A stretch of 64,000 bases of DNA from Defluviitaleaceae bacterium. Lineage in GTDB: Bacteria > Bacillota > Clostridia > Lachnospirales > WQUN01. Every line of letters begins with the position of its first letter. The stretch's first letter is position 1. The notes beneath the pieces were generated by a model that searched no databases, was not told where the DNA came from, and saw only the letters and a program-made list of their open reading frames with translations. Of this stretch, positions 1 to 64,000 are shown in pieces. The position numbers were made by a program, and so were the translations under genes. Location: assembly GCA_009785605.1 (NCBI GenBank), contig WQVY01000001.1, positions 1 through 64,000 on the forward strand. The letters are read 5' to 3'.

Positions 1-838
1 AGGCAACCAGTTTCTAGGTTATATACGCGAAGTAGATGCATTGGTACACGTTGTCCGCTGTTTTGAAGACGATAACGTAACCCATGTATACGACAGCATA
101 GACCCACAGCGAGACATTGAAACAGTTAACCTGGAGCTTATTTTTGCAGACCTGGAGCTACTAGAACGTAGGCTAACCAGGTCAGCCAAAACCGCCCGCA
201 CAGACAAAAGCCTTGCCCGTGAAGTAGAGATATTAGAAAAAATTAAGGCTGTATTAGAAGACGGTCAACCGGCACGCAGTATAAACTGGCTCGATGCAGA
301 TGACCTAAAGCTGGTGGAAAGCTTGACGCTTATTACCCAAAAGCCTGTACTTTATGCCGCCAATGTATCAGAAGACGATATAGCCAACCCAGGCCCGGCT
401 CTGACCGCGCTTACAGAGTTTGCAAATACAGAGGGTACAACTCTATTTGTCTCATGTGCAAAGTTGGAAGCAGAAATCGCCACACTAGATACCGAAGAAA
501 AAGCACTGTTCTTGCAAGAGATGGGACTTAACCAAAATGGCTTGGCCAGGCTTATCTCCTCTGGCTATGACTTACTGGGGCTGATTAGTTTCCTAACAGC
601 AGGGCCAAAAGAGGTACGCGCCTGGACAATCCGTCGTGGGGCAAAGGCCCAACAAGCAGCAGGTAAAATACACAGTGATTTAGAGCGTGGGTTTATACGC
701 GCAGAAGTTGTAGCCTTTAACGACTTAATAGAAGCGGGAAGTTACAATGCCGCAAAAGAACGCGGGCAAGTAAGAGTAGAAGGTAAAGAATATATTGTAC
801 AAGATGGGGATATATTGTTGATACGGTTTAATGTGTAG
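1..838 (+). CDS. ychF: Redox-regulated ATPase YchF, 3' part (5' end lies outside window)
   Basis: C-terminal YchF/TGS sequence '[51 protein letters not shown]...[18 protein letters not shown]'. Confidence 0.93.
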
Positions 839-854
839 TGACACTTTATATGAA

Positions 855-899
855 ACAGTCCAGCCTACAATTCTTTTTGTTGGCTGGACTGTTTTGTTT
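855..899 (+). terminator. Hairpin terminator after ychF
   Basis: AAACAGTCCAGCC...GGCTGGACTGTTTTG inverted repeat followed by T-rich tract. Confidence 0.7.
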
Positions 900-905
900 A
901 TATTG

Positions 906-1667
906 TTATTTTGTTAATTTGTTTTTATATATCTGTACGGCAACAATAAAAGCCACAACGGTTATCCCTATACACCATGCAACGGCAAGCATAATTTCTC
1001 CGTTAAGCTGTGTGCCATGCATGAGCCCGCGCACTGCATCAATTACTGGGGTCATTGGTTGATTTTGCGCAAATACCCTCAAAACCCTGGGCAATGTCTC
1101 TGGCGGCGCAAAGCCGGAGCTAAGGAATGTGAAAATCATAATTAAAAACGTAAGCCCAGATATAGCTTCGCCATCGCTTGCAATAAGGCCAAATATGACA
1201 ATAACCCATGTTATTGCAATAATAAACAAAACTAGTATGCCGGCAATAACCAACCAATCCAAAAATCCAGCAGACGGCCTAAACCCTACAATAAAAGCCG
1301 CAGCAAAGGTCATGATGCAAATAATCATACTACGCACTATAGCCAGCCATACATGACCAGACAAAAACGCAGACTTTGCTATCTGCATAGAGCGGAAGCG
1401 GTCAATAATCCCCTTAGACATATCATTGTGGACACTTAAGGCCGTTGCACCAGAAGAGTTGCATATGCACTGTATAATAATGCCCGGCACAATAAAATTT
1501 ATATAGTTAAAACCCTCTATGTCTGCAATCCCGCCAAAAACAAAACCAAAAAGCACCATCATAACCAAAGGTACAACCAAAGCCATTGTCACGGCTTCGG
1601 GGCTTCTTAATGTTTTAGTTAAACATCGCATAAACATAATATGCGAATCCTTTAATGCTTTACTCAT
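906..1667 (-). CDS. ABC-2 type transporter permease (DrrB-like)
   Basis: Six-TM ABC-2 permease-like sequence, adjacent to ATPase gene. Confidence 0.85.
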   Translation of the reverse strand: MSKALKDSHIMFMRCLTKTLRSPEAVTMALVVPLVMMVLFGFVFGGIADIEGFNYINFIVPGIIIQCICNSSGATALSVHNDMSKGIIDRFRSMQIAKSAFLSGHVWLAIVRSMIICIMTFAAAFIVGFRPSAGFLDWLVIAGILVLFIIAITWVIVIFGLIASDGEAISGLTFLIMIFTFLSSGFAPPETLPRVLRVFAQNQPMTPVIDAVRGLMHGTQLNGEIMLAVAWCIGITVVAFIVAVQIYKNKLTK

Positions 1668-2590
1668 CTTGAGCGCTCCTTCTCTCCTATAAGTGTTAGA
1701 AATGCATCTTCTAGCGACGGTTGATTTTGCGTAAACCGGGATATGGTAATGCCGCTGTTATTAATACGATTTAATATGTCTGCAAGCTGTGTTGCGCTTC
1801 CGTCTGTAGCTACCTCTATAATTTTCCTGCCAGCTGTAAAGCTATACCCTTCCAAGAAGCCTTGTGCACGAGCTGTGTCTTTTGAGCTCATAAATTCTAA
1901 GGCAATTTCACCTATAGGGAGCATCTTTTTTAGTTCCTCTGGCGTCCCCTTGGCGGTTATTATGCCATTGTGTAAGATTGCTATATTGTCTGCCAGATAT
2001 TCTGCTTCTTCTAAATATTGCGTGGTTAGCAAAATGGTTGTACCTTCTTCTGCGAGTTTTGCTATTGTATCCCACATAGATATGCGGTTTTGTGGGTCCA
2101 GGCCTGTTGTTGGCTCGTCAAGAAAAATTACTTGCGGCTTTCCAATTAGGCTCATGGCAATATCTAGCCTACGGCGCATACCGCCAGAGTAGGTCGCGAC
2201 TTGTTTGTCTGCGGCATCTTCAAGGCCAATTGCCGCAAGGTACTCGCTTGTTTGCTTTTTATAGTCACCTAGATGCTTAAGCCGCCCTATGAGATTAAGA
2301 TTTTCCCGCCCTGTTAAAACTTCATCAACTGCAGCGAACTGCCCGGTTAAGCTGATACAACCCCTTACATCATCGGTTTGACTAAAAACATCGTAGCCGC
2401 ATATAGTCGCGCTTCCGCTATCTGCCTTTGTTAGAGTAGAAAGGATTCTTACGCATGTAGTTTTGCCCGCACCGTTCGAACCTAGTAACGCAAAAATACT
2501 ACCCTTGGGTATGTTAAAGTCCACACCTTTAAGAACATGATTTGCTTTAAAGGATTTTTTAAGATTTGAAACTGTGATGATGTGCTCCAT
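1664..2590 (-). CDS. ABC transporter ATP-binding protein (DrrA-like)
   Basis: Walker A GSNGAGKTT, signature YSGGMRRRLD, Walker B VIFLDEPTTGLDP. Confidence 0.92.
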   Translation of the reverse strand: MEHIITVSNLKKSFKANHVLKGVDFNIPKGSIFALLGSNGAGKTTCVRILSTLTKADSGSATICGYDVFSQTDDVRGCISLTGQFAAVDEVLTGRENLNLIGRLKHLGDYKKQTSEYLAAIGLEDAADKQVATYSGGMRRRLDIAMSLIGKPQVIFLDEPTTGLDPQNRISMWDTIAKLAEEGTTILLTTQYLEEAEYLADNIAILHNGIITAKGTPEELKKMLPIGEIALEFMSSKDTARAQGFLEGYSFTAGRKIIEVATDGSATQLADILNRINNSGITISRFTQNQPSLEDAFLTLIGEKERSR

Positions 2591-2622
2591 TAATTACCTC
2601 CATATAATATTAATCTAAATTT

Positions 2623-3246
2623 TTAGATATTATTTTTCTTAAGTTTTTCGAACCATTCGATTTCAAATTTCATCAAGTCGATACCATATTGCAGCGCCAT
2701 AAGCTGATAATAGGCTATCCCGCTAATGTTTTCGGAATCATTTGTACTTTCGGTTGCATCTTGGATACCGGCACAATATTCTGGGTCTTGTTTCCAATAT
2801 GAGATAAATTGCTCTTGGGCCATTGGCATTTGATTTTTGAGTGCGAACTGCAACTCCATGTGTTGAGACAGTTCTTTTTTAGTATCTGCGATAATATCGT
2901 CTATTAATTGGTTGCGCTTCTTGAGTGGTACCATACCCATAAACAACAATTTGCCAAGCTCCATGTTCGTGTTTTCTGTCATGTCTGCCGGTGTTTGTAC
3001 CCATGACATAAACCCTTTGCGCCCTTTTTCTGTAATGGAGTACCGTTTTTTGTTGACACTTTTTTCTACATACTCTTCAAACACAATCATGTCAGCCGCA
3101 AGCAGTTTTTTTATTGCGGCTTGGATGCTTCCTGTACTGTCGCTGCAGATACCCCAAAAATTCTTTTTTATTACTTGCCTGATTTCGTATACTGTAAGCC
3201 TTTGAAGCATTAGTAAGCCTAGTATTAATTTGTCCATGCTATGCAC
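2623..3246 (-). CDS. PadR family transcriptional regulator
   Basis: PadR-like wHTH N-terminus (LILGLLMLQRLTVYEIRQVIKKNFWG) and helical C-terminal domain, upstream of ABC exporter. Confidence 0.8.
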   Translation of the reverse strand: MHSMDKLILGLLMLQRLTVYEIRQVIKKNFWGICSDSTGSIQAAIKKLLAADMIVFEEYVEKSVNKKRYSITEKGRKGFMSWVQTPADMTENTNMELGKLLFMGMVPLKKRNQLIDDIIADTKKELSQHMELQFALKNQMPMAQEQFISYWKQDPEYCAGIQDATESTNDSENISGIAYYQLMALQYGIDLMKFEIEWFEKLKKNNI

Positions 3247-3386
3247 CTCCGCGATATATGCCTAATAGTAACATGCCTATTGGCCAATGTCAACTACCGT
3301 GCATTTGTATTGGTTTCGTGCTTGATATCGCAATTCACCGTTTAAAGGGGATATGATATACTTAATATGGCTTTTGCAATTGATAT

Positions 3387-3488
3387 ATAGCCAATTAAAT
3401 GAGAAACAGTTCAGCCCGAGCCAAAAATAGCGGACGCTTCAACGCTTTTTTGGCGACAGGCTGGACTGATTTCGAATTAATTGGCTAT
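3387..3488 (+). repeat. MITE-like intergenic element copy 1 with terminal inverted repeats and conserved inner hairpin
   Basis: ATAGCCAATTAA...TTAATTGGCTAT ends; inner GCCAAAAATAGCG-gacgcttcaa-CGCTTTTTTGGC; core shared with 35588-35683. Confidence 0.6.
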
Positions 3489-3521
3489 GACATTTCGACT
3501 TGAATATAAAGGAGCGTTTAT

Positions 3522-4541
3522 ATGTTTATTGACCATGTAAAAATAATTATAGAATCTGGCCGGGGCGGCCATGGCTGTATCAGCTTTAGGCGAGAAAAAT
3601 ACGTCCCCAACGGTGGGCCAGACGGCGGCGACGGGGGGCGTGGTGGAGATATAGTGTTCGTAGCTGATACAGACACTAGCAACTTGGTAGATTTCCGTAA
3701 CCGCAAACGCTACCAAGCAGAAAACGGCGGCAACGGCATGGGCAAGAATTGTTCGGGTAAAAATGGCCAGGACTTGATTATTAATGTGCCTGTTGGGACA
3801 CTGATACGTTATGGCTGGGACGAAGACGAAACCGGCCACCACCAGGGGCTTATTATGGCAGACATGAGTACCCCCGGCGAAAGGCGTGTCTTGGCCAAGG
3901 GTGGCCGGGGTGGGCGCGGTAATCAACATTTTGCCACCCCGTCTAGGCAGGCACCAAAGTTTTCTGAAGACGGAAGAAACGGGCGCAGCTTCATGATTAC
4001 CCTAGAGCTAAAACTGATAGCAGATGTGGGGATTATTGGCTTCCCCAACGCTGGCAAATCTACGTTATTATCACAAGTTACCAACGCCAACCCCAAGATT
4101 GCCAACTACCATTTTACTACCCTTGCGCCAAACCTGGGCGTTGTGCGACATGGTTTTGGGCATGACTTTGTTTTGGCAGATATCCCAGGACTTATAGAAG
4201 GGGCAAGCCAAGGCATTGGCTTAGGGTTTGAATTTTTGCGGCATATAGAGCGTACACGTGCACTTGTACATGTTGTGGATGCACCCAGGCTAGAGGGCGA
4301 TGGCCTTACCCCAACTCAGGCAGTACAAAAAATCAATGACGAGTTGGCCGCATACAATCCAGCATTAATGGAGCGCCCCCAAATTATAGCCGCAAATAAA
4401 TGTGACCTTCCTATAGATGATGACTATATGACAGAGCTTAAAGAATATGCCCAAGCCCATAACTGGCCGGTATACCTTATATCGGGTGCAACCGGCAAGG
4501 GGATTACAGAGCTTGTGCGTGGCGTAGCTGAGATACTATAA
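3522..4541 (+). CDS. obg: Obg-family GTPase, N-terminal glycine-rich and G domains, ending at an in-frame TAA
   Basis: MFIDHVKIIIESGRGGHGCISFRREKYVPNGGPDGGDGG..., GFPNAGKSTLL, DIPGLIEGA, NKCDLP. Confidence 0.92.
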   Translation: MFIDHVKIIIESGRGGHGCISFRREKYVPNGGPDGGDGGRGGDIVFVADTDTSNLVDFRNRKRYQAENGGNGMGKNCSGKNGQDLIINVPVGTLIRYGWDEDETGHHQGLIMADMSTPGERRVLAKGGRGGRGNQHFATPSRQAPKFSEDGRNGRSFMITLELKLIADVGIIGFPNAGKSTLLSQVTNANPKIANYHFTTLAPNLGVVRHGFGHDFVLADIPGLIEGASQGIGLGFEFLRHIERTRALVHVVDAPRLEGDGLTPTQAVQKINDELAAYNPALMERPQIIAANKCDLPIDDDYMTELKEYAQAHNWPVYLISGATGKGITELVRGVAEIL

Positions 4542-4829
4542 ACCGCCCCAGAAGCAACCAGCTTTGAAACAGATTACGAAACATACTTTGAGCCGGAACG
4601 CCGGGAGGAATATATAACAGTAGAAAAAGTCAAGGAAGGCTTATACAGCGTAGAGGGCCCGGGCATAGAGCGGATGCTAGGCTATACCAATATGGCTGAC
4701 GAGAGGGGCTTTGCATTCTTCCAAAAGTATATGCGCCAGCAAGGTATTATAGATAAACTTGAAGAACTGGGCATACAAGAAAATGACACCGTACAGCTAT
4801 ACGAACACGAATTCGACTATTGGAAGTGA
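4542..4829 (+). pseudogene. obg: Obg C-terminal OCT domain, same frame as obg but after the TAA (readthrough or remnant)
   Basis: Manual translation: TAPEATSFETDYETYFEPERREEYITVEKVKEGLYSVEGPGIERMLGYTNMADERGFAFFQKYMRQQGIIDKLEELGIQENDTVQLYEHEFDYWK*. Confidence 0.85.
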
Positions 4830-4833
4830 TATA

Positions 4834-5913
4834 GTGCAAAAGGTGCTAATTGCTATGAGTGGCGGCGTTGACTCATCTGTTGCCGCATATATATTAAAAA
4901 ACCGAAATTATGACTGTATAGGCGCTATGATGAAACTCTACGCCGACGATACAAATATAGCCCTCCCTCCAAATCACAAGGGTTGCTGCTCATTAGAAGA
5001 TGCAGAAGATGCCAGAGCTGTAGCAACAGCGCTAGGCATCCCTTTTTATGTGTTTAACTTTACAGATTCCTTTGATGAGCAAGTAATGGCGCGCTTTATT
5101 AAGGCTTACCGCCAAGGTCGCACCCCCAACCCCTGCATAGACTGCAACCGCTTTATGAAGTTTGAAAAATTTTTGCATCGCGCTACAGAACTGGACGTGA
5201 CATACATCGCAACAGGCCACTACGCACATATCGCACTGGGCCAAAATGGGCGGTACTTGCTTAAACGCAGTGCAGATACCAGCAAAGACCAGACATATGT
5301 ATTGTACGCTATGACCCAAGCACAACTAGCTCGCACGTTATTCCCCTTGGGCGAACTTACTAAGGAAGCCGTACGCGAGATAGCCGCAAATCTAAATTTT
5401 ACAACGGCAGATAAGCGTGATAGTCAAGACATATGCTTCGCACCAGATGGGGATTATGCCGGGTTTATACAGCGCCATACAGGCCATGTAGAACCAAAAG
5501 GTGATTTTGTTTCCCCAAGTGGGCAAGTGCTGGGTAGGCATAACGGGATAAGTCGTTATACAATTGGCCAGCGCAAGGGCTTAGGGCTGTATGGCCCAAC
5601 CCCGCAATATGTAAGTGCCATTGATCCAAAAAGCAATACCGTAACTGTGGGCCCAGCCGAAAATTTATTTACTAGCCGCCTAACTGCTTGCGATATTAAT
5701 TTTATTCCCTTTGACAGCCTTAGCGGGCCGCTAAATATCACTGCAAAAATACGATATAGCCACCCCCCTACCCCGGCAAAACTATGGCAAACTGGCCCTG
5801 ATGAGATACATGTGGAGTTTGATACACCCCAACGGGCAATAACTCCTGGGCAAGCAGTGGTATTGTATGATGATGATGTTGTTGTGGGTGGCGGGACTAT
5901 TGCGGCCTTGTAA
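4834..5913 (+). CDS. mnmA: tRNA 2-thiouridine(34) synthase MnmA (probable GTG start at 4834; the ORF track starts at 4759)
   Basis: VLIAMSGGVDSSVAAYIL, GRTPNPCIDCNRFMKFEKF, ATGHYAH, SQDICFAPDGDY. Confidence 0.95.
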   Translation: MQKVLIAMSGGVDSSVAAYILKNRNYDCIGAMMKLYADDTNIALPPNHKGCCSLEDAEDARAVATALGIPFYVFNFTDSFDEQVMARFIKAYRQGRTPNPCIDCNRFMKFEKFLHRATELDVTYIATGHYAHIALGQNGRYLLKRSADTSKDQTYVLYAMTQAQLARTLFPLGELTKEAVREIAANLNFTTADKRDSQDICFAPDGDYAGFIQRHTGHVEPKGDFVSPSGQVLGRHNGISRYTIGQRKGLGLYGPTPQYVSAIDPKSNTVTVGPAENLFTSRLTACDINFIPFDSLSGPLNITAKIRYSHPPTPAKLWQTGPDEIHVEFDTPQRAITPGQAVVLYDDDVVVGGGTIAAL

Positions 5914-5960
5914 ACATAGTAAAATAGGTAATATTAAAACATAATGAAAATGGGGCATAT

Positions 5961-7439
5961 ATGTGCGATGTAATTATTATAGGGGGCGGCATTGTGGGTA
6001 CGGCAACTGCCCGTGCACTAAGCCGTTACAAACTAAAAACCCTTTTAGTTGAGCAGGCATCTGATATTGGTGTGGGGGCAACCAAGGCCAATAGCGGGAT
6101 ATTACATGCCGGATATGACTGTACCCCAGGTACGCAAAAAGCCGCCCTTAACATAGAGGGCCTGGCTATGTACGCACAGCTTGCTAAGGATTTAGACATC
6201 CCATACAAGGTAAACGGCTCGTTGGTTATTAGCATAGATGAAGATGGTCCCGCCCAATTACAGGCCTTGTATGAGAGAGGTATTGCCAACGGCGTGACCA
6301 ATATGGAGCTGCTTACTGCCGAAGAAACCCTAGCTCTAGAACCAAACCTAAACCCCAATATTACCGGCTCATTAAGGGCAAGGGCCGCAGGTATAATATC
6401 TCCATATGAAGCAGCAATAGCCTTCGCCGAAAACGCTGCAGAAAACGGAGTAGAATTTTTTTTGGAAACCACCGTTACCAATATCGAAGCAACCCAAAAC
6501 GGCAGCTACATTGTACGGACGCGCAATGTCAATGCCACTAACCCGTGTAATGCAAACCCCGCATCCAATATCTGCAAGCCATTGCAATCCAGGGTAATAA
6601 TAAACGCCGCCGGGTTAGAAAGCGCAAAAATCCACAATTATGTCAGCCCTCGCAAGGAAAAAATTATCCCTCAACGCGGGCAATATATCTTACTTGACAA
6701 CACGCTACGTGACTTGGTAAAGCACACTGTTTTCCAGTTACCCACCCATCTTGGCAAGGGCGTGCTTGTTGTGCCAACAGTGGACGGTAATATTATGCTT
6801 GGCCCAACTGCCGAGCCACCACAGGACTCGACCACAATAGCCACGACCGCAAGTGGCCTGCAAGAAACTTTGGACAAAGCACTTAAAATACTAAAACACA
6901 TACCGCTGCGTGAACGCATTACGGCTTTTTCTGGTATACGGGCGCGGCACGACAGCCGTGACTTTATTATAGAAGAAGTGCTGCCCGGCTTTGTAAATGC
7001 TATGGGCATAGACTCACCCGGCCTAACAGCCGCTCCAGCAATAGCCGAAAGGCTGGCCGCCATTGTCACATCACGGCTACAGCCAACCCACAATACCAAT
7101 TTCAACCCAATACGCGTAGGTATCCAACCTTTTAGCAAGTTGTCAACTTCCCAGCAAGCTGCTTTAATAAAACAAAACCCTGCCTATGGCCGTATTATAT
7201 GCCGCTGCGAAACAATAACAGAAGCAGAAATAATAGACGCAATAAGAAGGCCCGTTGGGGCAAGAAATCTAAATGCACTAAAGCGCCGCACACGCGCACA
7301 AATGGGGCGCTGCCAGGGTGGGTTTTGCCTCACAAAGCTTATAGAGCTACTAAGCCGGGAGCTAGGTATACCAGAGTCCGCTGTCACACTAGGGGGGGCT
7401 GGCTCGGAGATAGTCCCCTTGTTGCGGAGTGGTGTTTGA
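5961..7439 (+). CDS. NAD(P)/FAD-dependent oxidoreductase with C-terminal BFD-like [2Fe-2S] domain (GlpA/LhgO-like)
   Basis: IIGGGIVGTATARALSRY; GILHAGYD; C-terminal IICRCETITEAEII...RAQMGRCQGGFCLTKL. Confidence 0.9.
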   Translation: MCDVIIIGGGIVGTATARALSRYKLKTLLVEQASDIGVGATKANSGILHAGYDCTPGTQKAALNIEGLAMYAQLAKDLDIPYKVNGSLVISIDEDGPAQLQALYERGIANGVTNMELLTAEETLALEPNLNPNITGSLRARAAGIISPYEAAIAFAENAAENGVEFFLETTVTNIEATQNGSYIVRTRNVNATNPCNANPASNICKPLQSRVIINAAGLESAKIHNYVSPRKEKIIPQRGQYILLDNTLRDLVKHTVFQLPTHLGKGVLVVPTVDGNIMLGPTAEPPQDSTTIATTASGLQETLDKALKILKHIPLRERITAFSGIRARHDSRDFIIEEVLPGFVNAMGIDSPGLTAAPAIAERLAAIVTSRLQPTHNTNFNPIRVGIQPFSKLSTSQQAALIKQNPAYGRIICRCETITEAEIIDAIRRPVGARNLNALKRRTRAQMGRCQGGFCLTKLIELLSRELGIPESAVTLGGAGSEIVPLLRSGV

Positions 7440-8040
7440 CCAATTTTAACCTAGCAAGCTCATCTCGTTCGCGTTCTTCTAACCGTTCTTGTATGTAATT
7501 AATCCGGGCTTCGTACATGGGTATTGTTATATTACCTAGTGCGTTTGCCCTTTTTTTTGTTTTTTTTATGTGTAGGCATAGTTTATGTATTGTATTTTCT
7601 ATTGCTGCCTGGGTAACAATAAGTTGCTGTGCTTTGCTCCAGGCTTGTACCGTCTCGTCAAGTGAAACAGTGGTCTGGCTTAGGGAGTATGGTATTGCAT
7701 GTTTATCTTTTTTTGTTTTTATAATTTCCATATGTGGCAGCTCTACACCCATGACCCCACGAAAATGTATCATAACAGTTGCGTCCTTGGGCATATCTTG
7801 GCTTATGCTTATTAATTTTGGGCCTATGTGTGCATGTGTGGCATGTACTGCTGCATATGCTATATCTAATGCCTCACATAATTGGTTCCATATATGCCCG
7901 GCTTGTTCTTGAATAGTCGCAAGCTCGCTTACAAGGACTTGCCGCTTCTTGTCCAATAAATCGTAACCTTTGCGTGCCAATGCCAGCCTTTGCTTGGCCA
8001 AAAGAAGATTGCGCCTTGTTGGTAAATTTAGGTTATCCAT
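7384..8040 (-). CDS. V-type ATP synthase subunit D-like protein (orphan)
   Basis: LPTRRNLLLAKQRLALARKGYDLLDKKRQVLVSEL matches the N-terminal pattern of V/A-ATPase subunit D; long helical protein. Confidence 0.8.
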   Translation of the reverse strand: MDNLNLPTRRNLLLAKQRLALARKGYDLLDKKRQVLVSELATIQEQAGHIWNQLCEALDIAYAAVHATHAHIGPKLISISQDMPKDATVMIHFRGVMGVELPHMEIIKTKKDKHAIPYSLSQTTVSLDETVQAWSKAQQLIVTQAAIENTIHKLCLHIKKTKKRANALGNITIPMYEARINYIQERLEERERDELARLKLVKHHSATRGLSPSQPPLV

Positions 8041-8084
8041 GGATATAGAATATACCATATGACCGCAAAATACTAGAGGCATGT

Positions 8085-8116
8085 GTTATAGCAATTTAAT
8101 GCACAATTGCTATAAC
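8085..8116. repeat. Perfect inverted repeat GTTATAGCAATT-taatgcac-AATTGCTATAAC
   Basis: 12-bp arms, 8-nt loop; resembles end sequences of the element at 35588-35683. Confidence 0.65.
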
Positions 8117-8203
8117 AACAAAAAATTACAGCATAATCTACCCAGTTACGCAAAGATTAAGTATACCGAACATATTTGAGATTAATCTCAGGAGGGATAA
8201 TGT

Positions 8204-8671
8204 ATGCCATCAGTAGGAGTGGTAGGCGAAAATGGGCGCGAAATGGCGCGAGCATTTTTGCGGATGTGCCAAGGAGCCGCAAGCTGCTATCATATAACAT
8301 CTGACCAACAACAGGGGCCCAAGCTGGATATACTTGTAGCATCAGAAGCATCGCCTGTCCTGTCAGAGCTGGTACCCAAAATGACACCAGAAAGTTACTT
8401 AGTGGCTAATGCAGATGACAAGGAAATATTTCCATATTTGTCTCCGCGGCGTGCCAGATTAATCACATATGGCTTTAATAATAAGGCCTGTGTAACCGCG
8501 TCCAGCGTAACAGATGACGGCTTGCATATATGTATCCAGCGGTCTTTTACTACCCTTGACGGTACAACTCGCGACCCGCAAGAGTTTGCCGCGCCCATAG
8601 GGTCAAAACCAGTTTCACCAGAGACAGCACTAGGGGCTGCCGCAGCGTGGGCAATTTGTGGTAGAATATAG
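8204..8671 (+). CDS. Hypothetical protein (155 aa)
   Basis: Intact ORF with AGGAGGG upstream; weak, unproven resemblance to Mur ligase-type sequences. Confidence 0.6.
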   Translation: MPSVGVVGENGREMARAFLRMCQGAASCYHITSDQQQGPKLDILVASEASPVLSELVPKMTPESYLVANADDKEIFPYLSPRRARLITYGFNNKACVTASSVTDDGLHICIQRSFTTLDGTTRDPQEFAAPIGSKPVSPETALGAAAAWAICGRI

Positions 8672-8759
8672 CGCTTTCGTGTGATAGAATACCCAAGGTT
8701 CTAAAACCAGCCAAGCCGGAATATCTTACAAAAGAAGAAACTGAAGAGGCGGGAATCAA

Positions 8760-9410
8760 ATGGAAAATAGCTATAACTTTGTTGAAGTGGGCGGACATAT
8801 CCTAACCGACCTGGTATTTAGCCACGAAATATACGGCGAGGGTTTTTACCGCTTTGACGTAGAAGTAGAACGGTTGAGCGGTGCCGCAGACGCACTGCCG
8901 GTTACGGTGTCTGAAAGAATCATAGACAAATCTACATTAAAACCTGGCCAACATGTGCTTATACGCGGGCAAATACGCTCGTATAACAACTATGTAGAGG
9001 CCGACCGTAAAAACAAGTTGGTGTTGACAATCTTTGCCAGGGACATAGAGTTCCAACCGCAAGCGGCAGATGTAAACCCAAACGATGTATTCCTTAATGG
9101 GTACCTATGCAAACCGCCCATATACCGCACCACCCCCTTTGGCCGCGAAATAGCCGATTTGCTGGTGGCTGTTAACCGTTCGTATAATAAGTCGGATTAC
9201 ATACCCTGCATCGCATGGGGGCGTAACGCACGTTATGCGGGCAGGCTGGCTGTAGGTGACAATATACGCCTATGGGGAAGGATGCAAAGCCGCCAATATC
9301 AAAAAAGAAAAGACGACGGCGAAGTGCTGGAGAAAACAGCATATGAAGTAAGCACAGCAAAGATTGAAGTAGTAACAGCGGAGGATGAAGTACCAGCCGC
9401 TGATGAATAA
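8760..9410 (+). CDS. Single-stranded DNA-binding protein paralogue
   Basis: OB-fold/SSB pattern: NDVFLNGYLCKPPIYRTTPFGREIADLLVAVNRSYNKSDYIPCIAWGRNARYAG...IRLWGRMQSRQY. Confidence 0.85.
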   Translation: MENSYNFVEVGGHILTDLVFSHEIYGEGFYRFDVEVERLSGAADALPVTVSERIIDKSTLKPGQHVLIRGQIRSYNNYVEADRKNKLVLTIFARDIEFQPQAADVNPNDVFLNGYLCKPPIYRTTPFGREIADLLVAVNRSYNKSDYIPCIAWGRNARYAGRLAVGDNIRLWGRMQSRQYQKRKDDGEVLEKTAYEVSTAKIEVVTAEDEVPAADE

Positions 9411-9444
9411 AAACCAAAAAACTTTGTATGTAGTATAAAGCGTG

Positions 9445-9478
9445 GGGGCTGTCACAATGACAGCCCCCCTATTTTTAT
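9445..9478 (+). terminator. Rho-independent terminator
   Basis: GGGGGCTGTCacaatGACAGCCCCCCTATTTTT. Confidence 0.8.
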
Positions 9479-9488
9479 ATTTCTATAA

Positions 9489-10805
9489 TTAATTTATCAC
9501 CAGCGGCGCATTAGAAGTCTCAACCGCCATCTTTACCCTACGAGCAGACTTGTCGAAGTGGACAGACCGTGCTTCTACCAGGCTTGGCTCGTGAATCAGA
9601 AATTGTAAGCCAGTAAGCCCTAGGCGTATCTCACTCATGGCGGCATGGGCTTTGATGTGGTAACCCAAGTCGGGTAATGTAGGAAGGTTCATGTTGAGTT
9701 TGGCATTACCGGTTTCTACATTCCATAGATACTCCTCATGCCTTGCAAAATTGGACATCAGTAGTGACAGTGGGCCATTGTAGTTGGTAAGGCTAAGCTT
9801 GGAAATGTCTAGCTCGTCGGCTTCCATTACACCGTTTACATTTTCTAGTACGGCGCTGTCTGCTGCTATATTGGACACTATAAACCGCCCGTTGCTGCTG
9901 TCGGCTTTTAAATTGCCAGCCGCAAGGCCAGAAAGGCGTGTGTTGCCGTTTGCGTTGCTTACAGCAATCTCGTCTGCTGCCATTGTAGAGCAATCTAACT
10001 GGGCGTTTATCCCGTCAAGCCTGATTACGCTAAAGGCACGTTCTGGTACATATGCGTCTATCATTACTACTTCAAAATCGTCTGGCTCGTATTTTAAGAA
10101 ATATTTATTGCCTAGTTTCATCAACTCAATGTGTGCGCCGGCCCGTTTGGCTTTGTATGATATACGGGCTGTAATTTTGTCGCTATTATAGCCTTTTATA
10201 CGCACATCACCGTTTTGGCCAGACAGGTTGAGCTCGTTGTAACCGGGCTCTACCAGCATTTCTATGTTTTTTTCGGTAAGACCGCCTGGTGCTGTTGTTG
10301 ATGGCTTAGGCTTGTGTGCGTAGGGTGAGGGTGTGCCGTAGGTGTGCTGTGGCGGTGGAGTATGGTCAGACAGGGACTTTGATATGCGGTCAACCCCGCC
10401 TACGATTTTTTCTGCCACTGTGGCTGTTGCTTTTTTTAGTTTTGGCTCCCAGTCTTTGGCAAAGGCATCGAAACGTCTTCCCATATCGTCTAAAATGCTA
10501 TGCGCGTCCGAACGGCCTTGACTGCCGCCGCTATATGACCCAGTGGGGGAATGAGGTGGTGTAGACGGTGATGGTGGCGTGGCAGGGCTGTGGCTGTTTG
10601 GGTTTTGTTGCGAAGATGGTATGCTATATGACGTGGGTGGTGGTGACGGTGCAGTATATGGCGTTGGGGGCGGCGTGCTGGCCGTGCCTGTACTAGCCGG
10701 CACTGTCCCGCCTGCATCTACCGATTGCAATAACCGCGACGCTTCTTCTGTTGTTATTTTACCGGACTCCAGCATTTTTAGGACCATCATTTTTTCGTTT
10801 TGCAT
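9489..10805 (-). CDS. DUF4097-like adhesin-type protein with N-terminal SHOCT-like helix and Pro/Ser/Thr-rich linker
   Basis: MQNEKMMVLKMLESGKITTEEASRLLQSVD; proline-rich linker; C-terminal beta-repeat region. Confidence 0.7.
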   Translation of the reverse strand: MQNEKMMVLKMLESGKITTEEASRLLQSVDAGGTVPASTGTASTPPPTPYTAPSPPPTSYSIPSSQQNPNSHSPATPPSPSTPPHSPTGSYSGGSQGRSDAHSILDDMGRRFDAFAKDWEPKLKKATATVAEKIVGGVDRISKSLSDHTPPPQHTYGTPSPYAHKPKPSTTAPGGLTEKNIEMLVEPGYNELNLSGQNGDVRIKGYNSDKITARISYKAKRAGAHIELMKLGNKYFLKYEPDDFEVVMIDAYVPERAFSVIRLDGINAQLDCSTMAADEIAVSNANGNTRLSGLAAGNLKADSSNGRFIVSNIAADSAVLENVNGVMEADELDISKLSLTNYNGPLSLLMSNFARHEEYLWNVETGNAKLNMNLPTLPDLGYHIKAHAAMSEIRLGLTGLQFLIHEPSLVEARSVHFDKSARRVKMAVETSNAPLVIN

Positions 10806-10883
10806 AGTTACCTCCTGTGATTGCACTATTTCATTTTTAATATATACGATTGTATCACAGTAATGGCTCATTTGCCGCTTTTT

Positions 10884-10906
10884 GGTTTTGATACTAATGA
10901 TAAAGG
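10884..10906 (+). repeat. 23-bp interspersed repeat, copy A
   Basis: GGTTTTGATACTAATGATAAAGG. Confidence 0.6.
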
Positions 10907-10917
10907 CGATTTATTTT

Positions 10918-10940
10918 GGTTTTGATACTATTGGTAAAGG
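10918..10940 (+). repeat. 23-bp interspersed repeat, copy B (contains stop codon of 10928-11500 ORF)
   Basis: GGTTTTGATACTATTGGTAAAGG. Confidence 0.6.
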
Positions 10941-11500
10941 TTTAGACCGTGCTTTATCCAATTCAAAAACCCTTGCTCTTTTCGCTTTTCCTTTGACAGT
11001 TTACGACTATCAATTTCATAAGCAATTAGAAAATAAAGCACAACAACAACTACAGCCGCAGCATAAACATCCTTCAAATCAAAAATAAACCAATTAAACA
11101 ACTGAATATAATCTAACGAGCCACCCCAAAAAATATCATCAATAATCTTGCATACTCCAACAGATAGCCCTAATATCAAAAAAACATAGGGTATGCGGTG
11201 ATATTTGCACCACTTCGATGTCAAAAATATTAGATACCTATGAAAGACTACTATAGTAATAATAGCAATTACACTTATTAGGACAGCTAGTACAAGCGGC
11301 ATCATAAAATCTAGCCTATTCCAAATCCAACCCAAATGTATGTTTTGACTTATACGAAACGTAAAAATATAAGGGATAATTGTAAAATGTGCATACATCA
11401 TATAGCGGGAGATAAGGAGTTTAATTAATTGGTCTACTGCTACAAGTGAAATAACCCATATACATGATTTGCGATTTATACAATACATCATATATTGCAC
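10928..11500 (-). CDS. Signal peptidase II (LspA)-like membrane protein
   Basis: Four-TM layout, VDQLIK N-terminus, KIIDDIFWGGSLDYIQLF and FIFDLKDVYAAA reminiscent of the LspA catalytic Asp motifs. Confidence 0.7.
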   Translation of the reverse strand: MQYMMYCINRKSCIWVISLVAVDQLIKLLISRYMMYAHFTIIPYIFTFRISQNIHLGWIWNRLDFMMPLVLAVLISVIAIITIVVFHRYLIFLTSKWCKYHRIPYVFLILGLSVGVCKIIDDIFWGGSLDYIQLFNWFIFDLKDVYAAAVVVVVLYFLIAYEIDSRKLSKEKRKEQGFLNWIKHGLNLYQ

Positions 11501-11503
11501 AAT

Positions 11504-11866
11504 CTATTGCCTAAAATAACTATAAACCCGGCCAAATACCGCTTCATAGGTTAATGTGAGACTGTCACCATTAATATCAAATAACCATGTCTCTACACGT
11601 CTTTCACCTGCAGGGGCGTTTGCGCGATTAAGTCTTAGATACCCGTCGTTTGTAGACCATACAAATATATCCGGCCCATTGCCATTTTCACGGTAGCCGC
11701 TGCCGTCATCGTTGAATACATAGTACATGTTTGGGTACATATCTAGCGCGTAACCACGGCTCCATGTACCAACCAACTCCTCATCCAACTCGTGTGAGCA
11801 ACCGGTCAGTACTAGTGCTACTACTATCAAAAGTGCAAAAATAAATAGTGCATGGGCTTTCTTCAC
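11504..11866 (-). CDS. Small lipoprotein
   Basis: Lipobox VALVLTGCSHE; GTG start preceded by GGAGG. Confidence 0.75.
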   Translation of the reverse strand: MKKAHALFIFALLIVVALVLTGCSHELDEELVGTWSRGYALDMYPNMYYVFNDDGSGYRENGNGPDIFVWSTNDGYLRLNRANAPAGERRVETWLFDINGDSLTLTYEAVFGRVYSYFRQ

Positions 11867-11902
11867 TTTGTAACCTCCTGCGTACATTTTCTTAGGCCTT
11901 AG

Positions 11903-13084
11903 CTACTGCAAAACAATCTCCTTGCACGCCTTAAACGCTGCAAGTGCAATATCCAATTGTTCTTTTGTATGCGCTGCAGATACTTGGCAACGCACACGGG
12001 CTTTGCCCTTTGGCACTACCGGGTAGAAGAAGCCAATAGCATAAACACCGTATTCCAACAATTTCTCTGCCATGTTTTGAGCCAGTAGCTCATCATATAA
12101 CATTACCGGAACAATAGGGTGCTGGCCGTCTACGATATCAAAACCAATGGCTTTTAGGCCCTGGCGGAAGTATGCGGTATTGTCGTCAAGTCGGGTTTTA
12201 AATGTTTTATCATTGGCTATTAACTCAAGCACCTTAAGCGAACCAGAAGCGATTATTGGGGATAGTGTATTAGAAAACAAATACGTGCGCGAACGCTGAC
12301 GCAGTATATCAATGATAGCTTTTTTGCCACTGGTATAGCCGCCAGAAGAACCACCAAGGGCCTTGCCCAGTGTGCCGGTTAGGATATCTATACGGTGCAT
12401 GACATTGTGGTGCTCGTGAGCGCCGCGTAGGTTTTCACCAATAACGCCTACGCCATGACTGTCGTCTACTATAACTATCGCGTCGTATTTATCTGCAAGG
12501 TCGCATATTGCGGGTAGGTTTGCAATTGTACCATCCATAGAGAAGACACCGTCTGTGACTATGGCTTTGATACGAGCGGTGTGGGCTTCTTTTAGCCGGG
12601 CTTCCAGTTCTGTCATATTGTTGTTTTTGTACCGGTAGCGGGCGGCTTTACATAGGCGCACACCATCTATTATGCTGGCATGGTTTAACTCGTCGCTTAT
12701 TATTGCGTCTTCGGCTGTGAGGATTGTCTCAAACAACCCGCCGTTTGCATCATAACAAGACGAGTACAAGATTGTATCCTCTGTACACAAAAACTCGCTT
12801 AGTTTGCTTTCCAGGTTTTTATGAAGCTCCTGGGTGCCGCAAATAAAACGCACAGACGATAACCCATATCCCCATGTGTCTATACCTTGCTTTGCGGCTT
12901 GCTTTATATCGTGGTTGTTTGCCAGCCCAAGGTAATTGTTAGCGCACATATTTATTAGGTTAGATTTTTGTTGTGTATTAATAAGTGAGGATTGCGGGGT
13001 CGTAATTATCCGCTCTGTCTTCCATAGGCCAGAGGATTTTATGTCGGTAGTAAGGTTGTGCCAGTGACTATATGCAGATTTCAT
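11903..13084 (-). CDS. kbl: Glycine C-acetyltransferase (2-amino-3-ketobutyrate CoA ligase)
   Basis: Alpha-oxoamine synthase family: [50 protein letters not shown]. Confidence 0.93.
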
Positions 13085-13099
13085 ATGACTCTCCTTTAA

Positions 13100-13942
13100 T
13101 TAATGTGCCTCTGCAACAAGGCAAAAGGCAGACATAGGTTTTATATTGTCGGCACTACATAGCTCATCAATTTGGGATAAAAGCAGGGCCCTTAGTTTGT
13201 GGGGTATTGTTGGTATTGATTTAATGCGGTTTTTGTATTCTTGAGTTACTGTGCTCACTTCCCACATGCCATCTTGCATTTCTTGTGTGTATATATTTTG
13301 GGTCTTTTGCACTGTCCAGCCGCTTTTATTTACTGCGTTTATTATATCTGTGGGGTAAAACATGGTTTTTATGTTGGAAAAAGATGTAGATGCAAAGCTT
13401 TCGCAAATTGCTTGTATTAACACGGCGTTGTAATGCGGAAGTTGGGTAGGTAAATTTATAGCAGGGTTCCATTCTGCTATGCATAGCTTTTTACAAAACT
13501 TTTTCACGGTCGAAAGCAGCTTTACAAGCTCGTCATAGGAAGATAAATACCACAAGCAATGGGATAGTACTGCGTAGTCAAACTGTCCCGGTTTGAAGTC
13601 ACCATAGTTTTGTAATACGTCAAAATTAAAATGCATTTGCACGCGGTTTGCTATGGCAGAGTTTAAAATCCTATCCCTAGCCTGCCCCAGAGTCTCTGGT
13701 GCACCATATGTTGGCGGTGCAATATCTATGCCGTACACCTGGCCGTTTGCGCCTACTACATGTGCCAATGCCGTTGTTGTGTCTCCTTGACCACAGCCAA
13801 CTTCGAAAACATGTTTACCAGGTTTGATACCCCAAAAGTCAATAAGTTTAAGTCTGTGCATGAGCTGTATCTTGTATATATCCGCATCTTGACCATTTAG
13901 GTTGAGCATGCTGATTATATCGCCGTGGTTATATTCTTCCAT
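13100..13942 (-). CDS. SAM-dependent class I methyltransferase
   Basis: VFEVGCGQGDTTTALA motif I, FDYAVLSHCLWYL. Confidence 0.8.
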   Translation of the reverse strand: MEEYNHGDIISMLNLNGQDADIYKIQLMHRLKLIDFWGIKPGKHVFEVGCGQGDTTTALAHVVGANGQVYGIDIAPPTYGAPETLGQARDRILNSAIANRVQMHFNFDVLQNYGDFKPGQFDYAVLSHCLWYLSSYDELVKLLSTVKKFCKKLCIAEWNPAINLPTQLPHYNAVLIQAICESFASTSFSNIKTMFYPTDIINAVNKSGWTVQKTQNIYTQEMQDGMWEVSTVTQEYKNRIKSIPTIPHKLRALLLSQIDELCSADNIKPMSAFCLVAEAH

Positions 13943-13980
13943 AAGTCAACCCTTCTTTGTGTGCATTAGACATTCATGAG

Positions 13981-14025
13981 ATAAGGCGCTTGGATGCGAT
14001 ATGCTACCGTATCCAAGCGCCTTAT
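13981..14025 (-). other. Strong hairpin 3' of grdCD without U-tract
   Basis: ATAAGGCGCTTGGAT-gcgatatgctaccgt-ATCCAAGCGCCTTAT, 15-bp perfect arms. Confidence 0.7.
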
Positions 14026-14032
14026 GTGAAAT

Positions 14033-16588
14033 TTATAGATATCCAGCTTCCTTCAAACATGTTTGCGCGGCATCCAAATCCTCTGGTGCGACCAAGATAA
14101 TTGGCCCGGTGCAGCCCATACCGCTTGTTGCATAAATGTCCTTTTTCCAAAGCGCCTCTACTGCGTCTTCCAGCTCTAATATTTCTATGCCCGCAATTTC
14201 TTCTGTTACTATTTTTTCTTTAGGTGCAGTTATTTTTTCGGCAGCTTGGGATGCTTGCGCTGTTGCGGATGGTTCTACTGTTAGCAAGGCATCCAGCCCG
14301 GCTTTCCTTGCCGCGGCAAACTCGGCATTTACTTTTTGCAGTAGTTGCCCTTTGGCGCAAGCGGCGGCATAAGCAATTGCCCCAGCCACAACCGGTGCGC
14401 CAGAAGCGCGAGAAAGGATATTTATGATACGGTCATACCCCTGCCCTACCCCTGGGCCATAGCCGTCACCTATGGATTCGTAGCTCCCGCCTGTTGTAAA
14501 CGCACTTAGGGTTTTCATGATTACATTGCCGGTAAGGCTGTCCATAACCATGACATCAGGCGTGCCCTGTAGCAAGTCATTGCCGCGCATTGTTGCACCT
14601 TCGCGGGCGCTTTGGGTCAGATTGATGTCGTACCCGGCCGCTTGCAAGCTTTGAAGCGCACGCTCCAGCGCTCTTGCGCCATCTATATTAAGCACACCAA
14701 CAGCTGGGTTGGGGTTGCCGCATGCCTTTGCTACCGCAATACCATGGATGGTATTTTTTATTAGCGCAGCAGTACGCTGGGTGTCAGATGTACCGGTTGT
14801 ATTGGCCACATACATGCTTGTGCCGCGTCCCGGAGTTATTGCGCGCCCTACTGTGGATACGCCTATGGGGAAGTTGTAATGCATAGTCACGGCCGCATCC
14901 AGTGCGCCGGATTTTAACATGGCGTCCATTTGCGCGTGGGAGGTTTTTTCGTCTGCGGCTTCTATATGCGTTAGGTTAGTTTTGATGGCGGGGCCAATTA
15001 CTATAACTTCAATGTCTGCGTTGGCATTACTAGCTATTTCGGCACCTTTTAATATTTCTGCTTCGCCATGTTCGCTACCCAAAAGTGTTATGCCTATGCG
15101 TGTTTTTTTCACTTTTTGTGTAGTTTCTTCTGGCTCTGGAGCGCCGTTATTTTTTTCTAATATAAAGGATACACCGTCAAACAAATTGGTTAGCCTGCCA
15201 AGGAAAAGACTTCCTTTGCCTATAATCATGACACGATTAAGGTCGCCACTGGCCATAAGGTCTGCTGCGTGTGCCAAGAAAGGTACACCTGACGGGATAT
15301 GCCCTTGGGTTGGCGCAAAGCCTGGCATGGCTATGCGGTCAACAACTGCGTTGAGCTCTCCTCGTTCGAACTCTTTGCGCATTACGCCCAGGGCTGCCAG
15401 CATCTTGTAGTTGGCCTTGGGTACGTCCCCTGCCCCGGCTGGCTCTGTTATTTCGGGGTTTTGCATTTCTACAGAGAAGGTATCTATGTCTGCAATGCCT
15501 AGCCCTGCACGGTCTAATGGGTCGCCAACTATGGCTTGGGTTACGTTCTGTGGGCTTGCGCCGCTTCCTATGGCATGATGGCCTACAATGTCTGTGCGGA
15601 TAATTGGTGATGTGCCGTCGTCTTCGCCAATATGGGCCGCGAAAGCGCCAATCATGTCCTCAAGCACTGGCATTCCTTTTTTTACATGGTCTTTTGCGTT
15701 CATGCCCAGCTTTGCAGATGAGCCCCCTGCAACCACTACAACATTTTTATAAACGCCGCTTTTTACCAGTGCTGCTGCCTGTACCAGTGCGTGGGCTGGA
15801 GCAGCGCAAAAGCTGCGAGTGTCACTTCCGGTTGCATTTATACAGCCACATACTTCGCCTATTGCCTTGGCTATGTTGCCGCCGCCACGCTGATTCATAT
15901 CACCACAAGCTTCTTCGGAACATTCTATAATATAGTCTACCAACGTGGGGTCCAAGCCGGTTTTTGCAAATAATAATGCCATAGACAGCGCAGCGGATGC
16001 TTTACTGGCCAGGTTTTCGAACATAACATGTGCAGATAGCGCTTCGTCAAAGGCATGGGCTTTTTTTACGCAGCCTACAAGTTTGCCTTCGTGATATAGC
16101 GGCTCGGCGCCTTCTTTTACTTGCTCGTCCAGGCTTTCTGGGGTAGCTGGGATGCGCGATAGTTTATCCAAGAAAGGCCATGCACCTACTACCGGGTGGG
16201 CTTTTAGTGTAGCGGATATACGCTGTGCAAAGCTTTCTTCTAATAGCACCAAGTCAAATACATCCACTGCTTTCATCAAACCTATAAATTCGTCTTGGGG
16301 CATAATTTCGCCATGTTTGCCTTGGCGTGTGGCTTCTTTGCTTGCATTCTCGTACCATGGGCGTGGGATTGTGTCCAAGATTTTTGGTTGTATGTTGCCT
16401 ACAAAAACTTGGTTGGGCGGGTATGCGACTGCTTGTTCGAAACTACGAAAGTGCTTAGGCAGCTCGCTAAAATATTCGCTTTCGGGGTTCAACTTACGTT
16501 CGCTTGTTTGGGTGCTGCCTTGGTGCAGTAGTATGTCGTTTGCCTGGATTAGGGCATAGGTTGTGCCCTTTAATACGGGGAATTTCAT
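14033..16588 (-). CDS. grdC-grdD: Glycine reductase complex protein C: fused GrdC (approx. aa 1-480) and GrdD (approx. aa 495-851)
   Basis: GrdC-like KAS fold region (DTRSFCAAPAHALVQAA...KLGMNAKDHVKKGMPVLEDM) followed in the same ORF by GrdD/PlsX-like region ending ATSGMGCTGPIILVA. Confidence 0.92.
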   Translation of the reverse strand: MKFPVLKGTTYALIQANDILLHQGSTQTSERKLNPESEYFSELPKHFRSFEQAVAYPPNQVFVGNIQPKILDTIPRPWYENASKEATRQGKHGEIMPQDEFIGLMKAVDVFDLVLLEESFAQRISATLKAHPVVGAWPFLDKLSRIPATPESLDEQVKEGAEPLYHEGKLVGCVKKAHAFDEALSAHVMFENLASKASAALSMALLFAKTGLDPTLVDYIIECSEEACGDMNQRGGGNIAKAIGEVCGCINATGSDTRSFCAAPAHALVQAAALVKSGVYKNVVVVAGGSSAKLGMNAKDHVKKGMPVLEDMIGAFAAHIGEDDGTSPIIRTDIVGHHAIGSGASPQNVTQAIVGDPLDRAGLGIADIDTFSVEMQNPEITEPAGAGDVPKANYKMLAALGVMRKEFERGELNAVVDRIAMPGFAPTQGHIPSGVPFLAHAADLMASGDLNRVMIIGKGSLFLGRLTNLFDGVSFILEKNNGAPEPEETTQKVKKTRIGITLLGSEHGEAEILKGAEIASNANADIEVIVIGPAIKTNLTHIEAADEKTSHAQMDAMLKSGALDAAVTMHYNFPIGVSTVGRAITPGRGTSMYVANTTGTSDTQRTAALIKNTIHGIAVAKACGNPNPAVGVLNIDGARALERALQSLQAAGYDINLTQSAREGATMRGNDLLQGTPDVMVMDSLTGNVIMKTLSAFTTGGSYESIGDGYGPGVGQGYDRIINILSRASGAPVVAGAIAYAAACAKGQLLQKVNAEFAAARKAGLDALLTVEPSATAQASQAAEKITAPKEKIVTEEIAGIEILELEDAVEALWKKDIYATSGMGCTGPIILVAPEDLDAAQTCLKEAGYL

Positions 16589-16601
16589 GGTATTGCTCCT
16601 T

Positions 16602-17468
16602 TCATGAGTTAATGATGTGTGTTATGTTTATTTGCCATCTATCGCCAAATTGTAGCGGTTCTTCTTGGTGTGTCCACTCATATGATGGCCATATAGAGTA
16701 AAAATAGGTCTTTCCGTGCTCTATTGTTGTATCATAAAATTCATAAAAAATACTATCGTCCCATCCCTGGACGATATGCGTAATAATGCGTTCGCCTTTA
16801 TATCCTTCTTGTGTTGAACGGTAAATCCAAATTTCTTCAAACATACGTGGAAAGGCATGTATCCCGGCAAAATAACGTATGCGTACACTGTCTATGAGTG
16901 ATTCATAATTGTATCGCGAGATATTGCTTTCGTAGTGAAAGCGCACTAGCGTATATGCTTTATCGCCTATATAGTAAGTTATTTTGTCTATGGTTGGGCC
17001 AGTTGTATCTACAATAATCCTGTGGTCATTAAAAATTGATAAATCCCAACCATTCCTACCCGGTGTTTGGCAGTAGCAGTAGCCCGGTATAGCAGGGTCA
17101 TAATAAAAGAGCTTTAGCACACAGTAAACAGACCCTTGAGTGTCCACTGTCAGCTCAACCAACCCATTATCAAGGTTGCGCATGTTAATTGGGTATACAA
17201 AGCCCGGACTCCCGGTTCCACCAATAATAAAAGATGATAACGGCCACGCGTGTGCCTGCATCATCACCCCTTGAGGGTGGAAAAAGCGCTCTAATGGCCA
17301 CAATAAACTAGAATTGATTATGAGGCTGTCGTATATCGCATTATCTACCCAATGCCCCGCAATGCGTTCTAATACCATTGTAGGGTCTGGGCTAGATGCT
17401 TTTGCTATGCACGATGATAATGCTAGTATCAGGAAAATGGTTATTATAAACAAGATTGTTTTTTTCAT
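16602..17468 (-). CDS. Lipoprotein of unknown function (288 aa)
   Basis: Signal peptide with lipobox ILALSSCIAKA; no recognisable domain. Confidence 0.7.
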   Translation of the reverse strand: MKKTILFIITIFLILALSSCIAKASSPDPTMVLERIAGHWVDNAIYDSLIINSSLLWPLERFFHPQGVMMQAHAWPLSSFIIGGTGSPGFVYPINMRNLDNGLVELTVDTQGSVYCVLKLFYYDPAIPGYCYCQTPGRNGWDLSIFNDHRIIVDTTGPTIDKITYYIGDKAYTLVRFHYESNISRYNYESLIDSVRIRYFAGIHAFPRMFEEIWIYRSTQEGYKGERIITHIVQGWDDSIFYEFYDTTIEHGKTYFYSIWPSYEWTHQEEPLQFGDRWQINITHIINS

Positions 17469-17520
17469 GGTGGTAACCTCACGGATTATAAAACATAACG
17501 ATTGTATAGCAGTTTGTACA

Positions 17521-17563
17521 AAAAAAGCGGTGAGATTTCATACCTGACAAAATCTCACCGCTT
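17521..17563 (-). terminator. Rho-independent terminator after grdB
   Basis: Minus strand AAAGCGGTGAGATTTtgtcaggtatgAAATCTCACCGCTTTTTT. Confidence 0.88.
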
Positions 17564-17577
17564 TATAATTATAATTC

Positions 17578-18861
17578 TTAAAAAACGGTTTGACCCTCTA
17601 CATCGGTGCAAAGCGCATCAAGCGCTTTTTTTACAAGCTTGCGGCGTAGTTCTTTTTCTTCTGCCGGGGCAAGGCTTGGGTCACCTAGGGGGTAAGGTAT
17701 AGCTACTGTTGGCAAAATCCTGTTTGCGCCTACAGTAAGGGAAATAGGTACAACCGTACACATATGGACCACGGTAATACCATGACGTTCTATTTCTTTC
17801 ACCATCGTTGCACCGCAACGAGTACAGGTCCCTCACGTGGAGGTGAGGATAACACATGAAACGTTATCCCCAAGTAACTCTTGTGCGATTGCTGTGGCAA
17901 ATTTTTTGGAGTTGGCGACACTTGTGCCATTGCCAACCGTAGAATACCAATAGTCGTGCAAACTGCCTATCTCGCCGTTTGCTACCATTTCTTTTAGAAC
18001 ATCCACTGGTAAGACCCTATCCAAGTCTTGATTAGCATAAACTGGGTCGTACCCGCCATGAGCTGTTTCGCCATTGTCTGGTGTAAAGTCAGATATGCCA
18101 GTAAGGGAATACTTGCCGTACTTGGATGCACTAGATGACTCGATACGGTCGGGGTTGCCTTTTGGCACTGGCCCGCCGGAGCTTACTAAGGCAATGCGTG
18201 CTGTTGTCATGTCCTTGATGGTAGGCCCTGGGGCAACACGGTCGAATACGGGCATGGGATACTCTGTTACGAAATCATCGCCCGCAATTTTTTTGAGCAG
18301 CATTTCTACTGCGCGCTTACTACCGCGTGTTTTGGCAAAATAGTTCTTGCGCAGCCCTTTTTCATAAAAGCCTTCTGTTATTTCTTCGCCTGCGATAATT
18401 TTTTTGACAATTGCGGCCATATCGGGTATGGCTTTGCGCATTGTTGCCGCGCTATTGCCTGTGGATACAAAATAGCCATGGCGTTTGTAGATATCCAACC
18501 CTGGGTTTTCTTCGTATAGGCCGCCTACAACTGGGATGCCTAATTTTTCGTCGACTGCTTTAGCTACGGCGCCACACGCCATGCCATAGCGGCCGGCGTT
18601 AAAGGCTGGGCCTACCACTACGATATCTGGGGCAAAGCTGCTTATCATCTCCAGCACTTCTGGGGCAACCGCATCGATATTTTCGTTGAAATAGCTGTCA
18701 CCGCACACAACAGTGCCAACAACAGTACCAATACCACCAATTGCGGCAGATAGGGCCATACCGGGGCCTACTGCACCGTCACGCTTCTCCGGTTTAAGGT
18801 CGGCTTTTTCTTCGCCGCCATAACCGGCGTAAAACTGATTTATATAGTGTACAATTTTCAC
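17578..18861 (-). CDS. grdB: Glycine reductase complex component B gamma subunit, selenoprotein (UGA/Sec at 17833-17835)
   Basis: ORFs 17833-18861 and 17578-17805 are in the same frame across one TGA: ...VSCVILTSTUGTCTRCGATMVKEIERHGITVVHMCTVVPIS. Confidence 0.93.
17806..17835 (-). promoter_or_regulatory. bSECIS-like hairpin downstream of grdB UGA
   Basis: TGA-gggacctgtact-CGTTGC-ggt-GCAACG: 6-bp stem, loop starting with G, 18 nt after UGA. Confidence 0.75.
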
Positions 18862-18875
18862 TTACGCATGCCTCC

Positions 18876-19328
18876 TTAACCGCGATATGTTGCCACTTCT
18901 TGGATTATTGCGTCTACATCTAGTACCATTTCCATCATGGCAATTTGGTCTTCATATACTGCTGGGTCAATTTCGTCTTTGACTTCTACAATGTGATACG
19001 CTAAGAGTCCCAACGAGACTCCGGCCAGTGGACCTGCATAGGTAGGATCACCAGAAGATACGGTTTCGGCTGCCAGGCCAGAGGCTTCTGCCTCTGCGCC
19101 ACCAAGCAAAATTACTAGCTCGGTATTGCCGTATTTTTCACATAACTCCTTAATCCTTGCCTGATTTTCTAGATCCATGGCACCGGCGCTTGTTCAGACG
19201 AAGCATTCGGTGGTAGAAAACACTACTTCCGCGCCGTCCACTGTGGCTACACAGGCTTCTATTGCCGGGCCGGGGATGCCGTCACGGTCGCCTAAGATGA
19301 CGATTTTCTTTCCGTTTAAAATTCCCAT
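18876..19328 (-). CDS. grdA: Glycine reductase selenoprotein A (UGA/Sec at 19194-19196)
   Basis: [62 protein letters not shown]...; two track ORFs joined through TGA. Confidence 0.95.
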
Positions 19329-19360
19329 GAAAATCTCCTTTCGATGATTTATTTGTTTTA

Positions 19361-19448
19361 TAAAGACCCTGGGGCTCTGCCCCAAGCCCCGTAAACTTTT
19401 TGAAAAAAGTTTAATCAAAAACTTTAAGGAATGCGCGTTGCGCATTCC
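19361..19448 (-). repeat. Composite multi-hairpin intergenic repeat between grdE and grdA
   Basis: GGAATGCGCaacGCGCATTCC, AAACTTTTTTCAAAAAGTTT and GGGGCttggggcaGAGCCCC-type inverted repeats in tandem. Confidence 0.7.
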
Positions 19449-19480
19449 AGGGGTTATTTATTTTTCTAGAGTGGTGAAAA

Positions 19481-19503
19481 GGTTTATCGGTATCATCAAA
19501 ACC
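19481..19503 (-). repeat. 23-bp interspersed repeat, copy D
   Basis: Minus strand GGTTTTGATGATACCGATAAACC. Confidence 0.65.
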
Positions 19504-19520
19504 TGATTTTATCTAGTGAG

Positions 19521-20807
19521 CTATACGGCTTTTGCAGTTAGATATCCATAGCCTAGTTCATTGGTTGCGCCAATTATTACTTGGATTTCGGCCTCGATAC
19601 TGCCGTCTGCGCGCAAGCTGCCTTCCCAGCCGCCTGCGATTACATGGGCTACTTCTGGGTAGCCGATAACGGTATCCATGGCGGGTAGTTCGACTACTTC
19701 GTTGGCGTTGCCGGCTGTTACTACTGCGTTGCCTAGTGGTGTAGAGTCGGCCAATGATTGGCTGCCACCGTCTTGTCCGGCGTATTCGTCTGTGATTAGC
19801 ACGGTTTTGATGCCTTGGGCTTCGATTTTGTTACAGTTCATAACCAGGTCTGCATCAGGGTTGCCGAAGCCTTCTTCGGAGATGATTACTGCATCTACAC
19901 CCAAAAAGCCTGTAAGCTTGGCTGTCATGTTACTACTGCGCTCTTTGTCAGCCAGGGTTACGTTTTCGTTTGTGATTATGCAGCCCATGAAGTTAATTGT
20001 CTTGCCGTGCTCGGCATACAAATCCATGATAACTGGGTTGTTGGCATGGATGTATGTTGGGTTTTTGTCACAGGCAGATACGCAGTTGCCGCTTACTATG
20101 GCACTGTCCATGATTTCTGTAGGGTACATGAAAGTGGGGACGATTTCTGCTACGTTTACACCGTAGTAGAAGGTGTTGTGCAATAGGCCTTGGGTTTGTA
20201 GCATATATACATAGGCTACCTTGGGCAGGCCTGGGTACTGGGCGGCTTGCTCTAGTATTGGCTTGGTTTCGTAGGTGGTGACATTGTCGGGTTTTGCCTC
20301 ACGGCCCGCTTCGCCCAAGTATACAGCTGCGCGGAAACCAGCCATGCGTACCACATATTCATGGTCATGCTGGTTGATACCGTCTACGGGTTCTACTTTT
20401 ACTACTACATTTTGGGTTTTTGAGAATGGCGTATAGTCCGCACCCGGCCCTGACATGTCTATTATACCTTCTTGGAAACCTACGATCTTGCCGGTTGTCA
20501 CAACTGCCGCGCCTTTTAGGACATGGGTGCGGCCGCTGCCTACTGTTTCAACATCGGCAATAAAACCTGGGAAGATGTTGCCAGAACCTTCTACTTTTAC
20601 CCTTGGCTCGATTACATCTTTAACAGGCAAGATACGTACCGACTCGCCTGGGCGGGCAAGAAAGACTTCTACGGACTTTATCCGGTCGTCTTGGCCGGCT
20701 ATTACGGCAAGTTCGGCTTGGTTAACATAAAGCGTGCCGTTCTTAACTGCCGTTGCCTCGCCGAATTGCACATCTTTGATTAAGATTTCGCCTATTTCTA
20801 AGCGCAT
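19521..20807 (-). CDS. grdE: Glycine/sarcosine/betaine reductase component B alpha/beta proprotein
   Basis: MRLEIGEILIKDVQFGEATAVKNGTLYVN..., SGNCVSACDKNPTYIHANNPVI around the pyruvoyl-forming Cys. Confidence 0.95.
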   Translation of the reverse strand: MRLEIGEILIKDVQFGEATAVKNGTLYVNQAELAVIAGQDDRIKSVEVFLARPGESVRILPVKDVIEPRVKVEGSGNIFPGFIADVETVGSGRTHVLKGAAVVTTGKIVGFQEGIIDMSGPGADYTPFSKTQNVVVKVEPVDGINQHDHEYVVRMAGFRAAVYLGEAGREAKPDNVTTYETKPILEQAAQYPGLPKVAYVYMLQTQGLLHNTFYYGVNVAEIVPTFMYPTEIMDSAIVSGNCVSACDKNPTYIHANNPVIMDLYAEHGKTINFMGCIITNENVTLADKERSSNMTAKLTGFLGVDAVIISEEGFGNPDADLVMNCNKIEAQGIKTVLITDEYAGQDGGSQSLADSTPLGNAVVTAGNANEVVELPAMDTVIGYPEVAHVIAGGWEGSLRADGSIEAEIQVIIGATNELGYGYLTAKAV

Positions 20808-21145
20808 TACATACCACCTCCTACTAACTCATCCAACTTAGCTTGCACCGCAGCAATGCCGCCTTCTTCAATTGCTTCCTTGTTGAAGGAGAACACCTTC
20901 TCGCCACCCTTATAGAATACCAAAGTAGGTAGACCCATCACTTTTTGGGCAATGGCCAAGCGCCTGTTGCCCGCTGTGTCCAGCTTGCAAAACTTAGCGC
21001 GGCCAGCATTTTTGTCCGCAAATGCCACAACCTCCGGCATCAGCGCCATACAAGGCTCGCACTTTTCGCTCCAGAAGTCTACAAATATCAGGCCCTGTGC
21101 CTGTAGCACTTCAGCATCGAAGTTTTCCTTTGTTAACTCAATCAT
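20807..21145 (-). CDS. trxA: Thioredoxin linked to glycine reductase (CEPC active site)
   Basis: FVDFWSEKCEPCMALMPEV, GLPTLVFYKGGEKV. Confidence 0.92.
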   Translation of the reverse strand: MIELTKENFDAEVLQAQGLIFVDFWSEKCEPCMALMPEVVAFADKNAGRAKFCKLDTAGNRRLAIAQKVMGLPTLVFYKGGEKVFSFNKEAIEEGGIAAVQAKLDELVGGGM

Positions 21146-21185
21146 GCAAATCTTCCTTTCTTTTATTTATTATAAGCTATAGTTG

Positions 21186-22166
21186 TCATGCGTTGAGCTT
21201 GCTCAAGTCCTCTGGTGTAACCCGGCCTTCGACATGCCCTTCTAGGTACCTTTCTGCCGCTACTGCCGCTATTGCGCCATCTGCAGCTGCAGTTACTACT
21301 TGACGAAGATACTTTTCCCTGGCATCGCCTACGGCATACACGCCGGGGATATTGGTTTCCATTTTGTCGTTGGTTGTGATATAGCCCCACTTGTTGAGTG
21401 CTACTTTGCCTTGCAAAAAGTCTGTGTTGGGCACAGAGCCTATAAATACAAACACGCCATTAACATCCAAGTCGGAAATCTCACTTGTTTTGATGTTTTT
21501 AACACGTACGCCCTCTACCAACTCATCGCCTATTATTTCATCTAACACAGAGTTCCAAATCCATTTGATTTTGGGGTTTTTCATGGCTTTTTCGGCGCTC
21601 ATTTTATTGCAGTCTAGTACGCCTTCGTTGTGGATGACAATTACCGTCACAGTCTCTGCAAATTTTGTAAGGTACATAGCTTCTTCTATTGCTGCGTCGC
21701 CGTTGCCTACTACTACTACATCCAGTTCCTCAAAAAAATCTGCGTCGCAGGTGGCACAGTATGACACGCCTTTCCCGCGAAGCTGGCCTTCGCCCTTTAC
21801 ACCCAAAGTGCGTGGTTGTGCGCCTGGGGATAGGATTACTGTACGGGCTTGGTATGTCTCACCGGTTTTGGTTGTGACTTTTTTTATTTCGCCACTTAGG
21901 TCAAGGTCTGTTACTTGGCCCTTTATGATTTCTGTACCAAAGTGTGTAGCATGGGCCGCAAATTGGTCCATTACTCCGGGGCCGGTGGTTTTTTCGTAGA
22001 AGCCTGGGTAGTTTTCCATTTCCATGGTTGTGGCGGCTTGGCCACCAGCGCGGCCTTTTTCTATTATTGCGGTCTTGAGTCGGGCACGGCTCCCGTATAT
22101 GCCGGCGGTAAGGCCGCCTGGGCCTGCTCCTACAATTAGGATGTCGTATGGTTGCGACATGGGCAT
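21186..22166 (-). CDS. trxB: Thioredoxin reductase
   Basis: IVGAGPGGLTAGIYGSRA, SYCATCDADFF, GVYAVGDAREKYLRQVVTAAADGAIAA. Confidence 0.95.
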   Translation of the reverse strand: MPMSQPYDILIVGAGPGGLTAGIYGSRARLKTAIIEKGRAGGQAATTMEMENYPGFYEKTTGPGVMDQFAAHATHFGTEIIKGQVTDLDLSGEIKKVTTKTGETYQARTVILSPGAQPRTLGVKGEGQLRGKGVSYCATCDADFFEELDVVVVGNGDAAIEEAMYLTKFAETVTVIVIHNEGVLDCNKMSAEKAMKNPKIKWIWNSVLDEIIGDELVEGVRVKNIKTSEISDLDVNGVFVFIGSVPNTDFLQGKVALNKWGYITTNDKMETNIPGVYAVGDAREKYLRQVVTAAADGAIAAVAAERYLEGHVEGRVTPEDLSKLNA

Positions 22167-22186
22167 TCTCCTATTCTGGGTTGCTA

Positions 22187-22543
22187 TTATTTGATGTGGC
22201 TTATAAGGTCTAGGTCTATTATGCGAAAATCTTCTAATACTGATTCGCTATAACTGCGCTGCCTGTCTGGAAGACGTGCTAGTGTGGATATTGCATCTTC
22301 TATTGTGCATAGCGATTTATATTCTAGTGGGCCGGTTGTGGGGGCTATGGCGATACTCTTGTATGGGGACTCGTTTGGCTTGATACTACCGCTAAGCGGG
22401 TGGCTTATGAGTGTTGCGCCTTTGTGGATTTCGTCACGCACGGCACAAAAAACATCTGATACACTGCCTTTGATAAAGCGTGTATGCATTGGATATTTTG
22501 CAACTACGGCAGTGTTGTTTGTGATTAGTACATGCACTACCAA
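22187..22543 (-). CDS. grdX: GrdX-like protein
   Basis: First gene of the operon; small protein with VLITNN...VSDVFCAVRDEIHKGATLISHPLSGSIKPNESPYKSI, as in GrdX. Confidence 0.82.
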   Translation of the reverse strand: MVVHVLITNNTAVVAKYPMHTRFIKGSVSDVFCAVRDEIHKGATLISHPLSGSIKPNESPYKSIAIAPTTGPLEYKSLCTIEDAISTLARLPDRQRSYSESVLEDFRIIDLDLISHIK

Positions 22544-22589
22544 TGCTTACCTCCCTTTGATGCAGTTGCATACAGGTTTCCTTAACAAA

Positions 22590-22625
22590 AATTTAACACA
22601 AAAAAGGAAACAGCATTAATGCCAT
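22590..22625 (-). terminator. Intrinsic terminator between glycine riboswitch and grdX
   Basis: Minus strand GGGAAATGGCATTAATGCTGTTTCCTTTTTT. Confidence 0.7.
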
Positions 22626-22689
22626 TTCCCTGTTAAGTGACGTTTCGAATGCATGATTACATACGAAATCGCGTATTCAGAGCCGGGTC

Positions 22690-22803
22690 CTTCCAGCGGT
22701 ATTTTTGCCTGAGAGTTTCGCAGGTGACTCGGCAGTTCACCTCTTGCCCCTTCGGCGCCGTGCAGGCTAACAATTGTACAGCCCAACGACTCTCCCGCTG
22801 ACT
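22690..22803 (-). ncRNA. Glycine riboswitch aptamer upstream of grdX-trxB-trxA-grdEAB
   Basis: Minus strand CAGCGGGAGAG...GGCGCCGAAGGGGCAAG...GAAACTCTCAGGCAAAAATACCGCTGGAAGGACC; P1 CAGCGG/CCGCTG. Confidence 0.93.
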
Positions 22804-22854
22804 GTCATCCCCTTGTATACAGCGAATTTTACTAATCCGCAGTTAGTTTTTACA

Positions 22855-22883
22855 AATGTATCATGTCACCTAATAAATGTAAA
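22855..22883 (-). promoter_or_regulatory. Candidate sigma-A promoter for riboswitch/grd transcript
   Basis: Minus strand TTTACA-17 nt-TACATT upstream of the aptamer. Confidence 0.5.
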
Positions 22884-22954
22884 GCGTTTAATAACGGTTA
22901 GTATTAATTATCATAATGAATTATAATTCATCAAAACACGAATCGAGGAAACAC

Positions 22955-23725
22955 ATGAAAATAGGCGTGATAGGAACCGGCACAATAGCATCGGCCATTG
23001 TAACCGGCTTTTGTAAAAAAGGTGTAGGGTACGAGTTTTTCTTATCCCCAAGAAATGCAGAAAAAGCCGCCACACTTACTGCTACGTTTACTAATATTAG
23101 GGTATGCGAATCCAACCAAGAAGTGCTAGATAGTGCACAGTGGATATTTATAACCGTGCAAAAGAATGCCTTTGACGCGCTAAAAGAGCTAAAATTTAGA
23201 AAAGACCATAATGTATTAAACATGGCAGCAGAGATGCAATTACCTTTTTTAAAGAGTATTACTGGCGAGACGGCCATACTTGCCCATGTTATTCCACTAC
23301 CAATGATAACGTGCGGCTTTGGCCCGTTACTTATATATCCCAAGTTGCCACAGGTTGGCGAGCTGTTTGGCATGGTAGCCGATGCTGTGTATCTCACAAA
23401 GTTGGAGGATGTACGTACGCTTCAACTGCTAAGCTGCCTAATGAGCCCATACTATATGCTTATGGACGAGCTTGTAAGTTTTGCAAGCACACAGGGTGTA
23501 GAGCAGGATTTGACTATAAAATTTTTACACTCATTGCTAAGTGCCTTAACCAAGCGCGCTGTAGAAACCCCAAACTGCGACCTGGTAGAGTTGGCGCATG
23601 ACATGACACCAGGCGGTTACAACGAACAAGCCATGAATGAGCTTGTAAATAACGGTGCAATAAAAGCATGGTACAGTACACTAGAGGTGTTACAAAAAAG
23701 GCTGGTAAATAGCGCTAAGGAATAA
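22955..23725 (+). CDS. Pyrroline-5-carboxylate reductase-like NAD(P)-binding protein
   Basis: MKIGVIGTGTIASAIVTGF; LAHDMTPGGYNEQAMNEL (ProC family). Confidence 0.8.
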   Translation: MKIGVIGTGTIASAIVTGFCKKGVGYEFFLSPRNAEKAATLTATFTNIRVCESNQEVLDSAQWIFITVQKNAFDALKELKFRKDHNVLNMAAEMQLPFLKSITGETAILAHVIPLPMITCGFGPLLIYPKLPQVGELFGMVADAVYLTKLEDVRTLQLLSCLMSPYYMLMDELVSFASTQGVEQDLTIKFLHSLLSALTKRAVETPNCDLVELAHDMTPGGYNEQAMNELVNNGAIKAWYSTLEVLQKRLVNSAKE

Positions 23726-23742
23726 CACTTAAGGAGGAATAC

Positions 23743-24531
23743 ATGTTAAAACATCATCAAGAGTCACTACAGCTAATGAAGGATTATTTCCAAAAAGACA
23801 GTGACGTAATAGCCCTAATCTTAGGAGGCTCTGTAGCCAAAGGTGAACAACGCCCAGACTCGGACTTAGACGCAATGGTAATTATAAAAGACCATGCATA
23901 CGAAAAAAGAAAACTCGAAGGCAACCTGGCCGAGTGTATTACCGGCATATGCACTTACCCAGAAGGATACTTTGACGTTAAATATTTTAACAAAGCCTAC
24001 CTAGAAGCTGCAGTAAAACTCGGAAGCGACCCTACACGCAATTCCTTTATCAAATCTAAGGTGCTTTTTTCGTCTGACAAAGACATCGCAAAAATAATCG
24101 AACAGATACCTATCTACCCAAAAGAAAAAAAGGCAGAGCGTATACAATTGTTTTACAGCATATTGCGGTATGCAAGCGGCTACTTTTACAATAGCGCAAC
24201 ACGCAACCAAGACCAGTATATGCTAGACAAATGCTGCTTTGAGATAGTATATGCGGGCTTGCGTATGCTGTACGTACACAATGAGGTATTTTTCCCATGC
24301 CACCTACGATTAATAGAGTACACCAGCCGCTTAAGCCATAAACCAGAAAACATAGTAGAACTGGCCAAAGCGGTTAATGAGAAAAAAGACACCGATTCTA
24401 AAACGGCGTTTGTTAACGCGATACTCAATTTTACCAACTGGGGACTTGACCCAAAGTCCGCAGTCCCCACCTATGTCGAAAAAATGGAGCAGACATGGCA
24501 ATACTCTGATGATAATGTATACGAACTCTAA
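23743..24531 (+). CDS. Nucleotidyltransferase-domain protein
   Basis: GGSVAKGEQRPDSDLDAMVII pol-beta-type GS...D.D motif. Confidence 0.8.
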   Translation: MLKHHQESLQLMKDYFQKDSDVIALILGGSVAKGEQRPDSDLDAMVIIKDHAYEKRKLEGNLAECITGICTYPEGYFDVKYFNKAYLEAAVKLGSDPTRNSFIKSKVLFSSDKDIAKIIEQIPIYPKEKKAERIQLFYSILRYASGYFYNSATRNQDQYMLDKCCFEIVYAGLRMLYVHNEVFFPCHLRLIEYTSRLSHKPENIVELAKAVNEKKDTDSKTAFVNAILNFTNWGLDPKSAVPTYVEKMEQTWQYSDDNVYEL

Positions 24532-24639
24532 TTAGTATGTTTGACTTTGACTTACCTGTAAGCTACACTTTGTCTGTTAAAATCAATTATATTTTAATTG
24601 ATAACTATGTAATTTTATAAACAAGAAGGAGAGATTGTC

Positions 24640-25644
24640 ATGAGTTTTTTGGAAAGCGTAAAAAAACGCGCCAAGTCTCAGCTAAAAACCATTGTCCTGC
24701 CAGAGTCATTGGAGCCGCGCACATTAAAAGCCGCGCAACAAATATTGGCAGAAGGGATAGCAAAGCTTATCCTTATTGGCGATAAAGCCGAAATAACTGC
24801 CTTGGCCAACGCCGAAGGAGTAGATGTTTCTAACGCAACTTTTGTATCTTTGTCCCAAGACGGCGGTCTAATCGAAGATTTATCCGTTAAGTTGGCCGAT
24901 TTACGCAAATCCAAAGGTATGACAAAAGAGCAAGCTTACGAGCTTCTTACAACCAACCCCATGTACTTGGGCTGTATGCTAGTAAAAGACGGAATTGCCG
25001 ATGGTATGGTTGCCGGGGCTGTTTATTCTACAGCAGATGTATTGCGACCCAGTTTGCAAATTTTAAAGACTGCGTCAGGGATTTCCTTGGTGTCGTCTTT
25101 TTTTGTTATGGTCGTACCCAACTGTGAATATGGCGCAGACGGTGTGTTTGTCTTCTCCGACTGCGGGCTGGTACAAAACCCCAACGCCCAAGAACTTGCC
25201 GCTATTGCCAAAAGCTCTGCAGACTCTTTTGCTGCACTTACTGGGGTTGAGCCGGTTGTGGCACTACTGTCCCATTCTACCAAGGGCAGCGCAAAACATG
25301 CAGATGTGGACAAAGTAGTAGAAGCAGCACAGCTACTAAAAGAAATGGCCCCGGATTTAAAAGCAGATGGTGAGTTCCAGCTAGACGCGGCAGTTGTGCC
25401 AGCCATTGGGGCATCCAAGGCACCCGGCAACGATGTAGCCGGCAAGGCCAATGTGCTGATATTCCCAGATTTGGACGCGGGTAATATTGCGTACAAGATA
25501 GTAGAGCGGCTTGCAAAGGCAGATGCTCTTGGCCCTATAACACAGGGTATAGCCAAGCCTGTGAACGACCTTTCTAGGGGATGCAGCGCGGAAGATATCG
25601 TAGGTGTTGTGGCAATAACCGCAGTACAAGCACAGGCGCTGTAG
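24640..25644 (+). CDS. pta: Phosphate acetyltransferase
   Basis: [77 protein letters not shown]. Confidence 0.96.
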
Positions 25645-25668
25645 CCTATTAATCCGTTATAAATTTCC

Positions 25669-25691
25669 GGTTTTGATGCTACCGATAAACC
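25669..25691 (+). repeat. 23-bp interspersed repeat, copy C
   Basis: GGTTTTGATGCTACCGATAAACC between pta and ackA. Confidence 0.65.
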
Positions 25692-25729
25692 ATTTTGAAG
25701 AAAACTAAAAATATAAAGGGGTAATATCC

Positions 25730-26920
25730 ATGAAAATCCTAGTAATTAACTGTGGTTCGTCATCATTAAAGTACCAGCTTCTTAACATGGCAGACGAGAG
25801 CGTACTGGCTAAAGGCCTATGCGAAAGGATTGGCATAGACGGCCGTCTAGTGCACGAGCGCCCCCAGGGCAAGTACGAAGCCTCCCCCAACATGCCAGAC
25901 CATGCCGCAGCAATGTCTGTATTATTGGACGCGCTGCTTGACGCTAACCACGGCGTTATAAAATGCAAATCCGAAATAGGCGCAATAGGCCACCGTGTAG
26001 TACATGGCGGTGAAACATTTACAGCGTCTGTACTAATAAACGACACCGTAGAAGCAGCAATTGAAGCCGTAAGCGACTTGGCACCACTTCACAACCCACC
26101 CAATTTGACGGGTATCCGCGCTTGTAAACAGCACATGCCCAACGTACCACAGGTAGGTGTTTTTGACACGGCTTTCCACCAGACAATGCCAGCCAAGGCA
26201 TACCTGTATGCCCTGGATTATGATATGTATGACAAGCACAAAATCCGCAGGTATGGCTTCCACGGCACAAGCCATAAATATGTGTCACAGCAAGCCGCAG
26301 AGTTACTGGGCCGCCCCCTTAGCGAGCTTAAACTCGCATCTTGCCACCTTGGCAACGGCGCAAGCGTATGCGCAATCAAGAATGGTGAGTCTGTAGATAC
26401 ATCTATGGGTCTTACACCGCTCGAGGGCCTTGCCATGGGTACACGCAGTGGTGATATAGACCCAGCAATTATCCCGTTTATTATGGAAAAAGAAGGGCTC
26501 ACTGCCGCACAAGTGGTAGACGCGCTCAATAAAAAATCCGGCATGTTGGGACTAAGCGGTGTAGGTAGCGACTTCCGTGACCTGTCCGCAGCAGTGGATA
26601 CCGGCAACGAAAGAGCCAAAAATGCACTAGATGTATTCGCGTATCGTGTGGCCGGGTATATTGGCCGCTACGCCGCATGCATGAACGGCTTGGACGCAGT
26701 AATTTTCACCGCCGGTATAGGCGAGAACGATAGCGGTATCCGCGCCAAGGTATGCGAATATCTGGAGTGGATGGGTGTAAGCATCAACGCAGATGCGAAC
26801 AGCAAACGCGGCAAAGCTATGAGTATCTCCAACACCGGCGATAAAGTACAAGTGTTGGTCATCCCCACAAACGAAGAACTTATGATAGCCCGCGATACAA
26901 AGAAAATCCTAGAAGCATAA
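25730..26920 (+). CDS. ackA: Acetate kinase
   Basis: MKILVINCGSSSLKYQL, RYGFHGTSHKYV, HLGNGAS, GVGSDFRDL, FTAGIGEN. Confidence 0.97.
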   Translation: MKILVINCGSSSLKYQLLNMADESVLAKGLCERIGIDGRLVHERPQGKYEASPNMPDHAAAMSVLLDALLDANHGVIKCKSEIGAIGHRVVHGGETFTASVLINDTVEAAIEAVSDLAPLHNPPNLTGIRACKQHMPNVPQVGVFDTAFHQTMPAKAYLYALDYDMYDKHKIRRYGFHGTSHKYVSQQAAELLGRPLSELKLASCHLGNGASVCAIKNGESVDTSMGLTPLEGLAMGTRSGDIDPAIIPFIMEKEGLTAAQVVDALNKKSGMLGLSGVGSDFRDLSAAVDTGNERAKNALDVFAYRVAGYIGRYAACMNGLDAVIFTAGIGENDSGIRAKVCEYLEWMGVSINADANSKRGKAMSISNTGDKVQVLVIPTNEELMIARDTKKILEA

Positions 26921-26936
26921 GAATGGAGACAAACCC

Positions 26937-27800
26937 ATGATTGTAAATGCAAAACAGATGCTGCAAAAAGCCGCACAAGGCCGGTATGCAGTACCCCATA
27001 TAAATATCAATAACCTAGAATGGACAAAAGCCGCACTCACCACCGCCCAAGAGTTAAACAGCCCAATTATACTAGGCGTGACTGGCGGGGCGGCCAAGTA
27101 CATGGTAAGTTTTTCGACAGTAGCGGCAATGGCTAGGGAAATGGACAAGGCCCTAAAACTTACTGTACCGGTGGCAATACACCTAGACCACGGTAGCTAT
27201 GAGCAGTGCGTAGCCTGTGTAGAGGGCGGGTTTTCTAGCATAATGTTTGATGGCAGCCATTACCCGTTTGACGAAAATGTTGCCAAAACCAAAGAAATGA
27301 TTGCCCTAGCTCATAAGAACGGCCTGTCTATAGAAGCAGAAGTTGGCTCTATTGGCGGGGAAGAAGACGGTGTTGTAGGTGCAGGTGAAATTGCAGATGC
27401 AGAAGAATGCCGCATTATTGCAGAGCTTGGCGTGGACTTCTTGGCCGCAGGTATTGGCAATATCCACGGTAAGTATCCAGACAATTGGGCAGGTTTGGAC
27501 TTTGCAGCCCTAGAGCGTATACAAAAAGCCACCGCCGGGATACCACTGGTACTGCATGGCGGGACTGGTATTTCCGAGGAAATGATTAAAAAAGCAATTT
27601 CTTTAGGGGTAGCAAAGATTAACGTAAATACAGATTGCCAACTGGCTTTTGCCAGTGCTACCCGCGAATATATCCAAGCCGGTAAAGACTTGGCTGGTAC
27701 AGGTTTTGACCCACGCAAGCTACTGGCCCCCGGCTATGAAGCTATTAAGCTTATTATCAAGGGGAAAATGGAGCTGTTTGGGTCTGTAGGTAAGGCATAA
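26937..27800 (+). CDS. fba: Class II fructose-bisphosphate aldolase
   Basis: AVPHININNLEWTKA, VAIHLDHGSYEQC, SIMFDGSHYPFDENV, LVLHGGTGI. Confidence 0.95.
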   Translation: MIVNAKQMLQKAAQGRYAVPHININNLEWTKAALTTAQELNSPIILGVTGGAAKYMVSFSTVAAMAREMDKALKLTVPVAIHLDHGSYEQCVACVEGGFSSIMFDGSHYPFDENVAKTKEMIALAHKNGLSIEAEVGSIGGEEDGVVGAGEIADAEECRIIAELGVDFLAAGIGNIHGKYPDNWAGLDFAALERIQKATAGIPLVLHGGTGISEEMIKKAISLGVAKINVNTDCQLAFASATREYIQAGKDLAGTGFDPRKLLAPGYEAIKLIIKGKMELFGSVGKA

Positions 27801-27807
27801 ATAAAAT

Positions 27808-27858
27808 TACTGGGCGTTTGGACACAATATTATTGACTCCAAACGCCCTATTTTTGTG
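27808..27858 (+). terminator. Terminator after fba
   Basis: GGGCGTTTGGAcacaatattattgacTCCAAACGCCCTATTTTT. Confidence 0.85.
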
Positions 27859-27896
27859 TGTTTTGTTCTGCCGACGAAGGAGGCATGAGTTAAGTC

Positions 27897-28910
27897 ATGA
27901 ATATTAGTGTAATAGGCTCAGGAAGTTGGGGGACGGCAATTGCCATCATGCTGGCACAAAACGGGCACAGTGTACGCTTATGGTCGTTTTCACAATCTGA
28001 ATGTGAGGGATTAAAGGCTCATGGCGAGAATAAACTGTTTTTACCTGGCTTTGCTATCCCGCAATCTGTGGAATACACAACCGATATCTATACCTGTGCC
28101 AACGCAAACTTGATAGTATGTGCCCTACCCTCTTTTGCGGTCAGGGCAACCATGGGCCAATTATCTTCACATATCAAGCCAGCGCAAGTGGTTGTAAATA
28201 TTTCAAAAGGCCTAGAAACAGAAAGCCTCTTAACATTGTCTGCTGTACTGCGTGATACGCTCCCAACTGCCGACATTGCGGTTATGACTGGCCCCAGCCA
28301 TGCAGAAGAAGTGGCACAAAAAGCTCCCACAACCAATGTTGTAGCGGCTGCAAACCCCAAAACTGCAAACTTTATACAAGACATTTTTATGAACCCATAT
28401 TTCAGGGTATATACACATGACGATATCCTTGGGGTTGAGCTAGGTGGTTCTTTAAAAAATGTTATAGCCCTTTGCGCTGGGATATCTGACGGGTTGGGCT
28501 TTGGCGATAATACAAAGGCCGCGCTTATGACACGAGGTATAAGCGAAATAACACGCCTAGGTATAGCCATGGGCGCTAAAGCAGAAACATTTGCAGGTTT
28601 GTCTGGTATAGGGGACCTTATAGTCACCTGTACCAGTATGCACAGCAGAAACCGCCGTGCGGGGATACTAATAGGTCAAGGCAAAACCGCAAGCGAAGCA
28701 TGTGACGAGATAAAAATGGTAGTAGAAGGCATAAACACATGCCGTGCCGCAAAGTACCTGGCGGATAAATATAATGTAGAAATGCCAATAATAAACCAGG
28801 CATATGCAGTATTGTTCGAAAACAAACCAGCAAAAGAAGCAACCCTGTCGCTAATGAATAGGGATAAACGTCACGAAAGCGAAAAAGGGTTCTTAGCAAG
28901 CTTAAAATAA
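27897..28910 (+). CDS. gpsA: Glycerol-3-phosphate dehydrogenase [NAD(P)+]
   Basis: ISVIGSGSWGTAIAIMLAQNGH, LKNVIALCAGISDGLGFGDNTKAALMTRG, GDLIVTCTSMHSRN. Confidence 0.96.
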   Translation: MNISVIGSGSWGTAIAIMLAQNGHSVRLWSFSQSECEGLKAHGENKLFLPGFAIPQSVEYTTDIYTCANANLIVCALPSFAVRATMGQLSSHIKPAQVVVNISKGLETESLLTLSAVLRDTLPTADIAVMTGPSHAEEVAQKAPTTNVVAAANPKTANFIQDIFMNPYFRVYTHDDILGVELGGSLKNVIALCAGISDGLGFGDNTKAALMTRGISEITRLGIAMGAKAETFAGLSGIGDLIVTCTSMHSRNRRAGILIGQGKTASEACDEIKMVVEGINTCRAAKYLADKYNVEMPIINQAYAVLFENKPAKEATLSLMNRDKRHESEKGFLASLK

Positions 28911-28930
28911 ATGCCATGAAGGAGATATAA

Positions 28931-29683
28931 ATGTATAAAAAATTCATTATTATTGTACTATTGATATCGCTTGTACTCTTACTCACCGGGTGCATAATAG
29001 GCAACCGCAACACCACCATCAATATGGTTAACGGCATCACCGGTACCGGCCCCATGGTCACCCAGGATATAGAGGTTGCCAATTTTAACACCTTAGAAAT
29101 AAGTGGCAACTTTAGGGTCATATTTATCCAATCACCAGAGCCGTCCCTTACCGTTATTATGCAAGAAAATTTATTCGAATATTTTGCACCAACCGTACAA
29201 GGCAGCAATTTGCAAATAACCCCGCACCGTGGTTTTAACACAACCAGCGCCAACCGGCCCCGGCTTTATGTTAGCGCGCCATATCTCACTGCTGTAGATT
29301 TTAGCGGTGCAGTTAGTGCCGATGGTTGGGACACAATACAAGGCCAACGCTTTACAATTGAGGCATCTGGGGCTGTTAGTTTGGACCTTGATATAGAGGT
29401 TAACAACCTAAGCATAGAAGCATCTGGTGCGGTAAGCTTGGACTTGGATTTGAATGTAGAACGGCTGGACTTAGAAATCTCTGGCGCTGCAAACGCAGAC
29501 CTTTACGGGGTTGCCAACGTCATAAATATATATGGCTTTGGCGCTATTAATCTAAGAGCCGGTAATCTACAAGTCGAAAGCGGGAGTGTAGAGCTATCTG
29601 GCGCATCCAACGCATCCTTGTCTACACTAGAAAATATTAATGTTACAACAAGCGGCCTGGCCCGCGTACGGGAGGCGAGTTAG
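28931..29683 (+). CDS. Lipoprotein with head GIN domain (DUF2807-like)
   Basis: Lipobox LLLTGCIIG; repeated ASGAVSLDLD beta-solenoid-like motifs. Confidence 0.8.
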   Translation: MYKKFIIIVLLISLVLLLTGCIIGNRNTTINMVNGITGTGPMVTQDIEVANFNTLEISGNFRVIFIQSPEPSLTVIMQENLFEYFAPTVQGSNLQITPHRGFNTTSANRPRLYVSAPYLTAVDFSGAVSADGWDTIQGQRFTIEASGAVSLDLDIEVNNLSIEASGAVSLDLDLNVERLDLEISGAANADLYGVANVINIYGFGAINLRAGNLQVESGSVELSGASNASLSTLENINVTTSGLARVREAS

Positions 29684-29685
29684 AC

Positions 29686-32091
29686 ATGTACTTGCAAAAA
29701 TGTGACCCAAGAACTCGAGAATTCTTTGGTTTTAACTGGCATTTCAAACTAGCAGAGGAAAGTAGCGACACCACTGGCAGCGGTTTATCTGGCTACCGCG
29801 CCGTGCAGCTACCCCATGACTGGAGCGTAGAGTATCCATTCGACAAGGATGCAGTGTCTTTAGGCTCCGGCGGGTATGTAAAAACTGGGGTTGGCTGGTA
29901 CAAGAAGCATTTTACTGTGTCCCCGGAAAGCAAGGGTAAACACATAACGCTGCAATTTGATGGCTCGTACATGTGTACACGCGTCACATTAAACGGCCAT
30001 ACCCTTGGCGAGCATATCTACGGCTACACACCTTTTGAGTACGATATCACAAATATTTTGTCATACGACGGTGAAAACGAGCTGGTAGTAAGGGTAGATA
30101 ACTCACAACAACCCAACTCGCGTTGGTACACAGGCAGTGGTATAACACGTGATGTATGGCTTTGTGCTACTAACACTGTGCATATACAAACCTACGGCAC
30201 ATATATAACAACCAAGCAATCACAAAGAGAAGCAACAATAAACATAGCAACAACAGTTACTGGCCCTATATCTGAGTGTACTCTAGTTACATCAATAGTA
30301 GATGCAGACAGCAATAATAAACAAAGCCCATATGCATACAGCGAAACACCCATTTCAACACATGGCAGTGTTAATCAAGCAATCACATTGCCCAACCCAA
30401 AACTATGGTCCCATAACAACCCCAACCTATACAAAGCCATCTCCGTCATAAAACTAGGCGAAACAATCCTAGACGAATACGAAACAATTTTTGGTATACG
30501 CAGTGTAGTATTTTGTCCAGACCGGGGATGCCTAATAAACGGTGAGCAGGTGAAACTCAACGGTGTATGCTTGCACCATGACGGCGGTGCCGTGGGTGCG
30601 GCTGTACCCAAAAAGCTATGGAAGCGCCGGCTTGTATTGTTAAAAGAAATGGGTGCAAACGCCATACGCATGGCCCACAACCCACCAGACCCAAGCTTAC
30701 TTGAACTGTGTGACGAAATGGGCTTTTATGTAATGGACGAAGCTTTCGACGAATGGGCCCAGCTCAAGTGGAAGACAGCAGGTAGCAATACCCACGAAAG
30801 CCGCGGCTACTCCGAATGGTTCCATGAGCATCACGTGGCAGACCTGGAAGCAATGCTATACCGCGACCGTAATCATGCTTCCGTTATAATGTGGAGTATA
30901 GGCAACGAAGTACCAGAGCAAGCCCTGCCTGATGGGCATTTACTGGCACAAAAACTCAAGGATATCTGCTATAAGATAGACCCAAGCCGCCTATGTACCC
31001 AAGGCAACGACCAAATTTGTGCAGAGCCACGGCCGGCCACAGCAGACTTCTTAAACACCCTAGACATCGTAGGCTATAACTACACCAACCGCTGGCGCAC
31101 CCGTGCAGAAACATTGTACGACGACGACAAGCGCGCCAACCCCAACTGGCTTATCCTAGGAACAGAAAACCCCTCCACAGCCGGTGTCCGGGGCGACTAT
31201 CGTATGGACCTATCACCCAACCCATGGCGTAGGCCCTACTACTCTGCCCCTACAAATGTTGGGCGGCTGCTTAGGTATACCATGACCCACGACTATGTAA
31301 TAGGCGACTTTATGTGGACAGGTATAGACCACTTGGGCGAGGCTCATTGGCCCAACAGGAGTTCGAACTCCGGGGTCATAGATACTTGCGGGTTTGTAAA
31401 AGACCATTATTATTTATACCAAAGCATATGGCGGGACGAGCCAATGATTCACTTATTCCCCCATCGCAATTTGGTAGATGTACGTGCTGGTGATGTATTA
31501 CCTGTACTATGCTATACAAACTGTACCTATGCGGAGTTATTTGTTAACGGCAAGTCATATGGAAGAAAAGCCTACAGCTATCCGTCATATGGTATGACGG
31601 AAACATACGGCCATTTTGATACGCCTATGATAAGCGCCAACACAGACGATTTATTCCTAAGCTGGGACGTGCCATATGCAGAGGGCACAATGGAAGCAGT
31701 AGGCTACAACGCCGCTGGGGAAGAAATAAGCCGTAGCATAATAAAAACCGCCACACAGCCAGTAGCCATAGTAGCCGCAACAGACACAAATACACTACAA
31801 GCTGGCGGCCGTGATATCGCGCATATAGAAATTACATTTGCGGATATTAACGGGATATTAAACCCAGTGGCCTCAAACAAAGTGACAGTAGCAGTAGAAG
31901 GCGCCGCAGAACTTATTGGCTTAGACAACGGAAACTCTGCCAGTCATGAGTCCTTTAAAGGGCACAGCATGACCGCTCACAACGGTATGTTACTAATAGT
32001 AATACGCGCAAAACATGATGCTGGCAAGGCAAAAGTAACTATCACTGCGGATGGGTTAACACCTGCAGTGGTTGACTTTACAGTAGTGTAG
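29686..32091 (+). CDS. Glycoside hydrolase family 2 (beta-galactosidase-type)
   Basis: LPHDWSVEYPF, CLHHDGGAVGAAVP, RMAHNPPDPSLLELCDEMGFYVMDEAFDEW, WSIGNEVPEQ. Confidence 0.93.
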   Translation: MYLQKCDPRTREFFGFNWHFKLAEESSDTTGSGLSGYRAVQLPHDWSVEYPFDKDAVSLGSGGYVKTGVGWYKKHFTVSPESKGKHITLQFDGSYMCTRVTLNGHTLGEHIYGYTPFEYDITNILSYDGENELVVRVDNSQQPNSRWYTGSGITRDVWLCATNTVHIQTYGTYITTKQSQREATINIATTVTGPISECTLVTSIVDADSNNKQSPYAYSETPISTHGSVNQAITLPNPKLWSHNNPNLYKAISVIKLGETILDEYETIFGIRSVVFCPDRGCLINGEQVKLNGVCLHHDGGAVGAAVPKKLWKRRLVLLKEMGANAIRMAHNPPDPSLLELCDEMGFYVMDEAFDEWAQLKWKTAGSNTHESRGYSEWFHEHHVADLEAMLYRDRNHASVIMWSIGNEVPEQALPDGHLLAQKLKDICYKIDPSRLCTQGNDQICAEPRPATADFLNTLDIVGYNYTNRWRTRAETLYDDDKRANPNWLILGTENPSTAGVRGDYRMDLSPNPWRRPYYSAPTNVGRLLRYTMTHDYVIGDFMWTGIDHLGEAHWPNRSSNSGVIDTCGFVKDHYYLYQSIWRDEPMIHLFPHRNLVDVRAGDVLPVLCYTNCTYAELFVNGKSYGRKAYSYPSYGMTETYGHFDTPMISANTDDLFLSWDVPYAEGTMEAVGYNAAGEEISRSIIKTATQPVAIVAATDTNTLQAGGRDIAHIEITFADINGILNPVASNKVTVAVEGAAELIGLDNGNSASHESFKGHSMTAHNGMLLIVIRAKHDAGKAKVTITADGLTPAVVDFTVV

Positions 32092-32107
32092 ATATAGATG
32101 TGTAATG

Positions 32108-32156
32108 CAACAAAAAAAGGCTACCCATCATATGTGATGAGGTAGCCTTTTGTGTG
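32108..32156. terminator. Bidirectional terminator between convergent genes
   Basis: AAAAAAAGGCTACCcatcatatgtgatgaGGTAGCCTTTTGTG. Confidence 0.8.
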
Positions 32157-32162
32157 TTAATC

Positions 32163-33227
32163 CTATATCCCTGCGGTAACCGCAGCCCCGGTCCGGTCAG
32201 ATTCGAACACGGCATCTATTACTTTCATGACCCTAAGCGCTTGCTCGCCGGTTACTCTTAGCTCGGCTTTTCCATTAAGGGTATCTACGATATTTCTGTA
32301 GTAGTCAGTCCAATGTGTGCCAACTATACTTGGCAGCGGCGTTTCTATAGTAGTTTCTTTTGGCCTGGGTAGCATAATGCGAGTTGGGCCGGCCGCTGTG
32401 TAAACTAGGTTTTCGGTCCAGTCCTTCTCGTTAGGGTCAGCTTGTTTTACTATCTTGCCGCCCAGTTCCCAATCATCAATGACGGCTGTACCGTCTTCGC
32501 ACGACACATGCCACCTTGGCAGCGGGATAAAGCAGTTGGTAGATATGCTTACCATGCCGCTAATGCCATTTTCGAAACGTAGCAACACTGTAAACGAATC
32601 GTCTATTTCTTGGCCATATACTTTATGCAGATGTGCTTGTACAGATACAACTTTTTGCGGGATCAAGTCCATCATCTGGTCCAGAAGGTGAATGCCCCAG
32701 TCCAAAAGTAGCCCGCCGCCGTTTTGTTTAAACACACGCCAGCCATACAATGGGCGTGAGCCTTGTACACGGCTTTCTATGTTGTATGGTTTTGTTAACA
32801 TGCCGTCTGCTAATATTTTGCGTACAGTAAGGTAGTCTTTGTCCCAACGCCTGTTTTGATGGACAGAGAACAGCTTGCCAGTCTTCTTGGCCACGGCAAG
32901 TATTTCTTCCAGCTCTGGCGCGTTCATTGTTACTGGTTTTTCGCAAATTACGTGTTTTCCGGCTTGTAAACATTTTATCGAATAATCTTTATGCACGTCG
33001 TTGGGAGTGGCAATTAGCACCATATCAATACTGCCGTCGGCATATATTTCTTCTGGTGTCGCGTAGACTTTTACACCCCACTCGTCACGTGCCTTATTGT
33101 TGGCTTCTTCGCGGACATCGTACCCGCCTATTACCTTTATTTCTGGGATATGCTCCCGTATGTTTCTTACGTGCCACCCGGCCATGCCGCCCATTCCTAT
33201 AATTGCCATGTTGTAGGACATTAACAA
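32163..33227 (-). CDS. Gfo/Idh/MocA family oxidoreductase
   Basis: NMAIIGMGGMAGWHVRNI, HVICEKPVTMNAPELEEI, GGGLLLDWGIHLLDQMMDLI. Confidence 0.92.
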   Translation of the reverse strand: MLMSYNMAIIGMGGMAGWHVRNIREHIPEIKVIGGYDVREEANNKARDEWGVKVYATPEEIYADGSIDMVLIATPNDVHKDYSIKCLQAGKHVICEKPVTMNAPELEEILAVAKKTGKLFSVHQNRRWDKDYLTVRKILADGMLTKPYNIESRVQGSRPLYGWRVFKQNGGGLLLDWGIHLLDQMMDLIPQKVVSVQAHLHKVYGQEIDDSFTVLLRFENGISGMVSISTNCFIPLPRWHVSCEDGTAVIDDWELGGKIVKQADPNEKDWTENLVYTAAGPTRIMLPRPKETTIETPLPSIVGTHWTDYYRNIVDTLNGKAELRVTGEQALRVMKVIDAVFESDRTGAAVTAGI

Positions 33228-33317
33228 TATCCCCCTTTGTATTTTTTATAGCACAACCACTATATAACGACAATATGAAATTTGCAATATCAATTGCATT
33301 ACGCTTTGGTATAGTTA

Positions 33318-34247
33318 TTAATATGTTGTCCTGTGAAATGTCATTATGTACCCTGCCCCACCCCCATAACGGGTCGATGATATATATATCAACCCCGGCA
33401 GGGGTTCGTCATGTAAAAACTCGCTAAACATTACCAAGTAATATGCCTGGCCTTCGCTTTGCTTGCACCACTGTATGTACGGGCCGCTTGCAATAAACTG
33501 CGCGTATTCTTCTAGGGTTATGCCATTTTCCCATATGATGCTTGCGTGAGGGATGCCTACATATCTTAGGTGCCAGGGTTCGTATATTATGTTGGTTATT
33601 TCTGTTTTATGCTGTGGGTATCTTATTATAAAGCCAAAGCGGTGGCTGTTTGCGGCAAGCCACTGCCCGGCTTTTGTTAGAGCAAAATCCTGCGTAAGTT
33701 GCCCAGTGACGGTTACATCCAATGCCAGGCCCGTCTGGTGCTCACTAGCACCTGGGCGCTGTACAATGTTAGCCGCCAACTCACTTGCAGCTGCGGCACT
33801 GTGGCCTTGGGATACAAGAGCTCTGGTTTTATTATCAAACAACCGTTGTTGATACTCATATGGGCGGTATGCGCTTATGAGTTGCAAGCCGTGCGTGCCG
33901 CCTTCTGCCGACATTGCTGCAAGCATTTCTGTATAAGCTGTAAACGCTACAATATGTAATCTTATACCCTGGAACGTAACCAGGCTTGGCGGTGTAAAGT
34001 CTTGCGGTAGCGGGTTATCGTAGTTAACAAGCCATAAATCACCCGAGTCTGTAAAGTGGTTGGTCATGCTTACTGGTACTGTATGTTCTTCTTGTCTTGG
34101 TATATAAAAATATACCTGTTGCCCGTACGGTGGTGCTGTCAACTGCCAAATCATAACAAATGAGACAGCAACCAAGCCTATCAATATGTAAATATAAACC
34201 TTATGCAGGAATGTGCTAAGCACATTCCTTTTCGTATATGCCAACAA
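33318..34247 (-). CDS. M15 (VanY/DacB-type) D-alanyl-D-alanine carboxypeptidase
   Basis: LISAYRPYEYQQRLFDN, GASEHQTGLALDVT, HRFGFIIRYPQ, EPWHLRYVG. Confidence 0.9.
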   Translation of the reverse strand: MLAYTKRNVLSTFLHKVYIYILIGLVAVSFVMIWQLTAPPYGQQVYFYIPRQEEHTVPVSMTNHFTDSGDLWLVNYDNPLPQDFTPPSLVTFQGIRLHIVAFTAYTEMLAAMSAEGGTHGLQLISAYRPYEYQQRLFDNKTRALVSQGHSAAAASELAANIVQRPGASEHQTGLALDVTVTGQLTQDFALTKAGQWLAANSHRFGFIIRYPQHKTEITNIIYEPWHLRYVGIPHASIIWENGITLEEYAQFIASGPYIQWCKQSEGQAYYLVMFSEFLHDEPLPGLIYISSTRYGGGAGYIMTFHRTTY

Positions 34248-34252
34248 TGTTT

Positions 34253-35548
34253 TTATATCGTCACCAGTCCCTCCCGATACAATGCGTCCAATGCAAAAGC
34301 TACCCCAGTCTTGGCATGAGATGTGGTTAGCCCCCCTTGATGGTAAACAATATAAGGCTCCCGTAGCGGCGCGTCCGCACTAAGCTCTATAGATGAGCCC
34401 TGCACAAACGTCCCACCGGCCATCACAACACCATCGGCATATCCGGGCATGGGTGCTGCTTCTGGCACTACATAGCTGTCTACCGGTGCTGCTTGCTGTA
34501 TGCCTTTGCAATATGTTAGTACTTTTTTAGCATCGCCTAGCTTTATTGCCTGGACAATATCTGTACGCAGTACATGTGGGCCGGGGTTGACTTCGTAGCC
34601 TAACTTCATAAATACCGCTGCCGCCAGTATCGCGCCTGTAACGCAGGCACTTACTGTTTGCGGAGCTATAAACAGCCCCTGAAGCAATGTGCGTGTCATA
34701 CCCAATGTTGGCCCAACAGCACTGCCTAAGCCTGGCGCAGTAAGCCTAGTGGCTGCTGCCTCTACATATTTGGCGGCACCTACTACATACCCTCCGCCTG
34801 GTGCAATTCCCCCACCCGGGTTTTTTATTAGTGAGCCGGCGGCTATGTCTGCCCCGGCCTCTATAGGTTCGCGCTCCTCTACAAATTCACCATAGCAATT
34901 GTCTACCAATATAATTGTATGCGGGTTGATCGTCCTAATAAACGTAATTAGCTCCTCAATCTCTTTTATTGTAAATGAAGGCCGCCATGCATATCCCTTG
35001 CTGCGCTGGATTGTAACCATCTTTACCGGCTTATCAGTTAATGCTTTACCAATAGTATCAAAACAGAACCCGCCGCCGGGTGTAAGGTCAACTTGGCGGT
35101 ATATTACGCCATATTCCGCCAGTGACCCAGGTGCCGGGCGTATCCCTATCACGCTCTCAAGCGTATCGTATGGCCGCCCCACTGGGGATAGTAGTACATC
35201 ACCAGGGCGCAGGTTGCCAAACAGTGCTGCGGCCAATGCATGAGTCCCAGATATAAGTTGCGGCCTTACCAGCGCAGCTTCCGCTTTAAAGATAGCCGAA
35301 AAAATATCCTCCAATGCCTGGCGGCCTATATCGTGATACCCATACCCAGTAGAATCTGCAAAATGGGCATCACTCAAACGGCAGGCCTGCATGGCATGAA
35401 GGACTTTTAGTTGGTTGAACGCGGCAAACTCATTTATACAGGCGTATGGCTTTGCTAAGTCTGCATCCGCTGCCTTTATATAGTCCGCCACAGCTGGACT
35501 TATTCCCATATGGTTTACCATGTACTCATATTGCATATTTGGCTTCAT
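34253..35548 (-). CDS. Methionine gamma-lyase/aluminium-resistance family PLP protein
   Basis: PQLISGTHALAAALFGNLRPGD, QRSKGYAWRPSFTI, ILVDNCYGEFVE, GSLIKNPGGGIAPGGGYVVG. Confidence 0.9.
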   Translation of the reverse strand: MKPNMQYEYMVNHMGISPAVADYIKAADADLAKPYACINEFAAFNQLKVLHAMQACRLSDAHFADSTGYGYHDIGRQALEDIFSAIFKAEAALVRPQLISGTHALAAALFGNLRPGDVLLSPVGRPYDTLESVIGIRPAPGSLAEYGVIYRQVDLTPGGGFCFDTIGKALTDKPVKMVTIQRSKGYAWRPSFTIKEIEELITFIRTINPHTIILVDNCYGEFVEEREPIEAGADIAAGSLIKNPGGGIAPGGGYVVGAAKYVEAAATRLTAPGLGSAVGPTLGMTRTLLQGLFIAPQTVSACVTGAILAAAVFMKLGYEVNPGPHVLRTDIVQAIKLGDAKKVLTYCKGIQQAAPVDSYVVPEAAPMPGYADGVVMAGGTFVQGSSIELSADAPLREPYIVYHQGGLTTSHAKTGVAFALDALYREGLVTI

Positions 35549-35587
35549 CCTCTTTATAATTTTTGCTGTATAGCAATTCCACTATAT

Positions 35588-35683
35588 AGCAATTCATCTT
35601 TAAATCGGCCTCGCCTGTCGCCGAAAAGCGTTGTAACGTCCGCTATTTCGGCTCGATCGGGACCGTTTAAAGGGGAATTGCTA
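35588..35683 (-). repeat. MITE-like intergenic element copy 2 with terminal inverted repeats and conserved inner hairpin
   Basis: TAGCAATTCATCTTTAAAT.../...TTTAAAGGGGAATTGCTA; minus-strand core GAGCCGAAATAGCGGACGTTACAACGCTTTTCGGCGACAGGC. Confidence 0.65.
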
Positions 35684-35727
35684 CAGTATAGCATTTTGTG
35701 CAGCAAAGCTGCCAGTTATCATGCACA

Positions 35728-35766
35728 TAAAAAGAGAGCTGGACCGATACGGCCAACTCTCTTTAA
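35728..35766 (-). terminator. Hairpin terminator region after acidic-repeat gene
   Basis: AAAGAGAGctggaccgatacggccaACTCTCTTT. Confidence 0.6.
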
Positions 35767-35803
35767 ATAATAACTGCAATATATACTAGTCGTATGTGCA
35801 GGA

Positions 35804-36511
35804 TTATTCGTTGTCTTCCTCATCTTCGTCGTCATCTTCATCATCGTCATCGTCATCGTCGTTGTCTTCATCTTCATCGTCGTTGTCTTCGTCGTTGTAG
35901 TCTTCGTCTTCGTCGTTGTAGTCTTCGTCTTCTTCGTCGTAGTCTTCGTCTTCTTCGTCGTAGTCTTCATCTTGCTCGTCATAGTCTTCGTCTTCTTCGT
36001 CGTAGTCTTCGTCTTCTTCGTCGTAGTCTTCGTCTTGTTCGTCATAATCTTCGTCGTCTGCTGGTATGGCTTCTTCAGCAGTAGAGATTGTTACAACTCT
36101 TGTGGCTGGGTCCCATGATGCTGTTGCGCCTACTGCTTCAGCAATTGCGCTAACAGGAAGCATAATACGCCCGCTAAGCATCATTTGTGGTACATCTGGG
36201 ATAACGGTTTGGCCGTTAACATAGAAATGCACCCCATCGGCAGGTATAACAACAGTTATACCGTCTCCGGTAAGGGTGGCAACTCTGTCGCTTCCGTTCC
36301 AGTTAGGGACGAAACCCATTTGCGTAAACACACCACGGACTGGTGCAAGTACGCGGCCACCTTGCATTATGGGGCCCTGGTCTTCAAACTGCACTTCGTA
36401 CCCGTCTACAACCACGCTTATGTCGCTGTTGGCAAACAGGGCTGTGGATGTAAGGCCTAGCACCATCGCTAGTACGACGGTCATGGCCAACAGCTTCTTT
36501 GCTATTCTCAT
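35804..36511 (-). CDS. Copper amine oxidase N-terminal-like domain protein with C-terminal acidic 7-residue repeats
   Basis: Signal peptide; VVVDGYEVQFEDQGPIMQGGRVLAPVRGVFTQMG, MLSGRIMLPVSAIAEAVGATASWDPATRVVTI; then (DEDYDE[EQ])n. Confidence 0.85.
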   Translation of the reverse strand: MRIAKKLLAMTVVLAMVLGLTSTALFANSDISVVVDGYEVQFEDQGPIMQGGRVLAPVRGVFTQMGFVPNWNGSDRVATLTGDGITVVIPADGVHFYVNGQTVIPDVPQMMLSGRIMLPVSAIAEAVGATASWDPATRVVTISTAEEAIPADDEDYDEQDEDYDEEDEDYDEEDEDYDEQDEDYDEEDEDYDEEDEDYNDEDEDYNDEDNDDEDEDNDDDDDDDEDDDEDEEDNE

Positions 36512-36655
36512 AGCAAGTCCTCCTTTTTTGGCTGGGTAATAGACATGCGGCTTGCTTGGCTAAGCCAAGATTAGACAAGATGCGTGTATATCACCAATTT
36601 TTCGCCTTAATTAGTATGAATTTACCACTACGGACTTGTTATGTCAATAAAACAT

Positions 36656-38053
36656 TTATATCACTTTCCCTGGGTTTAAAATGCCATTGGGGTCAAATAC
36701 ACGCTTAACCCCACGCATAAGCTCTAACACAGTGGCGCATTCGCTACTTTGCAAATATGGCAGCTTTGCATAGCCAATACCATGCTCACCAGATACCTTG
36801 CCGCCATACATAGCCGCCCGTTCATACAAATGCGTAAATACAGTGCTTAAAGTTGACTTCCACTGTATGTCGTCTAAGGCATCGCGCAATACATAAATAT
36901 GCAAGTTGCCATCCCCAGCATGGCCAAAACTTTTAATACGTACATTGTATTCGCGGCTAAGCTCGTACGTATAGGCCAGAAATGCAGCCACTTTATTTTT
37001 GGGCACAACAACGTCGCACTCGTCCATCTGGGTTGTAGAAGATTTAATAGCTTCCAGGAATGCCCCACGGGCAGACCATACAGCCTCTTTACGTTCCTCT
37101 GTATCTACAATTAGTAAATCTGTAGCCCCGGACGCATAACATACCTCTGCCAGTGCGGCATATGCGGATTCTATTTCCGTTATATCACTGCCATCATACG
37201 TAAGTAGCAAGTACGCTTCGCTGCTCTTATCTGGAAATGTTTTGCCCAAGAATTTTTCTGCATCTAGTATGACATCCCGCTCCATAAACTCTACTGCTGT
37301 GGGGATGATTTTGGTTTTCATGATACCCTGTACAGCACCTAGTGCATTGTTGATATCAGGAAACGGGATTAACAAGCTGCGTGTCTTGCCTGGTAGTGGA
37401 AGCAGTTTTAATACGGCTTTTGTTATAAATGCCAGGGTACCTTCTGCGCCTATTACCAAGTTTTTCAGGCTGTATCCGCTCGAGTCTTTTACGACTTTAC
37501 CGCCCAATTCTACAATCTCACCACTTGGCAGTACTACTTCCAAAGCGCGCACATAATCGCGGGTTACGCCGTATTTTACCGCTCGCATACCCCCGGCATT
37601 GGTGGAAATATTGCCCCCAATAGTGGCAGATTTCTCGCCCGGGTCCGGGGGGTAAAAGAACCCTTTCGGCTCTACATATGCGGCAATTTCCATTAGCATA
37701 ACGCCCGGTTCGACGGTTAAGGTCATATTTTCTTCGTCCAACTCTAGCACACGGTTCATCTTGGATGTACACAGCATTATCCCACCGTGGATGGCCACAG
37801 CACCGCCAACAAGCCCTGTACCAGCACCACGTGCAACCACAGGTATACGATGTATATTAGCATGGCTTATAATAAGAGAGACTTCATTCGCTGACCTAAT
37901 ATATATAAGGACATCTGGCGATTTTATTGCGTCACCCAACTCGTCCCTGGCGTAGCTCTCGCTGACATCTGTGCCAATGGTTATCCTATCATGAGGTATT
38001 ATGGATTTTAGGAACGCAATATCTGCACTGTCTATTTTTTTATACATACTCAC
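36656..38053 (-). CDS. FAD-binding oxidase, GlcD/lactate dehydrogenase type (LctD-like)
   Basis: [78 protein letters not shown]. Confidence 0.93.
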
Positions 38054-39299
38054 CTCTATAACAAAACTGCTCTTCCTTTTCTGGGGTATTGTTATTGTTA
38101 TTGGTTGTGGCTTCAGATATTTGCTTTATTAATTGCGCAAGAATTTCAAAAACATCGCCAACAACCGCGTAATGTGCAACAGAAAAAATAGGTGCATCCT
38201 TGTCTGAATTAACTGCTATGATTGTTTCTGCATTTTTCATACCGGCAGTAAACTGTACCGCGCCAGATACCCCAAGCGTTATAATCAGCTTGGGCTTTAC
38301 CGTGCGCCCAGACTGGCCTATCTGGCGCGCTGGCTCAACCAGCCCGGCTTCAACAAGCGGGCGAGAGCATGCTACTTCTGCTCCCAATAAATCCGCCAAT
38401 TGCTTTGCAAGAGATAGTTGTTTATGAGACGTAAAAGCACGCCCACATGCAACAATTATTTCTGCATTGGCAATGTCAAGGGTCTTATCTTTTAACACAA
38501 TGCCTAAAGGCGCAATGCGGCTAGTTACACTTTCGACATCAAAGTAGGTCACTTGTGGTGTTGCTGCTTGCAGTTTTACAGGTGCATCAAAGACTTTATA
38601 CCGCACGGTAGCCATTTGTGGCCTATGCATGGGAGTAACAATCCGCGCCATAATATTGCCACCAAAAGCCGGGCGTATTTGCACAAGGTCGCCGTTTTCT
38701 TTTAACTCTAGTGCGGTGCAGTCTGCTGTAAGCCCCGTGCGCAAACGCGACGCTACCCTTGGTGCGAGACTGCGCCCAACAACAGTAGCCCCCACCAGCA
38801 CAGACGAGGGCTTTACTATATCAATAAATGTTACAAACGCTGCGGTATACGGCTCTGGAAGGAAACGTTCTAGGTTAGGGTGGTTGCATATGTATACATG
38901 CACGTCATAATTTGCAGATATTTCTTTTGCCAAATCATCTTGCTCGCACCCTATTAGTAAGGCGTATACCGGCCAACCCAGCGGTTTCGCTAACTCTTTG
39001 GCTTTACCTATTAACTCAAAGGTCACAGGATGGGCCTTGCCAAGCGTATGCTCTACATAAACGGCAATGCCTTTGCTATCCATGTTTATACCTGTAGTTT
39101 CGGGGCTTTCTACATATTCGAACAAGCCTTCGGGGCCATTTTCTATGCATAGTTTACACATCTTGCATGATGAGTTAACCGAAAGCCCATCTTCGGTATC
39201 AACCTCAACTGCATCGAAAGCACAGAGTTTTTGCACAGCATCTAACTCCGCCTCACTAAGTTTATGGGCTAAGTCATGGTTTATACGCAGTCCTGCCAT
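38040..39299 (-). CDS. etfA: Electron transfer flavoprotein alpha subunit with N-terminal Cys-rich segment
   Basis: [93 protein letters not shown]. Confidence 0.93.
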
Positions 39300-39314
39300 G
39301 AGACTCTCTCCTTC

Positions 39315-40103
39315 TTACAAATATTTCAATTCGCGTAGCTCATGGCAAAGCCTACTTGCAATATCATTGGGGCTGCCATCTATTATTACTTGCCCTGCTT
39401 CTGCTTCGGGCTGATATATTTTTTCGACCTGGGTAGGCGAACCACTTAGCCCGTACATCTTTGGGTTAGTGTCTGCCAAATCTTCCAACCCTAACACGGT
39501 TATCTCTTGTTTAACTGATTCCAACATCCGTTTATATGACGGCAAACGCGGTACATATATACCTTTATCCACGGTTATCGCGCATGGGAGTTTGATTTCA
39601 TATGCCCCTACATATTCGCCTATATCTGCAGATACATGTATGTTTTCGCTACCGGCTTTGTCGATGCTTATGACATTACTCATATGGGGTATGTCCAAAA
39701 ACTCCGCCAGTGATGGCCCAACTTGCGCGGTGTCACCGTCTGTTGTCTGCTTTCCGCAAACTATTAGGTCATACTTGCATCTCGTGCCAATACCACCAGC
39801 TAGTGCATAAGCTGTAGCCAGTGTATCTGCCCCTGCAAAAGCCATATCTGTTAGCATGATTCCATTGTCTGCGCCTAGGGCAAATGCCTCACGCACAGCC
39901 TCTGCCGCTTGTGGTGGGCCCATGGTTATAACTGTTATCGTGGCACCATATGTCTGCTTTATTTGGACGGCTGTTTCCAGTGCGTACAAATCATATGGGT
40001 TTAACTTTGCTTCAACACCGGAGCGCAGTAGCACACCGGTATTTTCATCTACAGCAACCTTAGTAGTACCTGGGACTTGCTTTACACATACTATTATGTT
40101 CAT
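39315..40103 (-). CDS. etfB: Electron transfer flavoprotein beta subunit
   Basis: MNIIVCVKQVPGTTKVAVDENTGVLLRSGVEAKLNPYDLYALE, CGKQTTDGDTAQVGPSLAEFL. Confidence 0.95.
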   Translation of the reverse strand: MNIIVCVKQVPGTTKVAVDENTGVLLRSGVEAKLNPYDLYALETAVQIKQTYGATITVITMGPPQAAEAVREAFALGADNGIMLTDMAFAGADTLATAYALAGGIGTRCKYDLIVCGKQTTDGDTAQVGPSLAEFLDIPHMSNVISIDKAGSENIHVSADIGEYVGAYEIKLPCAITVDKGIYVPRLPSYKRMLESVKQEITVLGLEDLADTNPKMYGLSGSPTQVEKIYQPEAEAGQVIIDGSPNDIASRLCHELRELKYL

Positions 40104-40152
40104 CCAAAACCCCTCCGGGAGGCAGTATATCATGGGGCCAAAGCCAGGACAA

Positions 40153-40464
40153 TTAGAAATCAAAATCCGCACAGCGGCGGTTTTTTACCCTGGGGCGTAC
40201 TACGTTTACCGCTACTTTTATATGCTCCGGATGGTCTTTGTACGCTTTAAGCGCAGCAGCGTTTTCGAATATGCTATACAAAACAATATCCGCGTTGCTA
40301 CTATCTAGTAACTGTGAATATACACAAAGAGTGTTTAGTCCGGGGATAACCCCATTCAAGCCTTCTAGCGCTGCCTTTATTTGCGCAATGTTTTCGTGCT
40401 TTTCATCGTCTGTTAACCCATCGATATGATCGTACATTACAATATGCTTTACCACTGCATACAC
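40153..40464 (-). CDS. Dabb (stress-responsive alpha/beta-barrel) family protein
   Basis: VKHIVMYDHIDG...GVIPGLNTLCVYSQL...DIVLYSIFENAAALKAYKDHPEHIKVA. Confidence 0.85.
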   Translation of the reverse strand: MYAVVKHIVMYDHIDGLTDDEKHENIAQIKAALEGLNGVIPGLNTLCVYSQLLDSSNADIVLYSIFENAAALKAYKDHPEHIKVAVNVVRPRVKNRRCADFDF

Positions 40465-40496
40465 ACCTTTCGTTAATAAATTTGATTTTTATATAA

Positions 40497-42143
40497 TTAG
40501 ATAGCACGCCTTGTCCCGCGGGGCGAAAGGCGTGACCTTACATAAGCAGTACAAGCATAAAATATCACCTTTGCCACAATATTTATAGCCACAATAATTG
40601 TTGTGACAGCCGCCGCCCTAAAAATCATCAACTGCCCTTCAAACTGGGTGATAAGTATCGACAGCGGCATAGTCCTTGCCCGAAACATCACAACAATAGC
40701 AGAGATGGTTATCATGCTATTAACAAAATAAAACATCATGGCTTCCAGGATTGTCTGCTTCATTTGCGGCAAGTAGATACGTAAAAGTGTATCCCACCAG
40801 CCTATCCTAAAAATTTTTGCCGATATCTCAATCTCGTCCCCCATGAGAGCAAAGTTATTAAGAAACAAAAAATACGGTACCCCAAAAAAGTTTATAGTAA
40901 CTGCACAAATTATAGGTATAAACGTACTATACAAGCCTGGGACCGCAATATAACCAATAACAAAACCTAGCCCAATAACAAGGCCCGGAACCGAAAAAGG
41001 AATTAGCGCAACAATATTTATGACACGTGCCAACGGTGACCTAGCCTTCGATGCAACATAGGCCGTCATGCATGATAGCACAGTACCAAAAACAGAAACA
41101 CATATTGCAATTACTAATGAATTTCTCAAATATCTAAGCAAGTTAAGATGTATCAATGCCCTGTAGTTTTGCCATATATCAGGGTTGGTAATATCTGTTG
41201 GCCGCAACGATGACAACATAAATGCAATAATAGGCAATAAAAACATTGCAGCAATAATAATTAGCAGTGCACATGAAATCACTTGCCCCCTAATACCAAA
41301 AAAAAGTGCCGTAGTCGTTCCTTGCTCATTGTGCTTAAAAGAAAATGCTGATTTTCTCATACACACAACAAACAATATTAATAATGGAACCCACATAAAA
41401 ACAGAAATAACAGCAGCACGGCCAAAGTTCATCCTGCCGATTATTTCCTGGTACAAAGTCAATGACAGTGTCCTATATCTCCCACCAACCATAAGATTTA
41501 TACCAAAATCAGAAAATGAAAACAAGAATGTCGCAAAAAAAGCCCGCTTTAACACGGTCTTTACACGTGGCAGTGTGAGTATGTATAGCCGTGAAAGAGG
41601 GCTCAAACACAGGGCTTTGGCTTCGATATGCAAATGGGTTTCTTCATACCGCAGCACGTCATAAATCTGTAAAATAGCCAGTGGCGTTATGTTTAAAACC
41701 ATACCTATGAGTAAGCCATTAAAACCATATATGTTTATACGCAACCCAAGCCATTGGTAAATAAGCCCGTTCCGGCTAAACAGATACATTATACCCATGC
41801 CAATAGAAATTGTAGGTATTAGTATGGGCATTGTAAAACACACAATAAATACTTTTTGCATCACATGATTTTGCTCACGTATAAAAAGCGACACAACCAA
41901 GGCAATTATTATAGCTATTATACTCACGCACAAAGACAAAAATATAGACTGAAATAAAACCTGTACAAAGTCAGTACGTTCGAATAGTAATCTCAAATCA
42001 TTAATATTGAAACGCAGGATAATCCTCGAAACTGGATAAACAAGCAGTAGAAAGAAGACCAATATCAAGGCTAAGCATACAGCCAGCAATCCGGTACTAT
42101 ACCATTCGCCTCTTAACTTAGCTTTAATCCGTTTTATGCTCAT
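40497..42143 (-). CDS. ABC transporter permease, iron(III)/thiamine type with two permease halves
   Basis: Approximately 12 TM; tandem binding-protein-dependent permease modules. Confidence 0.88.
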   Translation of the reverse strand: MSIKRIKAKLRGEWYSTGLLAVCLALILVFFLLLVYPVSRIILRFNINDLRLLFERTDFVQVLFQSIFLSLCVSIIAIIIALVVSLFIREQNHVMQKVFIVCFTMPILIPTISIGMGIMYLFSRNGLIYQWLGLRINIYGFNGLLIGMVLNITPLAILQIYDVLRYEETHLHIEAKALCLSPLSRLYILTLPRVKTVLKRAFFATFLFSFSDFGINLMVGGRYRTLSLTLYQEIIGRMNFGRAAVISVFMWVPLLILFVVCMRKSAFSFKHNEQGTTTALFFGIRGQVISCALLIIIAAMFLLPIIAFMLSSLRPTDITNPDIWQNYRALIHLNLLRYLRNSLVIAICVSVFGTVLSCMTAYVASKARSPLARVINIVALIPFSVPGLVIGLGFVIGYIAVPGLYSTFIPIICAVTINFFGVPYFLFLNNFALMGDEIEISAKIFRIGWWDTLLRIYLPQMKQTILEAMMFYFVNSMITISAIVVMFRARTMPLSILITQFEGQLMIFRAAAVTTIIVAINIVAKVIFYACTAYVRSRLSPRGTRRAI

Positions 42144-42891
42144 TATTTGTTAGCCTTTCAAGGATTTCTAGTTTCTTTAACAAATTGTCGCGGATGTAGC
42201 TTGACACATAAGTGTTTGCGGGATGTGTGATTACCTTGCTAGGTGCATCATATTGTTGTACTACCTTGTTATGTAAAATCATGAGCTTATCGGAAAGTGA
42301 TACAGCTTCTTCTATATCATGAGTCACATACAATACAGTGATATTTAGTTTGCGTTGTATGTCATAGATTTCATCCCTTAACTGCATACGGATATTAGGG
42401 TCTAAAGCAGAAAAAGGTTCATCCAACAAAAGCACAGGGTACTCCATCGCAAGCATACGGGCAATTGCAACGCGCTGGCTCTGCCCTCCAGACAGCATAT
42501 AAGGCTTTTTTTTAAGATGATCGCCAAATAGGCCAGTAAGATTTAAATACTTCATGGCCTTCTCGTGGGCATCTGTTTTGGTATGGTTATTTTTTCGTAA
42601 AGGGTATATTACATTATCAAGCACAGACATAGTGGGGAAAAGGGCGCATTGTTGAAACACAATGCCAATCTTACGCTTTGCTATCACTTCGCTGGTTATA
42701 TCTCGCCCATTAAGAAACACAGTGCCCTTCTCCGGCAACACAGATCCTAATATTATACCAAGAAGTGTAGACTTGCCCGTGCCCGATTCCCCAACTATGC
42801 TAACAAACTCTCCATTATTAACCGTAAATGAAATATCCTTTAATACATGCTCATCTTTAAATGATTTACATATACCATCAAGAGTTATCAT
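42124..42891 (-). CDS. ABC transporter ATP-binding protein
   Basis: GESGTGKSTLL, LSGGQSQRVAIARML, LLLDEPFSALDP. Confidence 0.93.
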   Translation of the reverse strand: MITLDGICKSFKDEHVLKDISFTVNNGEFVSIVGESGTGKSTLLGIILGSVLPEKGTVFLNGRDITSEVIAKRKIGIVFQQCALFPTMSVLDNVIYPLRKNNHTKTDAHEKAMKYLNLTGLFGDHLKKKPYMLSGGQSQRVAIARMLAMEYPVLLLDEPFSALDPNIRMQLRDEIYDIQRKLNITVLYVTHDIEEAVSLSDKLMILHNKVVQQYDAPSKVITHPANTYVSSYIRDNLLKKLEILERLTNNEHKTD

Positions 42892-43871
42892 TAATGCCTC
42901 CAGCGGTCTTGTATACGCTCTAGAAAGTCTGACTCAAGGGTAATTAGGGCATATGGTATGTCAGATGGATAGTGCTCTAACGCAGTTACCTGATCTACAA
43001 AAATACGCCCAGGTGCAAAATACATCTTGTCCATCCTAGAAACTTCGTTTATCAAATATTCAAAAACAGCGACCGCTGCACTGTTTTCGCTTCCGTTCTT
43101 AGTCATGGCAATACCACCCATGGAGCTTGGGCCATACTCATCAAAAAATGTAATAGTAAGCGGTGCACCCCGTCCCATTACAGTTACGGCATTGTGCAAG
43201 CTTACAAACCCTATTGCCACTTCACCGGTTTCGAGGGCTGTAGCTACACCAGAGCCTGAATTAAGAAATGTATGAATATTGTTTGCAAGACTATCGAAAT
43301 ATTCAAAGGCACTATCTTCGCCCATACGCTCTATAAAATAAGCGAGATAGATGTACCCAGTGCTGGAGGCTCTGGGGTTAGGCATCATAATCAACCCTTG
43401 ATACACAGGGTCCAACAAATCTTCATAGCTGGTAGGTATAGGTAGTCCCAAGTCCGTTAGCATGCCTTCGTTCATGGCAATGCCAAAAGAGAAACGCTCC
43501 CATGGCAAGTATCTGTTGTTTGGGTCCAGTAGGTCAGACATAAACATGGATGTATTGTAGGCACTTAAATCGGCCATAATGTCTGAAACTTGCCTAAGCT
43601 GTGTCACTTCCAGCCCCAATACGATATCGGCCTCCGTATTTGTGCCTTCGGCCATTAGTCTCGCACCATGAGCACCGGTAGAAAAATATAGTATTTCTAT
43701 TGTATAGTCTGGGAAGCGCTCTGTTAACATCTCCATAATTGCGGTGTTTCTTAATGGGGAGCTGCTTGAGTAAATAACAACTCTGTTTTCCGAGTCACTG
43801 CCGCAACCTGTCAACAAAAGCGCTAGTGAAATCATTAGCATAAGTAAAAATGATACGCTTATTCTTTTCAT
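42891..43871 (-). CDS. Extracellular solute-binding lipoprotein (FbpA/AfuA-like)
   Basis: Lipobox LLLTGCGSD; VVIYSSSSPLRNTAIMEMLTERFPDY; YEDLLDPVYQGLIMMPNPRASSTGYIYL. Confidence 0.85.
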   Translation of the reverse strand: MKRISVSFLLMLMISLALLLTGCGSDSENRVVIYSSSSPLRNTAIMEMLTERFPDYTIEILYFSTGAHGARLMAEGTNTEADIVLGLEVTQLRQVSDIMADLSAYNTSMFMSDLLDPNNRYLPWERFSFGIAMNEGMLTDLGLPIPTSYEDLLDPVYQGLIMMPNPRASSTGYIYLAYFIERMGEDSAFEYFDSLANNIHTFLNSGSGVATALETGEVAIGFVSLHNAVTVMGRGAPLTITFFDEYGPSSMGGIAMTKNGSENSAAVAVFEYLINEVSRMDKMYFAPGRIFVDQVTALEHYPSDIPYALITLESDFLERIQDRWRH

Positions 43872-43951
43872 GAAATATCCCTCCTATAAACACTATCATA
43901 CCTGTAAAAAAGGGCACAAAATCAATTTCCGATTTTGTGCCCACAGACATA

Positions 43952-44101
43952 TTACAAATCATCTGCATCTTGTATGGGTTTTATATCTTCGCCTGTATCT
44001 TCGCCGATATATACACCCTGAGGGTCGAACCTATTTGCGTCTTTCGAAAATTCCCTCACCACGTCAGACACTTTGCTGGAGTTTGTTATTTTTCTTTTCA
44101 A
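43952..44101 (-). CDS. Small protein (49 aa), below the ORF-track cutoff
   Basis: TTG start after GAGGTG; (M)KRKITNSSKVSDVVREFSKDANRFDPQGVYIGEDTGEDIKPIQDADDL*. Confidence 0.6.
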   Translation of the reverse strand: MKRKITNSSKVSDVVREFSKDANRFDPQGVYIGEDTGEDIKPIQDADDL

Positions 44102-44126
44102 TTTTTCACCTCGTTTAAGAGGAAAA

Positions 44127-45122
44127 TCAACCAGCTTCTTCTATTGCTACGGCTACTGCTACGCTCATACCTACCATTGGGTTATTACCTGCACCTATAA
44201 GACCCATCATCTCAACATGTGCGGGCACACTAGAAGAACCGGCAAATTGTGCATCACTATGCATACGGCCCATAGAGTCAGTTAAACCATATGAAGCAGG
44301 GCCTGCTGCCATATTATCTGGGTGCATGGTACGGCCAGTACCACCGCCAGATGCTACAGAGAAGTAGTTTTTACCGTTTTCTACAGTCCACTTTTTGTAC
44401 GTTCCTGCTACAAGGTGCTGGAAGCGGGTAGGATTGGTTGAGTTACCGGTTATAGATACATCTACCGCTTCTTTAATCATGATTGCAACGCCTTCAAGTA
44501 CTTCGTTTGCACCATAGCAACGGATTTTGGAACGCTCACCGCTAGAGAATGCTTTTTCCTCTACAATATTAACTTCGTCGCATGAGAAGTCATATTCAGT
44601 TTTTACATAAGTGAAACCATTTATGCGGCTTATTATATAAGCAGCATCTTTACCAAGCCCGTTGAGCATAATCCTTAGCGGTACTTTGCGCACTTTGTTG
44701 GCCGAACGCACAATGCCAATTGCGCCTTCAGCCGCCGCAAAAGATTCGTGCCCGGCTAGGAAGCAAAAGCATAGTGTGTCTTCAGACAACAATTTTGATG
44801 CTAAGTTACCATGACCTTCACCCACACGGCGGGACGCAGCAACACTACCAGGTATACAGAATGCTTGTATGCCTTCGCCTATAATCCTTGCGGCATCGGC
44901 AGCTTTTTTGACACCTTTATTGATGGCCAAAGCAGCACCCAAAGTATATGCCCACACTGCATTATCAAAGGCTATACCCTGGACTCCTTTTACTATTTGC
45001 TCAACGTCTATACCCTTGTCAAGACATATTTTTTGGGCTGCATCCAATGACGCTATCCCGTTTTTGCTTAAACAGGCTTCAATCCCCTTAATTCTACGTT
45101 CATATCCTTCGAACTGTTTCAT
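44127..45122 (-). CDS. GGGtGRT protein
   Basis: SVASGGGTGRTMHPDNMAAGPASYGLTDSMGRMHSDAQFAGSSSVPAHVEMMGLIGAGNNPMVGMSVAVAVA. Confidence 0.88.
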   Translation of the reverse strand: MKQFEGYERRIKGIEACLSKNGIASLDAAQKICLDKGIDVEQIVKGVQGIAFDNAVWAYTLGAALAINKGVKKAADAARIIGEGIQAFCIPGSVAASRRVGEGHGNLASKLLSEDTLCFCFLAGHESFAAAEGAIGIVRSANKVRKVPLRIMLNGLGKDAAYIISRINGFTYVKTEYDFSCDEVNIVEEKAFSSGERSKIRCYGANEVLEGVAIMIKEAVDVSITGNSTNPTRFQHLVAGTYKKWTVENGKNYFSVASGGGTGRTMHPDNMAAGPASYGLTDSMGRMHSDAQFAGSSSVPAHVEMMGLIGAGNNPMVGMSVAVAVAIEEAG

Positions 45123-45175
45123 ATAGGTACGCTCCTATCTATAATTTGTTGGACTTCTTCTGAATTAGAAGAAGT

Positions 45176-45877
45176 TTATTCGTGACGAGGGTCGATATAT
45201 CTGGCCGCATCATCGTATCTTCCGTAGGTGCCTATGTTTTTGTCATAAGCTTCCTTTGGGTCGGTCCCTTTTTTGATGGCTTCTAGCATTGGCCCCATAC
45301 GCAGGAATTTATACCCAATAATCTCGTCATTGGCATCTACTGCCATGTCTAATATATAACCTTCGGTTGTTTCTAGGTAACGCGCACCTTTTGCTTTTGA
45401 ACCAAAAATAGTCCCTATTTGGCTACGCAACCCTTTACCTAAATCCTCCAATGACGCGCCAATTGGGAGGCCGCCTTCTGAGAAGGATGTCTGGGTACGA
45501 CCAAAAGCAAATTGTAAGAATATTTCACGCATTGCTACATTTATAGCATCGCATAGTAAATCTGTGTTGAGCGCTTCAAGGATTGTTTTGCCGGGAAGGA
45601 TTTCCCCTGCCATAGCGGCAGAATGGGTCATACCGGTACAACCTATTGTTTCTACCAGCGCTTCCTCGATAATACCACCTTTGACGTTTAAGGTTAGCTT
45701 ACATGCTCCTTGTTGTGGGGCACACCAGCCCACACTGTTAGACAAACCGGATATGTCACCAATTTGCTTGGATTCTACCCACTTGCCCTCTTGTGGTATA
45801 GGTGAAGGGCCATGATAACACCCTTGCTTAAGAACACACATTTGCTCGACTTCGTGTGAGTAAGTCATAAAAGTCAC
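45176..45877 (-). CDS. NifU/IscU-like iron-sulfur cluster assembly scaffold protein
   Basis: GWCAPQQGACKLTLNVKGGIIEEALVETIGCTGMTHSAAMAGEILPGKTILEAL. Confidence 0.85.
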   Translation of the reverse strand: MTFMTYSHEVEQMCVLKQGCYHGPSPIPQEGKWVESKQIGDISGLSNSVGWCAPQQGACKLTLNVKGGIIEEALVETIGCTGMTHSAAMAGEILPGKTILEALNTDLLCDAINVAMREIFLQFAFGRTQTSFSEGGLPIGASLEDLGKGLRSQIGTIFGSKAKGARYLETTEGYILDMAVDANDEIIGYKFLRMGPMLEAIKKGTDPKEAYDKNIGTYGRYDDAARYIDPRHE

Positions 45878-45988
45878 ATCCTTTATATTAATTTACATTC
45901 ATATGCAGGAAATATAATTTCCATGCATCCACTTTAATCCTGTTGAGTTTATCATTTTGGGACAGGTTGCGTCAATGTGCACAAAAAA

Positions 45989-46030
45989 CGCCCGCTAAGA
46001 TGTATTACATCCTAGCGGGCGCTTATTATT
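45989..46030 (-). terminator. Terminator after secG
   Basis: CGCCCGCTAAGATGTattACATCCTAGCGGGCG hairpin with T-tract on minus strand. Confidence 0.75.
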
Positions 46031-46033
46031 AAT

Positions 46034-46276
46034 TTATACTAAGCACAGTACAACAGCCAGTACACCCAACACAGCTCCACCAATTTTTGTCCATCTTTCG
46101 AGGGAGTCATCTAAAGTGCGGCCTTTGTATTTGCTTCCGTGAGAATCTACATTTCCCATACCGGCAATGCTGCCCACGCCACCTGCGTCACGTTTCTTTT
46201 GTGACAAGATGGCAAAAACAAGCGCTGACGACGTAAGTGCAAATACCACGGATAAAATTATGAATGGTATAGACAT
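46034..46276 (-). CDS. secG: Preprotein translocase subunit SecG
   Basis: Two-TM small protein with SQKKRDAGGVGSIAGM...LERWTKIGGAVLGVLAVVLCL. Confidence 0.85.
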   Translation of the reverse strand: MSIPFIILSVVFALTSSALVFAILSQKKRDAGGVGSIAGMGNVDSHGSKYKGRTLDDSLERWTKIGGAVLGVLAVVLCLV

Positions 46277-46286
46277 AACCTACCTC

Positions 46287-46517
46287 CTACTCCGACGTAT
46301 AGGGCATTAGTGCCATATGCCGGGCGCGCTTAACGTTTACGGTCATTGCGCGTTGATGCTTTGCGCAGTTTCCGGTAACACGTCTTGGCAGAATTTTGCC
46401 TCTTTCAGAAATAAACTTGCGCAACTTTCCGATTTCTTTATAGTCAATGGATGTTATCTTATCGACACAGAAGTTGCAGACGCGCTTTTTACGGCGTCCA
46501 CGTCTTTTTTGAATCAC
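46287..46517 (-). CDS. rpsR: 30S ribosomal protein S18
   Basis: [60 protein letters not shown]. Confidence 0.98.
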
Positions 46518-46547
46518 GCTATCACTCCTTTTATGAAGTCTAATACA

Positions 46548-47027
46548 TTAAAACGGTAAATCGTCATCGTCTATGCTTTGGGTTATAGCCGAGAACCCTT
46601 CAGGCGGGTCATATGATGGTTGGCCCGGTGGCTGATTTTCTTGTGGCGGTGCGCTGTAGGCATCTGCAAAGTTGCCACCTTGCTGGCCCTGACGAGCTTC
46701 GAAGGCGGCGCGGCTTTCCGCAAACTGGACTTCTTCGGCTACTACTTCCGTACTCCACTTGCGCTGGCCAGTAGTGTCGGTATATTCGCGCACTTGTATG
46801 CGCCCGCACAAGGAAACTTGCATTCCCTTTTTGATATACCGCTCAACAAACTCGCCTTGCTTGCCTAAGGATACGCAAAAAATAAAGTCGGCATCTGGTT
46901 CGCCTTCTTTTTTAAAGCGTCGGGTTACGGCCAAGGTATAACGTGCTACGCAAAAAGGCTCTGGGCCTTGGGAGTAGCGCACTTCGGGGTCCCTTGCTAA
47001 GCGCCCCAATAATATGACCTTATTCAT
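46548..47027 (-). CDS. ssb: Single-stranded DNA-binding protein
   Basis: MNKVILLGRLARDPEVRYSQGPEPFCVARYTLAV...; acidic tail DDDDLPF. Confidence 0.97.
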   Translation of the reverse strand: MNKVILLGRLARDPEVRYSQGPEPFCVARYTLAVTRRFKKEGEPDADFIFCVSLGKQGEFVERYIKKGMQVSLCGRIQVREYTDTTGQRKWSTEVVAEEVQFAESRAAFEARQGQQGGNFADAYSAPPQENQPPGQPSYDPPEGFSAITQSIDDDDLPF

Positions 47028-47044
47028 AATACCCTCCTCGGAAA

Positions 47045-47491
47045 TTATTCTGCTGCAGGCTCGTCAGACACTTCCGCAGAAACATCTGCCACAACTTCAG
47101 CTTCTACCGGTACTTCTTCTACCGCTACTGCTTCCGCCTCTACGGGAGTCTCAACTGGAGCTTCCGCTCTTGCGGGTTTTTCCTGAGCTACGGCTGCTGT
47201 TTCTACTTCGTCTTTACGCACGATAAGGAAACGCAGTACGCTTTCCATCAGCCTTAGACGGCTTTCAACTTCGCGGGGGGTACCTGCTGGGGACGTAAAT
47301 GTTATAAATGTGTACATCCCTTCAGTCAGCTTCATTATGGGGTAGGCTAACTTCCTGCGGCCCCATTCGTCTACTTTGTCGATTGTACCGTCAAAGCGCT
47401 CTATCAGGCCTTTTACGCGGGTCATCTCTGCTTGGAAGGTTTCGTCCTCCAGGTCAGCTCTTACCACCACGCCCAATTCGTACTTGTTCAT
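47045..47491 (-). CDS. rpsF: 30S ribosomal protein S6 with acidic/Ala-Val-Glu C-terminal extension
   Basis: MNKYELGVVVRADLEDE...DKVDEWGRRKLAYPIMKLTEGMYTFITFTS. Confidence 0.96.
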   Translation of the reverse strand: MNKYELGVVVRADLEDETFQAEMTRVKGLIERFDGTIDKVDEWGRRKLAYPIMKLTEGMYTFITFTSPAGTPREVESRLRLMESVLRFLIVRKDEVETAAVAQEKPARAEAPVETPVEAEAVAVEEVPVEAEVVADVSAEVSDEPAAE

Positions 47492-47655
47492 GCTTACACC
47501 TCCTTCTGGACATATGGCACACGCTTTTGCGCGTGCAAGGATAGATTTGCTTAGCTATTAAAGCAAACTCAAAATCATTCTAACACACTGTTTATAGGTT
47601 GTAAACATTTCCACACATTCTCCATACTATAAAGAATCAAGCATGACACGCCTTT

Positions 47656-48996
47656 ATGGGGGAGATGAAGGTAATGCGCCAATACCATATCCGGGGAAAT
47701 ACCCGGGTAGCGGGGCAAATTGCAGTGGGCGGCGCCAAAAACGCCGTACTGCCTATCCTTGCTGCCGTGTGCCTAAACAAAGGTGAAAGCGAAATCCACA
47801 ATTGCCCAAGGATTGCCGATACATTTATTTCAATTAAGATTTTAAAACATATCGGCTGCCGCGTCGAGTTTACAGGAAATACTTTGTATGTAGACGCTTC
47901 CAATATAAGCGTAATTGATATCCCCGAAGACTGGGTCAGCCAAATGCGCTCATCTATCTTGTTTATGGGGGCCATGCTTGGGCGTACAGGCCAGATTAAT
48001 ATCGCTTACCCCGGCGGGTGCGACCTTGGGGAGCGGTCTATTGGTTATCATATCGAAGGTTTGCGAGCGATGGGGGTCGAGATAATTGTCGACAACGATA
48101 TCCTACGCTGCAAGGGGAAACTAAAGGGCGCAAACATACAACTGGCATCGGCCAGTGTAGGCGCGACAGAGAATCTTATGCTGGCCGGTGCGCTCGCAGA
48201 TGGCACAACAGTTATTGCCAACGCCGCAAAAGAGCCAGAAGTTGTAGACTTGGCACGTTTTTTAAATAGCATGGGTGCGTATGTACATGGTGCCGGGACA
48301 GATAAAATTATTATCGAAGGCGTGCAAAAGTTTACCAGCACAACTTACCGCGTCATGCCGGACCGCATTGTTGCGGGGACATACATGGTTGCCGCTGCCA
48401 TGACCGGTGGCGAAATAAACTTGACCAATATCAGAGCGCATGACTTGGCACCCACGTCATCTGAGCTTATAAAAATGGGTTGCAAAATCAACTACGGCAC
48501 AGGCAATATCACAATAAAAGGGCCACAGCGGTTGAACCCGCTACAGTACTTGGAAACAGCAGAGCACCCTGGCTTCCCTACAGACATGCAAGCGCAATTT
48601 GTGGCAGCTCTGGCCCTTGCCGATGGGCATAGTACGGTGCTAGAAAGGATTTACGAGTCTAGGGATGCCCACGCAAAAGGGCTCAACCTTATGGGTGCAG
48701 ATATTGGCGTACACTCCTTGCCAGCAAACGCAACATCTAAGAAACGTACGCTGTTTGAAATACAGGGGCAGCCTGTGCTTACAGGCGCAGTAGTAGAAGC
48801 AAACGACCTACGCGGTGGTGCGGCACTGGTTTTGGCAGGTATTGCCGCCCAAGGCGACACAGTTGTACAAAATGCCCACTATGTAGAGCGTGGCTACGAA
48901 TGCATAGAGAAGGATTTGTCCAGTATTGGGGTGGACATATGCTTGGAGGTTTTAGAAGATAAAAAACCTTTATCGGTATCATCAAAACCGGAATAA
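47656..48996 (+). CDS. murA: UDP-N-acetylglucosamine 1-carboxyvinyltransferase
   Basis: GGAKNAVLPILAA, PGGCDLGERSIGYHIEGLRAMG, FPTDMQAQFVAALALADG, NDLRGGAALVLAG. Confidence 0.96.
   Translation: MGEMKVMRQYHIRGNTRVAGQIAVGGAKNAVLPILAAVCLNKGESEIHNCPRIADTFISIKILKHIGCRVEFTGNTLYVDASNISVIDIPEDWVSQMRSSILFMGAMLGRTGQINIAYPGGCDLGERSIGYHIEGLRAMGVEIIVDNDILRCKGKLKGANIQLASASVGATENLMLAGALADGTTVIANAAKEPEVVDLARFLNSMGAYVHGAGTDKIIIEGVQKFTSTTYRVMPDRIVAGTYMVAAAMTGGEINLTNIRAHDLAPTSSELIKMGCKINYGTGNITIKGPQRLNPLQYLETAEHPGFPTDMQAQFVAALALADGHSTVLERIYESRDAHAKGLNLMGADIGVHSLPANATSKKRTLFEIQGQPVLTGAVVEANDLRGGAALVLAGIAAQGDTVVQNAHYVERGYECIEKDLSSIGVDICLEVLEDKKPLSVSSKPE
48967..48989 (-). repeat. 23-bp interspersed repeat, copy E (within murA 3' end)
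   Basis: Minus strand GGTTTTGATGATACCGATAAAGG; encodes PLSVSSKP of MurA tail. Confidence 0.65.
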
Positions 48997-49067
48997 ATCC
49001 GATTTCGGCATAGCTGGACGGCTTCTTAGTTAATACGATATAAGCGCCCAAAACAGCAATTATTAGA

Positions 49068-49112
49068 CCCTAGCACAAGCGTTCCCATACTTGTGCCAGG
49101 GTCTTTTGCTAT
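49068..49112 (+). terminator. Terminator after murA
   Basis: AGACCCTaGCACAAGcgttcccataCTTGTGCcAGGGTCTTTT. Confidence 0.85.
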
Positions 49113-49263
49113 TAACCAGACTCCTAGGATGATTGTATATCGCTGATATAAGATATATAATTACTTTGCTACATATCTTTGCTACACACCATTGACAATA
49201 TTACATGATTCTTGCATAATCATGCAAATAATATGAATAAATATTCAAGGAGGGAGTTTTACA

Positions 49264-50673
49264 ATGAATGAATCATCTAAACCCCGGCAAATTGATATTA
49301 TTAAGTTTGTCGTCATGTCCGTAATTGGCGTGTTTTTATTTATGGTGCCGCTGCCTGTATGGTCATATGCAGGTGATGGCGAGTACACCCGTACATTCAA
49401 CATCCCGCTTGGTATTGCCCTGCGCTGGTTGGGTACTACCATCAACAGCATACAGGTTAACGGGTTTGGCCTGTTATTCCTATTTGCTGTAATTATTATT
49501 ACGCTTTCATTCTTGGCGACGGTACTTGCATATCTGCTTAAACCGGCCTTTATTATGGAAAGCGAAAAGCTCAAAAGGGTCTTCTTAAGTGCCCCTATCT
49601 ATTTAGTAAGTAAAGCCGTGGCCGTAGTTGTTGCTTGGATGGTGTTTTTAAACATTGGGCCAGAGTGGCTTATTGGCGAATGGTACGGCGGTGGCCTTAT
49701 GATGGGCCTCATTGCCGGCAGTGGTGGGCTTATTGCTATATTTATAGTTGTAGGTATTGCCATCCCCATACTCACAGACTTTGGCCTGATGGAGTTTTTG
49801 GGGACTCTTATCCGCAAAGTTGTACGTTTTTTGTTTACATTGCCAGGACGCTCGTCAATTGACTTGTTTGGCTCTTGGTTTAGTTCTTCTGCTGCTGGCG
49901 TAATAATTACAAGAGACCAGCACGAAAAAGGCTATTACACCCACCGTGAAGCATCTGCGATTTGTGTTAACTTTGAATTGGTATCTTTGCCGTTTACGTT
50001 TGTTGTCGCCAGCACAATAGGCATGACAGGGCACTTTGGGTTATTCTACTTAGTCATATGCGTAACTGCAATTTTGCTTGCAATGGTAATGCCCCGCATA
50101 TGGCCCCTTAACCGGATAAAAGACGAATATCTCCCTGAAGTAGGCAAACAAATAGAAGAAGAAGTACCAGAGAACGCATCCATGTTCAACTGGGCTGTTG
50201 ACCTTGCGGGTAAAAGAGCTGGCCGCACCGGTGCTAAGGATGTTGTAAAATCCGGCCTTTCTAATTGGCTAAATATTTTTATGGACCTTATCCCGATAAT
50301 CTTGGCCTGGGGAGCCATTGCTGTAATACTTGAAGCACAAACCCCTGTCTTTGACTGGCTGTCATGGCCCTTTGCGCGCTATCTAGAGCTGCTGCGTGTG
50401 CCATACGGTGCAGAATATGCACCAGCCACAATTGTAGGGTTTATAGACATGTTTATCCCAGCGCTTTTGCTTGGCTCTGCACCACTAGAAACCCGCTTCA
50501 TACTCGGCGCACTGTCTATTGTACAAATAATTTATCTAGCAGAAACGGGTATACTAATACTAAAGTCCAAAATGCCGCTTAACATTGGGCATCTGGCGAT
50601 ATTGTTTGTGATGCGTACGGTATTTGCGCTACCTATTATTGTATTACTAACTCGTATATTGCTAAGGGCATAA
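49264..50673 (+). CDS. YjiH-like nucleoside-recognition (Gate) domain membrane protein
   Basis: Multi-TM protein with GLFYLVICVTAILLAMVMPRIWPL and FIDMFIPALLLGSAP motifs. Confidence 0.75.
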   Translation: MNESSKPRQIDIIKFVVMSVIGVFLFMVPLPVWSYAGDGEYTRTFNIPLGIALRWLGTTINSIQVNGFGLLFLFAVIIITLSFLATVLAYLLKPAFIMESEKLKRVFLSAPIYLVSKAVAVVVAWMVFLNIGPEWLIGEWYGGGLMMGLIAGSGGLIAIFIVVGIAIPILTDFGLMEFLGTLIRKVVRFLFTLPGRSSIDLFGSWFSSSAAGVIITRDQHEKGYYTHREASAICVNFELVSLPFTFVVASTIGMTGHFGLFYLVICVTAILLAMVMPRIWPLNRIKDEYLPEVGKQIEEEVPENASMFNWAVDLAGKRAGRTGAKDVVKSGLSNWLNIFMDLIPIILAWGAIAVILEAQTPVFDWLSWPFARYLELLRVPYGAEYAPATIVGFIDMFIPALLLGSAPLETRFILGALSIVQIIYLAETGILILKSKMPLNIGHLAILFVMRTVFALPIIVLLTRILLRA

Positions 50674-50794
50674 ATCCTACACCTGCAAATATACAAATAG
50701 TTGCCTTGATAAAAGACCGCGCATATGCGCGGTTTTTTGCATATATTCCCAGCATCATTTCACCAACGTTTGACCTTTCATATTTGTATTTATA

Positions 50795-51292
50795 GTGAAG
50801 GGAGTTGAGGTCATGGCGAATTCTTTGTCGCGTACGGGCAAAGATATTGCGGAGGTTTATAACCGCCACAAGGATATGGTCTACCGTATTTGCTTTGCTT
50901 ACATGAAAAACACTGCAGATACAGAAGACATCATCCAAGAGGCATTTGTCCGCTTAATAAAGGCCGGAACTGATTTTACAAGTCATGAACACGAAAAAGC
51001 ATGGCTTATCCGAACGGCGACTAACTTGTGCAAAAACAACTTTAAGCACTGGTGGCGTAAACGCGAAAATATAGAAGACCACGCTAATTTACAAGCCCAA
51101 AACGAATTTGAGATAGACGAGACATTTAAACTAATAATGTCTTTACCAGGCAAGTACAAGACGGTCGTATATCTTTATTATTACGAGGGTTATGACAGCG
51201 TTGAAATTTCAAGGATTCTTAGTAAGCCGCAGTCTACGGTCCGCTATCTACTTTCTAATGCGCGTAAGGCCCTTCGCGAAATAATTATGTAA
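50795..51292 (+). CDS. RNA polymerase sigma factor, ECF/sigma-70 family
   Basis: YNRHKDMVYRICFAYMKNTADTEDIIQEAFVRLIKA; YLYYYEGYDSVEISRILSKPQSTVRYLLSNARKAL. Confidence 0.95.
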   Translation: MKGVEVMANSLSRTGKDIAEVYNRHKDMVYRICFAYMKNTADTEDIIQEAFVRLIKAGTDFTSHEHEKAWLIRTATNLCKNNFKHWWRKRENIEDHANLQAQNEFEIDETFKLIMSLPGKYKTVVYLYYYEGYDSVEISRILSKPQSTVRYLLSNARKALREIIM

Positions 51293-51311
51293 ACTGTCTA
51301 TCAATTGTGAG

Positions 51312-52148
51312 GTGATTTTGGTGAAAAATAAAATATTTGACTCGTGGAATAAAATAAAGCCTAGTGATGCTACACACGAACGTATAATTAACAATATCAG
51401 CTACCAGTTATACTATGGTAAAAAAAATGTCAAGAAAACGCCTACCTGGAGGGTTTTTGTACCTGTTGCGGCATGTTTGTTTATGGTGCTGTCGCTGGCT
51501 TTGACTATCCCGTACTTTTTGCATAATAGTGGTGGTGATACCGGGCATATTGTCATCCCACATGTACCTGATGATGATGTACTTATAACACCGCTACCCG
51601 GCGCACCGCCACTGGATATAAGCCAACCCATTACCCCCTTAAACCCAGCAGATATCTTAACATTTGAGCAAGCAATCACGGACCCTTACTTTGGTATGTT
51701 TATCCCTGATTATATACCGCAGGGTTTTGACTTCGAATATGCTTGGCGGTTTGGCGAGCATGACGGCAACAGCCTTACTGCATTTTGGCAAGCCGAGATG
51801 CTGCATAACATCAGTTGGCATATAACCATGTTAGATGACCACAACCGCAGCCTCATTGTTTCTGTTAACGACCGCGAAAAGTTTGATTTATCGCTTTACC
51901 CTATCCCATGGGCAGCATCTGTCCCAAGGGAGCTTGTACAATATGTTATGAACCCCGTATTCCTGGCAGAGGAGCTTAGCTTAGATGTTGTCCAGGCCAG
52001 GGCAATACAAGGGCGCGGCAGAAACCCAGGTGACTCTAATTGGCAAATAAATTTTAGCGTGCTTATTGACGATATAGTTATAAGACTCGACACCTACGGT
52101 GTTTCACCAGAACAGGTTTGGGAGATGTTTTTACCACTTATAGGATAA
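51312..52148 (+). CDS. Membrane-anchored protein downstream of sigma factor, putative anti-sigma factor
   Basis: N-terminal cytoplasmic region, single TM (RVFVPVAACLFMVLSLALTIPYFL), large extracellular part. Confidence 0.7.
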   Translation: MILVKNKIFDSWNKIKPSDATHERIINNISYQLYYGKKNVKKTPTWRVFVPVAACLFMVLSLALTIPYFLHNSGGDTGHIVIPHVPDDDVLITPLPGAPPLDISQPITPLNPADILTFEQAITDPYFGMFIPDYIPQGFDFEYAWRFGEHDGNSLTAFWQAEMLHNISWHITMLDDHNRSLIVSVNDREKFDLSLYPIPWAASVPRELVQYVMNPVFLAEELSLDVVQARAIQGRGRNPGDSNWQINFSVLIDDIVIRLDTYGVSPEQVWEMFLPLIG

Positions 52149-52182
52149 ACTTCATTAAACACCATCATTGACTTTTCATCTA

Positions 52183-52222
52183 AGATGTGATATATTTGCC
52201 ACGTTACAAATATATCACATCT
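52183..52222. promoter_or_regulatory. 16-bp perfect inverted repeat directly upstream of RBS
   Basis: AGATGTGATATATTTG-ccacgtta-CAAATATATCACATCT followed by CAAGGAGG. Confidence 0.75.
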
Positions 52223-52237
52223 CAAGGAGGAGTCATT

Positions 52238-52585
52238 GTGAACTATGTATTAAAAATAAAGCAACCAACCATTTTAGGCTTTCTTGGATTTTTTGGTTTC
52301 ATGGCATTTTTCGGGTTCCCTATCGCTGGTGTTGCCTTCACCTTTTTTGGGTTTTTCTTCATCGGGCGTTTGACTAAAGAAAAAACAGATGAGCGACTTA
52401 TTAACAATTTCAAAAGGGGTATGCAAATAACAGCACGTTTGGGAACATTGTCGTGTTTCTTTGTCCTATTTGCACTGCATTTGGGGGCATCATCAGGCAC
52501 TGTTTTGCTATGGGGCTCTGTAGGTTTGGGTGTTATTTCTGCGTTGGGTGATGCTTTAGCATACTTCTTCGACAAGAGGGGGTAG
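52238..52585 (+). CDS. Small membrane protein (DUF3796-like)
   Basis: GTG start after AGGAGG; MNYVLKIKQPTILGFLGFFGFMAFFGFPIAGVAFTFFGFFFIGRL. Confidence 0.7.
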   Translation: MNYVLKIKQPTILGFLGFFGFMAFFGFPIAGVAFTFFGFFFIGRLTKEKTDERLINNFKRGMQITARLGTLSCFFVLFALHLGASSGTVLLWGSVGLGVISALGDALAYFFDKRG

Positions 52586-52594
52586 TATAATACG

Positions 52595-52795
52595 ATGGCA
52601 ACATTCATATGCAAACTCAAGGAATACAGGGCCCTGGCAGACATAACCCAAGAACATCTTGCAGAAATGGTCAACGTGCGAAGGGAAACAATAATCCGTT
52701 TAGAAGCAGGGAAATATAACCCGTCATTAAAACTGGCTATTGATATTTCAAGAGCGGTTAACGCACCCATTGAGGAAATATTTATTTTTGACTAG
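52595..52795 (+). CDS. XRE-family helix-turn-helix regulator (YozG-like)
   Basis: [59 protein letters not shown]. Confidence 0.93.
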
Positions 52796-53633
52796 GACTA
52801 GGACTAGTAACCGGGTATGGATACATGACTTTAGCATGGGATTTTTTTATTATTTCCCGCTCTAACTCCCTACCAGTACGCTTGTCTATAGTTTGTTTTA
52901 CAATGGTATTTTTTCTAAAATAATGTTCGCCTATTTGTTCAAAATGCGCATCTTCTTCTATGATGTGATAGCTGTTTTCTTGTGCTAGATTGACACGCAA
53001 CTCACCACATAGGTGTGTTTGTGTTAGGTGAGTAAGGACTTGAAACGTGGAGTCGGAATTATTTTTGAACCGGTAATCCAAATAATTGTACACAATAGAC
53101 GTACCGCATCCAAAGGGTACTTTGCGGCCATAATCGGGGAAAAGGTCTACCCCGTCGTGGTGATGGTGCTCTATTATTTCCAGTGGGCTATGTAGTACCA
53201 ACCAGTGTATAAGGTTGGTATATTGGCACATGCCGCCGCCTATGCCCCGGGCAGGCTTGCCAGAGGATATGGTTAACCCCTCTTTATAACCTTTACCCTT
53301 AGTGCATGGGCCTACTAGCTGCCAAAACGAAAATGTTTCGCCAGGCTTAACCAACACGCCGTTTATCTTTGGCGCAGCTATGCTTAGGTTTGCGGCCTTG
53401 TTATCTTGCAATTGCATATCTACATCCCCAAGCCGCCGCCGTATTAGTGATGTATGCTTGTAAAGTATTATGGGCAGGGGGGCGGCTTTTGTTTTTGCAA
53501 ACTTGGTGGGCGAAAAGATATTTTTTATGTGCCGTATCAGCCGCATTTTTCGCAAAGAAATTGCGTATGTTAGCGGGCTTATTTCGCAAAACAGCTTGCG
53601 TTTTGCGGTAGGCTTCACATCCATTTTACCCAT
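52782..53633 (-). CDS. VanW family protein
   Basis: [64 protein letters not shown]. Confidence 0.92.
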
Positions 53634-56027
53634 CTATTCGCCCTTCATGGCCTTGCGGTGGTATGACCTTAACCTACGATAAACTTTGCCATGGACTGTA
53701 TCGTGTGGGTAAAGCGTGCCACTGCCCGCCGGCACGCCGGTTAGTATTTCTATCCCTTCGTCTACATGAGCTATTGGGTATATGTGGAACAACCCGTCAC
53801 GTACTGCTTCTATTACTTCGTCTTTAAGCACCAAGTCACGTATATTGCGGGTAGGGATTATTACACCCTGCGCACCTGTCAAACCGCGTTTCTTACATAG
53901 GTCAAAGAAACCTTCCACTTTATATGTCGCACCGCCAATAGGCTGGATCTCCCCGTATTGGTTTATAGAGCCGGTGACGGCAATGTCCTGCCTTATAGGC
54001 AGCCCGGACAGTGCGCTCAGCACCGCAAACAACTCAGTAGAAGACGCGCTGTCGCCATCTATTCCATTGTAGTTTTGCTCGAAACAAATGCGGCAGCTAA
54101 GTGTTAAAGGGAAGTCTTGGGCATAGGTATGCCCGAGGTAACCAATCATCACCTGTACACCCTTATCGTGGATAGAGCCTGACATTTCGGCTTCTTTTTC
54201 GATATTTACTATTCCAGCCTTGCCCATGTATGCCGTCACTGTTATGCGTGATGGTTTGGCAAATGCATAATCACCCGTATCCAGTACTGCCAGGCCATTT
54301 ATTTGGCCTATTTTTGTACCGTCTGTGTCTATCATAATCGTGTCGTCTTCGATTAATTCGGATAATTTTTCCTCGTACATGTTTAGACGGTAATCACGTT
54401 TGGTTATCGCCTTTTTTATATGTTGTGCCGTCACAGCCATGGCATTGTCCATCCGTGCCCAGGCGGTAGCTTCTGCTAGTATCTCTGTTAGGCGGCTAAA
54501 ACGGGTTGTTAGGCGGTCTTTGCGCTCGGCCAGTCTTGCGGCGTATTCTATTAGCCGCCCTATTGCTGTGTTATCAAAGGGCAGTGCTTTTTCGCGGGCA
54601 GCCCAGTCATGTATAAAACGGCTCATTTCTGTCATATTTTCGTGGTTTAACTGCATTTCGTAGTCGAAATCTACACGTACCTTAAATAGTTTTTCGAAGT
54701 AGTCGTCATATGTCCATAGCAAGTCATAGTAGTATCCGTCACCCACCAATATGATTTTTACATCTACAGGGATAGCTTCTGGTTTTATGCCGCTAACTGC
54801 CACGCCTGTTGTGTATTCGCGCAGCGGCTCTGTTACAATCTTTCCTGTTATAAGGGTACGGCGCAGAGTTTCCCATGCATGGGGGCTGCCAAGTACGTCT
54901 TGGGTCTGCAAAATGAGATACCCGCCGTTTGCAGCATGCAAGAGCCCCGGCTTGATTTTCATAAAGTCAGTGGAGAAATTACCAAACTCGTTGTCATACT
55001 CAATTTCACCTACCAAGTTTGTATGGCTTGGGTTGTAATCAACCACAACCGGTGCCCCTACTTGGTTGGAGTTATCGGTTATCACGTTTACCTTATAACG
55101 AGTTAATATGTCTTCGTTGGATTTTTTGCTGTACCAGGGCATAATGGCCTGCATGGCATCTTCTTCTTCGGCGCCATCGGCAACAAACTCTGCCAAATTT
55201 TCCAAAATATCTTCTTTTACGGCCTTTAGGTAGGCTAACAGTGATGGCTCATGCGCGAATGTTTCCATTATGTCATTCATATGATGCCCTACAGTAAACA
55301 AGCCTAAAGCGTACTCTAGCTCCTCTACTTCTTTTTTTGTTCTTTTATCATAGTCGCGAATTTGCCGCATTACATCTGCAGCACGTTTTTGGATTGAAAT
55401 AGAGTTCTCCGAAATATTATCTTTCTCCTCTTGTGAAAGAGCATCGAACTGTTCTTCGCTTATTACTTCACCATCTACTATGGGCATAAAATATATGCCG
55501 CTATTTGTATTTTTTACACCAAAATGTTGTTCGCGGGCTTCCTCTGTCATCTCTTTTATGATTTCGTCCCGCTTGGATTTATATATGTCTATGACTTCGT
55601 TCTTTTTTTGTTCGTGGTCTTTGGCCGCGAAGGTCTTGGGTAGCTCGCTTGTTAGGCGGTTTATTAGCTCGCTCATGCTGTCTTTTAGGTTGCGCCCCGT
55701 ACCGGGGGGTAGGGTTAGGAGCATAGGACACTTTGGGTTTTCGAAGTTATAAACATAACAAAGGTCCGACGGGGTTGGGCGGGCTGATGCGATTTTGCTT
55801 GCGTATTCGCGTGCAAAAGTCGTACGACCTGTGCCTGTAGCACCTGTGATGTAGATATTGTAATGCTTATCCTTCATTTGCAAGCCAAAATGCAGGGCTT
55901 GGGAAGCGCGTGTTTGGCCAATTAGCTCTTTTTTTGTTTCTGGTTGTGCTTCTACATCGTGGCCATCATAAAAATATTTTAGGTCCTGCCATGTTAACTC
56001 TCTTGGATCTGCTTTGCTTTGAGTCAT
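53634..56027 (-). CDS. Lon-related AAA+ ATP-dependent protease
   Basis: ITGATGTGRTTFAREYASK; protease part NYNGIDGDSASSTELFAVLSALSGLPIRQDIAVTGSINQYGEIQPIGGATYKVEGFFD. Confidence 0.93.
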   Translation of the reverse strand: MTQSKADPRELTWQDLKYFYDGHDVEAQPETKKELIGQTRASQALHFGLQMKDKHYNIYITGATGTGRTTFAREYASKIASARPTPSDLCYVYNFENPKCPMLLTLPPGTGRNLKDSMSELINRLTSELPKTFAAKDHEQKKNEVIDIYKSKRDEIIKEMTEEAREQHFGVKNTNSGIYFMPIVDGEVISEEQFDALSQEEKDNISENSISIQKRAADVMRQIRDYDKRTKKEVEELEYALGLFTVGHHMNDIMETFAHEPSLLAYLKAVKEDILENLAEFVADGAEEEDAMQAIMPWYSKKSNEDILTRYKVNVITDNSNQVGAPVVVDYNPSHTNLVGEIEYDNEFGNFSTDFMKIKPGLLHAANGGYLILQTQDVLGSPHAWETLRRTLITGKIVTEPLREYTTGVAVSGIKPEAIPVDVKIILVGDGYYYDLLWTYDDYFEKLFKVRVDFDYEMQLNHENMTEMSRFIHDWAAREKALPFDNTAIGRLIEYAARLAERKDRLTTRFSRLTEILAEATAWARMDNAMAVTAQHIKKAITKRDYRLNMYEEKLSELIEDDTIMIDTDGTKIGQINGLAVLDTGDYAFAKPSRITVTAYMGKAGIVNIEKEAEMSGSIHDKGVQVMIGYLGHTYAQDFPLTLSCRICFEQNYNGIDGDSASSTELFAVLSALSGLPIRQDIAVTGSINQYGEIQPIGGATYKVEGFFDLCKKRGLTGAQGVIIPTRNIRDLVLKDEVIEAVRDGLFHIYPIAHVDEGIEILTGVPAGSGTLYPHDTVHGKVYRRLRSYHRKAMKGE

Positions 56028-56087
56028 TTATTAATTCATGCCTCCTTCGTCGGCGGAAAAATCTGTGTTGCGGATTTAGTACATATA

Positions 56088-56525
56088 TCATATATATTTC
56101 CACATTATTACGGCATCTTCGGTAGGGTCCCTATAAAAGTCCCGCCTATAGCCTTCCACTTTAAAGCCGTACTTATGATACAGAGCCATTGCAGCGCGGT
56201 TGCCTATACGTACTTCCAGGGTTATGCCAACTATCTCGCGGGCAGTTGCTACAGTTATTAGGCTGTTAATCATGGCCGAGCCTATACCTTTGTGCCGATA
56301 ATCTTCGTGTACAGCTATATTGCAAATGTGCCCTTCGTCTACTATATGCCGCATTATTGCATAGCCCGCTACATATTTATCATGCAAGGCTGCTATGCAA
56401 ATTGTACGCGGCTGATTTATTTCGTCTAGTATGTCATTACACGACCATGGGTCAGAAAACGAGTGGCACTCTATTGCGTGAATCGCTTGTATGTGGGCAG
56501 CAGTCATGGGGACTATCGTAATCAT
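56088..56525 (-). CDS. rimI: Ribosomal protein S18-alanine N-acetyltransferase
   Basis: GNAT family; GHICNIAVHEDYRHKGIGSAMINSL; ATGA overlap with tsaB. Confidence 0.9.
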   Translation of the reverse strand: MITIVPMTAAHIQAIHAIECHSFSDPWSCNDILDEINQPRTICIAALHDKYVAGYAIMRHIVDEGHICNIAVHEDYRHKGIGSAMINSLITVATAREIVGITLEVRIGNRAAMALYHKYGFKVEGYRRDFYRDPTEDAVIMWKYI

Positions 56526-57280
56526 AGCGTAGCCGTTGGCTTTATTTGCGGGTCGCGGATGTATATTAGCTCCGGCTGGGTGGCAAGTTTGCCTGTACTG
56601 TCCACAGCCATGTTGGAAACTTGATGCATCGCGCACAACCCTATGCTGGAAGGACGCTGGCGGTTATTGTTGGCCGGTGCAAATGTTACACCTGGGGCTA
56701 CGGCTATAATCTCTGGTTTATAAGCATCAGCACCATCTCCCAATAAAACTGCATGGGTGCTTAGCTCCCCTACCCTATCCATAACCTCGCTTATGGGAGC
56801 GGCAAAGTAGTCTGTTATCCGTTCAAGCTCACCCAATTGCCCAAAGCGATATATTGCTGCATATACCTGCCCGCGACGGGCATCCATCATAGGGACTACT
56901 ACCCCCTCCAGCACATGCGCATCATGATTCGTTTCTCCATGACCTATCATACCTAGCATATTGTATGCCAGCGAATCCAGAGTAGGAACCGCAACAGCAG
57001 GTTTGTTTATACTCCGCGCCAACCCCAAGGCTGTTGCGGCACCTATTCGTATCCCTGTAAATGACCCAGGGCCAGCTGTATAGGCGATATAATCCATATC
57101 CGCAAGCTCTTGCCCCGAAAGTGCAAACAACCTCTCGACAGCCGGCATAAGAATTTCGGAGTGGTGCCAGGCTTTGGGGCCGCTTTTGGCGTTTATCATT
57201 ATCTCGCCTATAGCTATGTATTCATCAACTATGGCGGCACCGGCTTGCTTGCCGGTCGTGTCTAAAGCTAATATTTTCAC
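56522..57280 (-). CDS. tsaB: tRNA threonylcarbamoyladenosine biosynthesis protein TsaB
   Basis: MKILALDTTGKQAGAAIVDE, YTAGPGSFTGIRIGAATALGLA. Confidence 0.94.
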   Translation of the reverse strand: MKILALDTTGKQAGAAIVDEYIAIGEIMINAKSGPKAWHHSEILMPAVERLFALSGQELADMDYIAYTAGPGSFTGIRIGAATALGLARSINKPAVAVPTLDSLAYNMLGMIGHGETNHDAHVLEGVVVPMMDARRGQVYAAIYRFGQLGELERITDYFAAPISEVMDRVGELSTHAVLLGDGADAYKPEIIAVAPGVTFAPANNNRQRPSSIGLCAMHQVSNMAVDSTGKLATQPELIYIRDPQIKPTATL

Positions 57281-57308
57281 TTAGTTATCTCCCTGTTGTG
57301 TATCAATA

Positions 57309-57395
57309 GACTTCTCTGGAAACTTCCTTTGCGGCCAAAAAATCTTAGGCATTAGCAAGTTTTTTGGCCGCCTATTCGGAGATTCCGGAGAAGTT
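57309..57395. repeat. Long imperfect inverted repeat between Nudix gene and tsaB
   Basis: ACTTCTCTGGAAACTTCCtttGCGGCCAAAAAA...TTTTTTGGCCGCctattcGGAGATTCCGGAGAAGTT. Confidence 0.75.
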
Positions 57396-57947
57396 AAATA
57401 GCCTTGCCTGATGCAGAAGTTTGTTATAAAGGTAAATGTCGTTGTCACTAAATATACCTTCGCTTATTGCGCTTACAGGAAACCATTTAACCGCACTATT
57501 TTCATCCGGTTTTGTAACCGGTATATCATTTTCATCAGCAACGAGTATATAAGCAACCGATAAATGAAGATGACCGTTTACATACACACCCCTTCTTATA
57601 TGACCCAGCACAGGTAATATATCAATGGACACTATTTTATTAGAAAGGGGTTTTACAGTTACCCCCGTTTCTTCATATGCCTCTTTTACTGCCACATCCA
57701 AAAGATTTTGGTTACCGTCTGCGTGGCCGCCGGTCCATGTCCACTGGTTACGTAAGTTGTGATGTATCATAAGCATCTTGTCTGCGGTATGGTTTAGTAT
57801 TAGGCTAGAACTTGTTATATGTGCGATATCATTCCTTAAGAGGACGGTTTGTGGGAATAATTTTATACAGTCCAATATTACTTTTTTGTCTTGGGCTTCT
57901 TGTTCGTTTTTGGGAATATAGCTGTTTATTTCATTGATATAGCTCAT
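57372..57947 (-). CDS. NUDIX hydrolase
   Basis: GGHADGNQNLLDVAVKEAYEETGV Nudix box. Confidence 0.92.
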   Translation of the reverse strand: MSYINEINSYIPKNEQEAQDKKVILDCIKLFPQTVLLRNDIAHITSSSLILNHTADKMLMIHHNLRNQWTWTGGHADGNQNLLDVAVKEAYEETGVTVKPLSNKIVSIDILPVLGHIRRGVYVNGHLHLSVAYILVADENDIPVTKPDENSAVKWFPVSAISEGIFSDNDIYLYNKLLHQARLFNFSGISE

Positions 57948-57960
57948 ACTTACACCCCCA

Positions 57961-58389
57961 TTAACGTACAACCCGTATTTCCCTAAACTCCGCGTCTTTA
58001 GAAAAATCCCCCAGTATCTCTACCCGCAAAGCACCAGGCGGCATAGCATTTTCTGCCATCTCTGGCCACTCTATCAAACATACCCCGTCAGCAAAAAAAT
58101 AATCTTCGTACCCTATGCCTTCTAGGTCCGCAATACCACCTTCTAGCCTGTACAAATCAAAATGATACAAAGGCAAGCGTCCACCTTCATATATATTCAT
58201 GATTGTAAATGTGGGGCTAGTAACACGTCCGGTATACCCAAGTCCTTTAGCAACCCCACGGGCAAACACTGTCTTGCCCGCGCCAAGCGTGCCGCTTAAG
58301 CAAATAATATCACCAGCTACAGCGTTAATGCCATACTCAGCAGCGATAGCCTCTGTTTCTTCGGCAGAACAACTCTCATAAACTGTCAT
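57961..58389 (-). CDS. tsaE: tRNA threonylcarbamoyladenosine biosynthesis ATPase TsaE
   Basis: LSGTLGAGKTVFARGVAKGLGYTGRVTSPTFTIMNIYEG, HFDLYRLE. Confidence 0.95.
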   Translation of the reverse strand: MTVYESCSAEETEAIAAEYGINAVAGDIICLSGTLGAGKTVFARGVAKGLGYTGRVTSPTFTIMNIYEGGRLPLYHFDLYRLEGGIADLEGIGYEDYFFADGVCLIEWPEMAENAMPPGALRVEILGDFSKDAEFREIRVVR

Positions 58390-58407
58390 ATAGGCTCCCA
58401 CTTATGT

Positions 58408-58905
58408 TTAAGTATTTTTGTTAGTTTCTTCTTCGCCGGCTTCATCATTGGCTATGTCTTTATACAACTGTCCTACAAATGTATCAGCAGCAAGCAGCAG
58501 CAGTATCCCATACTGTACAGACTGCAAATAATATCCAAATTCGTCATAAAAAACGCCCGGTGACGAATCGTTAATAGTCGCAAACACAAGGATAACAAAG
58601 TAAAACAGATACAGCGCGGTTTTTAACGACGCGCCAGTCATATACGAGCTGTACATCCTTAGAAGTACCCCTGGCTTACGGCCTGTATTTTTGACTTTTA
58701 TTTTTTTGTAGATATAAATTTCTATCTTCTCCAAAAATATAAATGCAACAATATAGCCCGCATTCAATACTGAAGCGACTAATACATTCATATTAGCCAC
58801 ACCCCAAAAAATTGTTTGCGTGAGCGACCAATGGCCAAGTGCATACAAAATAGCCCATACGATATACTTGACTTTCTTTAATAATATTTTCATATGTGTC
58901 CCCAC
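58408..58905 (-). CDS. Hypothetical membrane protein
   Basis: Multiple TM segments; no domain recognised. Confidence 0.6.
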   Translation of the reverse strand: MGTHMKILLKKVKYIVWAILYALGHWSLTQTIFWGVANMNVLVASVLNAGYIVAFIFLEKIEIYIYKKIKVKNTGRKPGVLLRMYSSYMTGASLKTALYLFYFVILVFATINDSSPGVFYDEFGYYLQSVQYGILLLLAADTFVGQLYKDIANDEAGEEETNKNT

Positions 58906-58913
58906 AATATAAT

Positions 58914-60752
58914 CTAAAAATATGCCTCATGCCAAAGTAAAAACATAAACACCGTCCATATCCTGCGGCTATTATCTTTCCGGCCTTTGTAATGCTGGTC
59001 CAATAGTTCAACAAGTTTATCTATGTTAAAAAATTTTTCTGCTGCTTCGCTGGTAAAGTACTTTTTTACTTTACGATAATACTTTTCTTCTCGCAGCCAA
59101 ATCCTTATAGGGACCGGGAAGCCGAGCTTTTTCTTTGCTGCTACATCAGGTGGCAAATGTTTGGCGGCTGCGGCCCTAAATGCCAACTTTGTCCCTTTAC
59201 GGCTTACTCTGTGTTTGACCGGTAATTGTGCCGCAATTTTAAACACTTCCAAGTCTACTAAAGGCGAACGCAACTCTAAAGCGTGGGCCATACTCATTTT
59301 GTCGGCCTTTAGCAAGATATCACTAACCATCCATAGATGCAGGTCTAAGTACTGCATTTTTGTAATGTCATGCTCGTGCTTTACATTATCATATAGGGGG
59401 CGTGTAATTTGTGTAGGGTCTGCGGCATTTGTACTGGCAGGACCTTTAAGTAATGCCGCCCGCTCTTTGGGTGTGAACATATATGCCCCGCCTATATAGC
59501 GTTCTTCTACAGTTTTAGCACCGCGTATAAAAAAGCTACGGCCTTTTGTGCCTTCAGGCAAACGACTGGCAATTGCGGCCAACAATTTCCTTAACGCACG
59601 GGGCAGCATGGTCAAAAACCGCAAGCTTATAGGCTCGCGGTATATGTTGTACCCGCCAAAAAATTCATCCGCACCTTCGCCACTTAAGGCAACTTTTACG
59701 TGTTTTGCCGCTTCACGGCTTACAAAGTACAGCGCAACTGCCGCAGGGTCTGCCAGTGGCTCGTCCATATGATATTGCACTGTTGGCAGGTGCTCCCAGT
59801 ATTCTTGTGTGGATATAATTTTGGGGATATTTTCTGCACCTATCTGCTTAGAAAGAGCCGCTGCATATTCTATCTCGTTATAATTATCGTAATCAAAACC
59901 TACCGTAAATGTCTTGGTTCCACCAAAACAGGCGGCTACATAGCTAGAATCTACACCGCTAGATAAAAACGATGCAACTTCTACATCGCAGTCTACATGC
60001 ATAGCAATAGATTCCCGTACTACATCGTCAATGGCCTTTACGGCATCGTTATAGGGGATGTTGGTTGGGGTAAATTTATGAGCATGGTAGCGGTGTATCT
60101 GCATTTCGCCGTCTTCCCATATAAAATAATGCCCGGGCATGAGCTTATACACACCTGTAAAAAATGTCTCCTCCAAAACCGAGTACTGAAATGTCAAATA
60201 TTGTGCAAGTGCAGTCTCGTTGACATGGGGAGTAAAACCAGGATAAGGGTAAAAACTCTTGATTTCAGACCCAAAAACCAATGTATCATCTTTGCGCCAA
60301 TAATAAAAAGGCTTCATCCCAAACTGGTCACGTGCGCATATTAACCGCGCATTAGGTATATCGTAAAGGGCAAACGCAAACATCCCCCTTAAATGCGATA
60401 GCATGTTAATGCCATGTTCTTCATACAGGTGTAGTACAACTTCAGTATCGGTGTTTGTTGCAAAAACATGGCCTTTTTCGACCAACAAATCACGTAGCTC
60501 TTTATGGTTGTATATTTCACCGTTAAGTACCATTACTATGCTTGCATCTTCGTTGTATAAGGGCTGAGCGCCACCTTCTAAATCATTGATCCCCAACCTG
60601 CGAAAGCCTAATGTTAATTTCTCACCCAGATATGTCCCTGCTGTATCCGGCCCCCGATGGATTATCTTGTCCATCATAGAATTTATAATTGTTGCATTGT
60701 CTTGACTTTGGTTATCATGCTTTAAACTCGCAAATCCGCAAAAACCACACAT
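58914..60752 (-). CDS. asnB: Asparagine synthase (glutamine-hydrolysing)
   Basis: MCGFCGFASL with Cys2 nucleophile, IIHRGPDTAG, FLSSGVDSSYVAA, ALSGEGADEFFGGY. Confidence 0.95.
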   Translation of the reverse strand: MCGFCGFASLKHDNQSQDNATIINSMMDKIIHRGPDTAGTYLGEKLTLGFRRLGINDLEGGAQPLYNEDASIVMVLNGEIYNHKELRDLLVEKGHVFATNTDTEVVLHLYEEHGINMLSHLRGMFAFALYDIPNARLICARDQFGMKPFYYWRKDDTLVFGSEIKSFYPYPGFTPHVNETALAQYLTFQYSVLEETFFTGVYKLMPGHYFIWEDGEMQIHRYHAHKFTPTNIPYNDAVKAIDDVVRESIAMHVDCDVEVASFLSSGVDSSYVAACFGGTKTFTVGFDYDNYNEIEYAAALSKQIGAENIPKIISTQEYWEHLPTVQYHMDEPLADPAAVALYFVSREAAKHVKVALSGEGADEFFGGYNIYREPISLRFLTMLPRALRKLLAAIASRLPEGTKGRSFFIRGAKTVEERYIGGAYMFTPKERAALLKGPASTNAADPTQITRPLYDNVKHEHDITKMQYLDLHLWMVSDILLKADKMSMAHALELRSPLVDLEVFKIAAQLPVKHRVSRKGTKLAFRAAAAKHLPPDVAAKKKLGFPVPIRIWLREEKYYRKVKKYFTSEAAEKFFNIDKLVELLDQHYKGRKDNSRRIWTVFMFLLWHEAYF

Positions 60753-61016
60753 ATATGCCTCCAGAAATAAAAAATGGTACATGCACGGGATTAGTTTTAC
60801 CATACGGTGTAATTTTGTCAAATTCCAAGACAACATTGTATAGTTGTACTACATAAACCCAGTTGCACTAATATTTACACATGTTATAATGGCTAGTGAA
60901 TGTAAAATAATTGGGCCGCAATAATCTTTGATTATAAAATCATGACACCCACTAATGCTAAGTATTACCAATACGATTATTCATAATCATTTCGTTTGAA
61001 ATCGGAGGAACCAAAC

Positions 61017-64000
61017 TTGCTTGCATCACATTCTTCACTTACTAAGGGCATGATACTCAACCTTAGTTCTAACCCAGATGTATACGAACGCGGAGAAAGA
61101 TATTTTCGCGAAGGCAAACTTATATCGCATAAGGTCTCTGAAGGAGAAGACGGCGATAGTCTAGTGCGCGCCGCTGTAGAAGGCAACTATAAAAACTATG
61201 AAGTAGTGCTAAGGATAAGCCCTGACGGTACACTTCAGCATTATTCTTGCAGTTGTGAAAGCCATAGTATCTGGCGTGGGGCCTGTAAACACGTTGTAGC
61301 GGCCCTGTTTGCACAAGCCGAAGGTCAACAACCTACCTTTTCTCAAGAAAAAATGCGCCAACATGCAAAATCCTTAACAGACACCTTAGAAAAACTTATA
61401 TTTGAAGGCATAGATGAAAATCTTGTTGTATCCCATACCGCCCAGGGCCAACTAGTTAAACTGGTACCAGTACTTAACTGCCTTGGCCGGCGTGATATTC
61501 ATCTAACACTTACAATTGGTTGCGGGCGTATGTATATAGTCAAAAGCGTGCCAGCCTTTGTGGCAAGCTTTAAACGTGAGGAGACCGTAACCTACGGGCA
61601 GGGCTTAACAATCTCTCATAGGCGTGATATTTTTGACGAGCAAAGCCAGACATTCCTTGACTTTGTCATGCGCGAAGAAGACCTTTATGCCGAAGTAAGC
61701 AAGCGCCTAAGCAGACAATTGCAATACACTCACCGCTCCCAGTCCAGCAGAAGAGAAGTATATCTAACCGAGCGTAATATAGACGAGTTTTTCACAATTA
61801 TGCACGGCAATGTCCTAGAAGCTGCTTCTGATTTTGGCAACCAACTAGTACTGGCAGATGGGCTGCCCTGCTTCCGTATCAACATATCTCATACAGAACA
61901 TGGCACAACCGTGCAATCGTCGCCTTTACTTTACAGGGCTGTGTGCGGACAAAGCGCTTACTATATTTTTACAGAAGGGCGTTTGAGCAGGCTGCCAAAG
62001 TCTGACGGGCGGCTTATAGTGTCGCTTTTACGCGCCCTTGACGATTCCCCAAAACGTGAAATTATTTTTAACGGCAGCGACCAACGGCGCTTTCTTTCTG
62101 TTGTTTTACCCCAGTTTACGCGCATGGGTTTAGTAGGCAGCACAGTAGGTGACCCGCCGGTTGAACAAGACTTGGACCTTTTGGCTCTTATATACTTTGA
62201 CAGCGAAGGCAATGACATTACCGGGCGGCTAGAGTTTCATTATGACGATGAAGTAATAAATCCATTGGCACTGGCAAAAAAAGCAAGCGAATTAATCCGC
62301 GACACTGTAGGCGAGTATGCCGTGATGCGCCGCTTATCTGCCCATGGTTTTTATGAAGATACTGCTCACGGGCTGTATCGCTTAAGTGGTAACGACTTGA
62401 TATTTGCATTCCTGCGCAATGGCATAGAGACTTTTAATGAAAGTACCGAAGTATATGTAAGTGAGGATTTACAATCAAAAACCATCCGCGTACCTTCACC
62501 TCAGCTTGGCATAAGGCTTACCGGCAATTTGTTAAATGTAAGCCTAGAAGATGCGGGCTACGATATTAGTGAGTTATTAGAAGCTCTGGAAGCGTACCGT
62601 ACCCGCAAGAAATTTTACAGGCTAAAAGACGGCCGTTTTCTTGAAATGGACAATAAAGCCATTGCCGCCACTGCAGAGCTACTAGACCATTTGGATGTAA
62701 ACCGTAAGGATTTAAAAGGCAAAACATTAAACCTACCGGCATATAGGGCACTGTATGTTGAAGAACTGATAAAAGATGGCCCTATAGCCAACACTCACGG
62801 TTTAAACCGTGACGCTCATTTCGAAAAATTGATAGCTCATTTCCAAAACAACGAGTCCTTGGGCTTTAACGTACCCAAGAGTTTAACCAAAACCCTACGC
62901 GAGTACCAAAAAACCGGCTTTTCTTGGCTCAAAACCCTTAGCTATTACGGCTTTGGCGGTATATTGGCCGACGATATGGGCCTAGGCAAGACCCTACAGG
63001 TAATAGCATTACTTTTAAGCGAACGCCGCAAAAACCAAGTTTCACTGGTAGTGGCGCCAACATCATTGTTATACAACTGGGAGAACGAAATCAGCCGTTT
63101 TGCCCCCAAATTACGCACTCAAGTGGTTACCGGCCTACCGGATAAGCGGCGCGATTTACTTACTACTCCTGATGTAGATGTATTTATCACAACATATGAC
63201 ATGCTAAAACGAGATATAGAGCATTATGTGTCCATGCAGTTCGCCTATATCATTGCAGACGAAGCCCAAAACATTAAAAATCCTTCTACCCAAGCCGCCA
63301 AAAGTATAAAGGAGTTAAATGGCCGGATACGCTTTGCACTAACCGGCACCCCCATCGAAAATAACCTGACAGAGTTGTGGTCTATTTTTGACTTTATCAT
63401 GCCTGGATATTTGCATACAGCACATAAATTCCAACGACTATACGAGACACCAATAATAAAAAATGCCGACCCAGAAAAGGCAGCACAGTTACGCCAACAG
63501 ATAGCCCCCTTTGTGCTGCGCCGTATAAAAAGCAGTGTACTTAAAGAATTGCCAGAAAAAATCGAGACAACATTACAAGCAGAGCTAACTCAAGAACAAA
63601 GCAAAATATACACCGCACACCTCATGGAGGCACTAGGCGCATTAGATGACATTGTGGCAAGCGGCAGCTTTGCAGATAACCGTATGCGTATCCTTGCTCA
63701 ACTTACACGCCTACGGCAAATATGTTGCCATCCTTCTCTGTTCTTGAATGAATATGAGGGCGGTAGCGGCAAACTGGTGCTGACTATCGAAACGATACAA
63801 CGGGCACTTGAGTCCGGCCATCGTGTATTACTTTTCTCGCAATTTACGGGGATGCTGGGCTTAATCAAGGACTCCCTGGAAAACGCCGATATGCCGGTAT
63901 CGTATTTTTACTTAGACGGGTCAACCAAGGCCAAGGAGCGTATGGAAATGACCACACGCTTTAACGCTGGGGAACGCGATATTTTCCTGATATCATTAAA
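61017..64000 (+). CDS. SWIM zinc-finger SNF2/DEAD-type helicase, 3' end outside window (not in ORF track)
   Basis: Manual translation: CSCESHSIWRGACKH SWIM motif; GGILADDMGLGKTLQVIALLLSE; DEAQNIKNPSTQAAKSIK; TGTPIENNLTELWSIFDF. Confidence 0.95.
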   Translation, partial: MLASHSSLTKGMILNLSSNPDVYERGERYFREGKLISHKVSEGEDGDSLVRAAVEGNYKNYEVVLRISPDGTLQHYSCSCESHSIWRGACKHVVAALFAQAEGQQPTFSQEKMRQHAKSLTDTLEKLIFEGIDENLVVSHTAQGQLVKLVPVLNCLGRRDIHLTLTIGCGRMYIVKSVPAFVASFKREETVTYGQGLTISHRRDIFDEQSQTFLDFVMREEDLYAEVSKRLSRQLQYTHRSQSSRREVYLTERNIDEFFTIMHGNVLEAASDFGNQLVLADGLPCFRINISHTEHGTTVQSSPLLYRAVCGQSAYYIFTEGRLSRLPKSDGRLIVSLLRALDDSPKREIIFNGSDQRRFLSVVLPQFTRMGLVGSTVGDPPVEQDLDLLALIYFDSEGNDITGRLEFHYDDEVINPLALAKKASELIRDTVGEYAVMRRLSAHGFYEDTAHGLYRLSGNDLIFAFLRNGIETFNESTEVYVSEDLQSKTIRVPSPQLGIRLTGNLLNVSLEDAGYDISELLEALEAYRTRKKFYRLKDGRFLEMDNKAIAATAELLDHLDVNRKDLKGKTLNLPAYRALYVEELIKDGPIANTHGLNRDAHFEKLIAHFQNNESLGFNVPKSLTKTLREYQKTGFSWLKTLSYYGFGGILADDMGLGKTLQVIALLLSERRKNQVSLVVAPTSLLYNWENEISRFAPKLRTQVVTGLPDKRRDLLTTPDVDVFITTYDMLKRDIEHYVSMQFAYIIADEAQNIKNPSTQAAKSIKELNGRIRFALTGTPIENNLTELWSIFDFIMPGYLHTAHKFQRLYETPIIKNADPEKAAQLRQQIAPFVLRRIKSSVLKELPEKIETTLQAELTQEQSKIYTAHLMEALGALDDIVASGSFADNRMRILAQLTRLRQICCHPSLFLNEYEGGSGKLVLTIETIQRALESGHRVLLFSQFTGMLGLIKDSLENADMPVSYFYLDGSTKAKERMEMTTRFNAGERDIFLISL

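Follow-up and report, generated by a model that had tools for sequence, protein, structure and literature searches.

Component C of glycine reductase is normally encoded by two genes, grdC and grdD, and in 'Candidatus Formimonas warabiya' their products are two distinct chains, 513 and 388 aa long (PMC9768040). The stretch of DNA analyzed here, the first 64,000 nucleotides of contig WQVY01000001.1 from a Defluviitaleaceae bacterium (the window), carries both subunits of this energy-yielding, selenium-dependent, amino-acid-reducing enzyme as one protein. This raises the question of whether the fusion is genuine, how widespread it is, and how a single chain can stand in for a pair of subunits.

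The ORF, grdCD, starts with ATG at 16588, immediately 3' of an AAAGGAG ribosome-binding site, and runs on the minus strand without internal stops to the stop codon at 14033-14035 (Table 1). Both halves exceeded the equivalog cut-offs of their NCBIfam profiles, with NF040746 (GrdC) matching aa 4-481 (764.1 bits; cut-off, 450) and NF040747 (GrdD) matching aa 488-851 (516.4 bits; cut-off, 350). These matches confirmed an earlier note on this DNA, which had described an uninterrupted 851-aa ORF leading from GrdC into a complete GrdD with a GMGCTGP cysteine; the strand is added here, and the cysteine is residue 826. The window thus encodes one polypeptide in place of the two separate ones of the classical component C, and grdCD is the sole grdC/grdD copy in the 2.62-Mb assembly. 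Pfam placed ACP_syn_III at aa 256-332, DUF5940 at aa 349-493, and FA_synthesis/PlsX at aa 497-830, with the PlsX equivalog TIGR00182 scoring 25.9 bits, below its cut-off of 243.4. The NF040747 profile is matched only from position 17 onward and DUF5940 only as far as position 148 of 166, a hint that GrdC lacks its end and GrdD its start. Foldseek retrieved FabH and SCP2-thiolase-like structures for the GrdC half and PlsX structures (6a1k, 1vi1, and 1u7n) for the GrdD half; a sequence search of solved structures with the fusion gave zero matches. Both candidate catalytic cysteines were invariant in our alignments, the Cys261 position being Cys in 47/47 fused and 58/58 split rows and the Cys826 position in 46/46 and 56/56, respectively.

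Table 1. Features of the grd cluster and of grdCD, in window coordinates
Feature	Position	Strand	Basis
trxB, thioredoxin reductase	21186..22166	-	TIGR01292 above cut-off
trxA, thioredoxin	20807..21145	-	Pfam, NCBIfam
grdE/G-type component B proprotein	19521..20807	-	Pfam Gly_reductase, 691 bits
grdA, selenoprotein A, Sec TGA 19194-19196 (U45)	18876..19328	-	NCBIfam and TGA codon
grdB, selenoprotein B, Sec TGA 17833-17835 (U343)	17578..18861	-	NCBIfam and TGA codon
grdCD, fused glycine/sarcosine/betaine reductase component C, 851 aa	14033..16588	-	ORF and Pfam/NCBIfam profiles
GrdC domain, ketoacyl-synthase-III/thiolase-like fold, aa 1-481	15146..16588	-	NF040746; Foldseek
Cys261 codon, KAS-III-type nucleophile position, SFCAAP	15806..15808	-	invariant Cys
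Inter-domain linker GAPEPEETTQKVK, aa 482-494, 13 residues	15107..15145	-	junction comparison; low pLDDT
GrdD domain, PlsX-like phosphate acyltransferase fold and C-terminal Cys domain, aa 495-851	14036..15106	-	NF040747; Foldseek
Flexible hinge between PlsX-like core and Cys domain, about aa 763-795	14204..14302	-	low pLDDT; variable in relatives
Cys826 codon in GMGCTGP, presumed acetyl-thioester Cys of GrdD	14111..14113	-	invariant Cys
kbl, glycine C-acetyltransferase	11903..13084	-	NCBIfam; kept in nearest relatives

The surroundings of grdCD are those of a component C gene, with Sec-containing GrdA and GrdB and a thioredoxin system in a Sec-decoding genome, in which SelA and a tRNA-Sec scoring over the Rfam cut-off are present. 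The order on the minus strand is trxB-trxA-grdE-type-grdA(Sec)-grdB(Sec)-predicted lipoprotein-grdCD, and phosphate acetyltransferase and acetate kinase genes occur at 24640-26920 (Pfam). Judged from these gene assignments, the window holds a complete set of genes for a glycine/sarcosine/betaine reductase, and acetate kinase can draw on the acetyl phosphate that this system yields. Genes for a methyltransferase and a glycine C-acetyltransferase follow downstream of grdCD; the position of the latter (kbl) suggests threonine-derived glycine as a feed, and a kbl gene is also found downstream of grdCD at three other loci (L021-L023). The predicted lipoprotein ORF (288 aa; 16602-17468, minus strand) between grdB and grdCD, which had neither a Pfam/NCBIfam match nor a counterpart among the related grd loci examined, is apparently a window-specific insertion in the operon. 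In genus g3 (L024, L025, L026, and L028), the fused grdCD is located away from grdA and grdB, and by eye the grdCD neighbors in L025 resemble pyruvate kinase, phospholipid-synthesis, and 2-oxoacid oxidoreductase genes. An orphan GrdCD without components A and B was rejected for this genus, as both are present on other contigs of the same genomes.

The fusion is not rare in this clade. It was observed in 10 of the 11 grd-bearing genomes of the window's family, the nine other fusions sharing 68-83% identity with the window's protein and coming from several assemblies, and in at least 13 of the 29 grd-bearing genomes of the order. In broader samples, it was found in 8/113 genomes phylum-wide and in 1/47 grdC/grdD-bearing genomes class-wide, namely that of the window. 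About half of the best 80 named loci of a genome-contig scan were fused, in a list biased toward the query's architecture. These loci came mostly from uncultured Clostridia, including Defluviitaleaceae bins resembling termite-gut material, along with bins of Spirochaetes, NPL-UPA2, Symbiobacteriaceae, Peptococcaceae, and Synergistaceae, some of whose labels perhaps reflect mis-binning. One genome (G728) carries fused and split component C together (L113 and L120), both on long branches; unless one of them is contamination, the two offer a natural pair for comparison.

What distinguishes fused from split component C was examined at 123 loci (59 fused and 64 split; 47 and 58 after removal of near-copies) by comparing what lies between the conserved GrdC and GrdD cores. 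GrdC in all 64 split loci ends in an amphipathic helix of the type GVSEEEVkklIAeAMRdFAxsL, and GrdD begins with another of the type iKKxIaetFlEIAdALETGsFGK. Profile HMMs of the two helices were built from these same split loci, where scores are high by construction (at least 33 bits for the GrdC tail and at least 36 bits for the GrdD head, in 64/64 loci each); it is the absence in fused loci that is informative. The GrdC-tail HMM reached at most 5.1 bits among the 59 fused loci, none of which kept this helix, and the GrdD helix was also absent in 56 of the 59, with scores of no more than 1.9 bits. The other three (L032, L107, and L108; 25-27 bits) are close relatives, L032 and L108 being the same contig, and retain the second half of the GrdD helix. 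In the window's grdCD, both helices, of about 20 aa each, are missing (1.9 bits with the GrdD-head HMM), which sets it apart from the two-gene component C, and the junction stretch N481-K495 occupies 15148-15104. Most fused loci have a linker of 12-26 residues without a common sequence. The earlier note had described a short acidic linker here, which is right only in part; its composition is mixed E/K, and its sequence is unconserved even within the family.

The two helices are also alike (hhalign probability, 86.7%; P, 4e-6), with 94% and 69% of the real sequences exceeding the 95th percentile of shuffles. This likeness fits a pair of related docking elements, and convergence of short amphipathic helices can also account for it. 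The grdC and grdD genes share a reading frame in 52 of the 64 split loci, where a third would be expected by chance, although related loci are not independent in this count. A hidden Sec codon or read-through between the split genes was rejected, since TAA or TAG is the first stop after GrdC in almost every split locus. Likewise, fusion by stop loss with both helices kept was found in 0/59 fused loci.

The phylogenetic distribution of the two states pointed to repeated origins. A 105-row tree built from the cores without the linkers contained 15 fused/split changes, 13 of which were forced by well-supported branches, while separate trees gave 14 changes for GrdC (9 forced) and 13 for GrdD (6 forced). 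A 48-row tree, with rows picked so that the fused groups and neighboring split loci were both represented, gave 13 changes (12 forced). A single ancestral fusion was rejected, the tree that held all fused rows together having a log-likelihood lower by 1558 (p-AU, 1.4e-6). Parsimony on these trees gives no order of the fused and split states; the changes are taken as repeated fusions because all split loci carry the same two helices, whose repeated regain is unlikely. On this sequence basis, we take the GrdC-GrdD fusion to have about a dozen independent origins among bacteria. Ten fused rows form the supported clade to which the window's grdCD belongs, and its next relative (L027) is split. In one recent case, the fused loci L107 and L108 differ from their split close relative L115 by a clean 141-nt in-frame deletion, which takes out everything from just past the GrdC core up to halfway through the GrdD helix, and it is this deletion that created their fusion. 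It runs between short similar sequences (GGCTTT and GTCTTT). Overall, the earlier note is partly supported: the rarity that it had implied is not supported, given the prevalence within the family and a recurrence of about a dozen times across Bacillota, and a fused GrdCD common in the clade, which it had itself named as telling against its proposal, is what was found.

Structural models were in line with the junction comparison. In the model of the fusion, only a disordered linker lies between the two domains (pLDDT below 50 at aa 485-492). For a split pair, the model had helices between the domains at 489-509 and 520-539 with a pLDDT of about 70-75, but here the stop was read through as a device for modeling two chains as one, and the helices are tethered artificially. 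A second flexible region was the hinge within the GrdD half, with pLDDT below 50 at aa 773-783; in relatives, it is 21-64 aa long and rich in Ala, Lys, Pro, and Glu. The hinge, which reaches 64 aa with short repeats in L025, can be likened to the swinging-arm linkers of acyl-carrier domains.

Taken together, our data favor a working, single-chain component C in which a tether has replaced the terminal helices by which the split pair is docked, a reading to which we assign a probability of roughly 0.6. That an artifact of reads, assembly, or frameshift had erased a stop/start pair, as the earlier note had allowed near the junction, might seem conceivable in a fragmented genome of 134 contigs. 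The same architecture in nine other family genomes from several assemblies and in dozens of others excludes such an error for practical purposes, and the window's junction is devoid of the helix remnants that a point error would leave, making this explanation vanishingly improbable. It is also improbable, if less extremely so, that the fused protein is cut after translation into GrdC and GrdD, as GrdE-type proproteins are, and that the mature component has two chains. The modeled disorder of the linker would suit such processing; its lack of conservation even within the family leaves no common cleavage motif, and without the helices less is left to hold the pieces together.

A weightier objection, though still an unlikely one in our judgment, is that the fusion is functional but the helices served other ends, such as homo-oligomerization, contact with component A, component B, or thioredoxin, or coding or translational coupling, and were lost through deletion. 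The event in L107/L108, which removed the GrdC helix and half of the GrdD helix at once, is compatible with this alternative, and so is the mutual likeness of the helices, as homotypic contacts might show it. Against it stands the conservation of both helices in every split locus sampled. Moreover, because the split pairs are mostly in frame (52/64) and many are separated by a single stop, loss of a stop codon would be an easy route to a helix-keeping fusion, yet no fusion among the 59 has retained both. The terminal helices could nevertheless have another partner or a role in oligomerization, and helix loss may in part have come about simply because deletion was the mutational path to fusion.

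Under the favored reading of tether-for-helix replacement, the GrdC half (KAS-III fold, Cys261) would take the carboxymethyl group from selenoprotein A and form an acetyl thioester, and the GrdD half (PlsX fold, with the Cys826 domain on a hinge) would transfer the acetyl group to phosphate, and the acetyl phosphate so formed would serve acetate kinase. PlsX itself converts acyl-ACP and phosphate to acyl phosphate. In Eubacterium acidaminophilum, a Cys near the GrdD C-terminus has reportedly been shown to be the active-site thiol, and we take Cys826 to be its counterpart. The Cys826 domain, a small domain following a low-confidence and variable hinge, could on the model swing between the two active sites as an acyl carrier. 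In two-gene systems, the GrdC C-terminal helix and the similar GrdD N-terminal helix would hold the subunits together; joining of the genes would have removed the GrdC helix, the stop, the start, and the GrdD helix entirely or for the most part, leaving the 13-residue linker to do the helices' job in the window's grdCD. From these comparisons, we infer that the helices dock, that acetyl transfer follows this order, and that the fusion is active; the fusion may fairly be taken to impose a 1:1 tether, as the earlier note had proposed. That related, heterotypic docking helices, a pair for which we found no earlier description, join split GrdC and GrdD and that a covalent tether has replaced the pair a dozen or more times is, in our estimate, an even bet. 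If so, component C would be a case in which nature has repeatedly tried docking against tethering for acyl transfer, and the GrdD Cys domain on its hinge would be a built-in acyl carrier. The two helices provide a precise, testable hypothesis for subunit docking, and structural and enzymological work is simpler on a component C that is a single chain. The fusion also illustrates how operon neighbors become one enzyme, in one case through a single in-frame deletion.

In relation to known systems, grdCD is a familiar enzyme component in fused form, and what is new is that the fusion recurs and goes hand in hand with terminal-helix loss; no description of the fusion was found in the open papers searched, a search outside of which most subscription journals lie. 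The two-gene component C has the same domains, invariant Cys positions, gene order, and cluster partners as the window's grdCD, but it has a stop-ribosome-binding site-start arrangement and two terminal helices of about 20 aa where the window has one chain with a linker. The GrdC half shares its fold and the position of its nucleophilic Cys with FabH and SCP2-thiolase-like proteins, whereas it has under about 21% identity to solved structures and a DUF5940 C-terminal half; its substrate, unlike that of FabH, is a Se-carboxymethyl protein. The GrdD half shares its fold with PlsX (6a1k and others) and would have PlsX-type chemistry in common with it (acyl thioester and Pi to acyl phosphate) but possesses an additional C-terminal Cys domain on a flexible hinge and, by its TIGR00182 score, is not itself a PlsX. 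Modular polyketide synthases carry paired terminal helices where the proteins are separate and a covalent linker where they are fused. The exchange of docking helices for a linker in GrdC/GrdD resembles this arrangement, although the enzymes are different and the docking proposed here is putative.
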